Source: an uncultured Eubacteriaceae bacterium (GTDB lineage Bacteria; Bacillota; Clostridia; Lachnospirales; CAG-274). Taken from it: DNA of 64,000 bases. Where the stretch lies: the NCBI GenBank assembly GCA_947086655.1, contig CAMTZM010000006.1, positions 41,552 to 105,551 on the forward strand, read 5' to 3'. A program made the translations under genes and the position numbers. The notes under the pieces were generated by a model. It was not told the DNA's origin. It saw only the letters and a program-made list of their open reading frames with translations, and did no database searches. Positions within the stretch are counted from its first letter, which is position 1; every line of letters starts with the position of its first letter. Below, in pieces: positions 1 to 64,000 of this stretch.

Positions 1-496
1 TAAAATGCTTAAAGAGTATACAATATATGAAATTAAAGATAAAATTTTCGGCGATGATGAAATACAAAATTTTCCTTACAAAGAGACGCTTGAAAAGGCT
101 ATTGATACAGCTATTAAAACCGTAAAGGTAAAAGAAGACATTCATATATACACAAGCGGTGTAAATAATATACTTGATTTTCCCGAATTTAGTGATGTTG
201 TAAAGGCAAAGAATATTTTTAGTGCATTAGAGGAAAAACAGCTTCTTTCAGATGTAATATGCAAAAATGATGGAATGAATGATAATTCTATAAAAATAGT
301 AATAGGAAATGAGAATTATCTTGAACAGCTTAAAGATTGCAGCATAATTAAAACAGTTTACACATTTGACGACGATTCGTATGGAAGCATAGGAATAATA
401 GGTCCTACGAGAATGAATTATTCGCAAGTTGTATCAATACTTAATGGTATAGTTAAAAATATTAATATAGTTATAAAGGCAATTAAAGACGGCTGA
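1..496 (+). CDS. hrcA: Heat-inducible transcription repressor HrcA, C-terminal part
   Basis: The gene enters from the left edge of the window, so the N-terminal winged-helix DNA-binding domain is missing; about 165 residues remain. HrcA represses class I heat-shock operons by binding CIRCE operators. The C-terminal motif GIIGPTRMNYSQVV and the preceding YGSIG segment are typical of the family's last domain. It is followed 25 bp later by grpE, then dnaK and dnaJ, the standard Firmicutes order, in which HrcA regulates its own operon. The operator would lie upstream of the window and cannot be seen. Identification is secure from the motif plus the operon. Confidence 0.93.
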   Translation, partial: KMLKEYTIYEIKDKIFGDDEIQNFPYKETLEKAIDTAIKTVKVKEDIHIYTSGVNNILDFPEFSDVVKAKNIFSALEEKQLLSDVICKNDGMNDNSIKIVIGNENYLEQLKDCSIIKTVYTFDDDSYGSIGIIGPTRMNYSQVVSILNGIVKNINIVIKAIKDG

Positions 497-521
497 TAGA
501 TATGGAAGGAGTTTTACTGAA

Positions 522-1085
522 ATGGAAGAAAACAAAGAAAATGTTGAATATGAAGATACTCAATATGAGCAAACAGATATGAAAGAAGAAAATGAAGAAA
601 ATTTTGAGGAAGAAGATATTACGGAAGTTGATGAAAATGAGGAAAGCGAACTTGACAAAGTTAAGAAAAAAGCTTTATATTTAGTTGACAAATATCAGAA
701 AATAGTAGTTGAGTTTGACAATTTTAGAAATAGGACAGCAAAAGAAAAAGCAGGTATGTATGATGACGCTGTTAAAGATATTATTGAAAAATTTCTTCCG
801 GTACTTGATAATTTTGAAAGAGCTGTTGATACTGCTTCTGATAAAGAAGATTCGTTTTATAAAGGCGTTGAAATGATTTTAAAGCAGTTTAAAGACATTA
901 TGATTAGCCTTAATGTTGAAGAAATCGAAGCTTACGGAGTGGATTTTGACCCTAATGTTCATAATGCGGTTATGCATGGGGAAGATGATAAATTTGGAGA
1001 AAACAAAGTATCGGAAGTGCTTCAGAAAGGTTATAAATATAAAGATAAAGTTATAAGACCAAGTATGGTTAAGGTTGTAAATTAA
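522..1085 (+). CDS. grpE: Nucleotide exchange factor GrpE
   Basis: GrpE is the nucleotide exchange factor that releases ADP from DnaK in the cytoplasmic Hsp70 cycle. The 187-residue protein has a very acidic N-terminal tail (residues 1-45), a long helical stretch, the family segment YxKIVVEFDNFRNRT near residue 58 and a C-terminal beta domain ending GYKYKDKVIRPSMVKV. Length is normal. The start is supported by GGAGT about 10 bp upstream. It lies between hrcA and dnaK (36-bp gap), so co-transcription and HrcA control are expected. Confidence 0.97.
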   Translation: MEENKENVEYEDTQYEQTDMKEENEENFEEEDITEVDENEESELDKVKKKALYLVDKYQKIVVEFDNFRNRTAKEKAGMYDDAVKDIIEKFLPVLDNFERAVDTASDKEDSFYKGVEMILKQFKDIMISLNVEEIEAYGVDFDPNVHNAVMHGEDDKFGENKVSEVLQKGYKYKDKVIRPSMVKVVN

Positions 1086-1121
1086 TATATATTAAAGGTT
1101 ATTATTTAGGAGGAATATATA

Positions 1122-2966
1122 ATGGGAAAAATTATTGGTATTGATTTAGGAACTACTAATTCATGTGTTGCAGTTATGGAGGGCGGACAGCCGGTAGTTA
1201 TAGCAAACAGCGAAGGAGTAAGGACAACGCCTTCAATAGTTGGTTTTACAAAAGCAGGCGAAAGGCTTGTTGGAGAAACAGCAAAGCGTCAAATGGTTAC
1301 AAATGTTGATGGTACTGTTATTTCAATTAAAAGACATATGGGAAGTGACTATAAATTTTCGTATGATGATAAAAAATATTCTCCTCAGGAAATTTCAGCT
1401 ATGATTCTTCAGAAACTTAAAAAGGATGCAGAAAGCTATATAGGAGAAGAAGTAAAAGAGGCTGTTATTACTGTACCGGCTTATTTTACAGATAGTCAGA
1501 GACAGGCAACAAAAGATGCTGGAAAAATTGCCGGACTTGATGTAAAACGTATTATAAATGAGCCTACGGCAGCAGCACTTGCATATGGTCTTGATAATGA
1601 GAAAGAACAAAAAATAATGGTATATGACTTAGGCGGAGGTACATTTGACGTATCTATTATTGATATAGGCGATGGAATTATTGAAGTTATGGCTACAAGC
1701 GGAAATAACCATTTGGGAGGAGATGACTTTGACCAAAGAGTTATGGATTATCTTGTAAGCGAGTTTAAAAAGGTTGAAGGTATTGATTTAAGTCAAGATA
1801 AAATGGCTATGCAGAGAATCAAAGAAGCTGCTGAAAAAGCTAAAAAAGAACTTTCAACAACTACAACTTCAAATGTAAATCTTCCATTTATTACAATGAA
1901 TCAGGATGGACCTAAACATCTTGATATTACAATTACAAGGGCTAAGTTTGATGAGTTGACTCATGACCTTGTAGAGGCTACTTTAGGACCTGTAAGAACA
2001 GCTTTGGACGATGCCGGACTTACAGCAAATGAACTTGATAAGGTATTGCTTGTAGGTGGTTCAACAAGAATTCCGGCGGTACAGGAAGAAGTTAGAAAAA
2101 TAACAGGAAAAGAACCTTTTAAAGGAATAAATCCTGATGAATGCGTTGCACTGGGAGCATCTGTTCAAGGAGGAAACCTTGCCGGAGATGAAGGTGCCGG
2201 AAGTATTATACTTGTTGATGTAACTCCTCTTTCATTGGGTATTGAAACTGCCGGAGGAGTGTTTACAGTTCTTATTCCACGAAATACAAAAATTGCTGTA
2301 AATAAAAAACAAGTATTTTCAACATATGAGGATAATCAAACAGCAGTTGATATTAATGTTTTACAAGGCGAACGTCCTATGGCAAGAGATAATAAATCTT
2401 TAGGAAGATTTCGTCTTGACGGTATTGCGCCGGCTCCGAGAGGAATACCTCAAATTGAAGTTTCGTTTGATATTGACGCTAACGGAATTACAAGAGTTTC
2501 AGCTAAAGATTTAGGTACAGGAAAAGAACAAAATATTACAATTACTTCAAGCACAAATCTTTCTGATGAAGAAATTGACAGAGCAGTAAAAGAGGCTGAG
2601 CAATATGCTGAACAAGATAAAAAACGTAAAGAGGCAGTTGATGTTAAAAATGAAGCCGACAGCATGATTTTCCAAACAGAGAAGCTTTTAAAAGATGAAA
2701 ATATTGCCGGAAAAATTTCCGAAGAAGATAAAGCTAAAATTGAGACAGAAATTAGCAATCTTAAAAATGTAGCTGAAGGTATGAACGCCGAAACAATGTC
2801 TGAAAGTGATGTAAATACGCTTAAAACAGCAACTGAAGCTCTCTCAAAGGTTGTAAATGACTTTTCGTCAAAGCTTTACCAAGCTGCCGGTTCTCAGGCT
2901 CAGGCAGGTCCGCAAGACGCTAATGGTGGTGCACAGGCAAATGGCGATGATATTATAGACCAATAA
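1122..2966 (+). CDS. dnaK: Molecular chaperone DnaK (Hsp70)
   Basis: ATP-dependent Hsp70 chaperone acting with DnaJ and GrpE in the cytoplasm. The 614 residues begin with the phosphate-1 motif [17 protein letters not shown], followed by [12 protein letters not shown] near residue 168, [12 protein letters not shown] near 310 and the substrate-binding domain from about 370 ([15 protein letters not shown]). The tail is Gly/Ala-rich and ends DDIIDQ, close to the canonical EEVD-like end. A strong AGGAGG ribosome site precedes the ATG. The operon place after grpE is canonical. Nothing unusual is visible. Confidence 0.98.
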
Positions 2967-3018
2967 TAATTAAACTTATTTTTAAAATGAAATATGTATA
3001 AAGTAATATTATTTTAAC

Positions 3019-3165
3019 CGATAAAAGAAGTCCCCCGCCAATTAAGCGGGGCATTTACTCTTGTATTCAGTGGGAGGAAAATTTACTACAAAGGCGAATA
3101 CTTTCGCCGTTGGTTATGAGTATTTTTGCAAAGCAAAAATGCGAATAGTCTTTGACAATAAATCC
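3019..3165 (+). repeat. Dispersed intergenic repeat, copy A
   Basis: Non-coding segment between dnaK and dnaJ. It starts CCGATAAAAGAAGTC, contains a CCCCGC/GCGGGG hairpin, then TTTACTCTTGTATTCAG, a GGCGAA/TTCGCC hairpin and the module GGTTATGAGTATTTTTGC followed by AAAGCAAAAATGCGAATAGTC. The same modules in the same order recur, inverted, at 18412-18558, and in part at 14540-14640, 50636-50697 and 53085-53165. It has strong folding potential but no open frame that looks real. Confidence 0.7.
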
Positions 3166-3168
3166 CTT

Positions 3169-3204
3169 AGGGAAACACTGATTGTATTAAATCAGTGTTT
3201 CCCT
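3169..3204. repeat. Short hairpin repeat GGAAACACTGATT, full copy
   Basis: A perfect 15-bp inverted repeat (AGGGAAACACTGATT / AATCAGTGTTTCCCT) with a 6-nt loop, directly after repeat copy A and about 55 bp before dnaJ. It is followed by an interrupted T-rich stretch (3224-3240), so it could act as an intra-operon attenuator. A second full copy lies at 44094-44132, downstream of prfA, and degenerate copies occur at 23236, 30388 and 49640. Confidence 0.65.
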
Positions 3205-3259
3205 ATTGGCATTTTGAGATACCTTTTTTTATTTTTTTTAATAAAGGCGGTGGTTATAA

Positions 3260-4414
3260 ATGGCTTCAAAAAGAGATTATTATGAAATTTTAGGAGTGCA
3301 GAAAGGCGCAAGCGATGCTGAGATAAAAAAAGCGTACAGAGGTCTTGTAAAAAAATATCACCCTGATGTTAATCCGGGAAATAAAGAAGCTGAAGCTAAG
3401 TTTAAAGAAGTAAACGAAGCTTATGAGGTACTTGGAGACCAGCAAAAAAGAAGCGCTTATGATAATTACGGACATGCCGCATTTGAAAATGGCGGAGCTG
3501 GAGCAGGCGGTTTTGGCGGTTTTAGCGGCGGCGTTGACATGGGTGATATATTTGAGAGTATTTTTGGAGACGGCGGCTTTGGCGATATTTTTGGCGGCGG
3601 CGGTCGAAGAAGAAGAAATGGACCGAGACGTGGAGCAGACGTACAAACTAATATGCACATTACTTTTGAAGAGGCTATGTTTGGAGTTGAAAAGGAAATT
3701 ACTATACCGGTAAATCATACATGTGAAACATGTAAAGGAACAGGCGCAAAACCGGGTACATTTGCTGAAACATGTAAACGATGCGGAGGTACAGGACAAG
3801 AAAGTTTTGTACAGCAAACAATGTTTGGCTCAATGAAAAGCGTTAAAACATGCAGCGCTTGTCATGGAGAGGGTAAAATAATAAAAGAGCCATGTACAGA
3901 CTGTAAAGGAACAGGTAATAAAAGAGTAACGGAAAAAATTAAAATTACAGTTCCAAAAGGAATTGATAACGGACAAAAGATAAGAAAAACAGGTTATGGT
4001 GAAGCTGGAGAAAAAGGCGGTTCAAATGGAGATTTGTTCATTGTTATTTATGTACAGCCTCATAAACAGTTTATAAGAAAAGAAAATGATATTTATGTTG
4101 ATGTACCTATAAGTTTTGTTCAGGCAGCACTTGGGGACGATATTGAAGTTCCGACAATAGACGGAATGGAAACATATAAAATAAAGCCCGGAACTCAGCC
4201 AGATACAAAAGCTGTATTGAAAGGAAAAGGCGCATATAATGTTAGAAGACAAAATTATAGAGGTGATGAAATTATTACATTTAAGGTTGAAATTCCTACC
4301 AAACTTACAGAAAGACAAAAATCACTTCTTCAAAGTTTTTATGGAAATGATAAAAAAGATGAACATAAAAAAGAGGGCTTTTTTGATAAAGTTAAAAAAA
4401 CATTTAGTGAATAA
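3260..4414 (+). CDS. dnaJ: Chaperone protein DnaJ (type I Hsp40)
   Basis: Co-chaperone that delivers substrates to DnaK and stimulates its ATPase. The 384-residue protein has a J domain with the HPD triad (YHPDVNPG near residue 35), a Gly/Phe-rich linker (about 75-125), four CxxCxGxG zinc-finger repeats ([32 protein letters not shown]) and a C-terminal substrate-binding domain. The ribosome site AAGGCGG precedes the ATG. The dnaK-dnaJ spacer is unusually long (293 bp) because it holds two repeat elements, which may uncouple dnaJ from dnaK levels. Confidence 0.98.
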
Positions 4415-4430
4415 AATATTAATTGCAAAC

Positions 4431-4460
4431 GACATTGGTTATAAGCTAATGTCTTTTGTT
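4431..4460 (+). terminator. Possible weak dnaJ terminator
   Basis: GACATT and AATGTC pair around an 11-nt loop, followed by a T-rich tract (TTTTGTTTTG). It lies 17 bp after the dnaJ stop and about 90 bp before a stronger hairpin. Confidence 0.45.
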
Positions 4461-4546
4461 TTGTTTGCTTTTTTTATAATATATAAGGGTAAGTACTTGA
4501 TATTGTATTTTAAAGGGATACAAGCTTAAACTAAAAATTACATAAA

Positions 4547-4590
4547 ACAATAGTGAAAAATTATATTTAAACATAATTTTTCACTATTGT
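4547..4590. terminator. Bidirectional terminator between dnaJ and the zinc protease
   Basis: A perfect 18-bp stem (ACAATAGTGAAAAATTAT and its complement) with an 8-nt loop, with T-runs in both directions. It sits between convergent genes. Confidence 0.85.
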
Positions 4591-4621
4591 TTTTTATATA
4601 TTTCTATATATTTTAATATTA

Positions 4622-5335
4622 TTAGTTTCGGCGTCTTCCGGAAATAAGAAGCAGTCTTAAAAGATTAAGAACTCCAGAAGCAGCGGCAGCTACATAAGTC
4701 ATTGCAGCAGCGCTTAAAACCTTTTTAGCTGATGGTATTTCATTGTTTGTGAGAAAACCGTAATCCTCTAAAAGAGAAATTGCACGGCTTGATGCGTTAA
4801 ACTCAACAGGCAGTGTTACAAGCTGAAAGAAAACAACAGCCGAAAAAAGTATTATTCCTATATTCAGTATTATGTTGCTAAATGAACCGAAAAATCCGAA
4901 AACAAGCCCTAACATAATAAGCGGCATAGCAAGTTTTGAACTTATATTTACAACGGGAAAAATAGCCGTTCTTATTGAAAGGGGAAGATAATCTGTATCA
5001 TGTTGTATTGCATGCCCTGTTTCATGAGCAGCAACTCCTATTGCGGCAATGCTTTTTGAGTTGAAAACAGGGTCTGAAAGTCTAAGCACCTTGTTTTTTG
5101 GGTCATAATGGTCTGTAAGACTTCCGCTTATATGCTCAACTGTTACATCTGTTATACCTGCTATATTTAAAAGCTGTCTTGCTACGTCAGCGCCAGTATA
5201 GCCTTTAGCAGCCGGTACAGACGAGTATCGGTTAAATGTGTTTGATACTTTTGATTGAGCCCATATTGATAGTATAATAGCCGGTATAATTAAAATCATT
5301 GTAGGGTCAAAATAAAACCCTAAACCATGAAACAT
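4622..5335 (-). CDS. Membrane zinc metallopeptidase, YugP-like (Zn_peptidase_2 family)
   Basis: Integral-membrane protein of 237 residues with the zinc-protease motif HETGH in AAHETGHAIQHDTDYLPL (near residue 103), an N-terminal membrane segment and two or three more hydrophobic segments after the motif. It matches the YugP-type family found in most Firmicutes, whose substrate is not known. It is the last gene of the minus-strand block and lies 23 bp after fmt, so it is probably co-transcribed with fmt and def. Two terminators separate it from dnaJ. Family assignment is secure; the physiological role is not. Confidence 0.88.
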   Translation of the reverse strand: MFHGLGFYFDPTMILIIPAIILSIWAQSKVSNTFNRYSSVPAAKGYTGADVARQLLNIAGITDVTVEHISGSLTDHYDPKNKVLRLSDPVFNSKSIAAIGVAAHETGHAIQHDTDYLPLSIRTAIFPVVNISSKLAMPLIMLGLVFGFFGSFSNIILNIGIILFSAVVFFQLVTLPVEFNASSRAISLLEDYGFLTNNEIPSAKKVLSAAAMTYVAAAASGVLNLLRLLLISGRRRN

Positions 5336-5358
5336 AATGTAAAACCTCCTTTATTAAT

Positions 5359-6288
5359 TTATTGTAAAATAATTCCCTCTTTTATTTCATGTCCTCTTAG
5401 ATAGTCTGCGGCTGACATTTTTTTGCCGCCTTTTGCCTGCATTTGAGTTATAATAATAGCAGAATCAGCAGTTTTAACAATAAATCCCTTTTTAGGAGAT
5501 ACGGATATTATTTCCCCAAAGTCTGAATTTTTATCTGTTTTTGTTTTTTCGGCAGCATATATTTTAAATGTTTCACCGCAATAATTAGTATAGGCGCAAG
5601 GAGAAGGGTTTAAACCTCTTATTAAGTTTATTATTTCATCAGATGTTTTATCCCATTTTATATGTCCTGTTTCTTTATCAATCATATATGCATATGTTGA
5701 AAGACTTGAGTCTTGTTTTTCAGCCTTTAAATTTCCTTCTGAAAGAAGTTTTAATGTTTTTATAATAAGAGATGCTCCAACAACTGACATTTTATCATGC
5801 AAAGAGCCATATGTGTCATTAGGCGTAATTTCAATCTCTTGTTTTAAAAGCATATCCCCCGAATCAAGTTTTTTTTCCATATACATTATAGTAACTCCGG
5901 TTTTTGTTTTACCGTCAATAATGGCTCTTTGTATAGGAGCAGCTCCTCTGTATTCAGGTAAAAGAGAAGCATGTATATTTATACATCCGTATTTTGGCAT
6001 TTTAAGAACTGTTTCAGGAAGTAACTGCCCATAGGCTGCTACAACAAAAATATCGGCATTTATTTCCTTTAATTTTTCTATAAAATCATCATCTTTTAAT
6101 GTTTTTGGCTGATAAACAGGTATATTATGTTCTATTGCTTTTTCTTTTACAGGAGTAAAAAGAATTTTTTTCCCTCTTCCTTTTGGTTTATCAGGCTGTG
6201 TTATGACAGCTTTTACATTGTGTTCTTTTATTAAAGCTTCAAGTGCTAAAACAGAAAAATCAGGAGTACCCATAAATAAAACGTCCAT
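5359..6288 (-). CDS. fmt: Methionyl-tRNA formyltransferase
   Basis: Transfers a formyl group from 10-formyl-THF to initiator Met-tRNA. The start is taken at the ATG giving MDVLFMGTPDFSVLALEAL, because AGGAGGA lies just upstream and the frame before it is not conserved. Hallmarks are QPDKPKGRGKK near residue 36, the catalytic segment INIHASLLPEYRGAAPIQRAI near 105-125, and a C-terminal OB-like domain (CYTNYCGETFKI type segment from about 225). At 309 residues the length is normal. It begins 2 bp after the def stop, so the two formyl-methionine cycle enzymes are tightly coupled. Confidence 0.97.
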   Translation of the reverse strand: MDVLFMGTPDFSVLALEALIKEHNVKAVITQPDKPKGRGKKILFTPVKEKAIEHNIPVYQPKTLKDDDFIEKLKEINADIFVVAAYGQLLPETVLKMPKYGCINIHASLLPEYRGAAPIQRAIIDGKTKTGVTIMYMEKKLDSGDMLLKQEIEITPNDTYGSLHDKMSVVGASLIIKTLKLLSEGNLKAEKQDSSLSTYAYMIDKETGHIKWDKTSDEIINLIRGLNPSPCAYTNYCGETFKIYAAEKTKTDKNSDFGEIISVSPKKGFIVKTADSAIIITQMQAKGGKKMSAADYLRGHEIKEGIILQ

Positions 6289-6289
6289 T

Positions 6290-6751
6290 TTATTCCTCCT
6301 CGTCAGTTTCTTCGTCAATAATGTTATCAATAAACAAAATGCCGTCAAGATGTTCTGTTTCATGGCACAATGCTACTGCAAGAAGTCCTTCGGCTTCAAT
6401 AACAATTTTTTCTCCATTTCTATTAAGAGCTTCTGCCTTTACATATTCGGGACGTTCAACTGCTCCGGATTTTCCGGGGATGCTTAAACATGCTTCATCA
6501 TTTATTTGACTTCCTCTTTTCTCAACTATTACAGGATTTATAAGTTCAATAAGTCCGTTTCCAACGTCTATAACAACAGCACGCCTTAATATTCCAACTT
6601 GAGGAGCGGCAAGACCTACTCCGTTAGCAGAATACATTGTTTCTGCCATATCATCTAAAAGAGTTAATATTTTATCATTTATTTCTGTTATTTCTCTTGA
6701 TTTCTTTCTTAAAATTTCATCAATACTTAAACGAATTTCTCTTATAGCCAT
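6290..6751 (-). CDS. def: Peptide deformylase
   Basis: Removes the N-formyl group from nascent proteins. The three family motifs are present in 153 residues: [10 protein letters not shown] (near 45), ACLSIPG with the metal-ligand Cys (near 87) and HETEH with two His ligands (near 130). Motif 2 has Ala where Gly is usual (EACLS rather than EGCLS) and motif 3 has HETEH where HEIDH is usual. All metal ligands and the catalytic Glu are kept, so activity is expected. It lies between priA and fmt in a common clostridial order. Confidence 0.95.
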
Positions 6752-6778
6752 TTTTAGTTTCCTTTCTGTTTTTAATTT

Positions 6779-9004
6779 TTAATATGAATAAGACGGATTT
6801 AATGATATATTAACGCTTATTCCTATAAGATTGTAATTTTCTTTAAGTTTATTAAGGCAGTATATAACAAAACTTTTAAGTTTTTCCTCATCAGAGGATT
6901 TTACAATTAGTTTCCATCGGTAATTTTTTCTTATTTTTGAAATCATACACGGAGCAGGTCCTAAAAACTCAAATAATCCTTTTCTATTATAATTTAACAT
7001 TATATCAGATAATTTGTAAAGGTTTGTAATAATTTTTTTTTCGTCAACACCTGTAAATACAATAAAAAATATGCTTGAAAATGGCGGGTATACCATTTGT
7101 CGTCTTATAGAAATTTCGTGTTTGTAAAATTCTATGTAGTTATTGTCTTTTGCAAAAACTATGCTGTAATGCTCAGGATTATAAGTTTGTATATATACAT
7201 TTCCGGATACTTCGGCACGTCCGGCTCTGCCTGACACTTGGGTTAAAAGCTGGAATGTGTTTTCACCGCATTTGTAGTCTCCGTTGTTTAATGAAAGGTC
7301 GGCAGCAATAACTCCTACAACGGAAACATTAGGAAAATCAAGCCCTTTTGCAATCATTTGAGTTCCTATTAATATATCAGCGTCTCCATTTGAAAATTTC
7401 TTTAAAATAATATTATGCCCGTTTTTTTTTCTTGTAGTATCTAAATCCATACGTAGAGTACGAGCGTTTGGAAAAAGTTTTTCTATTTCTTTTTCAACTT
7501 TTTGTGTGCCAATACCAAAAAACTTAATGTATTTTGAACCACATTGAGGACATACAGATGGATTATTTTCCGTTTTACCACAATAATGACACATAAGTTT
7601 ATTAGAACTTATATGATAGGTATAATTTACATTACAGTTAGAACACGCCATTACATATCCGCAGCTTCTGCATGATACAAATGTAGAATGCCCACGGCGG
7701 TTTAAAAAAAGTATTGTTTGTTGTTTTTTATCAAGATTATTTTTTATAGCGTTAAATAATTCACGGCTAAATATTGAGCGGTTTCCGGAAGCAAGTTCTT
7801 GACGCATATCAACAACAGTAATATTTGGATAACTTTTATTTATACGATTTTTTATTGATACAAGTTCATATTTTTTATTAAGTGCATTATAATAAGATTC
7901 TATTGAAGGCGTAGCACTTCCAAACACTGTAAGTGCATTTTTTATCTCACAAAGTCTAATTGCTGTGTCTCTTGCGTCATATTTTGGAGTAGAATCAGAT
8001 TTATAAGTGTTTTCGTGTTCTTCATCTATTATAATAATTTTAAGATTTTCAAATGGTGTGAATAACGCAGAACGAGGTCCTACCATAATGGATATTTCAC
8101 CATTTTTTGCCTTTTTCCATTGTTCAAAACGCTCGCTGCGGCTCATTGCTGAATGAGTTACTGAAACTTTATCTTGAAACCTTTTAGTAAATCTTAATAC
8201 AGTTTGAGGAGTAAGAGATATTTCAGGAACTAAAACAATTGCCTGTCCTCCTGATTTTATTACATATTCGATTGCTTGCAGATAAATTTCTGTTTTTCCG
8301 CAGCCTGTAACTCCATGAATTAAAATCGGTTTTTTATTATCTGAGTTTAAACCTTTTATTATTGTATTTATAGCGTTTTGCTGTTCTTTTGTAGGCGTAA
8401 ACGGAATACTTTTTTTATCTGTATAATATAAGTTTTCAAATTCTCTTTTTACTTCACGGTCATATATTTTAATTATGCCTTTTTTTTCTAATGATTTAAT
8501 AGGAGAATCAGAAACTTCAGCAACAATTTTTATTTCATTTAAAGTAATGCCGTCATATTTATTAAGAAGCGCTAAAACTTTACTTTGTTGATTGTTTTTA
8601 TCAATTATATCGTTTATGATTTTATATATGTTTGGAAAATCTTTGTTTATATAAGCATATTTAGCTGTTTTTTCATGTACTATTGATGGCATTATACATT
8701 TTAGGCAGTCACTTAGATTTGAGTAATATTTTTCACGCATCCACTTAGCAAGTTCAATCATTGTTTCGGAAAATACAGGATATTTATCTGGTATAGATAG
8801 TATATCTTTTATTTTGTTTTTATCAAAATTGACTTCATTGCAAAAACCTATTATATAACCCTCATATTTTCTGTTTCCAGCTCCAAACGGTACGTAAACT
8901 CTCATACCAAGCTTTACATATGAAAGTTTTTCAGGTATTCTGTAAGTGAAAATTCTGTCTACATTTTTATTTGATACCGCTATTATAATTTCAGCATATT
9001 TCAT
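6779..9004 (-). CDS. priA: Primosomal protein N' (replication restart helicase PriA)
   Basis: 3'-5' DNA helicase that reloads the replisome at stalled forks. The 741-residue protein has the N-terminal 3'-OH-binding domain (first 100 residues), Walker A GVTGCGKTEIY (near 235), Walker B IIIDEEHENTYK (near 330), paired zinc-binding cysteines (CRSCGYVMACSNCN, CHYCGK, CPQCGS, about 440-500) and helicase motifs V-VI (GTQMIAKGLDFPNV, QVSGRAGRAE). A hairpin lies between rpoZ and this gene. Downstream def follows after 27 bp. Confidence 0.97.
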   Translation of the reverse strand: MKYAEIIIAVSNKNVDRIFTYRIPEKLSYVKLGMRVYVPFGAGNRKYEGYIIGFCNEVNFDKNKIKDILSIPDKYPVFSETMIELAKWMREKYYSNLSDCLKCIMPSIVHEKTAKYAYINKDFPNIYKIINDIIDKNNQQSKVLALLNKYDGITLNEIKIVAEVSDSPIKSLEKKGIIKIYDREVKREFENLYYTDKKSIPFTPTKEQQNAINTIIKGLNSDNKKPILIHGVTGCGKTEIYLQAIEYVIKSGGQAIVLVPEISLTPQTVLRFTKRFQDKVSVTHSAMSRSERFEQWKKAKNGEISIMVGPRSALFTPFENLKIIIIDEEHENTYKSDSTPKYDARDTAIRLCEIKNALTVFGSATPSIESYYNALNKKYELVSIKNRINKSYPNITVVDMRQELASGNRSIFSRELFNAIKNNLDKKQQTILFLNRRGHSTFVSCRSCGYVMACSNCNVNYTYHISSNKLMCHYCGKTENNPSVCPQCGSKYIKFFGIGTQKVEKEIEKLFPNARTLRMDLDTTRKKNGHNIILKKFSNGDADILIGTQMIAKGLDFPNVSVVGVIAADLSLNNGDYKCGENTFQLLTQVSGRAGRAEVSGNVYIQTYNPEHYSIVFAKDNNYIEFYKHEISIRRQMVYPPFSSIFFIVFTGVDEKKIITNLYKLSDIMLNYNRKGLFEFLGPAPCMISKIRKNYRWKLIVKSSDEEKLKSFVIYCLNKLKENYNLIGISVNISLNPSYSY

Positions 9005-9021
9005 AAAATCATTCCTAATAA

Positions 9022-9051
9022 ATATCCCAAAAGTGATAACCTTTGGGATAT
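9022..9051 (-). terminator. Hairpin between rpoZ and priA
   Basis: A 10-bp perfect stem (ATATCCCAAA / TTTGGGATAT) with a 10-nt loop lies between the rpoZ stop and the priA start. The U-tract is better on the plus strand than on the minus strand, so it may be an attenuator rather than a full stop. Confidence 0.5.
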
Positions 9052-9080
9052 TTTATTTATTTGTCTTTTTTATTTAGATT

Positions 9081-9485
9081 TTAATAAGGTATATCTGATA
9101 TGTTTGATGATTCTTCATCAAGTTCTTCTGTTTCATTTAACTCTTCGTCGGTTTCTTCTTTAACGCTCATTTCTGCTGTTTTATGCATTATATCGGAAAG
9201 AATATCCTCACGTATATCAAATTCATTTTCATTTTCTTTTTTCAAATTAAGTATAGTACCTTCTCCTTCAGGCACAACTTTTATTTTATCGTTCCAAAGT
9301 TCTGATACTGCTGTTGAAAGAGGTTTTCCCTTTATTTCTGAAACCATAGGCTCATCACCGTCAATAATTTGTCTTGCTCTTTTAGCAGCGGCAATAACTA
9401 TTGTATAGCGACTTGTAATTTCATCGTTTTCATTAGAGTCTTTGTTAAGCACTTCCATTAATTCGGCGTAAGATGGTCTTAACAT
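9081..9485 (-). CDS. rpoZ: RNA polymerase omega subunit
   Basis: Small RNA polymerase subunit that helps assemble the beta' subunit. The MLRPSYAELMEVL start, SRYTIVIAAAKRARQIIDG segment and KPLSTAVSEL match omega of Firmicutes. At 134 residues it is longer than the usual 65-90: the extra part is a very acidic C-terminal tail (about residues 85-134, rich in Glu and Asp). It overlaps the end of gmk by 7 bp, the usual gmk-rpoZ pairing. The function of the tail is unknown. Confidence 0.94.
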   Translation of the reverse strand: MLRPSYAELMEVLNKDSNENDEITSRYTIVIAAAKRARQIIDGDEPMVSEIKGKPLSTAVSELWNDKIKVVPEGEGTILNLKKENENEFDIREDILSDIMHKTAEMSVKEETDEELNETEELDEESSNISDIPY

Positions 9486-10096
9486 TTTATTTCATCTCCC
9501 TTTAAAATATTTTTAAGATATAAATTTCTGTTAGCTCTCATTTTTTCAGCATATACAATATTTTTTATATCATTTGATGCCTTTTCTATTTCATTATTTA
9601 TAACAATATAATCATATTTATCCATCATATCAAATTCTTCTTTGGCACGGTTTAATCTCATTTCAATACGGTCTTTTGGTTCTGTTGCTCTGTTTTCAAG
9701 CCGGTGTTTCAATTCATTAATAGAAGGCGGAGTTAAAAATATTAAAATAGCTTCTTTAAATATTTCTTTAACTTGAAGAGCTCCTTGTACTTCTATTTCA
9801 AGTATAACATTTTTTCCTTCTTCAAGCTTTTGATTTACATAAGATATAGGAGTTCCATAATAATTTCCGCAAAAAATAGCGTATTCAAGAAATTCTTTGT
9901 TATCCGCCATTTTTTTAAATTCATCTTCACTTCTGAAAAAATAGTTTACACCCTCTGTCTCATTTATACGCGGCGCTCTTGTAGTTACAGATATTGATAA
10001 AGCAAACCGGCTATCGTTTTTTAAAATATCTACAACTGTTCCTTTTCCTGCTCCCGATGGACCTGATACAATAACCAGTAATCCTTTTTTATTCAT
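9479..10096 (-). CDS. gmk: Guanylate kinase
   Basis: Phosphorylates GMP to GDP. P-loop SGPSGAGKGTVV near residue 9, then SVTTRAPRINETEGVNYFF (GMP-binding region) and YIVINNEI near the end match the family; about 205 residues is normal. The start is set at the ATG (MNKKGLLVIV), 9 nt after GGGGA; a TTG three codons upstream is less likely. It is between remA and rpoZ, and overlaps rpoZ. Confidence 0.97.
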   Translation of the reverse strand: MNKKGLLVIVSGPSGAGKGTVVDILKNDSRFALSISVTTRAPRINETEGVNYFFRSEDEFKKMADNKEFLEYAIFCGNYYGTPISYVNQKLEEGKNVILEIEVQGALQVKEIFKEAILIFLTPPSINELKHRLENRATEPKDRIEMRLNRAKEEFDMMDKYDYIVINNEIEKASNDIKNIVYAEKMRANRNLYLKNILKGDEIKC

Positions 10097-10116
10097 TCTT
10101 GCCAATCCCCTTTTAT

Positions 10117-10401
10117 TTATTCTTCGTTATTATCAAAATCTTCCGTATCATTTGTATCTTTAAGAACTATTCTGTTAGCGACAGTTTCAGGCTGTATACT
10201 TGAAAGTATAATATGGTTGCTGTCTGTTATTATTACTGCCCTTGTTCTTCTGCCATATGTAGCATCGATTAATGAGCCGGAATCTCTTGATTCCTGTATA
10301 AGTCTTTTAATTGGCGCAGACTCAGGGCTTACTATTGTAACAATACGATTGGCAAGTACAATATTTCCAAATCCTATGTTTATTAATTTTATATTATTCA
10401 T
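10117..10401 (-). CDS. remA: RemA-like DNA-binding protein (DUF370)
   Basis: The 94-residue protein has the family pattern [28 protein letters not shown] followed by [17 protein letters not shown]. In Bacillus subtilis RemA is a DNA-binding activator of biofilm matrix and osmoprotection genes; in clostridia the gene is regularly found, as here, between yicC and gmk. A short acidic tail ([13 protein letters not shown]) follows the core. The target genes in this organism cannot be told from the sequence. Confidence 0.93.
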
Positions 10402-10433
10402 AATTAATATATTTTCATCCTTTCAATAATTTG

Positions 10434-11324
10434 TTATTCAATATTTTGGATTTGTTCCCTTATTTTTTCAACTTCACTTTTCATATTTACAATATTTTCA
10501 GTAATTTCTATACTATTGGATTTTGAACCTATTGTATTTACCTCTCTGTTAATTTCTTGAATAAGAAAGTCAAGCTTTCTTCCAATAGGAGTATTTTCTT
10601 CAATTATCATTTTCATTTGTGATATATGGCTTTTAAGCCTTGTAATTTCTTCATCTATACATGTTTTATCTGAAAACAGCATAACTTCTGTTATCAATCT
10701 TGATTCGTCTATCTCAATATTTTCAAAGCTTTTAAGTTTTTCTTCTAATTTTTGACGCAGCTTTTTTTCATATTCAATTTGTATTTCAGGAGCTTTAATT
10801 TCAATTTTCTCAAGAATCTTTGAAATTTCAGATAGTTTATAAATAATATTTATCTTTAAATTTTCTCCCTCTGTACGGCGCATTTTTATAAATTCATCTA
10901 ACGCATAAGATAAAGCTGTTTTAAGTCCGTCCCAAATTTCACTTTCAAAACTTTCATCTAACTTTTTTTCTATTGTAACAACTTCAGGTAACTGAGATAT
11001 AAATGAGGCTTTTATTTCTTCTTTTATACCATATCTGTTTTTTATTTTATTCAATGTATCCATAAAGCTGTCTGCTATTACTTCATTAAACTTTATAATT
11101 ATATCGTTTTCATCAAAACTTTTAAATGAAATATATATATCAATTTTTCCTCTGTATATATATTGTCCTATAAATTTTTTTATTGAATCTTCATAAGAAA
11201 TAAGATAGTGCGGAAGCTTTATTGTAATATCATTGAATTTATGGTTTACTGCTTTTATTTCAACGCTAAATTGCCTATTGTGTTTAAGACATTCTCCACG
11301 ACCGTAGCCTGTCATACTTTTCAT
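10434..11324 (-). CDS. yicC: YicC family endoribonuclease-like protein
   Basis: The protein begins MKSMTGYGRGE and ends with the conserved block FLIQEINREVNTIGSKS, both signatures of YicC. E. coli YicC was shown to have endoribonuclease activity, and the clostridial member has been crystallised; the native substrate here is unknown. It has 296 residues with a long helical middle part. It is the first gene of the yicC-remA-gmk-rpoZ block, with SD-like GGGAGG upstream. The promoter should lie in the AT-rich stretch at 11330-11430. Confidence 0.93.
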   Translation of the reverse strand: MKSMTGYGRGECLKHNRQFSVEIKAVNHKFNDITIKLPHYLISYEDSIKKFIGQYIYRGKIDIYISFKSFDENDIIIKFNEVIADSFMDTLNKIKNRYGIKEEIKASFISQLPEVVTIEKKLDESFESEIWDGLKTALSYALDEFIKMRRTEGENLKINIIYKLSEISKILEKIEIKAPEIQIEYEKKLRQKLEEKLKSFENIEIDESRLITEVMLFSDKTCIDEEITRLKSHISQMKMIIEENTPIGRKLDFLIQEINREVNTIGSKSNSIEITENIVNMKSEVEKIREQIQNIE

Positions 11325-11430
11325 GTTTTCACCTCCCTTTTTTCCAATAGGTTTTATTACACCATTATACTAAAAAATTAAAATTATTAAAAGTCTTTTT
11401 TTATAATAGACATATATTAAACATATAAAA

Positions 11431-11680
11431 AAGATATATTTATATGTTCAGCGTGTCGACAAAGTCGACAACGCTGTCATCGAAAAAAAGTTTTCGATGA
11501 TTTTAAGCAGAAGAATAAAGAGACGTTTCTTCGTACAAGGCTTGAAAGCCCTTGAAACGTCTCTTTTCCTCAAACGGGCAAAGCCCGTTTTGCGGCTTAA
11601 AGTCTGCGACGCTTTTTCCATAAATTAAAGTTTTAAAAAAATTTTGACTTTTTCGACAGTCTAAGATATATTTATATGTT
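11431..11680. mobile_element. 214-bp hairpin-rich insertion flanked by 18-bp direct repeats
   Basis: The sequence AAGATATATTTATATGTT occurs exactly at 11431-11448 and 11663-11680. Between them is a segment that looks less AT-rich than its surroundings and folds into a series of hairpins: CAGCGTGTCGAC/GTCGACAACGCTG, CATCGAAAA/TTTTCGATG, AAGAGACGTTTC/GAAACGTCTCTT and AAACGGGC/GCCCGTTT. It codes for no protein. The direct repeats look like a target-site duplication and the body like a MITE or a structured RNA. It fills most of the 499-bp gap between the divergent yicC and rqcH. Confidence 0.6.
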
Positions 11681-11823
11681 TTTTTAAAAATTATAAATTA
11701 AATTTAGTTTTTAAGCGTATAAAAACCATTATGTTGAAAAAGCTTATTTAATTATATATAATGTAATTATAAAATATATTTGTACTTATAGTTTAATTTA
11801 AGTTTTTTTTGGAGGTATGAAAA

Positions 11824-13584
11824 ATGGCTTTTGATGGAGTAACTATATCTGCTGTTGTAAAACAGCTTAATGATAATGTTTTAAATGGACGTATAGATAA
11901 AATTTATCAGCCTGAGAAAGATGAAATTATATTAAATATAAGAAGTTTTAAATCTGTATATAAACTTATGCTCACATCTAATCCCCAAAGCCCGAGAATA
12001 GGTTTTACTTTTGTATCAAAAAATAATCCCAATACTCCTCCTTTGTTTTGTATGGTTTTAAGAAAACATATTCAAAACGGTAAAATTATAAGCATAACTC
12101 AACCTAATTTTGAAAGAATTATAAATATTAATATTGAGTCTATAAATGAGTTAGGTGATTATTCAGTTAAAACACTTATTTTGGAAATGATGGGAAGACA
12201 CAGCAATATTATATTAACAGATGATAAATACAATATAATAGAGAGTATAAAACATGTAAATGCAGATATGAGTTCAGTTAGACAGGTTTTACCGGGGCTT
12301 AAATATATTATTCCGTCTTCAAATGGAAAATATGATACAATGAAAATAGAAAAAGAAATTTTTATGAAAGTGTTTGAGGAAAAAAAATTCCTTAATTTAC
12401 AAAGCTTTATTTATAAAAGTTTTAATGGAATAAGTCCGATTATTGCCTCAGAAATTGTTGCAAGAGCAGGTTTTGAACCTTCTGTTAGAGGAGATGAACT
12501 TAATGAATTTGAGAAAAATGTTTTGTATGAAAAATTTGTAGAATTTATAAATAAAATTAAAGATGGACAATTTAATCCTAATATTATATATGAAGATGGT
12601 AAAGTTGTAGAATTTTCGCCAATAGAGACACTGATTTTCAAGAATTTTGAAAAAAAATATTTTGACGATATATCAGAACTTCTTGATTTTTATTATAAAA
12701 AGCGAGATATTTTGTATAGAATGAATCAAAAATCACAGGATTTAAAAAAGCTCGTTTTAAATAACATTGAAAGATGTGTTAAGAAAAAACATATACAGCA
12801 AAAAACACTTAAAGAAATTAAAGACAGAGATAAATTAAGACTTTTTGGAGAACTTTTAACAGCTAATATATTTATGATAAAAAAAGGAATGACAAGCTTT
12901 TCTACAATAAATTTTTATGATGAAAATATGAATGAAATTACAATACCTCTTGATGCTAATTTAACTCCTTCAGAGAATGCGCAAAGATATTTCAAACTTT
13001 ACTCAAAGCAAAAAAGAACATTTGAAGCGTTGAAATCTCAAATAAAGCAAAATGATGATGAACTTAATTATCTTGAAGGAGTGCTTGAATCAATATCAAA
13101 TTCAACTCAAGAACAAGATATAAATGAAATAAGGTTAGAACTTTCTGAAGAAGGATTTTTGAAAAAAAGGAATATAGGCAAAAATAAGCATAATATAAAA
13201 AAGTCAAAGCCAATACATTATATATCAAGTGACGGATTTAATATTTTTGTTGGAAAAAATAATAGACAAAATGATGAACTTACATTAAAAACAGCAAAAA
13301 CAAATGATATGTGGCTGCATACAAAAAATATACCAGGTTCTCATGTTATAATACAATCAAATGGAAATGACATACCGGAAACTACTATAAACGAGGCAGC
13401 ATTGCTTGCAGCTTTTTACAGCAAAGGGAAAAATTCAAGTTTAGTGCCGGTTGACTATACATTGAAAAAATTTGTTAAAAAGCCGGCAGGAGCAAAACCG
13501 GGAATGGTTATATATACAACAAATAAAACGTGTTATATAACTCCTGATGAACAGCTTGTTTCTAAAATTGAAAATGCTGAATAA
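11824..13584 (+). CDS. rqcH: Ribosome quality control factor RqcH (NFACT / FbpA family)
   Basis: Binds stalled 50S-peptidyl-tRNA complexes and directs C-terminal alanine tailing. The 586 residues start MAFDGVTISAVVKQLND (NFACT-N with the LNxRIDKIYQP pattern), continue with a coiled coil (about 285-440) and end with the NFACT-R domain (DMWLHTKNIPGSHVII, then KKPAGAKPGMVIY). Older databases call it fibronectin-binding protein. The start follows GGAGG. A bidirectional terminator separates it from the convergent spo0A. Confidence 0.95.
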   Translation: MAFDGVTISAVVKQLNDNVLNGRIDKIYQPEKDEIILNIRSFKSVYKLMLTSNPQSPRIGFTFVSKNNPNTPPLFCMVLRKHIQNGKIISITQPNFERIININIESINELGDYSVKTLILEMMGRHSNIILTDDKYNIIESIKHVNADMSSVRQVLPGLKYIIPSSNGKYDTMKIEKEIFMKVFEEKKFLNLQSFIYKSFNGISPIIASEIVARAGFEPSVRGDELNEFEKNVLYEKFVEFINKIKDGQFNPNIIYEDGKVVEFSPIETLIFKNFEKKYFDDISELLDFYYKKRDILYRMNQKSQDLKKLVLNNIERCVKKKHIQQKTLKEIKDRDKLRLFGELLTANIFMIKKGMTSFSTINFYDENMNEITIPLDANLTPSENAQRYFKLYSKQKRTFEALKSQIKQNDDELNYLEGVLESISNSTQEQDINEIRLELSEEGFLKKRNIGKNKHNIKKSKPIHYISSDGFNIFVGKNNRQNDELTLKTAKTNDMWLHTKNIPGSHVIIQSNGNDIPETTINEAALLAAFYSKGKNSSLVPVDYTLKKFVKKPAGAKPGMVIYTTNKTCYITPDEQLVSKIENAE

Positions 13585-13594
13585 TAAAAATTTT

Positions 13595-13637
13595 AACAGC
13601 TTTACCGAAAATAAGTAATATTTATGGTAAAGCTGTT
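13595..13637. terminator. Bidirectional terminator between rqcH and spo0A
   Basis: A 12-bp perfect stem (AACAGCTTTACC and its complement) is followed on the plus strand by a run of T. It lies between two convergent stops 57 bp apart. Confidence 0.85.
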
Positions 13638-13641
13638 TTTT

Positions 13642-14400
13642 TTATAAATTCATTTTTATGTAATCTACAACAGAAGCTATAAATTCACTGTTAGTAGGGC
13701 GTTTTCCATTGTTATGGTCTGTAAAGCCCATTATTTTATAATATGATATACCCGAGTCTTTTTCCCACGCTACTTCAATAGAATGTCTTATAGAACGCTC
13801 GACTCTTGAGTTACTTGTGTTATTAATTCTTGCTATTTCTGGGTATAAAAATTTTGTTACGCCCTCTAATATGCTGTCATTTTCAAGGCACATAATAACA
13901 GCTTGTTTTAAATATTTAAAACCTTTTAAATTAGGCATTATTCCGGTTTCGTTTAAAATCCAAGCTATATTTTTCTCAGCTTTTACTAATTCATTATTGT
14001 TGAGAGTGTGAAAAATTCCTATATATTTTTTATCGTTTACAATTTCTTTTATTCTTCTTATTATTATATTAAAATCGCATGGTTTAAGTAATACATATTT
14101 TGCACCCAATTCAAACGCTTTTGATATAATATGCGGAGAGTTTACAGCCGTTAAAACTATACATTTGAGTCCGTCTTCAATCATACCAATATGATTTAAT
14201 TCTTCTAAAACTCCAATGCCGTCTATTCCTGAAAGTATAATGTCAATTATAACAGCAGATGGTTTTGTTTTTTTTACAAGCTTAATACCGTCAATTCCAT
14301 TATGCGCTATTCCAGAAACATTAATTTCCGAATCATTATTAAGAATTTCAGCCATTTTATTACAGATTTCCTTATCATCGTCAATAATTACAACATCCAT
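13642..14400 (-). CDS. spo0A: Sporulation master regulator Spo0A
   Basis: Response regulator that starts endospore formation when phosphorylated. The N-terminal receiver domain has the acidic pair in VVIIDDDKE and phospho-acceptor Asp in VIIDIILSGIDGIGVL (near residue 56) and Lys in LLKPCDF (near 106). The C-terminal Spo0A DNA-binding domain is clear: TKFLYPEIAR, the recognition helix SRVERSIRHSIEVAWE, and GKRPTNSEFIA. 252 residues is normal. The usual clostridial neighbour spoIVB is not adjacent. It shows that the host can sporulate, which matters for the split cwlD nearby. Confidence 0.97.
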   Translation of the reverse strand: MDVVIIDDDKEICNKMAEILNNDSEINVSGIAHNGIDGIKLVKKTKPSAVIIDIILSGIDGIGVLEELNHIGMIEDGLKCIVLTAVNSPHIISKAFELGAKYVLLKPCDFNIIIRRIKEIVNDKKYIGIFHTLNNNELVKAEKNIAWILNETGIMPNLKGFKYLKQAVIMCLENDSILEGVTKFLYPEIARINNTSNSRVERSIRHSIEVAWEKDSGISYYKIMGFTDHNNGKRPTNSEFIASVVDYIKMNL

Positions 14401-14438
14401 AACGTATCACCTCCCCCAATAATACATATTGTAATATT

Positions 14439-14467
14439 ATTATAGCAGAGAATCTTGATTTTTGGAA
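14439..14467 (-). promoter_or_regulatory. Candidate promoter for spo0A
   Basis: On the minus strand a perfect TATAAT (14439-14444) is preceded by TTCCAA (14462-14467) with a 17-bp spacer. The spo0A ATG, with GGGGGAGGTGAT as ribosome site, follows about 40 nt downstream. No clear Spo0A box (TGTCGAA) was seen next to it. Confidence 0.55.
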
Positions 14468-14539
14468 TAATATTTTTAAAAGTTTTTGGAATATTTTACA
14501 TTATATCTAAAAATTTTGTATTAATTATTATAATTATTT

Positions 14540-14710
14540 AGCCGACACAAGTAAGTTCCATCTTTTTAAAAGTGGCACTTATGAAATTGTCGGTTATAAG
14601 TATTTTTGCAAAGCAGAAATGCGAATAGTTTTTGATAAATATAATTATTAAAAAATTTTAGTTTGCAGACATTTTTATAAAATAAAAATATGAGTAGTCT
14701 TTAACCAACT
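14540..14710 (+). repeat. Dispersed intergenic repeat, copy B (degenerate)
   Basis: Starts GCCGACACAAG and contains the module GTCGGTTATAAGTATTTTTG followed by CAAAGCAGAAATGCGAATAG (14592-14629), almost identical to 3110-3150. A worn second copy of that module (ACATTTTTATAAAATAAAAA then ATATGAGTAGTCTTTAAC) follows at 14669-14705. It fills most of the gap between spo0A and the next gene, and the promoter of the downstream gene must lie in or after it. Confidence 0.6.
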
Positions 14711-14766
14711 GGTATATGATTAGATTTGAAGAATAAAATATATATAAAATAAAAAAGGGTGATAAT

Positions 14767-16170
14767 ATGCAGAATACATATATTGTAAGGACAAAGGATA
14801 AGAAACTTTTATGTTTTCATTATAATAACGATTCAATTTATTGCAGGCAATATTCAGATGGAAAGTGGAGCAAGGATACATCTGTAATAGAAAATGTAAG
14901 AGACAGCTATACAGTTAATTTAACAGATGACGGGCAAATTTATATTTTTGCTCAAGATAAGAATGGAAATATTATATTATGTACGAAAGATAATGGGTTT
15001 TGGAAAGAACAAATAATTTTAAAAAGTTCTGAAAAGAATGTAAAAAATATAATGTTTTTTTCTATTTCCGGAAATCAAGGAATGAAACTTTTATATAATA
15101 TTCCTCAAAATGACAAATTAAGTCATTGTCTTGCTATGCAGCTTGCGGATAAAAACGGAAAGTGGGGCGGTTCTCAGATTATAGATAATATTGTAAGTTT
15201 GCCGGAAAGTATTTTTCAGCTTCAAAGCATAAATAAAGGGCATTGTATTGTTTTTTGCCAAAAAAGAAACAAAGAAAATATAATAGGTTACAGAGAATTG
15301 ACATTATCAAGAAAAGGAGATTTTAATGCTGTTTTTTCAACAAATTTTAATATTACTGACCATTGTTTTTTAGCCGGTGAAAATGGAATTTATTTTGTTG
15401 TAGCTGTAAAGAGTATGTTTTCCACTCAGCTTATATTTAGGAAAACAACCGATAAAGGATTAAGTGAACCTTATGTATTATGGGAAGGACAAAAGACAGG
15501 AGGATGTCAAATTCTATTTGTAAAAGGCGTTTTATATATTTTCTTTCTTCACTTAGGAAGGTTATATTATTGCATATCAAACGATTTTGGGGATAGTTTT
15601 TCAAAACCAGAACGATATAAAGAACATTTTTGCAGTATTTATAAGAAGGCTTATTTTATTTCGTATGATAAAATGAGTGAAAAGGAGTTTTTAGCACGTG
15701 AATTTTATGTTGAAAGCAAGAATGTTTCAAATATACAGATTATATCTGATTTATATGATTCATTTTATAATGAGAGTGTTAATAAGATGTCGGTTGTAGT
15801 TGAAAAAGAAGACTCTCAAGAAATTATTAAACTCAATAACAGAATTTCTGAGTTAAATTCAAAACTTGATGAAAAAAACAGACAGATAATTCAACTTACA
15901 GATTTATTAAATAAAAAAAATGAGGAAATTGTGTGGACAGAGAATAATTGGAAAAATAAATTAAAAAATGCTGTAAATGTAAATGAAAAAGAGAAACAGA
16001 CAAATGATATTAAACAAAAGAATATAGAGATTGAAAAAAAAGAAATAGAAAAGAGAACAAAAGATAAAACAAAAGATAATATTGAAAAAGACAAACCGTC
16101 ATATAAAAAAGTAGATATAGATAATGTGGAAAAATCAGAGGAAGGTGCTGATTATGAAGATATTAAGTGA
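14767..16170 (+). CDS. Unknown protein: beta-propeller-like repeats plus charged coiled coil
   Basis: No family recognised with confidence. Residues 1-330 contain recurring short units such as DGKWSKDTSVIEN, NGFWKEQIILKSS and NGKWGGSQIIDNI, spaced like blades of a sialidase-type propeller. Residues 340-467 are a Lys/Glu-rich coiled coil. No signal peptide or membrane segment is evident. The start ATG follows AGGGTGAT. Its 3' end overlaps the cwlD start (16154) by 17 bp, so the two genes are translationally coupled and probably expressed together during sporulation. A structural spore-coat or cortex role is only inference from this overlap. Confidence 0.6.
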   Translation: MQNTYIVRTKDKKLLCFHYNNDSIYCRQYSDGKWSKDTSVIENVRDSYTVNLTDDGQIYIFAQDKNGNIILCTKDNGFWKEQIILKSSEKNVKNIMFFSISGNQGMKLLYNIPQNDKLSHCLAMQLADKNGKWGGSQIIDNIVSLPESIFQLQSINKGHCIVFCQKRNKENIIGYRELTLSRKGDFNAVFSTNFNITDHCFLAGENGIYFVVAVKSMFSTQLIFRKTTDKGLSEPYVLWEGQKTGGCQILFVKGVLYIFFLHLGRLYYCISNDFGDSFSKPERYKEHFCSIYKKAYFISYDKMSEKEFLAREFYVESKNVSNIQIISDLYDSFYNESVNKMSVVVEKEDSQEIIKLNNRISELNSKLDEKNRQIIQLTDLLNKKNEEIVWTENNWKNKLKNAVNVNEKEKQTNDIKQKNIEIEKKEIEKRTKDKTKDNIEKDKPSYKKVDIDNVEKSEEGADYEDIK

Positions 16171-16357
16171 CTTTTGGAAAAATAATAAAAATAAAATATT
16201 AGTAGGTCTTTATTTATCTGTATTAGCTTTTGGAGTAGTCGGAAGTTACTACAAAGAAAGTCTTGAAACTTTTTCAATGCCTGTATCTAAGAAAAATATT
16301 GTTATAGATGCAGGCCATGGTAATACATTAATGCGGCGAGGTGATTATTTTGTATAA
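16154..16357 (+). CDS. cwlD: CwlD germination-specific amidase, N-terminal fragment (interrupted gene)
   Basis: Encodes a membrane anchor (about residues 14-32, ILVGLYLSVLAFGVVGSYY) and the first part of the Amidase_3 domain, KKNIVIDAGHG. After the His codon at 16316 the sequence stops resembling an amidase (NTLMRRGDYFV and stop). The missing continuation, GGWDPGKV and onward, is found in frame at 20807-21364. Start: ATG after GAGGAAGGTG, overlapping the upstream gene. CwlD, with PdaA, makes muramic-delta-lactam in spore cortex, the signal for cortex-lytic enzymes at germination. As it stands the gene cannot make active enzyme; an earlier in-frame ATG (16124) is less likely the start. Confidence 0.9.
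   Translation: MKILSDFWKNNKNKILVGLYLSVLAFGVVGSYYKESLETFSMPVSKKNIVIDAGHGNTLMRRGDYFV
16311..16334 (+). other. attL: left recombination site
   Basis: cwlD sequence up to the CAT histidine codon, then GGT and the element's right attP arm AATACATTAATGC (16322-16334). The crossover dinucleotide is inferred as CA at 16316-16317, because it is the centre of the dyad in the joined circle. GGT (16319-16321) is also shared by both sites and cannot be excluded; the restored protein is the same either way. Confidence 0.8.
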
Positions 16358-17804
16358 TACAGGGATTTATATAAGAATATCACAAGAAGATAAAATTAAA
16401 AATGAAAATGAAAGCGCAAGTATAATAAATCAAAGAAATTATCTTTTGGAATTTATAAATAGACAATCGGATTTGAAATTTATAAAAGAATATACAGACG
16501 ATGGTTATACAGGAACAAATTTTGAAAGACCAGGATTTAATAGTATGCTTGAGGATATAGATAAAGGAAAAATAAATTGTATTGTTGTAAAGGATTTATC
16601 AAGGCTTGGCAGAGAATATATAAATTCAGGTATGTATATTGAAAAAATATTTCCGGAAAAGGGAGTTAGATTTATAGCTGTAAATGATAATTTTGATACT
16701 AATAATAATATAAATGATTTTATAATTCCTATTAAAAATGTTTTTAATGAGTTATATTCAAAAGATATATCAAAAAAATGTTCAAGCATTTTAAGGGAAA
16801 AAAAGAAAAACGGAGAGTTTATAGGGGCATTTGCATGTTATGGATATAAAAAGTCTGTTTCAGATAAACATAAACTTGTTATAGACCCTCATGCCGGCAT
16901 AATTGTTCAAAGGATATTTAAAATGTATCTTGACGGAATGGGAGCAAAAAAAATAGCTGAAGTATTAAATAGTGAACATGAACTTCCTCCAATGCTTTAT
17001 AAAAATGAAAACGGATTAAAATATAATAATGGCAGAAAGATTTTTAAAACTCTGTTTTGGAGTAGTTCAACAGTTTTATACATACTTAAAAATGAAATAT
17101 ATGCCGGAAATATGGTTCAAAATAAAAGTTATAGGGAAAATATAAAAACAAAAAGAAAAAAACTTTCAAAAAAAGATTGGATTATTGTCAAAAATACTCA
17201 TGAGCCTCTTATTGATTATGATAAATGGGCTATGGTTCAAGAACTTTTGAAAAAAAGAAATACAAAAACAGTGTATGGAAACAGTTCACATATACTTTCA
17301 GGTTTAATTGTATGCGGTCATTGTAAAATGGCAATGTGCCGATGTGAGAGAAAAAGCGGTGCATATTTTATGTGCGGAACATACAAACGCTTAGGAAAAC
17401 AATATTGTATTAGAAATAAAATAAGTGCTGAAAAGGTAATGATAGAAGTTAATAATTATTTAAAAAATCATGGAGCGTTTAAAAATAAAAATTATTATAG
17501 TGTTTCTAAAAAAATACTTTCTAATATTGAAATGGGATTTAATAATAAATTGTATAATATAAAAGAACTAAAGAAAAGGCTTCTTGAGTGTTTTTTAAAA
17601 GGTATTATATCGGAAAATGAAATGAAAATTTATATGTGTGAATATGAGAAAATGCAAGAAAATATAAAAAAAAGTCTTTCAAATTTTTATAAAGAAAAAA
17701 AAGAAAATAATAATGAGAATATTATTACAAGAGAAAAAGTAGGAGAATTTATAAATAAAATAAGTGTGTTAAATAGTAATGATATATTTATAGTTGGCAA
17801 ATGA
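16350..17804 (+). CDS. Large serine recombinase of the cwlD element
   Basis: Site-specific recombinase of the resolvase/large-serine type, expected to cut and rejoin DNA at the two att sites. The N-terminal catalytic domain shows YIRISQED with the nucleophile Ser (near residue 9), DGYTGTNFERPGF, and the Arg cluster in KDLSRLGREYI (near 85). It is followed by the Recombinase domain (YGYKKSVS to about 290), a zinc-ribbon (CGHCKMAMC, then CGTYKRLGKQYC) and a coiled-coil tail. The start is taken at TTG 16350 with AGGTGA 5 nt upstream, rather than GTG 16341, which sits inside that ribosome site. The gene begins 34 bp from the crossover and has the orientation of cwlD, so the cwlD promoter would transcribe it only before excision. 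Confidence 0.95.
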   Translation: MYNTGIYIRISQEDKIKNENESASIINQRNYLLEFINRQSDLKFIKEYTDDGYTGTNFERPGFNSMLEDIDKGKINCIVVKDLSRLGREYINSGMYIEKIFPEKGVRFIAVNDNFDTNNNINDFIIPIKNVFNELYSKDISKKCSSILREKKKNGEFIGAFACYGYKKSVSDKHKLVIDPHAGIIVQRIFKMYLDGMGAKKIAEVLNSEHELPPMLYKNENGLKYNNGRKIFKTLFWSSSTVLYILKNEIYAGNMVQNKSYRENIKTKRKKLSKKDWIIVKNTHEPLIDYDKWAMVQELLKKRNTKTVYGNSSHILSGLIVCGHCKMAMCRCERKSGAYFMCGTYKRLGKQYCIRNKISAEKVMIEVNNYLKNHGAFKNKNYYSVSKKILSNIEMGFNNKLYNIKELKKRLLECFLKGIISENEMKIYMCEYEKMQENIKKSLSNFYKEKKENNNENIITREKVGEFINKISVLNSNDIFIVGK

Positions 17805-17981
17805 TAATTTGTATAAAAGAGGAAATAAAATTATTTTATAGATAAAATTATTGTTACAAAGAGAAAATTGAAGAAAAATAGATTATATTGAAAAAAAATA
17901 AGGGAAAATGAGCATATTTGTAATTTTTATTAGATAATGTTATGTGATATAATTTAAGAAAAAATTTTGGAGGTATTTATT

Positions 17982-18182
17982 GTGCAAAAAGATAAAGTAA
18001 CAGCATTGCTTTTAGCTATTTTTTTAGGTTCATTAGGTATTGACAGATTTTACTTAGGTTATACAGGAATGGGAATTTTAAAACTTTTAACATGTGGTGT
18101 ATGTGGTATAATGACAATAGTAGATATAGTTCTTATTATTATGGATAAACTTCCAGCGGCTGACGGAACTCCTTTAAAGTAA
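17982..18182 (+). CDS. TM2 domain membrane protein
   Basis: A 66-residue protein with two membrane helices and the TM2 signature: ALLLAIFLGSLGIDRFYLGY, then GILKLLTCGVCGIMTIVDIV. Start GTG follows GGAGG with good spacing; a TTG five codons earlier overlaps the ribosome site. TATAAT at 17948-17953 is a probable -10 box. TM2 proteins are widespread and mostly of unknown function. It lies inside the intervening element after the recombinase and is followed by its own terminator. It has no features of a recombination directionality factor, but that role cannot be excluded from sequence. Confidence 0.85.
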   Translation: MQKDKVTALLLAIFLGSLGIDRFYLGYTGMGILKLLTCGVCGIMTIVDIVLIIMDKLPAADGTPLK

Positions 18183-18220
18183 ATTATTTAGACGGCTTTA
18201 ATGGTTTTTAATGTTTAAAG

Positions 18221-18257
18221 ATGTTGTAAAATATGGCATACGCTATATTTTACAGCA
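18221..18257 (+). terminator. Terminator after the TM2 gene
   Basis: TGTAAAATAT / ATATTTTACA stem, extended by ATG/CAT, followed by a run of seven T. It separates the recombinase-TM2 part of the element from cheRB. Confidence 0.8.
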
Positions 18258-18787
18258 TTTTTTTGTTTGTTTTTTATTTGACAAATTAGGAATATAAAAG
18301 TATAATTTTTATAGTAGCAATTAATAATCTTATAAAGCATTTTTTAAAAAAAAGTCACATAATAATTTAAGTAATTAAAAAAGTATTTTTTTATGCCTAA
18401 TTTATAGTCAAGACTATGAGAATTTTTGTGTAACAAAAATTTTAAGCCGACGAGCTAAAACATTTGCCTTTATATTCAGTGAGAGATTAAAATCCTGCTG
18501 AATATAAGAGTAAGTACCCCCTTAAAATAGCGGTGGACTTCCTCTGTCGGTTAAATAACATTTAGTATAAATTAGTGTTTCATCGTAAATACAGTCAAAA
18601 AAATAAACATACGCAAAAAATTTTTATAAAAATATTTTTGGCAATACCGCTTGGTTTTATAAAAATTGGTTATTTAGCATAGCTGCATTTTATATTAATG
18701 AGTTTTTGTATTAAGATGTAAATTTTAGTAAAAACCATGAATTGTCAATTATGCGATATTGCCTTTTTTGAAGGTGAGTTGATATAT
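18258..18787. other. Gene-free stretch inside the element
   Basis: About 530 bp without a convincing gene. It holds repeat copy C (18412-18558) and a perfect 13-bp inverted repeat, AATTTTTATAAAA at 18619-18631 and its complement at 18655-18667, with a 23-nt loop ending about 120 bp before cheR. The latter could be a regulatory hairpin or operator for cheRB. No strong promoter stands out. Confidence 0.5.
18412..18558 (-). repeat. Dispersed intergenic repeat, copy C (inverted, inside the element)
   Basis: On the minus strand it reads CCGACAGAGGAAGTCCACCG, then TTTTAAGGGGGTACTTACTC, TTATATTCAG, and the module GTCGGCTTAAAATTTTTG, matching copy A at 3019-3165 module by module. Its own hairpin TATATTCAG/CTGAATATA is evident. 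Being inside the intervening element it shows that the repeat family and the element share history in this genome. Confidence 0.65.
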
Positions 18788-19603
18788 ATGGAAATAACGG
18801 ATAAGGAATATAAAAGTATTGTTGATTATGTTAAATCAAATTATGGTATAAACTTAAATGGAAAAAAGACGCTTATTACGGGAAGACTTCAAAATTATCT
18901 TGTAAAAAACGGGTATTCAAGTTACAGTGAGTTTCTTGACAAAGTTAAAAGCAGTAAAACAGGTGAAGAAGCAAATAAGATGCTTAATTACCTTACTACT
19001 AATCATACATATTTTTTAAGAGAACAGCTTCACTTTAATTATTTAAGAGATGTAGTTCTTCCATTTCTGCTAAAAAAGGAAAGTGCAACCAAAAGTATCA
19101 AGTTATGGTCATGTGCTTGTTCGACTGGTGAAGAACCTTATACTATCGTTATGACAATGGAAGATTTTTTTAAGTCACAACCGGGAAAGTGGGATACAAG
19201 AATATTAGCTACGGACATATCTACACAAGTTTTGGGAAAAGCGAGAGAGGGGATTTATTTAAACGAACAGCTTGAAGTTCTTCCGGATAGATGGCGAAAG
19301 ATGTATTTTCAAAGACATTCAGATGTGGAAAGCCGAGTAAAAGATGAAATAAGAAATAAAGTTATATATAAACAATTTAATCTTATGAGTGCAAATTATA
19401 GTTTCAAATCAAAATTTAATGTTATATTTATTAGAAATGTTATGATTTATTTTGACGAGCAGACAAAAAGACAAATAGTTGATAAAATGTATAATTGTCT
19501 TGATATTGGGGGATATCTGTTTACAGGTATGGCTGAAGTGGTTGATAAGACCGCTACAAAGCTTAAATATATTCAGCCATCTATTTACCAAAAAATAAAT
19601 TAG
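18788..19603 (+). CDS. cheR: Chemotaxis protein methyltransferase CheR
   Basis: Methylates glutamates of chemoreceptors using S-adenosylmethionine. N-terminal CheR domain (about 1-75), then the SAM-binding motif LWSCACSTGEEPYTIVM (near 105), ILATDIS (near 140) and IFIRNVMIYFD (near 215). 271 residues is typical. The ATG at 18788 is preferred, with GAAGGTGAG upstream; an ATG 51 bp earlier adds an unconserved Cys-containing leader. cheB follows 17 bp later. It is cargo of the element splitting cwlD, an unusual place for an adaptation enzyme. Confidence 0.95.
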   Translation: MEITDKEYKSIVDYVKSNYGINLNGKKTLITGRLQNYLVKNGYSSYSEFLDKVKSSKTGEEANKMLNYLTTNHTYFLREQLHFNYLRDVVLPFLLKKESATKSIKLWSCACSTGEEPYTIVMTMEDFFKSQPGKWDTRILATDISTQVLGKAREGIYLNEQLEVLPDRWRKMYFQRHSDVESRVKDEIRNKVIYKQFNLMSANYSFKSKFNVIFIRNVMIYFDEQTKRQIVDKMYNCLDIGGYLFTGMAEVVDKTATKLKYIQPSIYQKIN

Positions 19604-19620
19604 TTATTGGTGTGGTGATT

Positions 19621-20706
19621 ATGAAAAAAATTAAAGTTCTTGTTGTTGATGATTCACTTTTATTTCGAGAATTTCTTGTGAGGGTTATTAACTCAATTCC
19701 TCAATTAATGGTTGTCGCAGCCTGTGAAGATGTATTTCAAGCAAGAGATGCTATACTTAAATTTCATCCTGATGTTGTTACATGTGATGTTAGTATGCCA
19801 AGAATGGATGGAATTGAATTTGTAAGACAACTTTTGCCGCAATATAAAATACCTGTCATTATGGTTAGCAGTCTTACAGGAAAAGTATTTGACGCATTAG
19901 AGGCCGGAGCTGTTGATTTTGTTAATAAACCAGCTATGCTAAATGATAAGGAAATTGAAAAGTTTGTAAAAAATGAACTTGCGAGTAAGATAATTGTTGC
20001 TGCGTCAGTTAAATTTGATAAAAATAATAAAAGCAGTATGCCTGTTAATAGCAGAGCGGTAAGACCAGTTAATAATACCGCACCGAAAAGCGGCGCTTTT
20101 TCGGTATTAAACAGAATTAGTTCAGGCAAAAACGTAAGCGACAGAATAGTAGCCATAGGTGCGTCTACCGGCGGAACAGAAGCTATTTTAAAGGTTGTAA
20201 AAGGATTTAATCCAGATATACCAGGTGTTGTTATAGTGCAGCATATGCCTGTTGGTTTTACAAGTTTATATGCAGAAAGACTGGATAGGTGCTGCAATGT
20301 ACGTGTAAAAGAGGCTAAAAGCGGAGACAGGGTTGAAAAAGGACTTGTACTTATAGCTCCCGGAGATGTTCAAATGAAACTTTCAAAAGATAGTAATGGG
20401 TATTTTGTTGTATGCGGAGGAACAACGAAAGTATCAGGGCATTGTCCTTCAGTTGATTTTTTGTTTAAATCTGTTGCTGAGACTGCTAAAGACAAAGCCA
20501 TAGGCGTTATACTTACGGGAATGGGAGCAGACGGCGCTGCCGGACTTCTTCAAATGAGAAGCAACGGAGCATTGACGATAGGACAAAATCAGCAAAGCTG
20601 TGTTGTATATGGTATGCCTAAAGTAGCATATGATATTGGAGCAGTTAAATATCAATTAGATATAAATGAGATATCAACAAAAGTTTATGCTCTTCTTAAT
20701 TTATGA
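19621..20706 (+). CDS. cheB: Chemotaxis response regulator methylesterase CheB
   Basis: Removes receptor methyl groups (and deamidates glutamines) when phosphorylated by CheA. Receiver domain: VVDDSLLFREFL, phospho-acceptor Asp in VVTCDVSMPRMDG (near residue 55), Lys in FVNKPA (near 100). Linker about 125-175. Catalytic domain with Ser-His-Asp triad: AIGASTGGTEA (Ser), IVQHMP (His) and GMGADGA (Asp). 361 residues, normal. Start ATG follows GGTGTGGTGATT. Paired with cheR inside the element. A hairpin (20737-20779) separates it from the cwlD 3' part. Confidence 0.96.
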   Translation: MKKIKVLVVDDSLLFREFLVRVINSIPQLMVVAACEDVFQARDAILKFHPDVVTCDVSMPRMDGIEFVRQLLPQYKIPVIMVSSLTGKVFDALEAGAVDFVNKPAMLNDKEIEKFVKNELASKIIVAASVKFDKNNKSSMPVNSRAVRPVNNTAPKSGAFSVLNRISSGKNVSDRIVAIGASTGGTEAILKVVKGFNPDIPGVVIVQHMPVGFTSLYAERLDRCCNVRVKEAKSGDRVEKGLVLIAPGDVQMKLSKDSNGYFVVCGGTTKVSGHCPSVDFLFKSVAETAKDKAIGVILTGMGADGAAGLLQMRSNGALTIGQNQQSCVVYGMPKVAYDIGAVKYQLDINEISTKVYALLNL

Positions 20707-20736
20707 TAAATACTAAATTATTAAAAAATTGTTTTT

Positions 20737-20779
20737 AAGTATGCGCTATATAAACTTAAAAGTTTTTTAGCGTATACTT
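20737..20779 (+). terminator. Hairpin after cheB, before attR
   Basis: AAGTATGCGCTA pairs with TAGCGTATACTT (one bulge). There is no good T-run after it, so termination is uncertain, but the place would keep cheRB transcription out of the cwlD fragment. Confidence 0.5.
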
Positions 20780-20789
20780 ATTATATGGC

Positions 20790-20815
20790 GCATTAAAGTA
20801 TTTCCCCACGGTGGC
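20790..20815 (+). other. attR: right recombination site
   Basis: Element arm GCATTAAAGTATT (20790-20802), core TCCCCACGGT (20803-20812), then cwlD sequence GGCTGGGACCCTGG. The central CA is at 20807-20808. The arm is the inverted complement, with one mismatch, of the arm at attL. Confidence 0.8.
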
Positions 20816-21364
20816 TGGGACCCTGGAAAGGTACGCAGTGACGGAATAGAGGAAAAAGGAATTAATCTTGCTGTCTCAAAGAAACTTCAAATATATCTTG
20901 AGCAAGCAGGGGCTTTTGTAACATTGACAAGAGATGATGATAGCGCTTTGTCATCGGAAAAAAGAGCCGATTTAAAAGAAAGAAAAAATATAATAAATGA
21001 TGAAAATACAGATATAGTAGTAAGTATTCATCAAAATTCATTTCCAAAAGAAAGTGTAAAAGGGGCACAGGTTTTTTATTATAAAAAATCGGAGCAGAGT
21101 AAAAGGCTTGCGGAATGTATACAAACAAGACTTAAAGAGTTTGCCGATAAATCTAATACAAGGATTCCAAAGGCTAATCTTGATTATTATATTTTAAAAA
21201 ATACACAGAAACCGGCAGTAATTGTGGAATGTGGTTTTTTATCTAATAATGAGGAAAACAAGAAACTTAACAGTGAAGAATATCAGGAAAAAATAGCATG
21301 GGCAATTTATATGGGTATTACTGATTTTTGCAAAAGTCTTGAAATTGAACAGGCTAATGCTTAA
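20807..21364 (+). CDS. cwlD: CwlD germination-specific amidase, C-terminal fragment (interrupted gene)
   Basis: Has no start codon of its own; it is the in-frame continuation of 16154-16315. It encodes HGGWDPGKVRSDGIEEKGIN and onward, with the zinc-ligand Glu in IEEKGINL, SIHQNSF (second His) and the catalytic Glu in ECGFLSN, all hallmarks of Amidase_3. With the first 54 codons it makes a full 239-residue enzyme. An internal ATG at 20924 would lack the HGG and Glu ligands and is not a plausible start. No frameshift or stop disrupts this half, which argues that the reading frame is still under selection and thus restored at some stage. Confidence 0.9.
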   Translation, partial: HGGWDPGKVRSDGIEEKGINLAVSKKLQIYLEQAGAFVTLTRDDDSALSSEKRADLKERKNIINDENTDIVVSIHQNSFPKESVKGAQVFYYKKSEQSKRLAECIQTRLKEFADKSNTRIPKANLDYYILKNTQKPAVIVECGFLSNNEENKKLNSEEYQEKIAWAIYMGITDFCKSLEIEQANA

Positions 21365-21458
21365 ATTTTATAAATAATGTATCTATATTTTTATATTTGT
21401 GATATAATATTATTATAAAAGAAAAGATTATATTATAATAGATTCAAAGGAGAAAAAT

Positions 21459-21845
21459 ATGAGTGATTTTTATGATGAAAAAGAATCTGAATGTAATTGC
21501 AATGATGATTGCGAATGTGAACATGAGCATGGAGATGGCTGTGAGTGTGAACATAGCATTATGACTATAATTACGGAAGATAACGAAGAATTAAAATGTA
21601 ATGTTATAGATATTTTTGAGGCTGCTGGAAGGGAATATATTGCGCTTTTGCCTGAAGGTGATGATGAAGTTCTTTTGTATCGTTATATTGAAAATGATTC
21701 AGAAGATGGTTTTGAACTTTCAAATATTGAAACAGACGAGGAGTTTCAAGCTGTTGAGACGGCATTTTTTGATTTATTTGAAGATGGTACGTTTGAGTAC
21801 GAAGAAGATGAAGAAGATGAAGAAGATGAAGAAGATGATGAGTAA
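21459..21845 (+). CDS. DUF1292 family protein with Cys/His-rich N-terminus
   Basis: Residues 35-110 match the DUF1292 (YrzB-like) pattern: MTIITEDNEELKCNVIDIFE, REYIALLPEGDDEVLLYRYIE and a C-terminal ETDEEFQAVETAFFDLFE. The function is unknown. This member has an N-terminal extension rich in Cys and His (CNCNDDCECEHEHGDGCECEH), which could bind metal, and a C-terminal tail of repeated GAAGAT/GAAGAA codons (21799-21842) coding for Glu and Asp. A GGAGAA ribosome site precedes the ATG. Confidence 0.8.
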   Translation: MSDFYDEKESECNCNDDCECEHEHGDGCECEHSIMTIITEDNEELKCNVIDIFEAAGREYIALLPEGDDEVLLYRYIENDSEDGFELSNIETDEEFQAVETAFFDLFEDGTFEYEEDEEDEEDEEDDE

Positions 21846-21887
21846 AATTTAAGTTAAATATAAAAAGTACAAAAGGGAGGTGGAACT

Positions 21888-22604
21888 ATGCAGACAGATT
21901 TATTTTATTATGTTCATTATAAACCGTTTATTTTTAAAAATATTAAAATTGCGCAAAAAGCAAAACCTAAGATGCTTGTTGTTGGTAATATGTCGGCTGT
22001 TGAGATTAATAGTGAGTATGAAGGACCGGATTTTTCTATATTTATGAATAATACTATAAATGATGAAGTGATAAAATACGCAAAAAGTATTTCTGATGGT
22101 TTTAATATGCTTAAAAATTCCGCTTTTGAGGCTGCCAATAGAATTGTTATTATGGATTATGATTATGAAGGTAAAATTGCCGCTTTAAATGATAGTTTTA
22201 TTAAGTTTTCTAATTCATTTAATTTTTATAAAAAATTTGCGTCTGATAATGCTGAAAATAGTTCTAACCTTTTAGAATTTTCGGAGGAAATTACACAAGA
22301 TGCTTATAAAAATGAAGAAATTCTTTCTTATTATGGCTTAAAGCTGAATTTTGATGAAGAAATGATTTATAACAGTGAAGTTTTAATCGGAATGAATGAA
22401 AGTGATTTTAATAAACGTAAATACGAACTTCTTAGTTTTTTAAAGGATTTTTATGATAAGGCTTGTGATTCAATGGATATGCCTATGTCAAGTTACATGA
22501 GTTTTAAAAATCTTGATTTTTATTATAACTATGTATTTGCGCCTAAGTCTCCGGATAAGTATAGGATAATTGAAATGGGTATGCTTGTGGATATTAATTT
22601 ATAA
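21888..22604 (+). CDS. Unknown protein, 238 residues
   Basis: Not recognised. Begins MQTDLFYYVHYKPFIFKNIK after a strong GGGAGGTGG ribosome site. It is acidic, predicted mostly helical in residues 60-190, and ends SFKNLDFYYNYVFAPKSPDK plus RIIEMGMLVDINL. There is no signal peptide or clear membrane segment. Lies 42 bp after the DUF1292 gene in the same direction and is followed by a terminator, so the two probably form an operon. Confidence 0.65.
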   Translation: MQTDLFYYVHYKPFIFKNIKIAQKAKPKMLVVGNMSAVEINSEYEGPDFSIFMNNTINDEVIKYAKSISDGFNMLKNSAFEAANRIVIMDYDYEGKIAALNDSFIKFSNSFNFYKKFASDNAENSSNLLEFSEEITQDAYKNEEILSYYGLKLNFDEEMIYNSEVLIGMNESDFNKRKYELLSFLKDFYDKACDSMDMPMSSYMSFKNLDFYYNYVFAPKSPDKYRIIEMGMLVDINL

Positions 22605-22669
22605 TACATAAAAGTAAAAATATATCAATAAAAAATGATATAAAAAAATAAATTGCAGATTTTTTAAAA

Positions 22670-22700
22670 AAGATTCTCCGATTTAAAATCGGGGAATCTT
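22670..22700. terminator. Terminator between the unknown gene and the lipoprotein gene
   Basis: AAGATTCTCCGATT pairs with AATCGGGGAATCTT (one G-U pair), short loop, T-rich on the plus strand. Convergent genes on each side. Confidence 0.8.
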
Positions 22701-22718
22701 TTATTATTTATGTTTTAT

Positions 22719-23207
22719 TTATTTTGCTTTAAATGTTTTTGCAAGTTCAAAGAATTTTGACTTATATGCAGAATATAAATCATTAGGAGCTGAATAAGTT
22801 AAAATATATTCCTTTTCATCATTTAAAATAATAAATGATAAAAATTTAGTAGTATCATTTGAATAGTATATCTCATTTGTATCGTATTCAAGTATATTGC
22901 TTTCTTTTGCTCCATTCAATTCATAGTTTGACTGTCTTATTTCCTCAAGAAAGTTTTCTTTTATATCGTTAAATTCTATTCCTTCAGAAACATTATTTTC
23001 CTCAATCGAAAAGTATATTCCGTCTTCCTCTCCAAATGGAAATTTTATTTTGTTTTCTTCTTCCTGTTCAATTTGAGAATTTTCGGGGAAACATATTTCA
23101 TAACTGTTTTCGGCACTTTTATATTTATCTGTACCAGAAGGGGTACAGCCGGCAAGTGAGTATAAAGTAACAGCAAATAGAAATAAAATTAAACTTTTTT
23201 TAAACAT
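22719..23207 (-). CDS. Small lipoprotein of unknown function
   Basis: Signal peptide with lipobox: MFKKSLILFLFAVTLYSLAGC. Start set at the ATG after GGAGG; an ATG 15 bp upstream overlaps the ribosome site. The mature part (about 140 residues) has the pattern of a small beta-sandwich lipoprotein: KSAENSYEICFPENSQIE, then alternating strands, ending FFELAKTFKAK. The layout resembles the lipoprotein at 30798-31310 but sequence identity is low. Surface-exposed protein of unknown role. Confidence 0.75.
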   Translation of the reverse strand: MFKKSLILFLFAVTLYSLAGCTPSGTDKYKSAENSYEICFPENSQIEQEEENKIKFPFGEEDGIYFSIEENNVSEGIEFNDIKENFLEEIRQSNYELNGAKESNILEYDTNEIYYSNDTTKFLSFIILNDEKEYILTYSAPNDLYSAYKSKFFELAKTFKAK

Positions 23208-23436
23208 TTTTAACGCCTCCATACAATTAATTATTAAGGAAATACTGATTATTTTTCTATTAATAGTTAAATCAGCAATTACTTAATATTATACATTAAT
23301 AAAAAGATAAAGTAAATAATTTTGCATTTTTTAATAAAATTGAAACATAAAAAACGCATAAGCCGTATTGATAAACACTTTATAATAGTGTAAAATAAAG
23401 GAACTTTTATTAATTAAAATAAATGGGGGTAAAATT

Positions 23437-24717
23437 ATGAACGATATATATGTTGTAAAGCAATATAAAAATAAAAAAGAAATAAATATATCAGTTCCCG
23501 GTTCAAAAAGTATTACTAACAGAGCTCTTATGCTTGCAGCTATATCTAATGGAATATGTGTTGTTAATAATATACTTTTTAGCGATGATTCGAGAGCGTT
23601 TTTAGATTGTCTTAACTCTTTAGGTTTTGAACTTAAAATAGACGAATATAAAAAGACTGTAACTGTATATGGACAAGGAGGCAAAATACCTTGTAGAAAC
23701 GCTGAAATTAACGTAAGAAGTGCAGGAACAGCCGCAAGATTTTTAACTGCTTTACTTGCTTTTTCAGGAGGAAATTATGTGTTAAACTCATCTGAGCAGA
23801 TGAAAAAAAGACCTATAAAACCTTTGTTGGATGTATTAAAAAGAGAAGGTGTACATGTTAAATATTTAGAGAATGAAGGTTTTTTCCCTTTTGAGATTAA
23901 ATCATCGGGTATACAAGGAGGAAGTTTAGAAATTGATACAGGTTTAAGCAGTCAATTTGCAAGTGCACTTATGATGTCAGGGGCTGTATGTGAAAATGGT
24001 ATTGAAATAAAAATGAGTGGAAAAAGAATAGAGGGAGCTTATATAAAGCTTACTTATAATATGATGAAACATTTTAATATGGATATTGAAAAAAACAATT
24101 CGTGTTTTTATGTAAGAAAAAAACAAAGCTGTATTAATGAATATAATGTTGAGCCGGATTTATCGGCAGCGTGTTATTTTTATGCTATGGCTCCTCTTTT
24201 AAATATAAATGTTACTGTAAATGGTGTGTATAAAAATTCAATTCAAGGAGATTTAAAATTTATATATGTATTGGAGAAATTAGGCTGTAAAATTGATGAA
24301 ACTGAAAAAGGTATAAAAGTCTATGGAGTTGAAAGTTATTATGGAATAACTGTTGATATGAATGATTTTTCAGACCAAACTATGACACTTTCAGCAATTG
24401 CTCCATTTGCTAAATCTCCTACAACTATTAAAAATATAGAACATATTAGATATCAAGAGTCTGATAGAATTTCAGCTATAATAAATGAATTATCTAAGTT
24501 AGGAATAATATGCCATGAACTTGAGACAAGAGATGGAATAATTATTTATCCCGGGGATATAAACTCGGGAGTTGTAGAAACATATGATGACCACCGTATT
24601 GCGATGTCTTTTTCTCTTATAGGTTTAAAAACCGGAGGAATAAAAATATCAAATCCTATGTGCTGCAGAAAAACATTTGAGGGATTTTTTGATTTATTAG
24701 ATGATATAACAAAATAA
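23437..24717 (+). CDS. aroA: 3-phosphoshikimate 1-carboxyvinyltransferase (EPSP synthase)
   Basis: Sixth step of the shikimate pathway, joining PEP to shikimate-3-phosphate. 426 residues. Substrate-binding motifs: VPGSKSITNRALMLAA (near residue 15), the PEP-binding RSAGTAARFLTALLAF (near 90), the catalytic region DFSDQTMTLSAIA (near 310), RYQESDRI (near 340) and YDDHRIAMSF (near 386). It stands alone, with no other aro gene adjacent, between a lipoprotein gene and a bidirectional terminator. Confidence 0.96.
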   Translation: MNDIYVVKQYKNKKEINISVPGSKSITNRALMLAAISNGICVVNNILFSDDSRAFLDCLNSLGFELKIDEYKKTVTVYGQGGKIPCRNAEINVRSAGTAARFLTALLAFSGGNYVLNSSEQMKKRPIKPLLDVLKREGVHVKYLENEGFFPFEIKSSGIQGGSLEIDTGLSSQFASALMMSGAVCENGIEIKMSGKRIEGAYIKLTYNMMKHFNMDIEKNNSCFYVRKKQSCINEYNVEPDLSAACYFYAMAPLLNINVTVNGVYKNSIQGDLKFIYVLEKLGCKIDETEKGIKVYGVESYYGITVDMNDFSDQTMTLSAIAPFAKSPTTIKNIEHIRYQESDRISAIINELSKLGIICHELETRDGIIIYPGDINSGVVETYDDHRIAMSFSLIGLKTGGIKISNPMCCRKTFEGFFDLLDDITK

Positions 24718-24730
24718 TTTGTTTATATAA

Positions 24731-24770
24731 AATAAAACCCTACAACAGTTTTAGCTTGTAGGGTTTTATT
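24731..24770. terminator. Bidirectional terminator after aroA
   Basis: Perfect 15-bp stem AATAAAACCCTACAA / TTGTAGGGTTTTATT with a 10-nt loop, T-rich on both sides, between convergent genes. Confidence 0.9.
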
Positions 24771-24775
24771 TGTTT

Positions 24776-26629
24776 TTAATCAGCTTTTTCTATTTTCACA
24801 TCAAAATCAAGGTAACATTCAAAAATACGTCCCCATGGAAAGAAACATTTTGAAAGAGTTAAATCTTTAATATTATATTTTGTATTTTTAATAGTGTATG
24901 TTGTGTTTTTAAAAGCTTCAGATAATTTATCAGGCTCAAGAAGGTCATAAAGTTTTTTGCTTGATACAAGGTCGTCGCCTGTTGGAACAAAAGGTTCTGT
25001 TGAAAGCTGTCTTTTTATTTTAACTGTATAAATTCCGTCTTCAAGAAAATGCTGAGAAAGCATGTTTATATGCGACTGTAAAAACTTTTCCGTATCATTA
25101 TTTTTTTCCTCCATAATGCCGTATACTTGAGCATGTGCTACTCCTAAGCCTATTGCATTTGCATTTGTATTCCATGCACTGTAACAAGATAAGTTTGTAA
25201 GTGAAAGTTCTGTATTTTTAGCGTTTAAAGAATTATTATATAATTGTTTAAAAAGGAGGTTTTCTCCGGTAACTGAAACAGTCGAGTTATATATTTCTAT
25301 AAGACCTATATTATTTCCTTGTGCATATTTTTTATTCATTTCATCATAAGCGTATTCAGGTAAAAAGTTCATTGTATTTCCATAGTCGTAAAGATATAAC
25401 ACAAATTTTTTATTAGTTACATGAGAGCCTCTTTTTACAAAGTTAATATCGTTTGATAAGAGTTTATTTACACTTAATACATCGAATTTAGCGACAGTTT
25501 CGGTATTGGCTGTACTTATAGGAATTAATGAAGTATTTAAATTATGTCTTTTTGATACGTCTCTTGCATATATTAACTGAGGAATTTCGTCTAAACCAAA
25601 TACAAAATTTATATTATCATTTAATCCTTTTGTAGCTAAGTATGAATTCCATGAGCCTTTATAGAAACTTAAAAGTTTATATACACTGTAACCTCCTGTT
25701 GTCATATATGTTCTTGCAAAACTGAATTTAATTGGATTTCCGTTTTCTACCGGAATCCAATCGGCTTTAGTATTGTTATATAAGTATGTAATTGAATCAG
25801 GAAGTTGAAAATCATCATTGCTTATTATAATTTCATCAATTAATCCGGCGTCCTGCATTTTCATAAGTCTATAAAATATTGCTGTTACAGTTCTAAAAGG
25901 AGCTCTGTATTTTGCAGTGTAACGTACATAAGGTTCTTTTGTCCGATAATTTACATTAAAATCTCTTAAAAAGTCTTTTTCCCATGGAGCAAGACTATCT
26001 TCGCCTAATTCTGATTTTTTGTTTTGAACATAATTCCATTCAAGAAGAAATTGTGAAGGAGTTACTCTTGATAAGCGAGCTGCTTCGGTTTCTGAAAAAT
26101 CAGGATTATAAATTCTGTAATAATATATGAGTCCCAGTTGTTTTTCATTATTTGGCCATATTTGATTTCCTCTTGTTTCAGGAAGGGTTCTTGGCATAGA
26201 TAAATTTACGTAATATGTAGGTTTGGTATTTTCAGAAGTAAGTTTATAAAGATCATCAAGCGCTTGTGTGTAGCTTAAATAGTGGTCTCCGCAGCGGCTG
26301 CCTACAAGACCTTTTGTTATGTATGATGATGTATTTATTATAACCGTAGTGTTTTCATTATTGTTTTGAGAAACTAAATCATAAATATCTTGTCTTGTTT
26401 TTTCACTGTTTCCATAATAGTTGTTTTTATCTATGGCTGAAAAATAATCAAGCGATGATTTATCGGCGGATATAAGTTCATCTCCAGCTATTTTAGCTAA
26501 GTTTGAGAGATATTCAACACTTATAGGACGGCTGTCAAGAGGTGATGTTATTATTGTTTGAGCGTTTGCTGATATGGCAAATGCAAAATATATAAAAAGT
26601 GCGGTAATTGATAAAATTATATTTTTCAT
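24776..26629 (-). CDS. Secreted DUF4127 family protein
   Basis: 617 residues with an N-terminal signal peptide (MKNIILSITALFIYFAFAISANA). The mature protein opens with ITSPLDSRPISVEYLSNLAK, the DUF4127 hallmark, and has ISNDDFQLPDS, FGLDEIPQLIYAR and SVTGENL-type blocks. The family is frequent in gut and soil Firmicutes and has no known function; the Asp/His pattern could be metal-binding. Start chosen at the ATG after AAGGAG rather than an ATG 18 bp upstream. It stands alone, between two terminators. Confidence 0.85.
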   Translation of the reverse strand: MKNIILSITALFIYFAFAISANAQTIITSPLDSRPISVEYLSNLAKIAGDELISADKSSLDYFSAIDKNNYYGNSEKTRQDIYDLVSQNNNENTTVIINTSSYITKGLVGSRCGDHYLSYTQALDDLYKLTSENTKPTYYVNLSMPRTLPETRGNQIWPNNEKQLGLIYYYRIYNPDFSETEAARLSRVTPSQFLLEWNYVQNKKSELGEDSLAPWEKDFLRDFNVNYRTKEPYVRYTAKYRAPFRTVTAIFYRLMKMQDAGLIDEIIISNDDFQLPDSITYLYNNTKADWIPVENGNPIKFSFARTYMTTGGYSVYKLLSFYKGSWNSYLATKGLNDNINFVFGLDEIPQLIYARDVSKRHNLNTSLIPISTANTETVAKFDVLSVNKLLSNDINFVKRGSHVTNKKFVLYLYDYGNTMNFLPEYAYDEMNKKYAQGNNIGLIEIYNSTVSVTGENLLFKQLYNNSLNAKNTELSLTNLSCYSAWNTNANAIGLGVAHAQVYGIMEEKNNDTEKFLQSHINMLSQHFLEDGIYTVKIKRQLSTEPFVPTGDDLVSSKKLYDLLEPDKLSEAFKNTTYTIKNTKYNIKDLTLSKCFFPWGRIFECYLDFDVKIEKAD

Positions 26630-26660
26630 TTTATTACTCCTTGTCATTACTCATTTGTTA

Positions 26661-26700
26661 AAAAATAGGCTCGCACGTTAAAAAATGCGAGCCTATTTTT
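26661..26700 (-). terminator. Terminator after the chemoreceptor gene
   Basis: Perfect 15-bp stem AAAAATAGGCTCGCA / TGCGAGCCTATTTTT with a 10-nt loop; the A-run on the plus strand gives a U-tract on the minus transcript. Confidence 0.88.
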
Positions 26701-26762
26701 ATTTTAAAAATTAAAATGTGTTTAGTATTAATTGCGGTTTGACTGAAAAACATAAGTTTCAG

Positions 26763-28868
26763 CTAAACTACTTTAAACATATTTATGCCAGAATTAAACA
26801 TTTCTATTTGATTTGCAAGTTCTTCACTTGTAGCGGCTGTCTCTTCACTTGTAGCGCTTATGTTATTTACAACATCACTGATTTTTGAAGTTTCTGTCTG
26901 CATTTGTTCAGATAAAGTTTTTTGTTCTCCGCTTATTACAAGAACATCATCTATTACTGTATCTATTTTCTTTGTTTCAGACATTATATTTGTAAGAAGA
27001 GAAATAGTGTTATTTACAACTTCTACGCCTTCGTCAACACTGCTTAAAGTTTGACTGATAAGATTTCCGGCATCTTTAGCTGAAGCTTGACTTTTACCAG
27101 CTAAATTTCTAACTTCATCAGCTACAACAGCAAATCCTTTTCCATGAGTACCAGCTCTTGCTGCTTCAATAGCTGCATTTAACGCTAATATATTTGTTTG
27201 GAAAGCTATATCATCAATAACTGATGTAATGTTGCTTATTGCATTGCTCGCTTTTGCAATATTATTTATAGCTGTATTTAACTCAATTAAAAGATGATTT
27301 CCATTTTCTATATCTCTTGTTACAGCGCCGCTGTATTCTTTAGCTGAAGTTGCGGCATTAAAGTTTTCAACAGATTTTCCATTTACATTTTGAGAAAGGT
27401 CAAGAAGTATTCTTACAGCATCTGCTTGCTGTGTAGCTCCTACGGCAAGCCCTGTACTTGATTGAGCCATACTTCTTGAGCCAATTTCTATTTGTTCTGA
27501 AGCAGCAATCATATTTCCTATAAGACCTCGCAGGTTTTCAGTAACAACTTCAAAGCTTTTTTCAATTTCAACAAAATCTCCTGTATATTTTATACGGCTT
27601 TTAACTGTAAGGTCGTTTTCAGAAATTCCTTTTAAAACAGTTCCTATGTCGGATATGTAATTATTAAGTGATTCTGCAACATTATTTATTGTATCCTTTA
27701 TTTCCCTATATGCGCCTTCGTAATTTTCAGTAACTCTATAAGATAAATCAGCAGCGGCAAGTTTATTAAGTCCTTTAATTGTAGCATTTATAGGATTTTC
27801 AACAGCCTCAACAAGGCTGTTAAGCCCATTTGCAACCTCAAACCAATCTCCTGTCAATTCATTTGTGTTAAGGCGTGAACTAAGTTTTCCTAAACGTACA
27901 GAATCACTTAATGAATTTATGTTTGAAACAACTTCTTTAAAATTGCTTCGGCATATATTTATTTCATTGTTTATTGCTGAGCGTTCTCCTTTAAATTCCT
28001 TTACTTGATAATTAAAATTTCCATTTGCATAAGCATGTATGCATCCAAGCATTTCATTTACAATATCGTCGGTTGAGTCAAGAAGATTATTTATTTTGTT
28101 TGCCATCTGCAAAAAGCTGCCTTTAAGATTTCCTTTTACAGTATCAACTTTTTTGCTGTTTCCGTTTTCAAATTCCATACATACATAATCTACATCGGAA
28201 ACAATTCCACTTACTGTACCAATAAGATTTTTAAAAGAATCGTTAAGCTGTTCCAATTCATATATTGAAGATTTTTTTAGTTTTACATTATCAAATTCAC
28301 CGTTGGAGATTTGTTTTGCACATTCATTTATTCTTATAATAGGTACTGCAATTTTCTTTGGAAGATGATAACATAAATAAGCTACAATAGCAAGTATAAT
28401 AACTATTGAAACAGGTATTGACACTCTTAAAATATTCATTTTATTATTTAAAGAAGTTCCCTTTTTGATTAAAAGGTCGTTTACAATATCACTCATATCT
28501 TGTATTGTTGTTATTATTATAGTAGGTTCCATACCATTTTCTTTAAATGAGGCAAGAAGATCACTCATTAATACAGCGTCTTCAGTTCCATCAGATAAGT
28601 ATTGTTCGGAGTATTGCCTAATAAGCATTACAAGTTTTAACTGTTCAAAACCTACATCATATCCAAGCGTTTTGCGGTATTTTATATTTGTAGCGGATGT
28701 TTCCATTTCATTTACAAGCGTATACTTATTTACAGATTCATCAAGAAGATTTTCATATTCATTTCTTGTATATATTGCCACAACAAAAGTTATTATAGTA
28801 ATTATTGTAAGTGTAACTGCTATAATACCCATAAAAAATGACAGCATACCTCTTATTCTGTTAAACAT
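26763..28868 (-). CDS. Methyl-accepting chemotaxis protein
   Basis: Transmembrane chemoreceptor, 701 residues. TM1 about 12-32 and TM2 about 148-168 ([21 protein letters not shown]) enclose a small (about 115-residue) extracellular helical sensor domain. HAMP follows (about 169-225), then a second HAMP-like region, then the signalling domain with the hairpin tip [20 protein letters not shown] and [19 protein letters not shown]. Preceded by a strong AAGGAGGAATG site, 15 bp after the solute-binding-protein gene, so co-transcribed. It is a natural substrate for the CheR and CheB encoded in the cwlD element about 6 kb away. No C-terminal CheR-tethering pentapeptide is seen. Confidence 0.95.
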
Positions 28869-28883
28869 TGAACATTCCTCCTT

Positions 28884-30320
28884 TTATTGATTAGAATTTA
28901 AGTCGTTTAAAATACGTTCTACAAGCTTTGATGCACGTCTGTTATAATCTTCAAGCCCTTCATCTATTGTCATATCTGTTGTTACAATTTCTTCTATTAT
29001 TTCACGTCTTGTTGTATCAAGGTCTGTTATTATTCCTCCTACCTTTTTAGATGTAGTTGGAACTGGAGCCATTGATGAGTTTTCTTTGAAAAGTTCAAGT
29101 GAAGGCACTACTTTAGGGTCAATTTTTATAGGGTTTTTAAAGTTTGTAAACGTAAGCTCAGGAGTAAACCATGAATTTGATATTTTATTTTCCGATTGGA
29201 TTATGCTGCCGTTTCCATCAGCATCAAGCTGCCAATGAAAACCTTCAACACCTTGTGTAAAAAGCATTTCGCCTTCGCCTGAGTCATGTGAAAACTCTAT
29301 TAAATATTTGAATACTCCTTCCGGATTTTTGCATACTTTTGGAATTACAAGAGCAATAGGAGGTCTTTCAATATACTGAGTTTCTTTTATAGGTTTTAAC
29401 GGAGTAACATAATAACCGCTTTCGGGAAGAGTTTCCTCTATTTTTTCATTTAATGTTCTTGCCCATGAGCCAGCCCAATAGTTAAAACAACCTACGTTTC
29501 CGTTAAATAAAGAGTCACGGCAGTCAGAAGTTTTATTAGTAGCTATGTTAGGGTCTATGAGTCCCTCATTGTAAGCCTTTTTCATTCTTTCAAGAGCCTC
29601 TCTCATTTCAGGCTCAGTCATACCATCAACATAAGCTTTGCCGTCAAAGTAGATATCCGGTTTCGCATTTTGGTAAAATTCTCTTAAATAAAGGTCAAAA
29701 GGCGATTCACTGTTTAAAAGTCCAGCTGCTGTAATAGGTATAAAACCTTCTTTGTAATTTTTAAAACTTACAAGCATTTGATAAAATTCATCATAATTAT
29801 CAGGTTCTTTAATTCCAAGTTCATCTAAAATATCTTTTCTAACATATGTAACAGTTCCGTTTCCTTTATTTGTAGGAAAACCATAGAGACGTCCGTTAAT
29901 TCTTAATGCGTCAACATATAAATTATCAAGATTATCCTTAATTGATGACTTTTCATATGTATCTGTCATATCCCATAATAAGTCGTAAGCAGCAAAGTTG
30001 GGATAGTAAATTCCTCCAACTTCGTATACGTCTATATCCTCTTCACAGGCAATAGAAATAATAACCTTCTCATAATAACTTTTAGAGTCAAAGTCACTAA
30101 AAGCCAAATCAATTCCTGTCATATCTTTGTATTTTTGCAGGAAAGCATTAAGACCTTCCTCCTTTGGTTTAAATGAATTTGTCAAAATTGTTATTTTTTC
30201 TGGTTTAACAAACTCTTTTTCAATAGCGTCATTTTGTACTGTCTGCTTGGTTTGACATGAAACGCAGAAAAGCATAGCAGTAAAAAACATTGATAATACA
30301 GCTATTTTTCTTTTCATCAT
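28884..30320 (-). CDS. Extracellular solute-binding lipoprotein (sugar-type, family 1)
   Basis: 478 residues with a lipobox signal peptide (MFFTAMLFCVSC). The mature protein resembles carbohydrate ABC-transporter binding proteins: ILTNSFKPKEEGLNAFLQKY, DVYEVGGIYYPNFAAYDLLWD, GRLYGFPTNKGNGTVTYVRK and DELGIKEPDNYDEFYQML. No permease or ATPase gene is adjacent; instead the chemoreceptor gene follows after 15 bp. The pairing suggests the binding protein presents its ligand to the receptor rather than to a transporter. The ligand is not evident. Confidence 0.88.
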   Translation of the reverse strand: MMKRKIAVLSMFFTAMLFCVSCQTKQTVQNDAIEKEFVKPEKITILTNSFKPKEEGLNAFLQKYKDMTGIDLAFSDFDSKSYYEKVIISIACEEDIDVYEVGGIYYPNFAAYDLLWDMTDTYEKSSIKDNLDNLYVDALRINGRLYGFPTNKGNGTVTYVRKDILDELGIKEPDNYDEFYQMLVSFKNYKEGFIPITAAGLLNSESPFDLYLREFYQNAKPDIYFDGKAYVDGMTEPEMREALERMKKAYNEGLIDPNIATNKTSDCRDSLFNGNVGCFNYWAGSWARTLNEKIEETLPESGYYVTPLKPIKETQYIERPPIALVIPKVCKNPEGVFKYLIEFSHDSGEGEMLFTQGVEGFHWQLDADGNGSIIQSENKISNSWFTPELTFTNFKNPIKIDPKVVPSLELFKENSSMAPVPTTSKKVGGIITDLDTTRREIIEEIVTTDMTIDEGLEDYNRRASKLVERILNDLNSNQ

Positions 30321-30434
30321 AAATGCCCCTCCTTTTAAGTTTAACTGGACTCAAAAATAAATTTAATTAAGTTTATGATAAGATTATTTTTGAATCTAAA
30401 TTAATCAGCGTTTCTATATAATTAACTAACTTTT

Positions 30435-30463
30435 ATTATACAACATTAATTGTGTTGTAACAA
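30435..30463 (-). promoter_or_regulatory. Candidate promoter with operator-like dyad for the binding protein-receptor operon
   Basis: Minus strand: TTGTTA (30458-30463), 17 bp, TATAAT (30435-30440). The spacer contains the inverted repeat ACAACA / TGTTGT (30440-30445 and 30453-30458), so a repressor could block polymerase here. The leader to the start codon is about 110 nt. Confidence 0.55.
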
Positions 30464-30677
30464 TATGTTTTTGTTTATATGTAGAAATTTTACTATAATG
30501 CGCATATAAAAGTTAATAAAATATACATATTGCACAATTTATATTTTTGCATTTCAATTAATTGGGTTTTTTATTAAAATATATTATAAATAGTAAAAAG
30601 ATAAGTATAAATAACAATTAAATTTGTAAAATAAAACCGATATGTATTTAATTTAGATGTTAAAAAAAACGGCTTGT
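30464..30677. other. AT-rich gap with no gene
   Basis: Between the divergent promoters of the binding-protein operon and of the lipoprotein gene I see only AT-rich sequence without open frames or notable hairpins. Confidence 0.6.
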
Positions 30678-30706
30678 TGACAAAATTTTTGTATGGAAGT
30701 AAAATT
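30678..30706 (+). promoter_or_regulatory. Candidate promoter for the lipoprotein gene
   Basis: TTGACA (30678-30683), 17-bp spacer, TAAAAT (30701-30706). The start codon is about 90 bp downstream. Confidence 0.65.
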
Positions 30707-30797
30707 AAAAAATACATCGCAGTTTTGACTAAAACAGTTTTCATATTATATTTTTAGTACAAATTTTAAAATATTTTGATATAAGGAGATGTTTTTT

Positions 30798-31310
30798 GTG
30801 AAAAAAATAATTGTTTTTATTTTGCCTATTTTATTTTTTGTTTTTTTAACAGGTTGTCAATGGTCAAATGTTTATAAAAATGAAGAATATGGATTTAGTA
30901 TGAAATATGATAATCAGCTTTTTGAATGTATAAATAATAATGAAAAAGATTATAATGTTTTGTTTAATTATAAAAATGGAAATGTAAGTTTTGGTATTAA
31001 AGTAGAAAAACGTCAGGATATAGATAATGATGATTTAAGTAAATATTTTTCTTATAAGCTTAAAAACGGTCAGATTATAGAACAATCGGTTACAATTGAT
31101 GGATATAAAGGACGTTGGCTTAGTGTGAAATCTATTCCGGAAATTGATGAGGCAGAAAAAAATGACGATTCTATTATGGATATTATATTTTTTACAAAGG
31201 ATGAGTATGTATATTCATTTTATTTCAGTGCAGAAAATAAAATGATGTATGACGAAACAGAACCTTTAATTGACTCAATGCTTTCAACTATAAATTTTAT
31301 GGAAAAGTAA
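30798..31310 (+). CDS. Small lipoprotein of unknown function
   Basis: Signal peptide with lipobox (KKIIVFILPILFFVFLTGC). Start chosen at GTG 30798, nine nt after AAGGAG; an ATG at 30789 touches the ribosome site. The mature domain begins WSNVYKNEEYGFSMKYDN, a pattern seen in small PsbP/DcrB-like lipoproteins (the fold is my inference), and ends with a helix (PLIDSMLSTINFMEK). It has the same layout as the lipoprotein at 22719-23207. Function unknown. Confidence 0.75.
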   Translation: MKKIIVFILPILFFVFLTGCQWSNVYKNEEYGFSMKYDNQLFECINNNEKDYNVLFNYKNGNVSFGIKVEKRQDIDNDDLSKYFSYKLKNGQIIEQSVTIDGYKGRWLSVKSIPEIDEAEKNDDSIMDIIFFTKDEYVYSFYFSAENKMMYDETEPLIDSMLSTINFMEK

Positions 31311-31338
31311 TTAGAAAAAATTATATTTTGTTTAATTT

Positions 31339-31368
31339 CTCCGTTTCTTTTTTATAATAGAAACGGAG
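31339..31368 (+). terminator. Terminator after the lipoprotein gene
   Basis: CTCCGTTTC / GAAACGGAG stem, 12-nt loop, followed by five T. Confidence 0.8.
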
Positions 31369-31413
31369 TTTTTATATTAAAAATTAATTTTTATTACTAT
31401 ACATTCATTATAT

Positions 31414-31442
31414 TTGACAAACTATAAAAATAGATATATACT
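31414..31442 (+). promoter_or_regulatory. Candidate promoter for tnpA
   Basis: TTGACA (31414-31419), 17-bp spacer, TATACT (31437-31442). The start codon of the transposase gene is about 38 bp downstream. Confidence 0.65.
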
Positions 31443-31479
31443 AAAATCAGTCGTAAATATATAGAGAGTGGTGAAATAT

Positions 31480-31881
31480 GTGAAATTGGACAATAATGCA
31501 CATTCGGTATTTTTGCTTTATTATCATTTAATATTGGTTGTAAAATATCGCAGAGAGATATTTGATGATGAAATTTCTTTTAGAGCCAAAGAAATATTTG
31601 AGTATATTGCTCCTAATTACAATATAACATTACAAGAATGGAATTATAAAAAAGACCATGTTCATATTTTATTCAAAGCGCATCCCAAAAGTGAAATAAG
31701 TAAATTTATAAATGCATATAAAAGTGCAAGCAGCCGTTTGATTAAAAAAGAGTTTCCAGGAATACGAAAGGATTTATGGAAAGAATATTTTTGGAGTCAA
31801 AGTTTTTGTTTGCTCTCAACAGGAAGTGCGCCTATTGACGTAATAGAAAAATACATAGAAAGTCAAGGCGAAAAACATTGA
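31480..31881 (+). CDS. tnpA: IS200/IS605 family Y1 transposase TnpA
   Basis: Single-strand 'peel and paste' transposase. Around 133 residues from GTG 31480 (VKLDNNAHSVFLLYYHLILV), with the HUH motif in KDHVHILF (near residue 62) and the catalytic Tyr in VIEKYIESQG (near 127). GTG codons 9-12 bp upstream are possible but add unconserved residues. No tnpB follows, so this is the IS200 arrangement. I could not recognise subterminal hairpins or guide sequences with confidence, so the element borders are not given. Its strong promoter and intact frame suggest that it is active or recently so. Confidence 0.92.
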   Translation: MKLDNNAHSVFLLYYHLILVVKYRREIFDDEISFRAKEIFEYIAPNYNITLQEWNYKKDHVHILFKAHPKSEISKFINAYKSASSRLIKKEFPGIRKDLWKEYFWSQSFCLLSTGSAPIDVIEKYIESQGEKH

Positions 31882-31947
31882 AATTAAATTGAATTTTATT
31901 TATAATTTTTATAATGAGACATTAAAGGAGTGTTTGAAAGGGGAATA

Positions 31948-32652
31948 GTGAAAGGTTTGTCTGAAATTTTTGAGTTTTTGACGGAATTTAATTTTGTATC
32001 AGTTTTTGTAAGGCTTTTTTTAGCTGGTCTTTTTGGCGGTATTATAGGACTTGAAAGGGGAATAAAAAGGCGGCCCGCCGGATTGAGAACATTTTCGCTT
32101 GTTTGTGTAGGTGCAGCTATGGCTATGATTTCAAATGAGTATTTGTTTTTGACGCATAATCAAATAGGAGATGTTTCAAGAATGTCTTCACAAGTAATTA
32201 GCGGTATAGGATTTTTAGGTGCTGGAACTATTATTTTAAAAGGAGATAACAAAACAAAAGGTCTTACTACGGCGGCAAGTCTTTGGGCAACGGCTACAAT
32301 AGGCATTTGTTTGGGGGAAGGTTTTTATTTAGGGGCGTTTTTTGGATTTATACTTATAATGTTTATAACTGTTTTGCTTTATAAAATAGATGAGATTGTA
32401 AATATAAAAAGTAAAGTTATAGAATTGTATGTAAAATTAAATGGAAAAGAAAGTATTTTATTTTTTATGGATTATATTGAAAGAAACGAATTTGAGATAA
32501 CTTCATTTCAAAAGGATTCTGTTATAAATGGAAATAATGAGTTTTTTATGATTTTTGTAGAATTTAATATGAAAAACAAAGAAATTAGCGATAATATAAT
32601 AAATGAAATTGCGCTTATTAAAGGGGTTGAGTTTGTTAAAGAAATAAAATAA
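31948..32652 (+). CDS. MgtC/SapB family membrane protein
   Basis: About 234 residues. Residues 15-140 form the MgtC membrane domain, with GGIIGLERGIKRRPAGLRTFSLVCVGAAM split over two conserved motifs and SSQVISGIGFLGAGTIIL, GLTTAASLWATATIGICLG. The C-terminal 90 residues form a soluble ACT-like region. MgtC proteins are tied to Mg2+ stress and P-type ATPase control in enterobacteria, and to varied roles elsewhere. GTG 31948 follows AAGGGG; GTG 31930 is an alternative. A CBS-domain gene follows 71 bp downstream. Confidence 0.88.
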   Translation: MKGLSEIFEFLTEFNFVSVFVRLFLAGLFGGIIGLERGIKRRPAGLRTFSLVCVGAAMAMISNEYLFLTHNQIGDVSRMSSQVISGIGFLGAGTIILKGDNKTKGLTTAASLWATATIGICLGEGFYLGAFFGFILIMFITVLLYKIDEIVNIKSKVIELYVKLNGKESILFFMDYIERNEFEITSFQKDSVINGNNEFFMIFVEFNMKNKEISDNIINEIALIKGVEFVKEIK

Positions 32653-32723
32653 TCATATAATTAAAATATCAATTAATTAGTTTTGGAAAAAATCAACTTA
32701 TATGAGAATAGGAGGGGGATATT

Positions 32724-33140
32724 TTGAATATTTTATTTTTTTTAACGCCAAAGGCTGAGGTGGATTTTGTTTATAATGATGAAAGAATTGCCGATGTACT
32801 TGAAAAATTAGATATACATGGATATAATGCTATACCTGTTATATCAAGAAAAGGAAAGTATTTAGGTTCTATTAGTGCTGTTGATATAGTAAATCATATG
32901 AAAAAACATTCAAATTTAGCTATTGATTTTGTTTCTGAAATAAAGGTTTCTGAAATAACAAGAAAAAAGGACAATTCACCGGTATATGCTAATGCCAAAA
33001 TGGAGGCTCTTGTTACAAAAGCGCTTATAGAAAGTTATGTTCCGGTTATTGATGATAAAAAAATTTTTATAGGCATTATTAAAAGGCGTGATATTTTTGA
33101 ATTTTGTTATAAGAAATATAAAAGTATAGAGGAAAAATAA
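32724..33140 (+). CDS. CBS-pair protein, CbpB/YkuL-like
   Basis: 138 residues consisting of two CBS motifs (YNDERIADVLEKLDIHGYNA to about 60; second from about 80, with VPVIDDKKIFIGIIKRRDI). The start MNILFFLTPKAEVDFVY, with TTG after GGAGGGGG, is characteristic of the CbpB-type family, some of which bind c-di-AMP and stimulate the (p)ppGpp synthetase Rel. That role here is inferred from the family. Its terminator follows immediately. Confidence 0.8.
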   Translation: MNILFFLTPKAEVDFVYNDERIADVLEKLDIHGYNAIPVISRKGKYLGSISAVDIVNHMKKHSNLAIDFVSEIKVSEITRKKDNSPVYANAKMEALVTKALIESYVPVIDDKKIFIGIIKRRDIFEFCYKKYKSIEEK

Positions 33141-33148
33141 AAATATTT

Positions 33149-33192
33149 AAGGACTATCTTAAATTATATTTATTATATTTTAAGACAGTCCT
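33149..33192. terminator. Bidirectional terminator after the CBS gene
   Basis: AAGGACTATCTTAAA pairs with TTTAAGACAGTCCTT (one mismatch), 14-nt loop. Convergent genes on either side. Confidence 0.8.
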
Positions 33193-33201
33193 TATTATAA
33201 T

Positions 33202-33819
33202 TTAAAAAAGATGTTTTTTCAATTCAATTGCATCGTTGTCCGTTATTTCCCTTAAAACCTGACATGGATTGCCCACAGATAAAGTATTGCTTGGAATGTC
33301 TTTTGTTACAACACTGCCAGCGCCTATTACGCAGCCTTCACCTATGGTTACGCCGCCTATAATTGTAACATTACCGGCAATCCAACAGTTATCTTTTATT
33401 ATAATTGGTTTAGCATATTCGTTGCTGAGTTTAGTTCCATCATCTTTTGCTTTAGAGTTTCTATCCTGATACATTAAAGGATGAATTGGAGTAACTATTG
33501 ATACATTTGGACCAATAAGTACATTATTTCCTATTGTTACAGGACAGCAATCAAGTATTGTAAGGTTAAAATTAGCATAAAAATTTTTCCCAACAGACGT
33601 AAATATTCCATAATCTAAATAAATAGGACCTTGAATATAAATGCCTTCACCTTTATTAGGTAAAAGTTCGTCTAAAATATTTTTTCTTTTAATAAATTCA
33701 TCCTCAAATGTGTCATTGTATTTTTTGCATAATTTATGAGCTTTTGTTCTAAGCGATTTTAATTCTTCATCATCTGCGTTATAAATTTTACCGGCAATCA
33801 TTTTTTCCTTTTCAGTCAT
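33202..33819 (-). CDS. Sugar O-acetyltransferase (maltose acetyltransferase type)
   Basis: Left-handed beta-helix acetyltransferase using acetyl-CoA. 205 residues: N-terminal Mac domain (MTEKEKMIAGKIYNADDEEL), then hexapeptide repeats such as GNNVLIGPNVSIVTPIHPL (catalytic His region), IKDNCWIAGNVTIIGGVTIG and GCVIGAGSVVTKDIPSN. The exact acceptor sugar cannot be told. It lies about 100 bp downstream of the formyltransferase/DUF4910 pair, so it may be part of the same surface-sugar function or an independent gene. Confidence 0.92.
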   Translation of the reverse strand: MTEKEKMIAGKIYNADDEELKSLRTKAHKLCKKYNDTFEDEFIKRKNILDELLPNKGEGIYIQGPIYLDYGIFTSVGKNFYANFNLTILDCCPVTIGNNVLIGPNVSIVTPIHPLMYQDRNSKAKDDGTKLSNEYAKPIIIKDNCWIAGNVTIIGGVTIGEGCVIGAGSVVTKDIPSNTLSVGNPCQVLREITDNDAIELKKHLF

Positions 33820-33917
33820 TTATTGTACACTCCCCTTTATATCTTATACAAAATTGATAAGCAACATTTAGGATGACACCATATAAACATCTTTTATTAA
33901 ATTTTATGTTATTGACT

Positions 33918-34715
33918 TTAAAAAGCTTTTATTAATTCAGGCGGTTTTGATTTTATCTTGCCGTCAAGATACATATCAACTATTTTGTTTTCATAAAGCT
34001 TGTAAACAAGACGAAGATGTTCAGGTGTCCAATCGGTGCTAACCCAAAGTTTTCCGTTTTTTTTCTGTTTGACAGGCGTTATTTTTTCACCGGAATCAAT
34101 CATTTTAATTATTTTTATTAAATCGTCAGCCGTTTTTAAAATAGCTTTACATGCGACATCGTGTACTTTGTCTCCATAATTTAATTCGGGAACGCTTTGA
34201 TGTATTATGTTTCCGCCGTCAATTTTGTTTGAAAGTTCATGTATAGTTGCTCCCGTATAGTTTGGCATAAGCATGTAAAATGGCCAATACATAGTAACAT
34301 TTCCTTTAAACCATGGAGAAAGACCTCCATGTATATTCCATTTTATTTTTGGCATAGCGTTTAGTAAATTTTCGTTTGCGATGTGTATTCCATATGTAAT
34401 TACAGCATCGGCGTTTATTGATGAAATAAATTCCGCTGTTTCATTGGTATTTAAAGTTTCTCTTGTTATAAATTTTTTTGAAACATTAAAATCATTTTCA
34501 GAAATACGCCCAAAATATTTATATTCGCATTGCGCTCTGTCATTAAAATGCGTAATAAAAATTTCCTTTAGTTCATCGTCTATATCCTGTGGAGGTTTAG
34601 CGATAAACTCAGCTCTTTTTTCTATAACAAGTCCACAAAGAAAACCGTTTTCATATAATTTTTTTGCTATGAAAAGGTGTCGTGGGTGGTTTCCGCACAG
34701 CAATAATACTTTCAT
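33918..34715 (-). CDS. Formyltransferase-fold protein (sugar N-formyltransferase-like)
   Basis: 265 residues related to methionyl-tRNA formyltransferase but clearly distinct from fmt at 5359-6288. N-terminal MKVLLLCGNHPRHLFIAKKL, then the active-site region WNIHGGLSPWFKGNVTMYWP (Asn-x-His near residue 133) and YTGATIHELSNKIDGGNII (Asp region). It overlaps the DUF4910 gene by 4 bp (ATGA), so the two are coupled. Such pairs occur in surface-polysaccharide clusters, where the enzyme formylates an amino sugar; the substrate here is unknown. Confidence 0.8.
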   Translation of the reverse strand: MKVLLLCGNHPRHLFIAKKLYENGFLCGLVIEKRAEFIAKPPQDIDDELKEIFITHFNDRAQCEYKYFGRISENDFNVSKKFITRETLNTNETAEFISSINADAVITYGIHIANENLLNAMPKIKWNIHGGLSPWFKGNVTMYWPFYMLMPNYTGATIHELSNKIDGGNIIHQSVPELNYGDKVHDVACKAILKTADDLIKIIKMIDSGEKITPVKQKKNGKLWVSTDWTPEHLRLVYKLYENKIVDMYLDGKIKSKPPELIKAF

Positions 34716-36040
34716 TCTAATTCTCTCCTCTCTAAGAATGGGCCTTCAATTAAATCATATTTTTTTAAAATATCAATAATAGGTTTAAATTCCATAAGCC
34801 CTATTCTGTATTGTTCAGATAAGTAAGACAAAGGTGTTTTGCCATCACTGTAATTAAGCACAAGAAGTATTTTGTTTGTTGTTTGTTTTTGAATAGTCCT
34901 TTCCATATCTGATATATCATTAATTGTAGGATATAAATTATATTTGTCAAGTTTAACTTCGCCGTACGGGTTTTTATTTACATAATAGCCGTCAAGTTCA
35001 ATTGCGTCTATTAAAGTCATAACCTGTTCAACGCTTTTTATTAATTGTTCAGCAGTTATAAAATCAAGATTATCAAGAGATGTATGATAATAAGGATAGT
35101 TTGGGTTCAATCCTTTTGAAATCTGTCCTACTGGAAGGTTATAACCCGGAGAACAATATTGTCTCTCATCTGAGCCGCTTCGGGGGTCGAATGGTTTTGT
35201 TTTAAATTCATTATTTCTTAAAGCTTTGTATACAATGTTTATAGGGGCATTATTTTTTTTGGAAAGCTTTAAGCATAAAGGAAAATCGCCTCCTATACAT
35301 GTAAGTATAAATCCAGTATATGTTTTTTCTTTCATTATTTTTCCGTATTTTGATAAATAAGTTATTGAACCTATTGTTTCAGGACAAAATATAAAACGAT
35401 ATGAAAACCTGTTTTGTCTGTTTTTTAATCTATTATAAATAAGTGTTGAACAAATAGGTCCGCTTAATTCGTTATTAGCCATTGATGGATGACATACATA
35501 TGTGCTTATAAGTATTTCCTTATCACTTTCACCTTTAACAAGCAAATGACCGTAATTTAAAGAGCCGTCAAAGTGTTTTGAATCAATATACATATGATAA
35601 TTGTCTTCTTTAAGCGAATCAAGCTGATTTTGTGACATACAAAAGCCATATGTATTTTTATAATAGCTTGTTATATAAGGTATGGCATCTGGAATATCAG
35701 GACGTGTATGTATATATTTTTTTAATTCATCAAGGCTTACGGTTTTATCTACTGATGTGCTGTAATTTATAACGTGTAAATTGTTGTTTTTTGCGTCAAT
35801 TATTTTTTTACCGCTGCTGTCCTCAATATATGCCTCATTTAATTTCCATTCTTTGGGAACTGTCCAATTATTTACTTTTGTTCCGCTTTTAACTTCCTCT
35901 ATTTCAAGTGGTATATATTTTTTAAGTATATTAAGTGTTAGCCTAAGACCTTCACCTGTAATGCTTCTATTTATAGGAAAAAGTTTTTTAAGAAGATAAT
36001 CAGCTACTTGAAGTTCTTCTTCATTTGTCAAAAAAATCAC
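34712..36040 (-). CDS. DUF4910 aminopeptidase-like protein
   Basis: 442 residues. Starts MIFLTNEEELQVADYLLKKL and has RSITGEGLRLTL, then a zinc-peptidase core: VCHPSMANNELSGP (His and Asn where Asp is more usual), FCPETIGSITYL (Glu), SDERQYCSPGYNLPVG and YYHTSLDNLDFI (His). A winged-helix-like C-terminal part follows. Family members are often in polysaccharide-modification clusters and their substrates are unknown. It is the first gene of a two-gene unit with the formyltransferase-like gene. Confidence 0.82.
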   Translation of the reverse strand: MIFLTNEEELQVADYLLKKLFPINRSITGEGLRLTLNILKKYIPLEIEEVKSGTKVNNWTVPKEWKLNEAYIEDSSGKKIIDAKNNNLHVINYSTSVDKTVSLDELKKYIHTRPDIPDAIPYITSYYKNTYGFCMSQNQLDSLKEDNYHMYIDSKHFDGSLNYGHLLVKGESDKEILISTYVCHPSMANNELSGPICSTLIYNRLKNRQNRFSYRFIFCPETIGSITYLSKYGKIMKEKTYTGFILTCIGGDFPLCLKLSKKNNAPINIVYKALRNNEFKTKPFDPRSGSDERQYCSPGYNLPVGQISKGLNPNYPYYHTSLDNLDFITAEQLIKSVEQVMTLIDAIELDGYYVNKNPYGEVKLDKYNLYPTINDISDMERTIQKQTTNKILLVLNYSDGKTPLSYLSEQYRIGLMEFKPIIDILKKYDLIEGPFLERRELE

Positions 36041-36189
36041 CTCTTAATTTAAAAATGCTGCAAAATATAGTTTTTGCAGAGTAAAATTTTTGGCATTTTA
36101 CAATAACATTATAAATGTAATTGTGTCCAATATAAATATTTATCGGCTGTTTGAAAAAAATAATAATGGTTTTACATATATTTTTTCGC

Positions 36190-36218
36190 TTGAATATGAA
36201 AAATTTTTGTGATAAAAT
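36190..36218 (+). promoter_or_regulatory. Candidate promoter for the MerR regulator-ATPase unit
   Basis: TTGAAT (36190-36195), 17-bp spacer, TAAAAT (36213-36218). It lies about 115 bp before the regulator start. The rest of this 290-bp gap (36041-36331) is AT-rich and shows no other feature except the G tract. Confidence 0.5.
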
Positions 36219-36318
36219 CTATATTATTATTTTATGGAAATATTAATTATTATAAGTGTATCTGAAGATTCTATATATGTTTATAAGTTTTTAATATATT
36301 ATATATATTTTTTTTGAT

Positions 36319-36327
36319 GGGGGGGGG
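36319..36327 (+). promoter_or_regulatory. G9 homopolymer serving as ribosome binding site
   Basis: Nine consecutive G lie 4 nt before the presumed TTG start of the MerR regulator and act as its Shine-Dalgarno. An ATG at 36317 would read through the tract. Slippage here would change spacing or frame. Confidence 0.5.
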
Positions 36328-36331
36328 AATT

Positions 36332-37132
36332 TTGCAATATAAAATAAGTGATTTATCAAGCATTCTTAACGTATCTTCAAATACTATAAGACGTTATGAA
36401 GATATGGGATATATTAAGCCAAAACGAATTGGGATTAATAAATATAGGGTTTATTCATGTTTTGATATTGACAGGCTTGTATGGACAAGAATGTATAGAA
36501 AATATGAGTTTTCACATGAGGAAATATATGGACTTATTAACGGAAATTTTAATAATTTAATACAAGCATGTGAAAAAAGAATAAATGAATTAGATGAACA
36601 AATTGAATATCTTACAAGCCTTAGAAATAGATTGAGCGGAAATTTACGGCTTATGAGAAACTGCGGAAAAGATTATTATTTTCATACTGTAATAAGTGTA
36701 AATATGAAGTATGTTTTATATATTAAAAATAACATGCTTTTGAAAGAAAAGGAGCGCCTTGAATCTGTTCATGATTTTATGTATAAGTGTCCAGAGGCAC
36801 AGCTTATATGTGTTTTTCAAAAGGATAATATAATAAATGGAGATTTGAATGCCGGTTTTGGTATAGGAATTAAAAGTGAAGACATGATAAAATATGATAT
36901 AAAATACAATAATTATGTAGAAACATTTCCTAAAAGAAAATGTTTGTCATGTGTTTTAAGGGTTGAAGAAGATTTTGATAATAAATCTTTTAATGATATA
37001 TTTTATTATATAAATGAAAATAGTCTTTATACAGATAATAACATATTTGGAATTAAAACAGCCATGATAATGGAAAATGATAAAATGATTCAATATATTA
37101 TTTTATTTATGCCGCTTTTAGAAAAGCCCTAA
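36332..37132 (+). CDS. MerR family transcriptional regulator
   Basis: N-terminal MerR winged helix: YKISDLSSILNVSSNTIRRY, EDMGYIKPKRIGINKYRVYS, then a dimerisation helix (about 75-115). The C-terminal 150 residues form an effector domain that I cannot place, with Cys in CPEAQLICVF and KCLSC. Start TTG 36332 is favoured; ATG 36317 is possible. The P-type ATPase gene follows 48 bp later on the same strand, so this may be its regulator. Local or effector-controlled regulation is inference. Confidence 0.8.
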   Translation: MQYKISDLSSILNVSSNTIRRYEDMGYIKPKRIGINKYRVYSCFDIDRLVWTRMYRKYEFSHEEIYGLINGNFNNLIQACEKRINELDEQIEYLTSLRNRLSGNLRLMRNCGKDYYFHTVISVNMKYVLYIKNNMLLKEKERLESVHDFMYKCPEAQLICVFQKDNIINGDLNAGFGIGIKSEDMIKYDIKYNNYVETFPKRKCLSCVLRVEEDFDNKSFNDIFYYINENSLYTDNNIFGIKTAMIMENDKMIQYIILFMPLLEKP

Positions 37133-37180
37133 AAGGAAATCATTTTTATAAAAAATATTATAAATGATTTTTGTAAGAAG

Positions 37181-39439
37181 GTGAAGGCTATTAAAGGTTT
37201 GAGTTTAGAGGAAGTTAATATAAGAAAGAAGAATAAACAATCAAATGGTGATTTTAATATAAAAAGCAAATCTTATTTAGATATAATTATCGAAAATGTA
37301 TTTACTCCTTTTAATATTTTAAATTGTAGTCTTGGTTTATGTTTGTTTTTAGTACATTCCTACAAAAATATGCTTTTTTTGGGTGTTGTTGTTTGGAATA
37401 CGCTTATTGGAATTATACAGCAGATAAAATCAAAAAGAATTGCCGACAATTTATCTGTTATGGCAAATCCTAAAACGTCTGTTATAAGAGATGGAAATAA
37501 AAGCATTATATCTGTGGGAGATATAGTAATTGATGATTTGCTGTTGCTTGAGCCGGGAAGTCAAATTTGTGCTGATTGTGAGATTGTATCTGGAGAAATA
37601 GAGGTTAATGAAAGTTTAATTACAGGAGAAAGTTTACCTGTACGCCGGGTTTTTGGAGATAAACTTTATTCTGGAAGTTTTATTGTTTCAGGAAACGCTT
37701 ATGCGAAAGTTACAGCAGTAGGAAAAAACAGCTACGTAAATAAAATAGCAGTATGCGCTAAAAAAATAAAAGGTTCAAAATCTGAAATATTAAAGTCTGT
37801 AAATAAAATAATTAAATATATTACGTTTTTAATAATACCTTTAATGATTTTTATGTTTTATTCTCAAATAATTATAGATGAGAATAATTTTAATAAAGCT
37901 GTTGTAAGAGCAGTTGGGGGAGTTATAGGAATGATTCCTTCGGGTCTTGTTCTTTTAACAAGTCTTGCGCTTGCCGCTGGTGTTATAAGACTTGGAAAGA
38001 AAAATGCTCTTGTACAGGATTTGTATTGTATAGAAACTCTTGCGAGAACTGATGTTTTATGCCTTGACAAAACAGGAACAATTACAGAGGGAGTAATGGA
38101 AACAGATGGTATTGAGGTTTTTGTGGAATATGATAAAACTGATATTGAAAGTATATTAGGAAATACAGTTAATTGTTTTAAAAGCGTAAATCCTACTATT
38201 TGTGCAGTTAAAGAAAGGTATGGAAAAACTGATACAGATTTTTTTGCAGAGAATATAATTGAGTTTTCATCTGAAAGAAAATGGTGTTTAGTAAGATTTA
38301 AAGATAAAGGGACATATATTTTAGGAGCAAATGAGTTTATACTTAAAAATGGTTATTCCAATGTTAAAAATAAAATAAAAAAATATGAAGAAGATGGATT
38401 TAGAATATTGCTTTTGGCACATTCAGAAAGTATAGTTGAAAATGATTTGCCAAATAACATTACGCCTATATGTGCAGTTAAGCTAAGAGATAAAATAAGA
38501 AAAGAAGCTTTTGACGCAGTTAAATATTTTATAAAAGAAGGTGTGAGTTTAAAGGTTATATCAGGAGACAGTCCGGTTACAGCAGCGTCAGCAGCAAAAA
38601 AAGCTGGTATTTTAAATAGTGATATGTTTATTGACGTATCTAAACTTGAAACGGAAAAACAAATTTCAGACGCCGCTTTAAAATATACTGTTTTTGGAAG
38701 AGTTACACCAAAACAAAAACAATGTATAATAAAAGCTTTAAGAGAAAATGGACATACAGTTGCTATGACAGGAGATGGAGTAAATGACGTGCTTGCTTTT
38801 AAAGAGGCTGATTGTTCAATTGCTATGCAGTCAGGAACCGATGCAGCAAGAGCGGCGGCTAATATTGTGCTTATTAATTCTGATTTTTCATCCCTTTCTC
38901 ATATTGTAGCACAAGGAAGAAGAATAATAAATAATATACAGCGTTCTTCAATTTTATATTTAACAAAGACGGTTTATTCAATTATACTTGCTTTATTTTT
39001 TATATTTTCTTTTATTGATTATCCTCTTGAACCAATTCATTTGACATTGGCAGGAGCTGTAACAATTGGCATGCCGTCTTTTATTATGGCTTTTGAACCT
39101 AATGAAAAAAAAGTTGAAAAAGGATTTCTTGCAAATATACTTACAAAAGCGTTATTTGGAGGGGTTTCTGTATCGGTATGGATAATAGGGGCTCAAGTTT
39201 TTGGCATGTTGATTGGTTTTTCCGAAAAGCAAATATCGTCTTTATCTGTTTATGCTTTATGGGCAATGTCATGGATTATACTTTTATATGTTTCAGTTCC
39301 TTTAAATAAATTAAGGAGGGGCATATGTATAATAAGCGGAGCAATTATACTCTGCTCCGCTGTATTTTTTAGAGGGTTTTTTGGGCTTTCTCCAGTTTGG
39401 ACAAGTGTTTTTCGATATCTTCTTTCGTTATTGTGTTAA
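37181..39439 (+). CDS. Cation-translocating P-type ATPase (CtpE-like)
   Basis: 752 residues. Lacks the N-terminal heavy-metal domain and CPC motif, so it is not a copper/zinc type. It has the actuator LITGESLPVRR (near residue 147), phosphorylation motif CLDKTGTITEG (near 293) and hinge TGDGVNDVLAFKEADCSIAM (near 535), with about eight to ten membrane helices. The pattern resembles CtpE, a Ca2+ importer in mycobacteria, but the ion is not assignable here. The start is uncertain: GTG 37181 is used; ATT 37190 and TTG 37199 are alternatives. Its last 71 bp overlap the convergent TPR gene. Confidence 0.85.
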   Translation: MKAIKGLSLEEVNIRKKNKQSNGDFNIKSKSYLDIIIENVFTPFNILNCSLGLCLFLVHSYKNMLFLGVVVWNTLIGIIQQIKSKRIADNLSVMANPKTSVIRDGNKSIISVGDIVIDDLLLLEPGSQICADCEIVSGEIEVNESLITGESLPVRRVFGDKLYSGSFIVSGNAYAKVTAVGKNSYVNKIAVCAKKIKGSKSEILKSVNKIIKYITFLIIPLMIFMFYSQIIIDENNFNKAVVRAVGGVIGMIPSGLVLLTSLALAAGVIRLGKKNALVQDLYCIETLARTDVLCLDKTGTITEGVMETDGIEVFVEYDKTDIESILGNTVNCFKSVNPTICAVKERYGKTDTDFFAENIIEFSSERKWCLVRFKDKGTYILGANEFILKNGYSNVKNKIKKYEEDGFRILLLAHSESIVENDLPNNITPICAVKLRDKIRKEAFDAVKYFIKEGVSLKVISGDSPVTAASAAKKAGILNSDMFIDVSKLETEKQISDAALKYTVFGRVTPKQKQCIIKALRENGHTVAMTGDGVNDVLAFKEADCSIAMQSGTDAARAAANIVLINSDFSSLSHIVAQGRRIINNIQRSSILYLTKTVYSIILALFFIFSFIDYPLEPIHLTLAGAVTIGMPSFIMAFEPNEKKVEKGFLANILTKALFGGVSVSVWIIGAQVFGMLIGFSEKQISSLSVYALWAMSWIILLYVSVPLNKLRRGICIISGAIILCSAVFFRGFFGLSPVWTSVFRYLLSLLC
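39335..39361 (-). terminator. Hairpin inside the end of the ATPase gene
   Basis: AGCGGAGCA / TGCTCCGCT stem with a 9-nt loop, just beyond the stop of the minus-strand TPR gene and inside the ATPase coding region. On the plus strand it is followed by GTATTTTTT, so it might also cut ATPase transcripts short. Confidence 0.6.
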
Positions 39440-40223
39440 GAGATGATATATTGCAGGATAATGCTTTTTTTAAGTATTGTTCTGCTTTTTTATTTTCTTC
39501 TCTTTTTTCATACATTAAACCTAAGTAATATAAACTGTCAGGTGAATTTTCTTTTATTTTAATAGCTTTTAAAAAGTATTTTTCAGCGTTTTCAAAATCG
39601 TTTTGATAATAATAAATCTGTCCTAAATTATCAATAGCGCTAGCGTGTTCAGGATTTTCCTCAAGAGCTTTATTTGTATATATAAGAGCTTTTTCAAAAT
39701 CTCTTTTTAAAAGATAAAAATACCCCAATGTAGTATATACATGATAATTTATATAAGTATATTTTTTTCTCATATCTTCAAGAGACTTTATTGCATTGTC
39801 TATGTCGTTTAAAACCCAATAACAGCTTCCTGTTGCAAGCATTATGTTCTTGTCAATCATTACGCTTGTGTTTAGTTTGTCGGCACGTTTTAAGTGTTCT
39901 AACGCCGATTTAGCGTCTCCGTTTTTAAGTTCTTCAGCAGCGTAATTATAAATTGCCATTACGTTTCTTGTATTTTTATCAATAGCTTTTTTATAATATT
40001 TCAAAGCTTTTTGATTATGTTTTATAAAGAAATAATAATTTCCAATCATTCCTAAAAAATAGGAATTAAAGCAAACAGCATTTATAACGAAATATATTGC
40101 CATTACAGGGAAAAACAGCCAAAGTGTAAGCCCAAGAACATATTTTATTATTATAATTGATAAACCGGCAAATATTAGCGTACATGTACGCCATAGTTTT
40201 GGCAAATCAAGTTTTTTCTGCAT
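39369..40223 (-). CDS. TPR-repeat membrane protein
   Basis: 284 residues. Two adjacent membrane segments near the N-terminus (about 14-58), then six to seven tetratricopeptide repeats: FIKHNQKALKYYKKAIDKNT, ALEHLKRADKLN, ALIYTNKALEENPEHASAID, NLGQIYYYQNDFENAEKYF, and so on. TPRs mediate protein-protein contacts; the partner is unknown. It overlaps the convergent ATPase gene by 71 bp. Confidence 0.82.
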   Translation of the reverse strand: MQKKLDLPKLWRTCTLIFAGLSIIIIKYVLGLTLWLFFPVMAIYFVINAVCFNSYFLGMIGNYYFFIKHNQKALKYYKKAIDKNTRNVMAIYNYAAEELKNGDAKSALEHLKRADKLNTSVMIDKNIMLATGSCYWVLNDIDNAIKSLEDMRKKYTYINYHVYTTLGYFYLLKRDFEKALIYTNKALEENPEHASAIDNLGQIYYYQNDFENAEKYFLKAIKIKENSPDSLYYLGLMYEKREENKKAEQYLKKALSCNISSLNTITKEDIEKHLSKLEKAQKTL

Positions 40224-40336
40224 GTAAATTCTCCTTTGTATTAATATTAATCGGCATTTCTTTAAATTTTAACAAAAATGTATGAATTGTCAAGTCATTA
40301 TTAAAATTAAAGCATAAACGATACTTAAATAAACTT

Positions 40337-40981
40337 TTATATAAATATACGTATTAATGCAATTAAAATCATAATTGAACCAGAGAATACTGATGAAAAG
40401 TTTGAATGATTTTTAAGTAAAGGAAATTTTTTTCCTATATTTAAGCCTATAACAAGACAGCTTACTTGAAAAATACATACCATTACAGGCATTAAAATAC
40501 TTGATATTCCAAGTATTGATATTCCGGCGCCTACTCCTATGGAATCTATTGAAAGTACAGTTCCAAGATATAAAGCTTCGGATGGTTCTATAACAGATGA
40601 ATTATTGAGGTCGCAGTATTCTGGAGTACGTATAATTTTTATTGTTATTCCAAATGATTTTATAAGTATATTTAACAATGTTTTGTTTTCTTTTTCCTTT
40701 TTTTTATGGTATTGTGTTTTTCTAAAAACGCCTGTATATATAATCCAAACGCCAAGGAAAAAAAGTAAAATTATTCCTATAAATTTAGATACAGTTTCAG
40801 GGAGTACCGTTAAAATAACTGCACCTGATTTCATGGCTATAAACATAAAACAAAATGCAACAGCAGCTATTATAAAAAGAGATAATAAATGTACTTTTAT
40901 ATTTCTTACGCCATATGAAAAGCCTATGGCTAAAGCGTCAATGCTTAATGAGAAAGCAATTATTACTATGGCAGCAATCAT
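40337..40981 (-). CDS. ytaF: Sporulation membrane protein YtaF (MntP-like)
   Basis: 214-residue integral membrane protein of the MntP-type fold: N-terminal IIAFSLSIDALAIGFSYGVRNI and, in the second half, AISIDSIGVG-type motif (LGTVLSIDSIGVGAGISILG). The pair of half-repeats, each with a Ser-x-Asp motif in a helix, and about six helices agree with YtaF, a sporulation membrane protein of Firmicutes of unknown mechanism. It is monocistronic. Confidence 0.85.
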   Translation of the reverse strand: MIAAIVIIAFSLSIDALAIGFSYGVRNIKVHLLSLFIIAAVAFCFMFIAMKSGAVILTVLPETVSKFIGIILLFFLGVWIIYTGVFRKTQYHKKKEKENKTLLNILIKSFGITIKIIRTPEYCDLNNSSVIEPSEALYLGTVLSIDSIGVGAGISILGISSILMPVMVCIFQVSCLVIGLNIGKKFPLLKNHSNFSSVFSGSIMILIALIRIFI

Positions 40982-41068
40982 TATATCACCAGCTTTTTTA
41001 TACAGAATATTTAATTAAATAATAAATTGTGCCTGTACATGTTTTATGTATTAAATATTAAATCTTCT

Positions 41069-41097
41069 TTGACGAATCCTATATAGTTTGTTATAAT
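41069..41097 (+). promoter_or_regulatory. Candidate promoter for yqhQ-prmC-prfA
   Basis: TTGACG (41069-41074), 17-bp spacer, TATAAT (41092-41097). The first gene starts 65 bp downstream. Confidence 0.7.
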
Positions 41098-41162
41098 GAA
41101 TAGTACTGTAAATAAAATTTTATTGAATATAGTTTTAAAGGTATTTAAGGAGTGATTTTTTT

Positions 41163-42113
41163 ATGAGTGAAAAGCCTAAGTGTCCGGTTGGAGGCAAAGG
41201 AATCGGAGGGCAGGCAGTTATAGAAGGCGTAATGATGCGTGGGAAAAAAATGTACGCTATGGCGGTAAGAAATCCAAAAAAAGAAATTGAAATTATTAAA
41301 AAGGATTTAACTGTTTATTCGGATAAATGCCGTTTTTTTGGATGGCCTCTTGTAAGAGGAGTTGTGTCGTTTGTTGATTCTCTTGTTATTGGAATGAAGA
41401 TTATTTCAAAATCAGCGGAAATGGCTGGACTTGATGAGGGTATTGATGATGGAAGTGAGCCGTCAAAGCTTGATTTGTTTTTAGAGAAAAAATTTGGAGA
41501 TAAACTGACAGACTATATACTTTATTTTAGCGTATTTCTTTCAATAGTTCTTTCAATAGGAATATTTATGGTTCTTCCGGTTTGGCTCTCAAGTCTTATT
41601 AATAAGGTTTTAAATGTTCCTCTTTGGGGTATAGGAATAATTGAGGGAATTGTAAGAATGTTTATATTTATAGGCTATATTGTTTTAACGGCACAGCTTA
41701 AAGATGTAAAAAGGGTTTTTATGTATCATGGGGCAGAGCATAAAACAATAAATTGTTTTGAAAGTGATGAAAAACTTACAGTTGATAATGTGAGGAAATA
41801 TACAAGACTGCATAAAAGATGCGGAACAAGTTTTCTTATTATTGTTATGCTTGTGAGTATGTTTGTATTTATGTTTTTAAGATTTGATATTGTATGGCTT
41901 AGAGTTTTATCAAGAATATTGCTTGTTCCTTTTATTGCCGGTATTTCATATGAGATTATAAAATGGGCTGGAAGAAACGATAATTTTTTAGTTAGAATCG
42001 TAAGTGCTCCCGGGCTTTGGCTTCAGCATGTAACAACAAAAGAGCCAGATGATTCAATGATTGAAACTGCCATAGCGGCATTAAATGGAGTTCTTGAAGA
42101 TGAGCCAGAGTAA
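41163..42113 (+). CDS. yqhQ: DUF1385 membrane protein YqhQ
   Basis: 316 residues. N-terminal signature GIGGQAVIEGVMMRGKKMYA, then several membrane helices and the conserved FMYHGAEHKTINCFE and HKRCGTSFLIIVM blocks. The Firmicutes family is membrane-bound with no settled function. In clostridia it usually precedes prmC and prfA, as here. Its end overlaps the prmC start by 14 bp. Confidence 0.92.
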   Translation: MSEKPKCPVGGKGIGGQAVIEGVMMRGKKMYAMAVRNPKKEIEIIKKDLTVYSDKCRFFGWPLVRGVVSFVDSLVIGMKIISKSAEMAGLDEGIDDGSEPSKLDLFLEKKFGDKLTDYILYFSVFLSIVLSIGIFMVLPVWLSSLINKVLNVPLWGIGIIEGIVRMFIFIGYIVLTAQLKDVKRVFMYHGAEHKTINCFESDEKLTVDNVRKYTRLHKRCGTSFLIIVMLVSMFVFMFLRFDIVWLRVLSRILLVPFIAGISYEIIKWAGRNDNFLVRIVSAPGLWLQHVTTKEPDDSMIETAIAALNGVLEDEPE

Positions 42114-42951
42114 TGTTTTTGAACTTCTTAATGAAGGTCGTTCTTTTTTAAAAAGAAGTAATATAGATTCGTATTCAATAGATGCGCTTGTTCTTTTAAT
42201 GAATTCGTCAGGCATGACTAAAACCGAAATATATGTAAACAAAGATAAAACTCTTAATAAGGAACAGGAACAATGTTATAAAAAAGCGCTTATTAAAAGA
42301 GCAAAAAATGAGCCTGTACAATATATAATAGGAAAAGCTGAGTTTATGGGGCTTACATTTATGCTTAATTCGGCTACACTTATACCGAGACCTGATACAG
42401 AGACGCTTGTTGAAATTTGTATTGATAAAATTAAAAAAAATAAATATAAATTTGTTTTAGATTTAGCCTGCGGTTCTGGAGCAATAGGCATAAGTATAGC
42501 AAAATATTGCAAAGATGTGTTTGTTGCTTGTTCTGATATAGATAAGGACGCTGTAAGCATGAGTATTAAAAATGCTAAGTTAAACGGCGTTTATGAAAAT
42601 ATGAATTTTTATATAAGTAATTTATTTGAAAAATTAGAAATGGAAAAATATGATATAATTGTTTCAAACCCTCCGTATATTCCTACTGAAGATATTTCTT
42701 TTCTTATGCCTGAGGTACGTGATTTTGAGCCGGTTAAGGCACTTGACGGAGGAATAGATGGGCTTGATTTTTATAAAATAATTACTAAAAAGTCAATAAA
42801 ACACTTAAATAAAAATGGAATGCTTTTTTATGAGATAGGTTCTGATCAGAAAAAAGCTGTATTAGATATAATGGCAGAATATGGGTTTAAATCTATATGT
42901 TCTTTAAAAGATTTAGCTGGACTTGACAGAGTTGTATATGCTAATATATAA
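42100..42951 (+). CDS. prmC: Release factor glutamine methyltransferase PrmC
   Basis: Methylates the Gln of the GGQ motif in release factors. 283 residues. SAM-binding [19 protein letters not shown] (near 120), catalytic NPPY in [14 protein letters not shown] (near 190). The start is put at [17 protein letters not shown], with GGAG 8 nt upstream, inside the yqhQ end. Its substrate gene prfA is next, after 74 bp. Confidence 0.96.
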
Positions 42952-43025
42952 AATTAAATGGATTGGAAAAAATATTGATTTTATTAAAGAAAGGAGAAGC
43001 CGTTTATTTTAAACGGCGGTATAAT

Positions 43026-44093
43026 ATGTTTGATAAGTTAGCCGATATTGAAAGAAGATATGTTGAATTGTCGGAACAGATAAATGACCCGGATATTATA
43101 GGCGATAATGAAAAGTGGCGTAAGCTTATGAAAGAACATGGAGATATAACGCCTATTATTGAAAAATATAACGAGTATAAAAAGGTTAAATCTGATATTG
43201 AAGAAGCTGAGCAAATGCTTAGCGAGGAAACTGACGATGAGTTTAAACAGTTAATTAAGGAAGAATATAATGAAAATAAAAAACGTATTGAGGAAATATC
43301 AAAACAGCTTACGTTGTTATTGCTTCCTAAAGACCCAAATGACGATAAGAATGTAATTGTTGAAATAAGAGGAGGAGCCGGAGGAGACGAGGCGGCTATT
43401 TTTGCCGGTGATTTGTTTAGAATGTACAGCAGATACGCTGAAGGCAGAAGATGGAAAACAGAAATAATGAGCGCAAATGAAAATGATATGGGTGGATTTA
43501 AAGAAATTGTGTTTATGATAAGCGGACAAGGAGCTTACTCAAGGTTTAAGTATGAAAGCGGTGTTCATAGAGTTCAAAGAATACCGGCTACTGAATCAAA
43601 CGGAAGAATACACACATCAACAGTTACAGTTGCTGTACTTCCGGAGGTTGAGGAAGTTGATGTAAAGCTTGATATGAATGATGTGCGTATAGATGTTTTT
43701 CGTGCATCAGGAAACGGAGGACAATGTGTAAATACTACTGATTCGGCGGTAAGAATTACGCATATGCCTACGGGTATTGTAGTATCATGCCAAGATGAAA
43801 AAAGTCAGCTAAAAAATAAAGAAAAGGGCTTAAAGGTTCTTATGGCAAAGCTTTATGATATTGAGGCAGAAAAAAGACATGAGGAAATATCTGCGGAGAG
43901 AAAAAGTCAAGTTGGGAGAGGTAACCGCAACGAAAGGATAAGGACATATAATTATCCTCAAGGGCGTGTTACTGACCATAGAATTGGTTTAACGCTTCAT
44001 AAGCTTAATTCAGTTATTGATGGAGACCTTGATGAAATAATGGATACGTTAATCACAACAGAACAGCTTGAGCAATTAAAGGCAGCAAATTAA
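43026..44093 (+). CDS. prfA: Peptide chain release factor 1
   Basis: Recognises UAA and UAG stop codons. 355 residues from [20 protein letters not shown]. Motifs: codon-reading PAT in [18 protein letters not shown] (near 190) and the GGQ loop [19 protein letters not shown] (near 235). Start chosen by family length; an upstream in-frame region is unconserved. Co-transcribed with yqhQ and prmC. A hairpin repeat follows the stop at once (44094-44132). Confidence 0.97.
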
Positions 44094-44132
44094 GGAAACG
44101 CTGATTAATTCAAATTAAATCAGTGTTTTCCC
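44094..44132. repeat. Short hairpin repeat GGAAACGCTGATT, full copy
   Basis: GGAAACGCTGATTAATT pairs with AATTAAATCAGTGTTTTCC (imperfect). The same sequence as the hairpin at 3169-3204. Here it could terminate prfA transcription, since it starts one base after the stop codon. Confidence 0.6.
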
Positions 44133-44173
44133 TAAATTTATATATATTTTTATTTTACTATGGAGGGATTTTA

Positions 44174-46624
44174 ATGCTTAATGTGAGCAGAGAACAACTT
44201 AAAGAGAGACTTCTTGAAAATGTAAAAATGTTGTCAAGAAAAACTATTGAAACAGCTTCTACAGAACAAATTTATGAAGCGCTTGTTTTTACAATCAGGT
44301 CTATTGTTACTGATAAATGGATTGCAACACGTGCAGCATATCAAAAAGAAGACGTTAAAGTTATTTATTATCTGTCAATGGAATTTTTGATGGGAAGGTT
44401 TTTAGGAAATGCTATTTTAAATATGTCTTTATATGATAATGTTAAATCTGTACTTGATGAACTTAATATTGATTATAACCTTCTTGAAGACGCTGAAAGA
44501 GACCCAGGCTTAGGAAATGGGGGACTTGGAAGACTTGCTGCGTGTTTTCTTGATTCTCTTTCAACACTTGAGTATCCGGCATATGGCTGTGGTATAAGAT
44601 ATCATTATGGTATTTTTGAGCAAAAAATTGAAAATGGACATCAAGTTGAAAAGCCGGATAACTGGCTTGAAAAGGGCGATATGTGGGGAGTTAGAAAACA
44701 AGAGTACTCATGTGAGGTTAAGTTTGGAGGAAATGTAAGCGCTGTAAAAAAGGCAGATGGAACATATGGATATGTTCAGGAAAATTATCAGTCAGTAGTT
44801 GCTGTTCCTTATGATTATCCTGTTGTTGGATATAATAATAATACGGTTAATACTTTAAGGCTTTGGCAGGCAGAGGCTAAAAACAAATTTGACTTAAAAT
44901 CGTTTAATGAAGGAAATTATGCGAAAGCAGTTGAGGAAAACAATCTTGCTGAAATACTTTCAGAGGTTTTATATCCGGCTGATGAACATTATCAGGGAAA
45001 AGAACTTAGACTTAAACAGCAATATTTCTTTATTTCTGCTACTCTTCAAAGAGTTATTAAGAGATTTAAAGAAAAACATTCTGATTTTATGCTACTTCCG
45101 GAAAAGGTTGCTTTTCAGCTTAATGATACTCATCCAAGTGTTGCTGTTGCTGAACTTATGAGAATACTTGTTGATGAAAATGATATTCCATGGGATAAAG
45201 CATGGAAAATAACTACAAAATGTTGTGCTTATACAAATCACACTATTATGTCAGAAGCTTTAGAAAAATGGCCTATTGAACTTTTCTCAAGAGTACTTCC
45301 GAGAATTTATATGATAATTGAGGAAATTAACAGACGTTATTGTGAATTGCTTATTAATAGATTTGGAAATAATCCAGAGAAAATTACTAAAATGGCTATT
45401 TGTGCCGATGGGCAAATTCGTATGGCACATCTTGCAATTGTAGGAGGACATTCTGTAAACGGCGTTGCGGCGCTACATACGGAAATACTTAAAAATCAGG
45501 AATTAAAAGATTTTTATGATATTTATCCTGAAAAATTTAATAATAAAACAAATGGTATAACTCAAAGAAGATGGCTTGCTCATGCAAATCCAAAACTTGC
45601 GCATCTTATTACAAATACAATAGGGGATAAATGGCTTACTAATCTTGACGAACTTAAAAAGCTTGTTCCATATGCATCCGATGATGCGTTTTTAAAAGAA
45701 TTTATGGAAATAAAGCATCAAAATAAAGTATACTTAGCAGAGTATTTTAAAGAGACAAAAGGAATAGAAATTGACCCTAATTCAATTTTTGATATACAAG
45801 TAAAGAGACTTCATGAATATAAGAGACAGCTTTTGAATATACTTCATGTTTTAAGTCTTTATAATAAGCTTAAAATAAATCCGGGGCTTGACATAACTCC
45901 TCGTACATTTATTTTTGGTGCTAAATCGGCAGCAGGATATAAAAGAGCTAAGCTCATAATTAAGCTTATTAATTCTGTTGCAGACCTTATTAATTATGAT
46001 GAAAGTATTGAAGGAAAAATAAAGGTTGTTTTTGCTGAAAATTACAGAGTTTCTCTTGCGGAAAAACTTATTCCGGCTGCTGATGTAAGTGAGCAGATTT
46101 CTACTGCCGGAAAAGAAGCATCTGGTACAGGAAATATGAAATTTATGCTTAACGGAGCAATTACAATAGGCACATTAGATGGAGCCAATGTTGAGATAAA
46201 AGAAGAAGTAGGCGACGATAATATATTTATTTTTGGACTTAAATCCGAGGAAGTAGCTGAACTTTATAGCGAAAATTCTTATAATCCATGGCATATTTAT
46301 AATATGAATCAAGATGTAAGAAAGGTTATGACACAGCTTATTAATGGAGAACTTGATGATAATACAGAACTTTTCAGAGAATTATATGAAGCGCTTTTAA
46401 ATGGATATCATGGACAAAGAGCAGATGAGTATTTCATATTAAAAGATTTTGAGGATTACGCTGTAAAACAAGATGAGATTGATAAAGCTTATAAAGATAA
46501 AAAACGTTGGGCTAAAATGGCTGTTATGAATACAGCTAAAAGCGGCAAATTCTCAAGTGACAGAACAATTAAGCAATATGCTGAAGAAATATGGAAAATT
46601 AAGCCTTTAAAGGTTGAATTATAA
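44174..46624 (+). CDS. glgP: Glycogen/starch/alpha-glucan phosphorylase
   Basis: Releases glucose-1-phosphate from alpha-1,4-glucans with pyridoxal phosphate. 816 residues, normal length. Motifs: EDAERDPGLGNGGLGRLAAC (near 105-120), YGIRYHYGIFEQ, QLNDTHPSVAVAELMRIL, and the PLP-lysine region EASGTGNMKFMLNGAITIGT (near 655). Start ATG follows TATGGAGGGATT. It stands alone between a hairpin repeat and two terminators; malQ, its metabolic partner, is 13 kb away at 59257. Confidence 0.97.
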   Translation: MLNVSREQLKERLLENVKMLSRKTIETASTEQIYEALVFTIRSIVTDKWIATRAAYQKEDVKVIYYLSMEFLMGRFLGNAILNMSLYDNVKSVLDELNIDYNLLEDAERDPGLGNGGLGRLAACFLDSLSTLEYPAYGCGIRYHYGIFEQKIENGHQVEKPDNWLEKGDMWGVRKQEYSCEVKFGGNVSAVKKADGTYGYVQENYQSVVAVPYDYPVVGYNNNTVNTLRLWQAEAKNKFDLKSFNEGNYAKAVEENNLAEILSEVLYPADEHYQGKELRLKQQYFFISATLQRVIKRFKEKHSDFMLLPEKVAFQLNDTHPSVAVAELMRILVDENDIPWDKAWKITTKCCAYTNHTIMSEALEKWPIELFSRVLPRIYMIIEEINRRYCELLINRFGNNPEKITKMAICADGQIRMAHLAIVGGHSVNGVAALHTEILKNQELKDFYDIYPEKFNNKTNGITQRRWLAHANPKLAHLITNTIGDKWLTNLDELKKLVPYASDDAFLKEFMEIKHQNKVYLAEYFKETKGIEIDPNSIFDIQVKRLHEYKRQLLNILHVLSLYNKLKINPGLDITPRTFIFGAKSAAGYKRAKLIIKLINSVADLINYDESIEGKIKVVFAENYRVSLAEKLIPAADVSEQISTAGKEASGTGNMKFMLNGAITIGTLDGANVEIKEEVGDDNIFIFGLKSEEVAELYSENSYNPWHIYNMNQDVRKVMTQLINGELDDNTELFRELYEALLNGYHGQRADEYFILKDFEDYAVKQDEIDKAYKDKKRWAKMAVMNTAKSGKFSSDRTIKQYAEEIWKIKPLKVEL

Positions 46625-46642
46625 TAAAAATTTGATTTTTAA

Positions 46643-46674
46643 AAAGCGTATCGTATTTTTTTGCGGTACGCTTT
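46643..46674 (+). terminator. Terminator after glgP
   Basis: AAAGCGTATCG / CGGTACGCTTT stem with one G-U pair and a T-rich loop of 10 nt, located 18 bp after the stop codon. Confidence 0.65.
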
Positions 46675-46700
46675 ATGAAAACAATTTTTTTTGATTTATT

Positions 46701-46759
46701 TTTTTAAGGCAGCGCCACATAAGTTGTTTTATTAAATTATGTGGTGTTGCCTTAAAAAA
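46701..46759. terminator. Long hairpin before the dnaD-like gene
   Basis: TTTTTAAGGCAGCGCCACAT and following AA pair with TTATGTGGTGTTGCCTTAAA and following AAA, giving about 22 bp with two G-U pairs. It could be a second terminator for glgP or an attenuator of the following gene. Confidence 0.6.
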
Positions 46760-46794
46760 GTAATTTTATATATATTTTAAAGGAGGATTTTGGT

Positions 46795-47823
46795 TTGAAA
46801 CTTATACGGAAAGAAGGTTTTGATACAACACCTGTTCCTGATTTGTTTATACAAAAATATATGACTTGTGCAACGCCTGTATTCTCTATTATATATATTT
46901 ATACTCTTAATAAGTGTATACGAGGTGAAAAAACTGATATAAAGGAAATTGCGGAAGTTTTTGATATACTTGAATCCGATGTTTTAAAAGCTTGGAAATA
47001 TTGGAATGAATGTGGAATTGTTAAATTTGATGAAGAAAATAATTCAATAGAATTTTTGGAATTTAATTATTCAGACGATGAAAAAAAAACCAAGCGCAGT
47101 AATTACATAAAAAATGATAATTTTGAAAAATCAATTATGGTTAGTGCAAAGCCTGTATATACTCCTCAAGAACTTGAAATGTGTCAGGAACAAAGTGATG
47201 AGGCAAAACGGCTTTTTTCTATGGCAGAAAAAGTTTTGGGGAGATTGCTTAATTTTAATGATATAGAAATGATTTATAGTTTTTATGATTGGCTCGGAAT
47301 GTCAGTTGAACTTATTGAGATTTTATTAAAATATTGTGTTGAAAACAATGGGGCAAGAAAAAATAAATTTATTGAGTCTGTTGCAATACAATGGTGTGAG
47401 TCAGGAATTGACACTGTTGAAAAGGCAATGGAAAGAATAAATAATAAACCGGAATATATTGAAATAATGAAATCATTTGGAATAAGGTCTGAGCTTGTTG
47501 AAAAACAAAAGGAATATATGGATAGATGGCTAAGTCAATATAAAATGCCTTTGCCTCTTATTAAGGAGGCATGTGAAAGAACTGTTTTGAAAACAGGAAA
47601 GTCTGAGTTTGGATATGCTGAAAAGATTATTTCTGATTGGTATAAAAAGGGAGTAAAGACAATCGGTGAAGTTAAAAAATATGATGATGAATATAAAAAG
47701 GGAAAAAATAAAACAGTAAATTCAAAAACATATCAAAAGTCAAATAAATTTGTTAATTATGAGCAAGGGGATTATGATTTTGACAGTCTTAACAGACTTA
47801 AAAGAGAACTTTTGGATAAGTAA
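46795..47823 (+). CDS. DnaD domain protein
   Basis: 342 residues, starting TTG after AAAGGAGG. N-terminal winged-helix-like region (FIQKYMTCATPVFSIIYIYT), then two DnaD-type domains: RLLNFNDIEMIYSFYDWLGMSVELIEILLKYC and FGIRSELVEKQKEYMDRWLS with the YAEKIISDWYKKGVKT motif. DnaD takes part in replication initiation and helicase loading in Firmicutes. The dnaI-like gene follows 106 bp later, so this is the chromosomal replication pair rather than a phage module. Confidence 0.9.
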   Translation: MKLIRKEGFDTTPVPDLFIQKYMTCATPVFSIIYIYTLNKCIRGEKTDIKEIAEVFDILESDVLKAWKYWNECGIVKFDEENNSIEFLEFNYSDDEKKTKRSNYIKNDNFEKSIMVSAKPVYTPQELEMCQEQSDEAKRLFSMAEKVLGRLLNFNDIEMIYSFYDWLGMSVELIEILLKYCVENNGARKNKFIESVAIQWCESGIDTVEKAMERINNKPEYIEIMKSFGIRSELVEKQKEYMDRWLSQYKMPLPLIKEACERTVLKTGKSEFGYAEKIISDWYKKGVKTIGEVKKYDDEYKKGKNKTVNSKTYQKSNKFVNYEQGDYDFDSLNRLKRELLDK

Positions 47824-47929
47824 TAAAAATATTTTAACTGATGTTGGAAACCGTCGGCTAATTAGTATTTAACAGGTGTGAAAAAGTTTTTATAAGTTTT
47901 GTGATAGTTTTAAAATTTATGGAGGAAGT

Positions 47930-48934
47930 ATGTCAAAATATATATATAAACAAGTAATGAGAGATTATGACAGAGATAAACTTTCAGCAAGAAAAAAATA
48001 TGAGAAACGTCTGAATGAAGTATATGATAAATGTCCGAAAGTACGTGAGTTAGATAAAAAGATAAACAAAGTTGGTATTGAAGTGGCAAGGTCTATATTA
48101 AGAGGAGACGACGATTCAAAAGGACTTGCAGAAGAATTAAAAATGATTAATAAAGCACTTGCAGAAGAAAAAAAGATAATTATGAGAAAAGCAGGGTTTA
48201 AAGAAGATTATCTTACAGATGTATATATATGCGCTAAGTGTAAAGATACAGGGTTTATTGATAATATAAAATGTGAGTGTTTTAATAAAAGATTGGCAGA
48301 AAAAGCATATGATATGTCTAATATTAAGGAAATACTGAAAACAGAAAATTTTCAGAAATTTGATTTTGATTTTTATTCCGATAAAGTTAATGTTAAAGAA
48401 GGAATTTCACCGCTTAAAAATATAAAATCTATTTATTCAAGGTGTGTAGAATTTACAGAAAGTTTTGATAAAAATTTTGCTAATCTTCTTTTGTTTGGTG
48501 GAGCCGGTCTTGGAAAAACTTTTATGTGTAATTGCATAGCTAAGGAGTTGCTTGAAAAAGGAAAAGGAGTATTTTATATTACGGCGGCTGAACTTTTTAA
48601 ATTAATTGAAAACGAAAGATTTGATAGAGATGAGAATGCAGATAAAAGCGAGATATTAAATATAATATTTGATATTGATTTATTTATACTTGACGATTTG
48701 GGAACTGAATTTCAGACTGCTCTTACAAGTTCTGAATTTTTTAATATTATAAACACAAGATTTATACATAAAAAGCCAGTTGTTATATCAACAAATTTAT
48801 CCCCTGAAAATATAGTAAACAAATATTCTGACAGAGTTGTTTCACGTTTTTACGGCAACTATGATTTTCTTTATTTTTTTGGAGATGATATACGAATATT
48901 AAAACTTACTAAGGGCAATATAATTAATAAATAA
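47930..48934 (+). CDS. DnaI/DnaC-like helicase loader ATPase
   Basis: 334 residues. N-terminal zinc-like cluster CAKCKDTGFIDNIKCECF (near 103-120), Walker A LLFGGAGLGKTFMC (near 187), Walker B LFILDDLGTEF (near 247), and sensor regions VVISTNLS and DRVVSRFYG. Its place directly after the DnaD-domain gene supports helicase loading onto the replication fork. The start follows GGAGGAAGT. Confidence 0.9.
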   Translation: MSKYIYKQVMRDYDRDKLSARKKYEKRLNEVYDKCPKVRELDKKINKVGIEVARSILRGDDDSKGLAEELKMINKALAEEKKIIMRKAGFKEDYLTDVYICAKCKDTGFIDNIKCECFNKRLAEKAYDMSNIKEILKTENFQKFDFDFYSDKVNVKEGISPLKNIKSIYSRCVEFTESFDKNFANLLLFGGAGLGKTFMCNCIAKELLEKGKGVFYITAAELFKLIENERFDRDENADKSEILNIIFDIDLFILDDLGTEFQTALTSSEFFNIINTRFIHKKPVVISTNLSPENIVNKYSDRVVSRFYGNYDFLYFFGDDIRILKLTKGNIINK

Positions 48935-48957
48935 TTTGTTCTTTCGGAGATGGTCTG

Positions 48958-49641
48958 ATGATTTTTTCAGCGGCATTAGCTCCTGTTTTAGCTGTTTTGT
49001 TTTATATTTATATAAGGGATAAATATGAGAAAGAACCTTTAATAAAGGCGCTTACATGTTTTTTTACAGGAGGATTTATTGCGTTTCCTATTATAGCGGT
49101 TGAAAGGGTATTTTCTTTTTTATCTGTATTTGATGAATCGACAGCAATAGGGGCTTTTTATACATCGTTTGTTGTTGCGTCATTTACTGAAGAAACCTTT
49201 AAACTTGCGGCTCTTTTATTTCTTGTATGGAGAAGCAAAGAATTTGATGAAAGATTTGACGGTATTGTTTATTCTGTATTTATTTCTATTGGCTTTGCTG
49301 GCTTTGAAAATTTCTCATATGTGTTTAATCCGGTTTACGGCGGTTTGACTACTGCTGTAATGAGGGCTGTTTTTTCAGTTCCGGCTCATGGGCTTTTTGG
49401 TGTTGTAATGGGATATTACTTCGCAAACGCAAAATTCAACTCTGAAAATAAGTCTATAAACAAAACAGTGACATTTTTAATTCCGTTTTTATATCATGGA
49501 ATATATGATTTTTTGCTTTTTATTGATTATACAGGCTCTGAAATAGTATTCTTTCTTTTTGTTTTGTTTTTATGGATTAACGGTTTTGTTAAAATTAAAA
49601 AACATATTTCATTATCGCCTTTTAAACTTAAACAACGCTGA
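48958..49641 (+). CDS. prsW: PrsW family intramembrane metalloprotease
   Basis: 227 residues, about eight membrane helices. Conserved motifs: FTEETFKLAALLF (Glu-Glu-x-x-Lys), FAGFENFSYV, PAHGLFGVVMGYYF and YHGIYDFLLF. PrsW in B. subtilis cleaves the anti-sigma factor RsiW; the substrate here is unknown. It starts 23 bp after the dnaI-like gene. No sigma/anti-sigma gene is nearby. Confidence 0.85.
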   Translation: MIFSAALAPVLAVLFYIYIRDKYEKEPLIKALTCFFTGGFIAFPIIAVERVFSFLSVFDESTAIGAFYTSFVVASFTEETFKLAALLFLVWRSKEFDERFDGIVYSVFISIGFAGFENFSYVFNPVYGGLTTAVMRAVFSVPAHGLFGVVMGYYFANAKFNSENKSINKTVTFLIPFLYHGIYDFLLFIDYTGSEIVFFLFVLFLWINGFVKIKKHISLSPFKLKQR

Positions 49642-49848
49642 TTAAAAAAACACTGCTGCTTTAAATTAAAAAGTGTTTCCTTTTATAAAAAGTAACATTA
49701 TCTATTGAAAATTAATGCAAAAGCATGTATAATTTTTATATATAAATAGGCAGTATTTTTTAATTCTTTATGCTGTTGAAAATGCGGAGGGTTTAATATT
49801 TTTATCAGCAATTAGGCGGTTGTGACTGCAAGTATCGGAGGAGTTTTT

Positions 49849-50304
49849 GTGATTGAGGCTGTAAGCTGCGGAGGTGTTGTGTTCTATAAAGGAAAAGTAT
49901 TATTACTTTATAAAAATCAAAATGGAAAATATATGGGCTGGGTTATGCCGAAAGGAACTGTTGAAAAAGGAGAAACTTATCAAAAAACCGCTTTAAGGGA
50001 AGTAAAAGAAGAAACGAATGTTTCTGCTGAGATTATTAAATATATCGGAAAAACTCAATATTCATTTAGGGTTAATAATGATATAATAAATAAAACAGTT
50101 CATTGGTATTTAATGAATGCCAAATCATTTAATTGCAGACCTCAGGCGGAAGAATATTTTGTTGATGTTGGTTTTTATAAACAGCATGAGGCTTATTATT
50201 TGCTAAAGTTCCATGATGAACGTCAAATAATGAGAAAAGCCTTTATTGAATATAATACAATTAAAAAGAAATATTATGGAGAAGTGGATTTTAAGAAATA
50301 TTAA
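49849..50304 (+). CDS. NUDIX hydrolase
   Basis: 151 residues with a complete Nudix box, GTVEKGETYQKTALREVKEE (residues about 43-62) followed by TNV. Hydrolyses a nucleoside-diphosphate-linked compound; the substrate cannot be told from the sequence. GTG 49849 follows GGAGGAG and is preferred to a GTG 27 bp upstream. A small membrane protein gene follows 32 bp later. Confidence 0.92.
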   Translation: MIEAVSCGGVVFYKGKVLLLYKNQNGKYMGWVMPKGTVEKGETYQKTALREVKEETNVSAEIIKYIGKTQYSFRVNNDIINKTVHWYLMNAKSFNCRPQAEEYFVDVGFYKQHEAYYLLKFHDERQIMRKAFIEYNTIKKKYYGEVDFKKY

Positions 50305-50336
50305 ATTTATTAAGACAATTAAAAGGAGATGTTGTA

Positions 50337-50630
50337 ATGAAAAATGATTACGTTATAAGTGAAATCAGGGATTCTTTAAGGAAAATTCAATGTCGTAATA
50401 AATCAAAAACTATAATATTTATTATTATGGGTATGATAGTTGTTGTACTTGCGGCAGCTTTAATTATTATGAAAGTCAAAGGCAAGTTAACTAAAGATAA
50501 ATTTGAAGATGACGATTTTGAAGACGATGAATTAGATGATTTAGAAGATTCCGATGATGATGAGATAAGAGAAGATTATTATGCGCTTGATTATGAAGAA
50601 AATGAAACAGATGAAGATGATGGAGAGTAA
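50337..50630 (+). CDS. Small single-pass membrane protein with acidic tail
   Basis: 97 residues: basic N-terminal part (RDSLRKIQCRNKSKT), one membrane helix (IIFIIMGMIVVVLAAALIIM, about 27-46) and a tail made almost wholly of Asp and Glu (about 55-97). A GGAGATG ribosome site precedes it. No family recognised. The shape suggests an anchor for a basic partner at the inner membrane face, but that is inference. Confidence 0.65.
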   Translation: MKNDYVISEIRDSLRKIQCRNKSKTIIFIIMGMIVVVLAAALIIMKVKGKLTKDKFEDDDFEDDELDDLEDSDDDEIREDYYALDYEENETDEDDGE

Positions 50631-50635
50631 TTTAA

Positions 50636-50697
50636 TCGACGGAGGAAGTCACTCACTGTTTTAAGAGGGGAGTGCTTACTCTTATAGTAAGGGGGAT
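50636..50697 (+). repeat. Dispersed intergenic repeat, partial copy E
   Basis: CGACGGAGGAAGTC..TTTTAAGAGGGGAGTGCTTACT..CTTATAGTAAG matches the first module of copy C. Its end abuts the GGGGGA ribosome site of the next gene, so the repeat forms that gene's 5' leader. Confidence 0.55.
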
Positions 50698-50702
50698 TTT
50701 TT

Positions 50703-51227
50703 ATGGCTATTAAAGTTGGAAATAGCTGGGTTTCAGAAACGGCTTACGCTTATGCTCAAAATAAAATACAGAAAAATCCAAAAATGAGTACGGATATTCT
50801 TGAGCAAGTATCAAAGGGTCATGAAGATATGAATTTTACGACAAGTAAAGTTGCGTACAAAAAGGGATTAAATAATATATCAATAGATTCAACTATATTG
50901 CAGCAAATGAGATTTAACCCAGAAAAACGGCTTGAGTATGAAGCTCTTATTTATGATTGCAGTAAAATGCAAAGTTCGCTTGAAGAACAATTTGCTTTAA
51001 AAGGCAAGAAGTTAGTTTCTCATGGATTTATTATTAGTGCAGATGGAACTTTAAGTTCATGGAGTGTATCTAAAAAAGGCGGCAAAAAACTTAGGTCGGC
51101 TTGTATATTATCTAAAACTAACAATAAAAGCTGGATTTCAAGTGTGCTTAACAGTGCATATACATCTAATGATTCATCATATTTAGAGTCTCTTTTAAAA
51201 TCAGAAGGAATAAATTTGAAAGTATAA
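50703..51227 (+). CDS. Unknown protein, 174 residues
   Basis: Begins MAIKVGNSWVSETAYAYAQN and has a central motif VSHGFIISADGTLSSWSVSK. No signal peptide or membrane segment. The N-terminal half is helical and rich in Gln and Lys, the second half Ser-rich. I do not recognise a family. It is separated by a bidirectional terminator from the AbrB-like gene. Confidence 0.6.
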   Translation: MAIKVGNSWVSETAYAYAQNKIQKNPKMSTDILEQVSKGHEDMNFTTSKVAYKKGLNNISIDSTILQQMRFNPEKRLEYEALIYDCSKMQSSLEEQFALKGKKLVSHGFIISADGTLSSWSVSKKGGKKLRSACILSKTNNKSWISSVLNSAYTSNDSSYLESLLKSEGINLKV

Positions 51228-51262
51228 ATATTATACAAATTTTATTAAATGAAAATAATAAG

Positions 51263-51301
51263 AAAGTCCGTAAGCAAAAAAATTAATGCGTTACGGACTT
51301 T
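51263..51301. terminator. Bidirectional terminator
   Basis: AAAGTCCGTAA / TTACGGACTTT with a 17-nt loop, then a run of T on the plus strand. Between convergent genes. Confidence 0.85.
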
Positions 51302-51325
51302 TTTTATAATTAAATGATAATATTT

Positions 51326-51643
51326 TTATAAATCAAGGTCTAAATCATCGTCGTCGTCGAGGGTATCAGAATCATTTTTAGCATTACTGAGTTTAAATCC
51401 GGCAAGTTCAGCCATTTCCTTAATAGAATTTTTAGATACTTTTTTCCCCTTATATTCTATAAGGTCTCTCATTTCACCGGTAAAGATATCAGCCGGTTCG
51501 TATTTTTTAAGGACAATCCTATCATTACTTGTAAATATTTCAAGGGGGTCCTTAATATTTATTCCAAGACTTTTTCTAAGTTCTACTGGAAGTACAATTC
51601 TGCCTAACTCGTCAACTTTTCTGACTATACCTGTTGATTTCAT
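51326..51643 (-). CDS. AbrB/SpoVT-like transition-state regulator
   Basis: 105 residues. N-terminal swapped-hairpin DNA-binding domain, MKSTGIVRKVDELGRIVLPV and ELRKSLGI, typical of AbrB. It is followed by a short dimer region and an unusual acidic tail (DTLDDDDDLDLDL). AbrB proteins act as dimers or tetramers at AT-rich promoters during the transition to stationary phase. Targets here unknown. GGGAGGAGGCGAT ribosome site. It is divergent from spmA, 311 bp apart. Confidence 0.88.
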   Translation of the reverse strand: MKSTGIVRKVDELGRIVLPVELRKSLGINIKDPLEIFTSNDRIVLKKYEPADIFTGEMRDLIEYKGKKVSKNSIKEMAELAGFKLSNAKNDSDTLDDDDDLDLDL

Positions 51644-51954
51644 ATATATCGCCTCCTCCCATACATATTAACATATAATTTCTTAAAAGTCAATTATTAG
51701 AACAAATTAATAAATTAACTCTAATATTGAAAAAATATGTATTAAATCCTTAGAAGCTGTCGAATATAGTCTATTATATGAATAATTATTCTATTCTATG
51801 TATACATTATATTTTTTATGATAAAAAGTTCATAAAAATTTAACAATTTAAGGTAATACTTACATTCGTTTTAAGATATTAATTATTAAGTTTTAATTAT
51901 AATTTTTGAACATATTATATAATTAAACATGTTAAATATGAAAGGATTGAAAAT
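51644..51954. other. Divergent intergenic region between the AbrB-like gene and spmA
   Basis: 311 bp, very AT-rich. CATATTAT at 51911-51918, about 37 bp before the spmA start, resembles a sigma-E -10 element, which would suit spmA, but I could not place a convincing -35. No other feature is seen. Confidence 0.4.
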
Positions 51955-52536
51955 ATGCTTAATTATTTATGGGGTGTAATGATTCTAATTGGTATAGCCG
52001 TCGCTGCTTTTACAGGAAAAATGCCTGATATAACAAATGCGGCGGTTGATTCTTCAAAAGAGGCTGTAACAACATGTATTACTATGCTTGGGATTATATC
52101 AATGTGGACTGGTTTAATGAAAATAGCAGAAGAAGCTGGATTAATTAAGGTTCTTTCAAAAAAAATGATGCCTTTTTTAAGATTTCTTTTTCCAGATATT
52201 CCCAAAAAACATAAATCGCTTGAGTACATAGCCACAAATGTAATAGCTAATATATTTGGACTTGGATGGGCGGCAACTCCTGCCGGAATTAAGGCAATGG
52301 AAGAAATGCAGAAACTTAATTTAAAAAAAGATACGGCAAGTAAATCAATGTGCATGTTTATGGTATTTAATATGTCTTCTTTACAGCTTATATGTGTAAA
52401 TTTAATTGCTTATAGGTCTCAATATAATTCTCAAAGTCCTTCTGAAATTATAGGTCCGGGTTTTTTTGCAACATTTATATCAACTTTAGCAGGTATAGCA
52501 ATTACAAAAGTTATTGAAAGGTGGTATGTAAAATGA
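51955..52536 (+). CDS. spmA: Spore maturation protein A
   Basis: 193-residue membrane protein with the nucleoside-recognition (Gate) domain. Conserved: LNYLWGVMILIGI, AVTTCITMLGIISMWTGLMK, IANIFGLGWAATPAGIKAME and FMVFNMSSLQLI. SpmA and SpmB are needed for core dehydration and heat resistance of spores. Start after AAAGGA. Its stop overlaps the spmB start (ATGA). Confidence 0.95.
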   Translation: MLNYLWGVMILIGIAVAAFTGKMPDITNAAVDSSKEAVTTCITMLGIISMWTGLMKIAEEAGLIKVLSKKMMPFLRFLFPDIPKKHKSLEYIATNVIANIFGLGWAATPAGIKAMEEMQKLNLKKDTASKSMCMFMVFNMSSLQLICVNLIAYRSQYNSQSPSEIIGPGFFATFISTLAGIAITKVIERWYVK

Positions 52537-53063
52537 GATTAATGCTACTTTTTTCTAATCTTATGGTTCCAATGATTTTTGTATTTATTATTTTATACGG
52601 ATATTCAAAAAATATTAGTATTTATGATGTATTTATTGAAGGAGCTAAGGATGGATTTAAAACTGTACTGCAAATATTGCCTACACTTATAGGTTTAATG
52701 GTTGCAGTTGGAATTTTAAGAGCGTCGGGTGCACTTGATATTTTTAGTCAGCTTGTTTCACCTTTAGCAGAACTTATAGGATTTCCTACGGAAGCAGTTC
52801 CTTTAACATTTATGAGGCTCGTTTCTTCATCAGCTTCAACGGGAATACTTCTTGATTTATTTAAAAATTATGGTCCTGATTCATTTTTAGGACGTTTTGT
52901 AAGCGTAATGATGAGCTGTACAGAAACAGTATTTTATACAATGAGCGTTTATTTTATGTCTGTAAAAGTTACAAAAACAAGATATACACTTGCCGGAGCA
53001 ATGTTTGCAAATTTTGCCGGAGTTGCTGCAAGTCTTTGGATATGTAATGTTATATGGAAATAA
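52533..53063 (+). CDS. spmB: Spore maturation protein B
   Basis: 176-residue membrane partner of SpmA: MRLMLLFSNLMVPMIFVF, then DGFKTVLQILPTLIGLMVAV, LTFMRLVSSSASTGILLD and MMSCTETVFYTM. It overlaps spmA by 4 bp, so the two are translationally coupled. The ribosome site GAAAGGTGG lies inside the spmA end. Repeat copy D follows and may act as terminator. Confidence 0.95.
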   Translation: MRLMLLFSNLMVPMIFVFIILYGYSKNISIYDVFIEGAKDGFKTVLQILPTLIGLMVAVGILRASGALDIFSQLVSPLAELIGFPTEAVPLTFMRLVSSSASTGILLDLFKNYGPDSFLGRFVSVMMSCTETVFYTMSVYFMSVKVTKTRYTLAGAMFANFAGVAASLWICNVIWK

Positions 53064-53084
53064 TTATATTTTATTATAGCGTAT

Positions 53085-53165
53085 TTTAACTGGTAGAGTA
53101 AGTGGGATTTTAATCCCATTTACTCCATTAGTTTAGTTGTCGGTTATGAGTATTTGACAATTGAA
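53085..53165 (+). repeat. Dispersed intergenic repeat, copy D
   Basis: Contains the hairpin GAGTAAGTGGGATT / AATCCCATTTACTC (53096-53109 and 53112-53125) and the module TTGTCGGTTATGAGTATTTG. Related to copies A to C; it lies just after spmB, and the hairpin could help end that transcript, though no T-run follows. Confidence 0.55.
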
Positions 53166-53244
53166 ATACGCTATAAATTTGATTAAATAATAAATATAAT
53201 TAAAAAATATTAAATAATGTATAGACGCTTTGTTATATGCGTTA

Positions 53245-53273
53245 TTGACAAGTAAAAACTAATATGATACAAT
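53245..53273 (+). promoter_or_regulatory. Candidate promoter for the flippase gene
   Basis: TTGACA (53245-53250), 17-bp spacer, TACAAT (53268-53273). The leader to the start codon is about 140 nt. Confidence 0.7.
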
Positions 53274-53414
53274 AAAAATCAGTCGAAATAACACGAAAGC
53301 TTTATAAAAAATAATATTAGACATAAACATATATTCAGTGTTTATATTTATACGCAAAAAGGAGGAAACAGCTAAGCGGCGTAAATAATAAATGCCTGAC
53401 GCTGATAATAAATA

Positions 53415-54812
53415 ATGGAAGGTAAAAAACTGATTAAAAAAACAGGACTTTATTTTATAGGCAATTTATCATCAAAAATATTGACGTTTGTTCTTGTTCC
53501 CATATATGCTTTTTATATAAAAAGTGAGGAACTTGGAGAGTTTGACTATGCGCAAACTATTATGAACATTATTGTTCCTATATGCTTTGTAGCTATTTGG
53601 GAGGCAATACTTAAATTTGTAATACAAGAAGACGATGATATAAAAAAGAATAAAATAATTGCGACAAGTTCTGTTTTTACAATTACAGCGTCTTTGTTTA
53701 TATTTGCTGCTGCTGTTTTTTATAATATTATAGATAATAGTCATAAAACTCTTTTTTATTTTGTTTTTATGATTATTTCTTATGCTTTTATGTTTATATG
53801 GCAGTATTACGCACGTGCTTTGGGTAAAAATAAAATATATGTTCTTACAGGGATAATTGGTACGGCTGTTAATTTTACGCTTAATATTTTTTTAATATGT
53901 TTTTTATCTATGGGGCTTAAAGCTTTGTTTATTTCTTATATATTTGGAAATGTAGTAATTGCTGTTATACTTGAAACAAGAATAAAAATATTAAAAAGAA
54001 TAAAAATAAAAAGTGTTGATTTAAAAGTTTTAAAAAAAATGTTTTTGTTTTCCGCTCCTCTTGTTCTTAATTTGATTTCAACATGGTTAATTACTGGTTT
54101 TGGGCGTACTGTTATAAAGGATAGGCTTGGAGACGAATATAATGGTATGTATGCATTTGCCAATAAATTTGCTATTGTTATAAGTATGCTTGGTTCAGTT
54201 ATAAATATGGCTATTATTGAGGAGGCGCTTATATCGGCAAAGACGGAAGGAATAGGAGAAAGTTTTAAAAATACTATTGAAAATTTGTTTAGAATTTTTC
54301 AGTCTATGATTATTGCCGCTGCTCCGGTTATTGTTATTTTTTATTATACTATAAAAAATACTGAGTATTATGATTCAATTGTTTATTTTCCAATGCTTCT
54401 TATGTATTCACTTATTATGATAATGACAACAGGTTTTGGTACTGTATTCCAAGTTATAGAAAAAACAAAATATCAATTTATAACTACTGTATTGGGCGCT
54501 ATTACAACTGTTGTTTTGTCTTATGGGTTTATTGATAAATTTGGACTTCATTCTATAATAATTGCTCAGGTCGCTGGTGCTTTTGTAATGCTTATTTCAA
54601 GATATATATTTGTAAATAAATATGTAGAATTTAAAATAAATTGGATACCTATATGTATAATGCTTATTATATATTGTTTAGTATGTTTGATTTGTATTAA
54701 TTTTAATTTGTTTATAAATATTGCGGTATTTATTATTTCTGTATTTCTTTTAGCTTATTATAACAGAAATTTTATGAAAAACGCTTTAATTATGATTAGA
54801 AATAAAAAATAA
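53415..54812 (+). CDS. Polysaccharide flippase (oligosaccharide transporter, MOP superfamily)
   Basis: 465 residues with about 12-14 membrane helices. N-terminal KTGLYFIGNLSSKILTFVLVP, then YAQTIMNIIVPICFVAIWEA and IRDRLGDEYNGMYAFANKFA-like region, as in Wzx/RfbX proteins that flip lipid-linked sugars. The gene stands alone. A seven-codon frame (ATG 53392 to TAA 53413) overlaps its ATG as TAATG, and the strong AAGGAGG at 53359-53365 is too far from the ATG, so translation may depend on coupling. The sugar is unknown. Confidence 0.85.
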   Translation: MEGKKLIKKTGLYFIGNLSSKILTFVLVPIYAFYIKSEELGEFDYAQTIMNIIVPICFVAIWEAILKFVIQEDDDIKKNKIIATSSVFTITASLFIFAAAVFYNIIDNSHKTLFYFVFMIISYAFMFIWQYYARALGKNKIYVLTGIIGTAVNFTLNIFLICFLSMGLKALFISYIFGNVVIAVILETRIKILKRIKIKSVDLKVLKKMFLFSAPLVLNLISTWLITGFGRTVIKDRLGDEYNGMYAFANKFAIVISMLGSVINMAIIEEALISAKTEGIGESFKNTIENLFRIFQSMIIAAAPVIVIFYYTIKNTEYYDSIVYFPMLLMYSLIMIMTTGFGTVFQVIEKTKYQFITTVLGAITTVVLSYGFIDKFGLHSIIIAQVAGAFVMLISRYIFVNKYVEFKINWIPICIMLIIYCLVCLICINFNLFINIAVFIISVFLLAYYNRNFMKNALIMIRNKK

Positions 54813-54825
54813 AAATAATAAAAAT

Positions 54826-54845
54826 GGGCTGTTAATTAACAGCCC
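54826..54845. terminator. Bidirectional terminator
   Basis: Palindrome GGGCTGTTAA / TTAACAGCCC flanked by A-runs and T-rich sequence, between the convergent flippase gene and CBS gene. Confidence 0.75.
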
Positions 54846-54927
54846 TGTAATTTTGTTTTTCATTATTTTTTTGTGTATTTTAGTTTTCATATATGTTCTA
54901 AACATATTTTGTACTAATATTTTATTG

Positions 54928-55641
54928 TTAATTGTATTCCGATAAAAGTATATCCCAATGAGTAAGCATTCCAAGTATAGGTTCGTTGCTGCGTCCGTTT
55001 TCAGTAATATAAACAGCGGCAAGAAGTTTATTGTTTTCAAAATTGTGTTTAAAGAGTTCTTCGGCTTCGTGTAAAAGCATTTTTTTAGGTATAAACGAAA
55101 AGTATTCATTTATATGTTTATCAATTGGAAGATAGTCTATAAATTCTCTTAAAGTAGTATTTTCAGATATATGTATATCGTTTTTGCAGCACATATAAGA
55201 ATAAACTGTATTTTCACTGAAAACTCCAATAAGTTTTTCTTCGTCATATACTGGAACATGTGTATATGTAAATTTATTCATTATTTTTACAGTTTCCATT
55301 ATACATGAGTCTATTTTTACTGTAAACATTTTTTTAATAGGTATAGCATAATCAATTGCAAGGGGAGGATTAACGATAACATTTACGCAATGCCTAAGCA
55401 AATGAATCATTTCTTGTGATGGAACTATTGGATATACTCCTCCAACTTTTGGATTATGCGTTAAAAAGTTTCTAACTACACGACAATAGTCTAAATCGTC
55501 TTTATATGCTTTAAGCTGAGGAACACAAAGAAGTCTGCCTATAATACTTTCATTTTCTTTAGCACTTGGAAAGTACACACGACGACCTTCATATTCAAGT
55601 TCCTTATATAGCTGAAGAAATTTTTCTGTCTGATGATTCAA
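54928..55641 (-). CDS. CBS-domain protein in the metal ABC operon
   Basis: 237 residues. The N-terminal 100 residues form a helical region of no clear family (FLQLYKELEYEGRRVYF), followed by a CBS pair (about 105-165: DSCIMETVKIMNKFTYTHVP; and from about 175, with LLAAVYITENGR). It starts 14 bp after the ABC permease gene and is the last gene of that operon. CBS pairs usually sense adenine nucleotides; a regulatory role for the transporter is inference. Confidence 0.75.
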   Translation of the reverse strand: MNHQTEKFLQLYKELEYEGRRVYFPSAKENESIIGRLLCVPQLKAYKDDLDYCRVVRNFLTHNPKVGGVYPIVPSQEMIHLLRHCVNVIVNPPLAIDYAIPIKKMFTVKIDSCIMETVKIMNKFTYTHVPVYDEEKLIGVFSENTVYSYMCCKNDIHISENTTLREFIDYLPIDKHINEYFSFIPKKMLLHEAEELFKHNFENNKLLAAVYITENGRSNEPILGMLTHWDILLSEYN

Positions 55642-55655
55642 TATTAGTCCCTCCT

Positions 55656-56450
55656 TTAATTCTTACGCCTAAACGGCAGAAGTATTATTAATACAAATAT
55701 TCCTATAAGAACAATAGTTCCGCCCGGTTTTAAGTCATATAAAAATGAGATAAATAATCCTGAAATTGTAAACAAAAGCGCAAACATAACAGATAAAACT
55801 ACATTTGATTTATAACTTTTGCTTATAAGCATAGCGCAGGCAACAGGTATTGTCATAAGAGAAGATATAACAAGTGAACCCACTGTTCTTGAGGCAATTG
55901 AAACTGTTACGGCAGTTATTAATGTAAATAAAAAATTAACTTTTTTTACAGGAACTCCTGAGAGTTGAGCGCCTTCTTCATCAAATGTAATATAAAAAAG
56001 TTCTCTGTAAAGTATAATCATAACTATACAAACTATTATGCTTAATATTACTACCATATATAATTCAAATTGACTTACCGCTACTATACTTCCAAATAAA
56101 AAACTGCCAAAATCAGCCGAGTTTTTGACAAAACCTGAAAAAACAGCGGCAATTCCAACTCCAAATGAAAGTACAATAGCGGTTGCCATTTCTGAATATC
56201 TGTAAAATGCTCTTCTTATATATTCTATTGCTAATGCTGCTGCTATGGAAAATATTACAGCTGAAAGTATTGGATTTAATCCGGCACAAAGACCAATGGC
56301 AACACCAGCAAGTCCGGCATGAGCAAGAGCATCCCCTATTGTAGAAAGGCGTTTTAAAACTATTATGTTTCCTATAAGAGGTGTTATTATTGATATTAAC
56401 AAAGCGGCTAAAAAAGCTCTTTGTATAAATCCATAAGATAATAATTCCAT
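55656..56450 (-). CDS. znuB: Metal ABC transporter permease (ZnuB-like)
   Basis: 264 residues, eight or nine membrane helices, ABC-3 family: IITPLIGNIIVLKRLSTIGD, ALAHAGLAGVAIGL, YFRREL-like cytoplasmic loop, TVGSLVISSLMTIPVA. Gives the Zn2+ or Mn2+ channel of the transporter with the two genes upstream. It starts 117 bp after the ATPase gene stop. The ion specificity cannot be decided from this subunit. Confidence 0.9.
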   Translation of the reverse strand: MELLSYGFIQRAFLAALLISIITPLIGNIIVLKRLSTIGDALAHAGLAGVAIGLCAGLNPILSAVIFSIAAALAIEYIRRAFYRYSEMATAIVLSFGVGIAAVFSGFVKNSADFGSFLFGSIVAVSQFELYMVVILSIIVCIVMIILYRELFYITFDEEGAQLSGVPVKKVNFLFTLITAVTVSIASRTVGSLVISSLMTIPVACAMLISKSYKSNVVLSVMFALLFTISGLFISFLYDLKPGGTIVLIGIFVLIILLPFRRKN

Positions 56451-56567
56451 TATTTAGTATGCTGCTTAAAGCTTAGACAAAAATATCTATAAATATTTAT
56501 GGATATTTTATCCAGCAGTTTCTCCTTTCTTTTTTATATCTTTTTAAGTTACATATAAAGAAATATT

Positions 56568-57296
56568 TCAGCAATTTTTATCATGTCTGTAATGTTCGGA
56601 TATAGTTTCGTTTCTGTAATCTTCAGCGCTTATAATACGTATATGACCATCTTCACTTAAATTTAAAACTTTATTTGCGTGATAAAGTATCGAAGAAATA
56701 TCATGTGTAACCATAATTATTGTTATTTTATGCTTTTTATTCAAATCACCTAAAAGGCAGCATATTGAATCTACCGCTTTCATATCTATTCCAACTGTTG
56801 GTTCATCTAAAAATATTATTTCAGGGCTGCTTACAAGTGCTTTAGCTATAAATACTCTTTGCTGTTGTCCTCCGGAAAGATTGCCTATAAGTTTTTTGGA
56901 AAAATCGTACATGCCAACTGTATCCAGTGCTTTTTTTATTTGTTGTTTATCTGTACTTTTTTTGAATTTAAAAAGACCGTTTTTTGAATAAAGACCGGCT
57001 GATACGACTTCCTCAACAGTAGCCGGAAAGGCAGCATTGAAATTTGTGGCTTTTTGTGATACATAAGCTATTTTATCAAATTGTTTAAAATTTTTTGAGT
57101 CTTTTCCATATAATAAAATTTCTCCGGAATCTGGTTTTAATAAATTTAAAATTAATTTTATAAGTGTACTTTTTCCAGTTCCATTAGTTCCAACTATACA
57201 CAAAAAGTCGCCTTTTTCCACAGAAAAGCTTAAATTTTTAATTATTTGTTTATCCGAATAATTAAAGTCTAAATTTTTTACTTTAAGTATGCTCAT
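56568..57296 (-). CDS. znuC: Metal ABC transporter ATP-binding protein (ZnuC-like)
   Basis: 242 residues with Walker A GTNGTGKSTLIKLI (near 37), Q-loop YVSQKATNF, signature LSGGQQQRVFIAKAL (near 138), Walker B IIFLDEPTVGID and H-loop MVTHD. Ends with a His-containing tail. 2 bp after the binding-protein gene. Drives import through the ZnuB-like permease. Confidence 0.92.
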   Translation of the reverse strand: MSILKVKNLDFNYSDKQIIKNLSFSVEKGDFLCIVGTNGTGKSTLIKLILNLLKPDSGEILLYGKDSKNFKQFDKIAYVSQKATNFNAAFPATVEEVVSAGLYSKNGLFKFKKSTDKQQIKKALDTVGMYDFSKKLIGNLSGGQQQRVFIAKALVSSPEIIFLDEPTVGIDMKAVDSICCLLGDLNKKHKITIIMVTHDISSILYHANKVLNLSEDGHIRIISAEDYRNETISEHYRHDKNC

Positions 57297-57298
57297 TT

Positions 57299-58195
57299 TT
57301 ATTCACCAAGTGCCTTTTTTAAATTATCTAAATTTTTATACATAACTAAATAATAATCATATTCGTTATCGGACTGTTCTTTTGTAAGACCTTCAAAAGC
57401 ACTTAACTCAAGAAGCTGGCAGCCTGTTTCATCAGATATTATTTGTGTTGTTTTAGGATTTAAAAGTTCTTCATAAAATATATATTTTATATTGTTAGTT
57501 TTTATATATTCAGTAATTTCAGCCATTTTAGAGGGGGAAGGTTCACTTTCAGCCATAAGCCCTTCAATGCCGACTTGATTTAAGCCATAGGCATCGCACA
57601 AATAACCATACGCTTCATGAGAAGTTATTATATTTTTTGTTTTAAATTTTGATACGGCGTTTAAAAAGTCAGTGTCAAGTTTTTCAAGTTTTTCTTTATG
57701 CTCGTTAAAATTTTTTTCGTAATATGACGCATTATCTGAATCATATTTTGATAATGTATTTTTTATCATTTCCATTTCTTTTATTACATTACGTGGGTTA
57801 AGCCACACATGGGGGTCATTTATGTCATTTTCATTTTTTATAAGTTCGGCGGCAGTGGAAAGCTCAACATATTTTAAGTTATTGCTGTCAATGGATTTTT
57901 TGATTTTTTCAATAAAATTTTCCATTCCAGCTCCGTTATAAAAAAATATATCTGTATTTTCCAATTCTAACATATCTTTAACAGATGGCTCCCAATCATG
58001 AGGCTGTGAGCCTGATGGAACTAAACAGCTAAGATTGATTTTATCTCCGCCTATTTTTGATGTAAAATCATAAACAGCATGAAAACTTGTGTAAACATTA
58101 AGTTTATCATTTTCTTCCGTTTTTGTTTTATCAGCATTAGAACACGAAGTTAAAAAAAACAATGATATTATAAAAATTAAAAATACATTTTTCAT
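57299..58195 (-). CDS. znuA: Metal-binding lipoprotein of ABC transporter (ZnuA-like)
   Basis: 298 residues with a lipobox signal peptide (IIFIISLFFLTSC). Family A-1 metal-binding protein: VYTSFHAVYDFTSKIGGD (His ligand), PSGSQPHDWEPSVKDM, DPHVWLNPRNVIKEM (His), IITSHEAYGYLCDAYGL (His) and a late Asp/Glu. The His-rich loop common in zinc-specific members is short or missing, so Mn2+ cannot be excluded. First gene of the operon. Confidence 0.9.
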   Translation of the reverse strand: MKNVFLIFIISLFFLTSCSNADKTKTEENDKLNVYTSFHAVYDFTSKIGGDKINLSCLVPSGSQPHDWEPSVKDMLELENTDIFFYNGAGMENFIEKIKKSIDSNNLKYVELSTAAELIKNENDINDPHVWLNPRNVIKEMEMIKNTLSKYDSDNASYYEKNFNEHKEKLEKLDTDFLNAVSKFKTKNIITSHEAYGYLCDAYGLNQVGIEGLMAESEPSPSKMAEITEYIKTNNIKYIFYEELLNPKTTQIISDETGCQLLELSAFEGLTKEQSDNEYDYYLVMYKNLDNLKKALGE

Positions 58196-58231
58196 TTTTC
58201 TTTGTCTCCTTGTTTTATTAATTTAAGTGAA

Positions 58232-58275
58232 TTAAAAATTATATATAGTTATATATAAAAGTTTATAATTTTTAA
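58232..58275 (-). promoter_or_regulatory. Perfect inverted repeat in the znu leader
   Basis: TTAAAAATTATA at 58232-58243 and its exact complement at 58264-58275, 20 nt apart, lie between the promoter and the znuA start. It could be an operator or an mRNA hairpin. It does not match a known Zur box that I can recall with confidence. Confidence 0.45.
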
Positions 58276-58300
58276 ATATGAATTAACTGTTTTTTTCTTT

Positions 58301-58329
58301 ATTATACCACCGACTTTTGTTTCTGTCAC
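58301..58329 (-). promoter_or_regulatory. Candidate promoter for the znu operon
   Basis: Minus strand: GTGACA (58324-58329), 17-bp spacer, TATAAT (58301-58306). The rest of the 332-bp gap 58196-58527 holds the inverted repeat at 58232-58275, the terminator at 58481-58512 and no gene. Confidence 0.6.
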
Positions 58330-58480
58330 GGTTTTTCATAAGCCTTTCATTTATTTAGATTATGAAAAATAAAAAGTATGTAAATACATATATAATCATA
58401 TTTTTTGAAAATTATTTAAAAGTTACTATATTAATGGCATTATAGAAAATTTTTAATATAGTATAAATAAAATTATGTTT

Positions 58481-58512
58481 AAAAAAAGTCCGATTTATTC
58501 GGACTTTTTTTA
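58481..58512. terminator. Terminator of the Gly/Thr/Asn-rich lipoprotein gene
   Basis: AAAAAAAGTCCGA / TCGGACTTTTTTT stem with a 5-nt loop; it works in both directions. Confidence 0.88.
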
Positions 58513-58527
58513 ATTAAAGAAATATAC

Positions 58528-59007
58528 TTATTTAGTTAATGAGCTCATTATATTATTTGTGCCAAAATTTTCATTGCCTGTAATGTTTTCTGCTCCACTC
58601 ATGCCGGCTTTAGTTGTTCCTGTGTTTGTGTTATTTTTATTATTTGTGTTATTTTTATTGTTTGTACCTGTATTGTTTAAACCGTTGTAAGTTCCTAAGC
58701 CGTAATTAGTATCGTTTAAGTTATATCCGTTTCCTGAATAATTTCCTGTTCCGTAATTAGTACCTGTATATCCTGTTGTGTTACCATACATGTCTGTACC
58801 TGTATCAGTGCCTGTACCTGTTCCGTCTGTTCCAGAACCGGCTCCGTCAAAAAGTCTGTTTATACTATTTGAAAGGTTTGAACCGTCAGTTCCATTATTG
58901 TCCATGTTATTATTTGTATCATTGTTTCCTGTTCCGCAGCCCACTAATGATAAGCAAGCTACGATAATACTGACTGACAATAGACTTTTTATACTTTTTA
59001 TACTCAT
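58528..59007 (-). CDS. Low-complexity Gly/Thr/Asn-rich lipoprotein
   Basis: 159 residues with a lipobox (LLSVSIIVACLSLVGC). The mature part is made of runs of Gly, Thr, Asn and Tyr (for example TDGTGTGTDTGTDMYGNTTG) and ends with a short conserved-looking segment, NENFGTNNIMSSLTK. Exposed, probably unfolded or spacer-like lipoprotein. Codon repeats make it prone to length variation. No family recognised. Confidence 0.7.
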   Translation of the reverse strand: MSIKSIKSLLSVSIIVACLSLVGCGTGNNDTNNNMDNNGTDGSNLSNSINRLFDGAGSGTDGTGTGTDTGTDMYGNTTGYTGTNYGTGNYSGNGYNLNDTNYGLGTYNGLNNTGTNNKNNTNNKNNTNTGTTKAGMSGAENITGNENFGTNNIMSSLTK

Positions 59008-59256
59008 ATTAAAAACCTCCCTTTTTATAAATTCAGAAAGACATAAATTATTAATTAATGCTTTCTAATAAATATTTTTAGCTTTTAAGTTTGATTAATA
59101 CTATAATCATATTGGAAGGAAAGGAAATACTAATTAATTATGAATAAAATTTTAAAAAATTTAAAGTTTGTAAATAATATTTTATACGTACTTATAATAA
59201 ATAATTGAAATAAGGGATTTATTGGAATATAATATATCTTAAAAGGAGGTTTTTAT

Positions 59257-60849
59257 ATGAATAAACGACGTGGAGGAATTTTAATACATCCAACAAGTTT
59301 TCCAAGTAAATATGGAATAGGCGATTTTGGAAAGGAGGCTTACAAATTTATAGACTTTTTAAAGGAAGCAAAGCAAAGTTTATGGCAAATTTTACCTTTA
59401 GGACATACAAGTTTTGGTGATTCTCCTTATCAAAGTTTTTCAACATTTGCCGGCAATCCTTTGCTTATAAGCCCAGATATGCTTATTGACGACGGGTTTT
59501 TAAATGAAAAGGAAATAGGTGATGTTCCAAATTTTTCAAATGAAAAGGTTGAATTTGGAAAAGTTATTGATTTTAAATATGGTTTATATAGAACTGCTTT
59601 TGAAAATTTTAAAAATAAAAAAAATAAAGCTAAGTTAAACTTGGAATTTAATGAATTTACAGAAAAAAATGAATTTTGGCTTGATGATTATTGTTTGTTT
59701 GTTTCACTTAAAAACTATTTTATACAGGAAAGAAAAAATACTTATGAAACTGAAGAATATAAAAAGTATAAAAAAAATAATATTGATTCTATGACTGAAA
59801 ATCAAATAAACGATTGTTTTTACGGCGCTTGTTGGAATTCATTCCCTGACGATTTGGTTAGTAGAAAAAAGACCGCTTTAAATAAATGGAGAAAAAAACT
59901 TGAAAATGAAATTATGTTTTATAAGTTTATTCAATTTGAGTTTTTTTATCAATGGAAAAAATTAAAAGATTACGCAAATGAAAATGGTATTAAAATAATA
60001 GGTGATATTCCTATTTTTGTAGCAGCTGACAGCGCTGATACATGGAGCAATAAAAATCTGTTTTGTATGGATAAATCAGGAAAACCTGTAAAGGTTGCCG
60101 GAGTGCCTCCAGATTATTTTAGCGAGACAGGGCAGCTTTGGGGAAATCCGCTTTATGACTGGAAAGTACATAAAAAAAGCGGATATGAATGGTGGATAAA
60201 AAGAGTAGAATCTATGCTTTCATTGGTAGATATACTTAGAATAGACCATTTTAGAGGTTTTGAATCTTACTGGTCTGTTGATTATGGCGAAAAGACTGCT
60301 GTAAAAGGAAAATGGGTTAAAGGTCCGGGAGAGGAACTTTTTGATGCTATAAAAGAAAAATTGGGGGATATTAGTATTATTGCTGAAGATTTAGGAGACT
60401 TAAACAAAGAGGTTATTGAATTAAGAAATAAACTTGGATTTCCGGGAATGAAAATTTTACAGTTTGCTTTTGACGGGTCAAGTGAAAATTCTTATTTGCC
60501 TCATAATTATGACAGCAATAATTATGTTGTATATACCGGAACACATGATAACGATACGACGCAAGGCTGGTATGACAGTGCAGAAGAAGGACAGAAAGAT
60601 TACTTTAGGCGTCTTTTAAATGTTTCCGGAAATGATGCTGTTTGGGATATGATTAGACAAGCTTATTCATCATGTGCTAAATTTGCAGTTATCCCTATGC
60701 AAGATATAAGCGTTTCAGGAACACAAGCACGTATGAATACACCCGGAGTAGCTTCTGGCAATTGGCAGTATAGATGCAGTGAAAATGATTTTTGCAGCAA
60801 TAATGCAAGCGGACTTAGGTATTTGTCAGATTTATTTAATAGACATTAA
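59257..60849 (+). CDS. malQ: 4-alpha-glucanotransferase (amylomaltase)
   Basis: 530 residues, GH77. Start GGILIHPTSFPSKYGIGDFG, then WQILPLGHTSFGDSPYQSFS, catalytic Asp in DILRIDHFRGFESYW (near 325), acid Glu in SIIAEDLGD (near 373) and the YTGTHDNDTTQGW motif (near 425). Rearranges maltodextrins and works with GlgP. Strong AAAAGGAGG ribosome site. It stands alone, followed by a terminator. Confidence 0.97.
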   Translation: MNKRRGGILIHPTSFPSKYGIGDFGKEAYKFIDFLKEAKQSLWQILPLGHTSFGDSPYQSFSTFAGNPLLISPDMLIDDGFLNEKEIGDVPNFSNEKVEFGKVIDFKYGLYRTAFENFKNKKNKAKLNLEFNEFTEKNEFWLDDYCLFVSLKNYFIQERKNTYETEEYKKYKKNNIDSMTENQINDCFYGACWNSFPDDLVSRKKTALNKWRKKLENEIMFYKFIQFEFFYQWKKLKDYANENGIKIIGDIPIFVAADSADTWSNKNLFCMDKSGKPVKVAGVPPDYFSETGQLWGNPLYDWKVHKKSGYEWWIKRVESMLSLVDILRIDHFRGFESYWSVDYGEKTAVKGKWVKGPGEELFDAIKEKLGDISIIAEDLGDLNKEVIELRNKLGFPGMKILQFAFDGSSENSYLPHNYDSNNYVVYTGTHDNDTTQGWYDSAEEGQKDYFRRLLNVSGNDAVWDMIRQAYSSCAKFAVIPMQDISVSGTQARMNTPGVASGNWQYRCSENDFCSNNASGLRYLSDLFNRH

Positions 60850-60881
60850 GTAAGTTTTTTGTAGAATTAAAAATAATAATA

Positions 60882-60904
60882 TGACGCAGATTTTGTCTGC
60901 GTCA
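60882..60904 (+). terminator. Terminator after malQ
   Basis: TGACGCAGA / TCTGCGTCA stem with a 5-nt loop, then ATTTTT. Confidence 0.85.
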
Positions 60905-60931
60905 ATTTTTATAAAAAAAATAATTTAAGTG

Positions 60932-60960
60932 TTGATTTTTTGTAATAAGTATGGTATATT
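60932..60960 (+). promoter_or_regulatory. Candidate promoter for pheB-hom-lysC
   Basis: TTGATT (60932-60937), 17-bp spacer, TATATT (60955-60960). The start codon is about 50 bp downstream. No T-box or lysine riboswitch is visible, as the leader is too short. Confidence 0.6.
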
Positions 60961-61011
60961 TCCATGTATGAAAAACATTTGTTTTTGATACATGAACATT
61001 TGGAGGCTTTT

Positions 61012-61446
61012 ATGCAGAACAGGTACTTTATTGTAGATAAAAAGGTACTTCCGGAGGTTTTTAGCAAGGTTATTAAAGTTAAAAAACTTATGGCACAAGA
61101 CAATACCAAAACAGTGCAGGAGGCTGCGGCATGTGTTGGTATAAGCAGAAGCGCTTTTTATAAGTATAGAGATTACGTTTTTGAGTTAGGTGAAAACTCA
61201 ACAGAACGAACTGTTACTTTAGGAGCTAATTTAAGCGATAAATCAGGAATATTATCTGATGTTTTAAATGTTATTGCAGAAAAATGCGCTAATATACTAA
61301 CAATTAATCAAACTATACCTATAAATGGTGTTGCTAATGTTACAATTACAATTGAAATTGGAATTGATACAAAAATCGATTCGGTTTTAGATGAACTTAG
61401 TAAAATAAATGGTGTGTATTCACTTAAAATATTGGCGAGGGAGTGA
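61012..61446 (+). CDS. pheB: ACT domain protein PheB family
   Basis: 144 residues: MQNRYFIVDKKVLPEVFSKV, an N-terminal helix-turn-helix-like part (AAACVGISRSAFYKYRDYVF) and a C-terminal ACT domain (LGANLSDKSGILSDVLNVIA). ACT domains bind amino acids; the family is usually next to hom or pheA and is thought to regulate. The ATG 61012 after GGAGG is chosen. It lies next to hom, with overlapping translation signals. Confidence 0.9.
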   Translation: MQNRYFIVDKKVLPEVFSKVIKVKKLMAQDNTKTVQEAAACVGISRSAFYKYRDYVFELGENSTERTVTLGANLSDKSGILSDVLNVIAEKCANILTINQTIPINGVANVTITIEIGIDTKIDSVLDELSKINGVYSLKILARE

Positions 61447-61451
61447 AATTA

Positions 61452-62690
61452 ATGGTTAAAATAGCGATTTTAGGATATGGTACAGTAGGGTCTGGAGTTT
61501 GGGAGGTTCTTCAAAAAAATCAAACAAGTATAGATAGAAATGCTGATGAGCAAATAAGAGTAAAGTATGTTCTTGATTTAAGGGATTTTCCTGAAGATGA
61601 GGTTCAAAAGTATATTGTACATGACTTTGATACAATTTTAAATGATGATGAAATAAAAATAGTAGTAGAGGTTATGGGCGGCGTAGAGCCGGCGTATACA
61701 TTTGTTAAAAAGGCGCTTTTAAATGGGAAAAGTGTTGTTACAAGTAATAAAGAACTTGTTGCTAAATATGGTGCTAAACTGTTAAAAACAGCAAAAGAAA
61801 AAAATATAAATTTTCTTTTTGAGGCATCAGTTGGAGGAGGCATTCCGATTATAAGACCTTTAAATCAGTCGTTAACTGCTGATGAAATTTATGAAATAAC
61901 AGGAATTTTAAATGGAACTACAAATTATATGCTTACAAAAATGTCAAAAGAAGGTTTGGATTATGACGAGGTTTTAAAAACCGCACAAGATAAAGGATAC
62001 GCTGAAAGAAATCCTTCTGCTGATGTGGAAGGATTTGATGCATGCAGAAAAATTGCTATACTTCTTTCTATTGCCATAGGCAAGCAAATAGATTATGAAA
62101 GTATATATACTGAAGGAATAACAAATATAACTAAAGCAGATATTGATTATGTAACACAAATGTCAATGAGTATTAAACTTCTTGCGTCGGCTAAAATAGA
62201 TAATAATGGCGTTTGGGCAAGAGTTTCTCCTGTTATAATTGGTTATGAAAATCCTCTTTCTATGGTAAATGACGTATTTAATGCAATACTTGTAAAAGGA
62301 AATGTTATAGGTGATGTTATGTTCTATGGAAAGGGAGCAGGAAAACTTCCAACAGCCAGCGCTGTTGTGGCTGATGTTGTCGATGCTGTTAAGCACTTAA
62401 ATAGAAATATTATGACTGCATGGTCTTCTGAAAAGTTAGATATTTTAGATATTGACGGTGTTGAAGTCAGCAAATTTATAAGAATTTCATATACTGATAA
62501 AGAAAAGGCTATTAACGCTGTTAAAAATTTATTTGGTACTGATAAAATTGTATTTTCTAAAAACAATGATTATGAATTTGCTTTTATTACTAATGTGGAA
62601 ACAGAAAAAATTATAAATGACAAAATAAATCAGCTTATTAATGAAACTTGCGTATCTGAAGTATTAAATACAATCAGGTTTGAAGGATAG
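61452..62690 (+). CDS. hom: Homoserine dehydrogenase
   Basis: Reduces aspartate semialdehyde to homoserine (threonine and methionine branch). 412 residues. NAD(P)-binding ILGYGTVGSGVWEVLQ, VTSNKELVAKYG (near 105), catalytic ILNGTTNYMLTKM (near 160) and EAGYAERNPSADVEGFDACRK-like region (DKGYAERNPSADVEG). C-terminal ACT domain from about 335. Start ATG 61452 after GAGGGAG. lysC follows after 13 bp. Confidence 0.96.
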   Translation: MVKIAILGYGTVGSGVWEVLQKNQTSIDRNADEQIRVKYVLDLRDFPEDEVQKYIVHDFDTILNDDEIKIVVEVMGGVEPAYTFVKKALLNGKSVVTSNKELVAKYGAKLLKTAKEKNINFLFEASVGGGIPIIRPLNQSLTADEIYEITGILNGTTNYMLTKMSKEGLDYDEVLKTAQDKGYAERNPSADVEGFDACRKIAILLSIAIGKQIDYESIYTEGITNITKADIDYVTQMSMSIKLLASAKIDNNGVWARVSPVIIGYENPLSMVNDVFNAILVKGNVIGDVMFYGKGAGKLPTASAVVADVVDAVKHLNRNIMTAWSSEKLDILDIDGVEVSKFIRISYTDKEKAINAVKNLFGTDKIVFSKNNDYEFAFITNVETEKIINDKINQLINETCVSEVLNTIRFEG

Positions 62691-62703
62691 GGAGGAAATA
62701 GAA

Positions 62704-63915
62704 TTGTTAATAGTTATGAAATTCGGAGGTACTTCCGTAGCTAATGCAGAAAGGATTTTTAATGTAGCTAATCGTATTGTTGATTCTTATAGAAAAGGGA
62801 ATAAACTTATTGTTGTTCTTTCAGCACAGGGCGATACCACAGATGAACTTATAGAAAAAGCAAATGAAATAAATCCGGATGCTTCAAAAAGGGAATTGGA
62901 TATGCTTTTATCCACAGGTGAACAACAGTCGGTTGCGCTAATGGCAATGGCTTTGCAGAAATTGGGAGTTCCGGCTGTATCATTAAACGCACAGCAATGC
63001 GGAATTTTTTCAACATCTACACATAGCAATGCAAGAATCAAAAATATTGCAACTGAAAGAATTTCTAAGGAACTTGATGCTAAAAATATTGTTGTTATTA
63101 CAGGATTTCAAGGAGTTGACAGAAACGACGATATTACGACTCTCGGGAGAGGAGGTTCGGATACATCGGCTGTTGCACTTGCAGCAAAGCTTAATGCTGA
63201 TTTATGCGAAATTTATACAGATGTTGACGGTGTATATACTTCTGACCCAAGAATCGTAAAAAGCGCAAGAAAACTTAGCGTTATAGGTTATGATGAAATG
63301 CTGGAACTTGCATCTCTTGGAGCTAAAGTTCTTCATAACCGTTCTGTGGAACTTGCTAAAAAATATAATGTAAATCTTGTTGTTCGTTCAAGTTTAACAA
63401 ATGATGAAGGTACTATTGTTAAGGAGGAATCTGCTTTGGAGAAAATGCTTGTAAATGGAGTAGCTGTTGATAAAGATGTAGCGAGAATTGCTGTTTGTAA
63501 TTTGAAAGATGAGCCGGGTATAGCTTTTGCTATATTTTCTATTTTAGCTAAAAATAAAGTCAGCGTTGATATTATTTTACAGTCAATAGGACGCAAAAAT
63601 ACAAAAGATATATCATTTACTGTTGCTGCTGGTGATTTAAACGAGGCGTTGAAAATTCTTGAGGAAAATAAGCAAAGACTTGGATATTCGGAAATTTTGC
63701 ATGATGAGGAAGTAGCTAAAGTTTCTATTGTAGGAGGCGGTATGGCTACTAATGCCGGTGTTGCGGCTTCTATGTTTGAAGCACTTTATAACGAAGGAAT
63801 AAATATTAAAATGATATCTACTTCAGAAATTAAAATATCTGTTCTTGTAAGCGAGAAAGATGCTGATAGAGCGGCAAATGCAGTACATGAAAAATTTATT
63901 TTTAATGAAAAATAA
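62704..63915 (+). CDS. lysC: Aspartate kinase
   Basis: Phosphorylates aspartate, the first step to Lys, Met and Thr. 403 residues from TTG 62704, which follows GGGAGG; ATG 62716 is an alternative. Kinase motifs VMKFGGTSVANAERI, LGRGGSDTSAVALAA (near 150) and YTDVDGVYTSDPRIV (near 175). Two C-terminal ACT domains (LKDEPGIAFAIFSILAKNKV, GGGMATNAGVAASMF), so feedback control by an amino acid is expected. Last gene of the operon. Confidence 0.96.
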   Translation: MLIVMKFGGTSVANAERIFNVANRIVDSYRKGNKLIVVLSAQGDTTDELIEKANEINPDASKRELDMLLSTGEQQSVALMAMALQKLGVPAVSLNAQQCGIFSTSTHSNARIKNIATERISKELDAKNIVVITGFQGVDRNDDITTLGRGGSDTSAVALAAKLNADLCEIYTDVDGVYTSDPRIVKSARKLSVIGYDEMLELASLGAKVLHNRSVELAKKYNVNLVVRSSLTNDEGTIVKEESALEKMLVNGVAVDKDVARIAVCNLKDEPGIAFAIFSILAKNKVSVDIILQSIGRKNTKDISFTVAAGDLNEALKILEENKQRLGYSEILHDEEVAKVSIVGGGMATNAGVAASMFEALYNEGINIKMISTSEIKISVLVSEKDADRAANAVHEKFIFNEK

Positions 63916-63945
63916 TTCGAATATATTTTAAATTAAGTTTATTGT

Positions 63946-63998
63946 AAAACAAGGAAATATCGGATTAGATTTTAATTAAACCGATATTTCCTTGTTTT
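63946..63998 (+). terminator. Terminator after lysC
   Basis: AAAACAAGGAAATATCGG pairs with CCGATATTTCCTTGTTTT over 18 bp, with a 17-nt loop and a T-run continuing to the window edge. Confidence 0.9.
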
Positions 63999-64000
63999 TT

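Follow-up and report, generated by a model that had tools for sequence, protein, structure and literature searches.

The locus lies in a window of 64,000 nucleotides (the whole stretch of DNA that was analysed) from the genome of an uncultured Eubacteriaceae bacterium (G000, assembled in 96 contigs). Its features are as follows.

13642..14400, minus strand: spo0A, second gene upstream of cwlD (TIGR02875, 226.5 bits, cut-off 200)
14767..16170, plus strand: gene for a 467-aa protein just upstream of cwlD, whose first 17 bp it overlaps; no family match
16154..16317, plus strand: cwlD 5' half, ending with CA, the first two bases of the His codon in DAGHGG
16316..16317, plus strand: predicted crossover, attL overlap dinucleotide CA (within the common CCA, at the attP palindrome centre)
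16321..16336, plus strand: left-end arm of the predicted attP palindrome (13/16 positions pair with 20788-20803)
16350..17804, plus strand: large serine recombinase, 484 aa (Resolvase PF00239, Recombinase PF07508, Zn-ribbon PF13408)
17967..18182, plus strand: TM2-domain membrane protein (PF05154, 79.5 bits)
18408..18558, plus strand: structured intergenic repeat upstream of cheR (blastn copies elsewhere)
18788..19603, plus strand: CheR methyltransferase (longer frame from 18737; PF01739, 192.7 bits, and PF03705)
19621..20706, plus strand: CheB methylesterase with receiver domain (NF001965, 382 bits, cut-off 293)
20788..20803, plus strand: right-end arm of the predicted attP palindrome, pairing with the left-end arm
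20807..20808, plus strand: predicted crossover, attR overlap dinucleotide CA (common CCA, attP palindrome)
20807..21364, plus strand: cwlD 3' half, running from the His codon through the stop codon (TIGR02883, 201.6 bits; PF01520, 169.7 bits, 20810-21361)

In the sequence of the window, the DAGHGG motif of cwlD is interrupted by an element of 4,491 bp. As an earlier note on this DNA had claimed, the reading frames of both halves are open, with zero frameshifts, and join in frame into a protein of 239 residues; coordinates, frames and the 4,491-bp spacing were all reproduced. The break had been placed at the zinc-ligand His codon, and the CA of this codon in DAGHGG indeed ends the 5' half, the interrupted codon being probably that of a zinc-binding active-site residue. 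The trinucleotide CCA is common to both junctions (16315-16317 and 20806-20808, 4,491 bp apart), and any crossover within it leads to an identical 239-aa CwlD. Rejoining the halves at this common core restores the frame exactly, and the same holds for G157 and G090. Before rejoining, the truncated cwlD frame runs on past the left junction to a stop at 16355-16357. The retention of the catalytic features was likewise borne out, since all 42 residues invariant among 30 relatives are present in the joined CwlD. In the alignment and tree, 72 of 72 near-invariant columns are also retained and the branch is no longer than in unsplit sisters. Aligned to the CwlD of C. difficile (7rag), the joined protein has its DAGHGG in register.

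By itself, the 3' half matches TIGR02883 (spore_cwlD) with 201.6 bits. The joined protein reaches 220.4 bits, 1.15 bits below the curated cut-off of 221.55, which is exceeded in just 13 of 48 genomes of the same family. In the cwlD tree, it is nested within the CwlD proteins of relatives and grouped with four sister-genus rows (support 99/94). Despite the score, tree and model indicate that the split gene is cwlD, and the interrupted coding region is that of a sporulation gene. Judged by gene content, the host itself has a sporulation programme: spo0A, sigK and spoIVA are intact in G000 and above their cut-offs. PdaA was not found above its cut-off in G000, nor in four tested relatives with unsplit cwlD. 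A homologue of the 467-aa gene sits upstream of the unsplit cwlD of G005. Two of the three refuting outcomes named by the earlier note, a second intact CwlD in G000 and decay of the split gene in relatives, were searched for, and neither turned up. G000 has three other Amidase_3 matches, considered as candidates for a second CwlD; they reach 110-138 bits on the CwlD model, scores that resemble those of paralogues recorded in relatives whose cwlD is unsplit, and they were rejected as paralogue-like.

The element holds genes for the large serine recombinase, the TM2 protein, CheR and CheB. The presence of the recombinase at the left junction was confirmed, with its start corrected: translation most likely begins at TTG 16350, with a Shine-Dalgarno-like GAGGTGA from 16338, giving 484 aa. 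The gene thus begins 33 bp into the element from the left junction, is co-oriented with cwlD, adjoins an att site and overlaps the 3' end of the truncated cwlD frame by 8 bp. Its reading frame is intact, its three Pfam domains score above cut-off, and its match to the TnpX catalytic-domain structure 2mhc has an E value of 2.3e-30. The intergenic repeat gave no Rfam match at gathering score, and folding of its region (18430-18570) gave a z of -4.7. The composition of the element resembles that of the host, no phage structural or conjugation genes were found inside it, and by its gene content it does not appear to be a prophage or an ICE. No directionality factor was recognised among its small ORFs.

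The predicted circle junction forms a palindrome centred between C16316 and A16317, on the CA common to both ends. Its score of 13 of 16 arm positions, equalled in 2 of 20,000 shuffles and at 9 of 63,940 window positions, occurs at the sole offset where both ends agree, adjacent offsets scoring 3 and 5. attB, attL and attR have no comparable symmetry (6, 5 and 5 of 25 positions). Since the palindrome is centred between these two bases, the His codon is expected to read CAC once restored, which narrows the C/T ambiguity left by the earlier note at the expected junction; the predicted chromosomal junction after excision is GCAGGCCACGGTGGCTGG. A palindrome placed on the junction is hard to reconcile with an assembly chimera, a suspicion raised by the 96 contigs of G000 and by the finding of just the right junction in another database protein. 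That protein (P0001) does span this junction and shows a single difference upstream of it, another (P0121) is a variant of the recombinase differing by one residue, and the same kind of break is found in other species, in G157 on a contig of 338,300 bases. We therefore give an artefact of this kind hardly any credence.

Breaks in cwlD near the same codons occur in the window species and in seven more species from three other lineages (8 species, four lineages). In the genus g49, that of isolate NSJ-143, the gene is split in five of six species. In the three of them that have both halves on one contig, about 11.5 kb lie between the halves and include a recombinase as well as a pst phosphate-uptake operon; the apparent isolate NSJ-143 itself bears this 11.5-kb form. 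The sixth species has an uninterrupted cwlD with the same neighbour genes. The g49 attP palindromes are centred on a common TG (15/16, 13/16 and 10/16), and the predicted joined junction in G157 is CACGGGGGCTGGGACCCGGG. The 3' halves of three g49 species, with a dN/dS (omega) of 0.033-0.038, are under strong purifying selection, and in this genus the separate halves still look as constrained as parts of a functional gene would be. This evidence of selection comes from a genus and a recombinase different from those of the window, the recombinase lying there at the element's right end. The cwlD of G189 is unsplit. G146, initially read as a split cwlD, is in fact a contig end, while the 188-aa frame of G027 and the gene of G033, which contains one stop, are not split and match the model from end to end.

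Large serine recombinases are known for site-specific integration into conserved gene sequences. The window could on this ground hold an ordinary integrative element whose attB is the conserved active-site sequence of cwlD, the gene being inactivated in this strain and excision being rare and unregulated. This would suit the conjugation-type genes beside the G148 break (judged from ORF translations only) and the three tandem recombinases beside the G029 break, as well as the fact that the window's species is known from one genome and near-identical database proteins only. However, such an origin is unlikely given that the conserved residues of cwlD are all kept and its evolution is no faster, that the element is host-like in composition with conjugation and phage structural genes absent, and that the gene is split in most g49 species with 3' halves at such low omega.

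Public data contain one rejoined cwlD allele, P0274 from a metagenomic assembly, which belongs with g49 and not with the window's genus; it is identical to split-type fragments over 120/120 residues and frameshifted further on, and it could come from an element-free strain. Database sequences gave no excision product from the window's own species. Among the listed proteins lacking D[AP]GH (n=23), 19 are g49-type fragments, P0326, P0333 and P0338 have DVGH, and P0320, which looks like a split gene from another lineage, was left out of the species count. The rejoined allele would also suit excision and reintegration throughout all stages of growth in a fraction of the population, as phase variation or bet-hedging free of sporulation control. 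Such a regime could account for the lack of a recognised sporulation promoter, and it has a counterpart in C. botulinum yin, found excised at every time point (PMC10747680). Against it, the best 120 matches contain 19 split-type fragments and, for such a gene, a single rejoined allele. Moreover, cwlD is not known to be used in growth, so that selection on this gene points to spores, as far as the pathway can tell. We consider this regime quite improbable. The promoter scans (sigma E/F/G/K), run with consensus motifs, came out at about chance level and no sporulation promoter was recognised, the exceptions being two sigma-F-like sites upstream of the 467-aa gene (0.38 expected) and a few sigma-E-like sites before the unsplit cwlD of the sister genus.

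There is good support for the view that the window contains a site-specific-recombinase element whose precise excision would restore cwlD: the palindrome falls on the common dinucleotide, the halves are undecayed, no second CwlD was found, seven other species are broken near the same codons, the g49 3' halves are under selection and one rejoined allele exists. The earlier note had inferred that excision takes place during sporulation; this part stands as a proposal. We consider it likely that the 4,491-bp element excises itself during sporulation, precisely rejoining cwlD in the terminally differentiating mother cell. Transcription entering through the cwlD 5' half would also yield the recombinase, which would join attL and attR at the CA of the His codon, leaving the restored junction on the chromosome together with a 4,491-bp circle. 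This circle would be lost with the mother cell, whereas the forespore would retain the element, thereby keeping the TM2 gene as well as cheR and cheB in the germ line. The rebuilt CwlD would contribute to making cortex muramic-delta-lactam. In the genus of NSJ-143, the same logic would apply with different recombinases and cargo. In C. difficile, cwlD is part of the mother-cell sigma-E regulon (PMC3789822).

Our literature search found no published description of an intervening element in cwlD. From its sequence, the element would belong with the known skin/gin/yin class of sporulation-gene intervening elements, with cwlD as a new target. The sporulation rearrangements described in the sources cited here rebuild regulators (sigK, PMC5025042; gerE, PMC5595907), the protease gene yabG (PMC10747680) and the surface-polysaccharide gene spsM (PMC4191935). 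The gin element interrupts gerE of Bacillus cereus ATCC10987 with 28.6 kb that encode three recombinases together with a directionality factor of 42 aa, its excision having been demonstrated (PMC5595907). Like gin, the window element is a non-phage element within a sporulation coding region, with a serine recombinase, a short common core inside an inverted repeat and a predicted in-frame restoration; unlike gin, it has 4.5 kb, one recombinase, cwlD as target and no recognised factor, and its excision is predicted. As for skin in sigK of B. subtilis and C. difficile, we propose here that a recombinase rebuilds a sporulation gene of the mother cell, but skin is prophage-derived and targets a sigma factor gene instead of a cortex enzyme gene; in C. 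difficile its excision requires CD1234 (PMC5025042). In skin of B. subtilis and in yin of C. botulinum, too, the recombinase gene directly follows the 5' half and has its orientation, and yin in yabG shares a single recombinase and a late-sporulation enzyme gene as target, while differing in being prophage-like and, in a fraction of the culture, always found excised (PMC10747680). SP-beta in spsM of B. subtilis rebuilds a spore-envelope gene by excision in sporulation, as proposed here, but is an active prophage, unlike the small window element without phage structural genes (PMC4191935).

At germination, muramic-delta-lactam is the mark recognised by cortex-lytic enzymes. A rebuilt cortex enzyme, if true, would link this mark to DNA rearrangement. 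Recurrence across families, together with purifying selection and a genus with split and unsplit species, makes it a comparative, testable question why spore genes attract intervening elements; meanwhile, automatic annotation will record such genomes with a mere short amidase instead of cwlD. More tentatively, and with the balance somewhat against it, the active-site codons of cwlD may be a convergently used developmental recombination site, where more than one recombinase lineage would have been domesticated in elements carrying resident vegetative functions, a single mother-cell excision then both switching on the cortex gene and deleting those functions from that cell. The latter would be chemotaxis adaptation in the window and the pst phosphate-uptake operon in the NSJ-143 genus.

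As regards the origin of the recombinases, scans with that of the window gave one relative in genome contigs (26% identical) and one in viral contigs (43% identical), both scans possibly leaving out its own or very near records. Plasmid DNA gave 3 records (71-72% over 3-5% of the query), and the phage search 432 records, every one below 60%. A single origin of the cwlD-associated recombinases, as one clade of 7 among 22, was rejected (p-AU 0.0058), the group of 7 being defined by location, but after the unconstrained tree was seen, and the third recombinase of G029 being a long branch. The recombinases of the window and G148 may be sisters (79/88, not significant).

The split of cwlD in the window lies at the His codon of the DAGHGG motif, and the two halves share the trinucleotide CCA (16315-16317 and 20806-20808) at a spacing of 4,491 bp. 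Any crossover within CCA yields one and the same 239-aa CwlD, bearing out the in-frame rejoining proposed in an earlier note on this DNA. That note's placing of a large serine recombinase gene at the left junction also holds. The relevant features are as follows.

16154-16317, + strand: 5' half of cwlD (reading frame)
16350-17804, + strand: large serine recombinase, 484 aa (domain families)
18408-18558, + strand: structured intergenic repeat of about 150 nt, upstream of cheR in the element
20807-21364, + strand: 3' half of cwlD (reading frame)

Four genes were recognised in the element, all in the direction of cwlD and encoding the recombinase, a TM2 protein, CheR and CheB; phage structural or conjugation genes were absent from this set, and the GC content (0.286) is close to that of the whole window (0.298). 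The recombinase frame opens within the element, 33 bp from the left junction, and shares 8 bp with the truncated cwlD frame, so transcripts arriving from the side of cwlD would extend into it. The same geometry is described for skin of B. subtilis and yin of C. botulinum (PMC10747680). The intergenic repeat is predicted to fold (z -4.7 for 18430-18570; one of 200 shuffles folds equally well) and has related copies at 3005-3163 and 50627-50700, both on the minus strand, and at loci L004, L066 and L018. It shows 69-84% identity with copies elsewhere in the window's genome, G000, and in the genome G004, without any Rfam match at the gathering score.

Joined CwlD was aligned with the 30 best-scoring CwlD-model loci, one being the 3' half of another split gene (genome G029). 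It keeps 42/42 columns invariant among these loci and 72/72 columns conserved at 90% or more, and its end branch is 0.17 vs 0.24 plus 0.07-0.15 in four unsplit sisters; neither half shows signs of decay. Among the best 120 of 6,672 matches (5.8 billion proteins), no joined copy of this species' CwlD was present, the nearest unsplit relative having 72% identity. The database protein P0001 covers the right junction and is near-identical; its one difference, upstream, is explained either by sequence variation or by a TAG translated as Gln. P0121 is a copy of the recombinase with a single Ile-to-Met difference.

The predicted junction of the closed circle (attP) is an inverted repeat about TCCCC^ATGGT, whose arm positions 4 to 19 agree at 13/16, making it the top even centre within 1 kb of joined circle sequence. 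As good a palindrome was obtained in 2 of 20,000 shuffles and at 9 of 63,940 window positions. Because of this centre, and of the poor scores (3 and 5) given by a crossover shifted one base to either side, the overlap dinucleotide is likely CA and the restored codon CAC. Comparable symmetry is lacking in attB, attL and attR (6, 5 and 5 of 25 positions).

In the genus g49, the two cwlD halves share a contig, at a distance of about 11.5 kb, in the genomes G157 (11,562 bp, or 11,560 bp measured at the core), G090 (11,500 bp, or 11,491 bp at the core) and G188 (11,466 bp; loci L070, L071 and L081, respectively). The 3' half of G157 is identical to the database fragment P0242, named Lachnospiraceae bacterium NSJ-143. 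In these three species the halves are separated by a pst-pho operon for phosphate uptake, together with a Na/Pi symporter. According to ORF translations, its order is alike in all three: PstS-type protein, HAD phosphatase, PstC, PstA, PstB, PhoU, PhoB-type regulator, PhoR/PnpS-type kinase, Na/Pi symporter and recombinase, the families being assigned on the G090 copies and several falling under the curated cut-off. In the congeneric G189, cwlD is uninterrupted (234 aa) and flanked, just as in G157 and G090, by genes that by their sequence resemble enoyl-CoA hydratase and a DEAD-box helicase; judged from this comparison, its locus is a natural empty site. Joining the g49 halves at TGGG restores DAGHGGWDPGK, with the crossover 9 bp (three codons) downstream of that in the window. 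The attP palindrome is again centred on the shared dinucleotide, there TG, with 15/16 in G090 and 13/16 in G188 (0 of 20,000 shuffles each) and 10/16 in G157 (50 of 20,000).

Among the best 120 proteins for the joined CwlD of G157, 19 are split-type fragments, and one other, P0274, on a 4,895-bp contig, is a rejoined allele with the reading NNRIVVIDAGHGGWDPGKTGKSGMNEKDIN. It is identical over 120/120 residues to the split-type P0261, P0262, P0265 and P0269; therefore, the predicted kind of junction occurs in nature. This allele fits excision in sporulating cells and an element-free strain alike and cannot tell them apart. P0274 goes out of frame past IIKNT, possibly through an error in sequencing or else through a genuine lesion.

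Because related recombinases (64-79% identical to each other) adjoin the 3' halves in G090, G188 and a further g49 genome, G118, the insertion is most simply ancestral in these three. Their 3' halves gave dN of 0.038-0.059, dS of 1.0-1.6 and omega of 0.033-0.038, and pN/pS was 0.067-0.085 vs 0.21-0.33 for the recombinases; for the 5' half (47 codons, mostly membrane segment) the G090-G188 value was 0.21. These values, from a custom Nei-Gojobori script, are rough, and any pair that includes G157 shows synonymous saturation. Such conservation would not be expected of a dead fragment. The 3' half by itself lacks the His of DAGH. From an alignment with C. difficile CwlD, this residue is taken as the counterpart of its His49, which is required for zinc binding (PMC8496864).

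Survey rows were sorted by profile-match start and frame length, and only odd rows were opened. On this basis, cwlD is split in 2 of 38 cwlD-bearing genomes of the family (the window's and G029), in 5 of 109 of the order (the window's, G090, G118, G157 and G148) and in five of the six g49 species, a total of eight species from four lineages; for G029, G148, G118 and G190 the contig carries sequence from the 3' side of the break alone. In G029 (L035, C14), the 3' half follows three recombinases in tandem, and the upstream gene extends to where a different contig ends. In G148 (L073, C57), a 542-aa recombinase adjoins the 3' half, with conjugation-type genes farther up (from ORF translations only). 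The DNA lodged in cwlD in these two other lineages resembles larger mobile elements. A single clade of cwlD-associated recombinases was rejected (p-AU 0.0058), which argues for repeated targeting of cwlD. A further fragment from another lineage, P0320, has its N-terminus replaced directly before WDPGK and is probably another split cwlD.

Regarding the cargo, the closest relatives of the element's CheB are sister-genus proteins (56-58% in G018, G026 and G032), followed by one from another family (G042, 55%); CheR identity is 52-62% in the former and 44% in the latter. In G018 and G032, the cheR-cheB pair stands alone, outside cwlD, next to genes that by sequence resemble AsnC and an aminotransferase, and a separate contig of G000 bears a che cluster that includes a further CheR and CheB. 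The cargo of the window's element and of those in g49 thus seems to consist of resident genes of the host and not of phage genes.

The host context includes spo0A as the second gene upstream of cwlD (TIGR02875, 226.5 bits), and sigK (242-aa frame) and spoIVA (517-aa frame) of G000 are open and above cut-offs; among the 48 family genomes, spoIVA was found in 42 (E <= 1e-30) and cwlD in 38 (E <= 1e-45). On the CwlD model, the remaining three Amidase_3 matches of G000 reach 110-138 bits vs 206 for the cwlD 3' half, and a second CwlD was not found in this genome. No PdaA over cut-off was found in G000 (best match 145 bits), which was counted against a spore-former reading; the cut-off was reached in 4 of 12 tested genomes and missed by G005, G010, G014 and G018, all with unsplit cwlD.

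The earlier note had proposed that the element is excised during sporulation to restore cwlD. The split itself is confirmed and restoration via excision is well supported by comparison, whereas sporulation control is what we infer from the element class and the target gene. Scans with sigma E/F/G/K consensus motifs matched at about chance, and no directionality factor was nameable among the element's small ORFs; those of gin and of C. difficile skin have 42 aa (PMC5595907) and 53 aa (quoted in PMC10747680), respectively. The C. difficile cwlD gene is controlled by sigma-E, in the mother cell (PMC3789822), the compartment where excision would spare the germ line. No description of an element in cwlD was found in the accessible full-text literature, a collection excluding bioRxiv and most subscription journals. 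As a separate observation, sigK was found only as two pieces in three of four sister-genus genomes (G018 and, from partial matches, G010 and G032). The G018 pieces (L067, C3:22769-31003) lie about 7.5 kb apart; the insert is a compact element of the skin type with no evident phage genes, and it carries a 732-aa recombinase along with genes that by sequence resemble those for collagen and glycosyltransferases.
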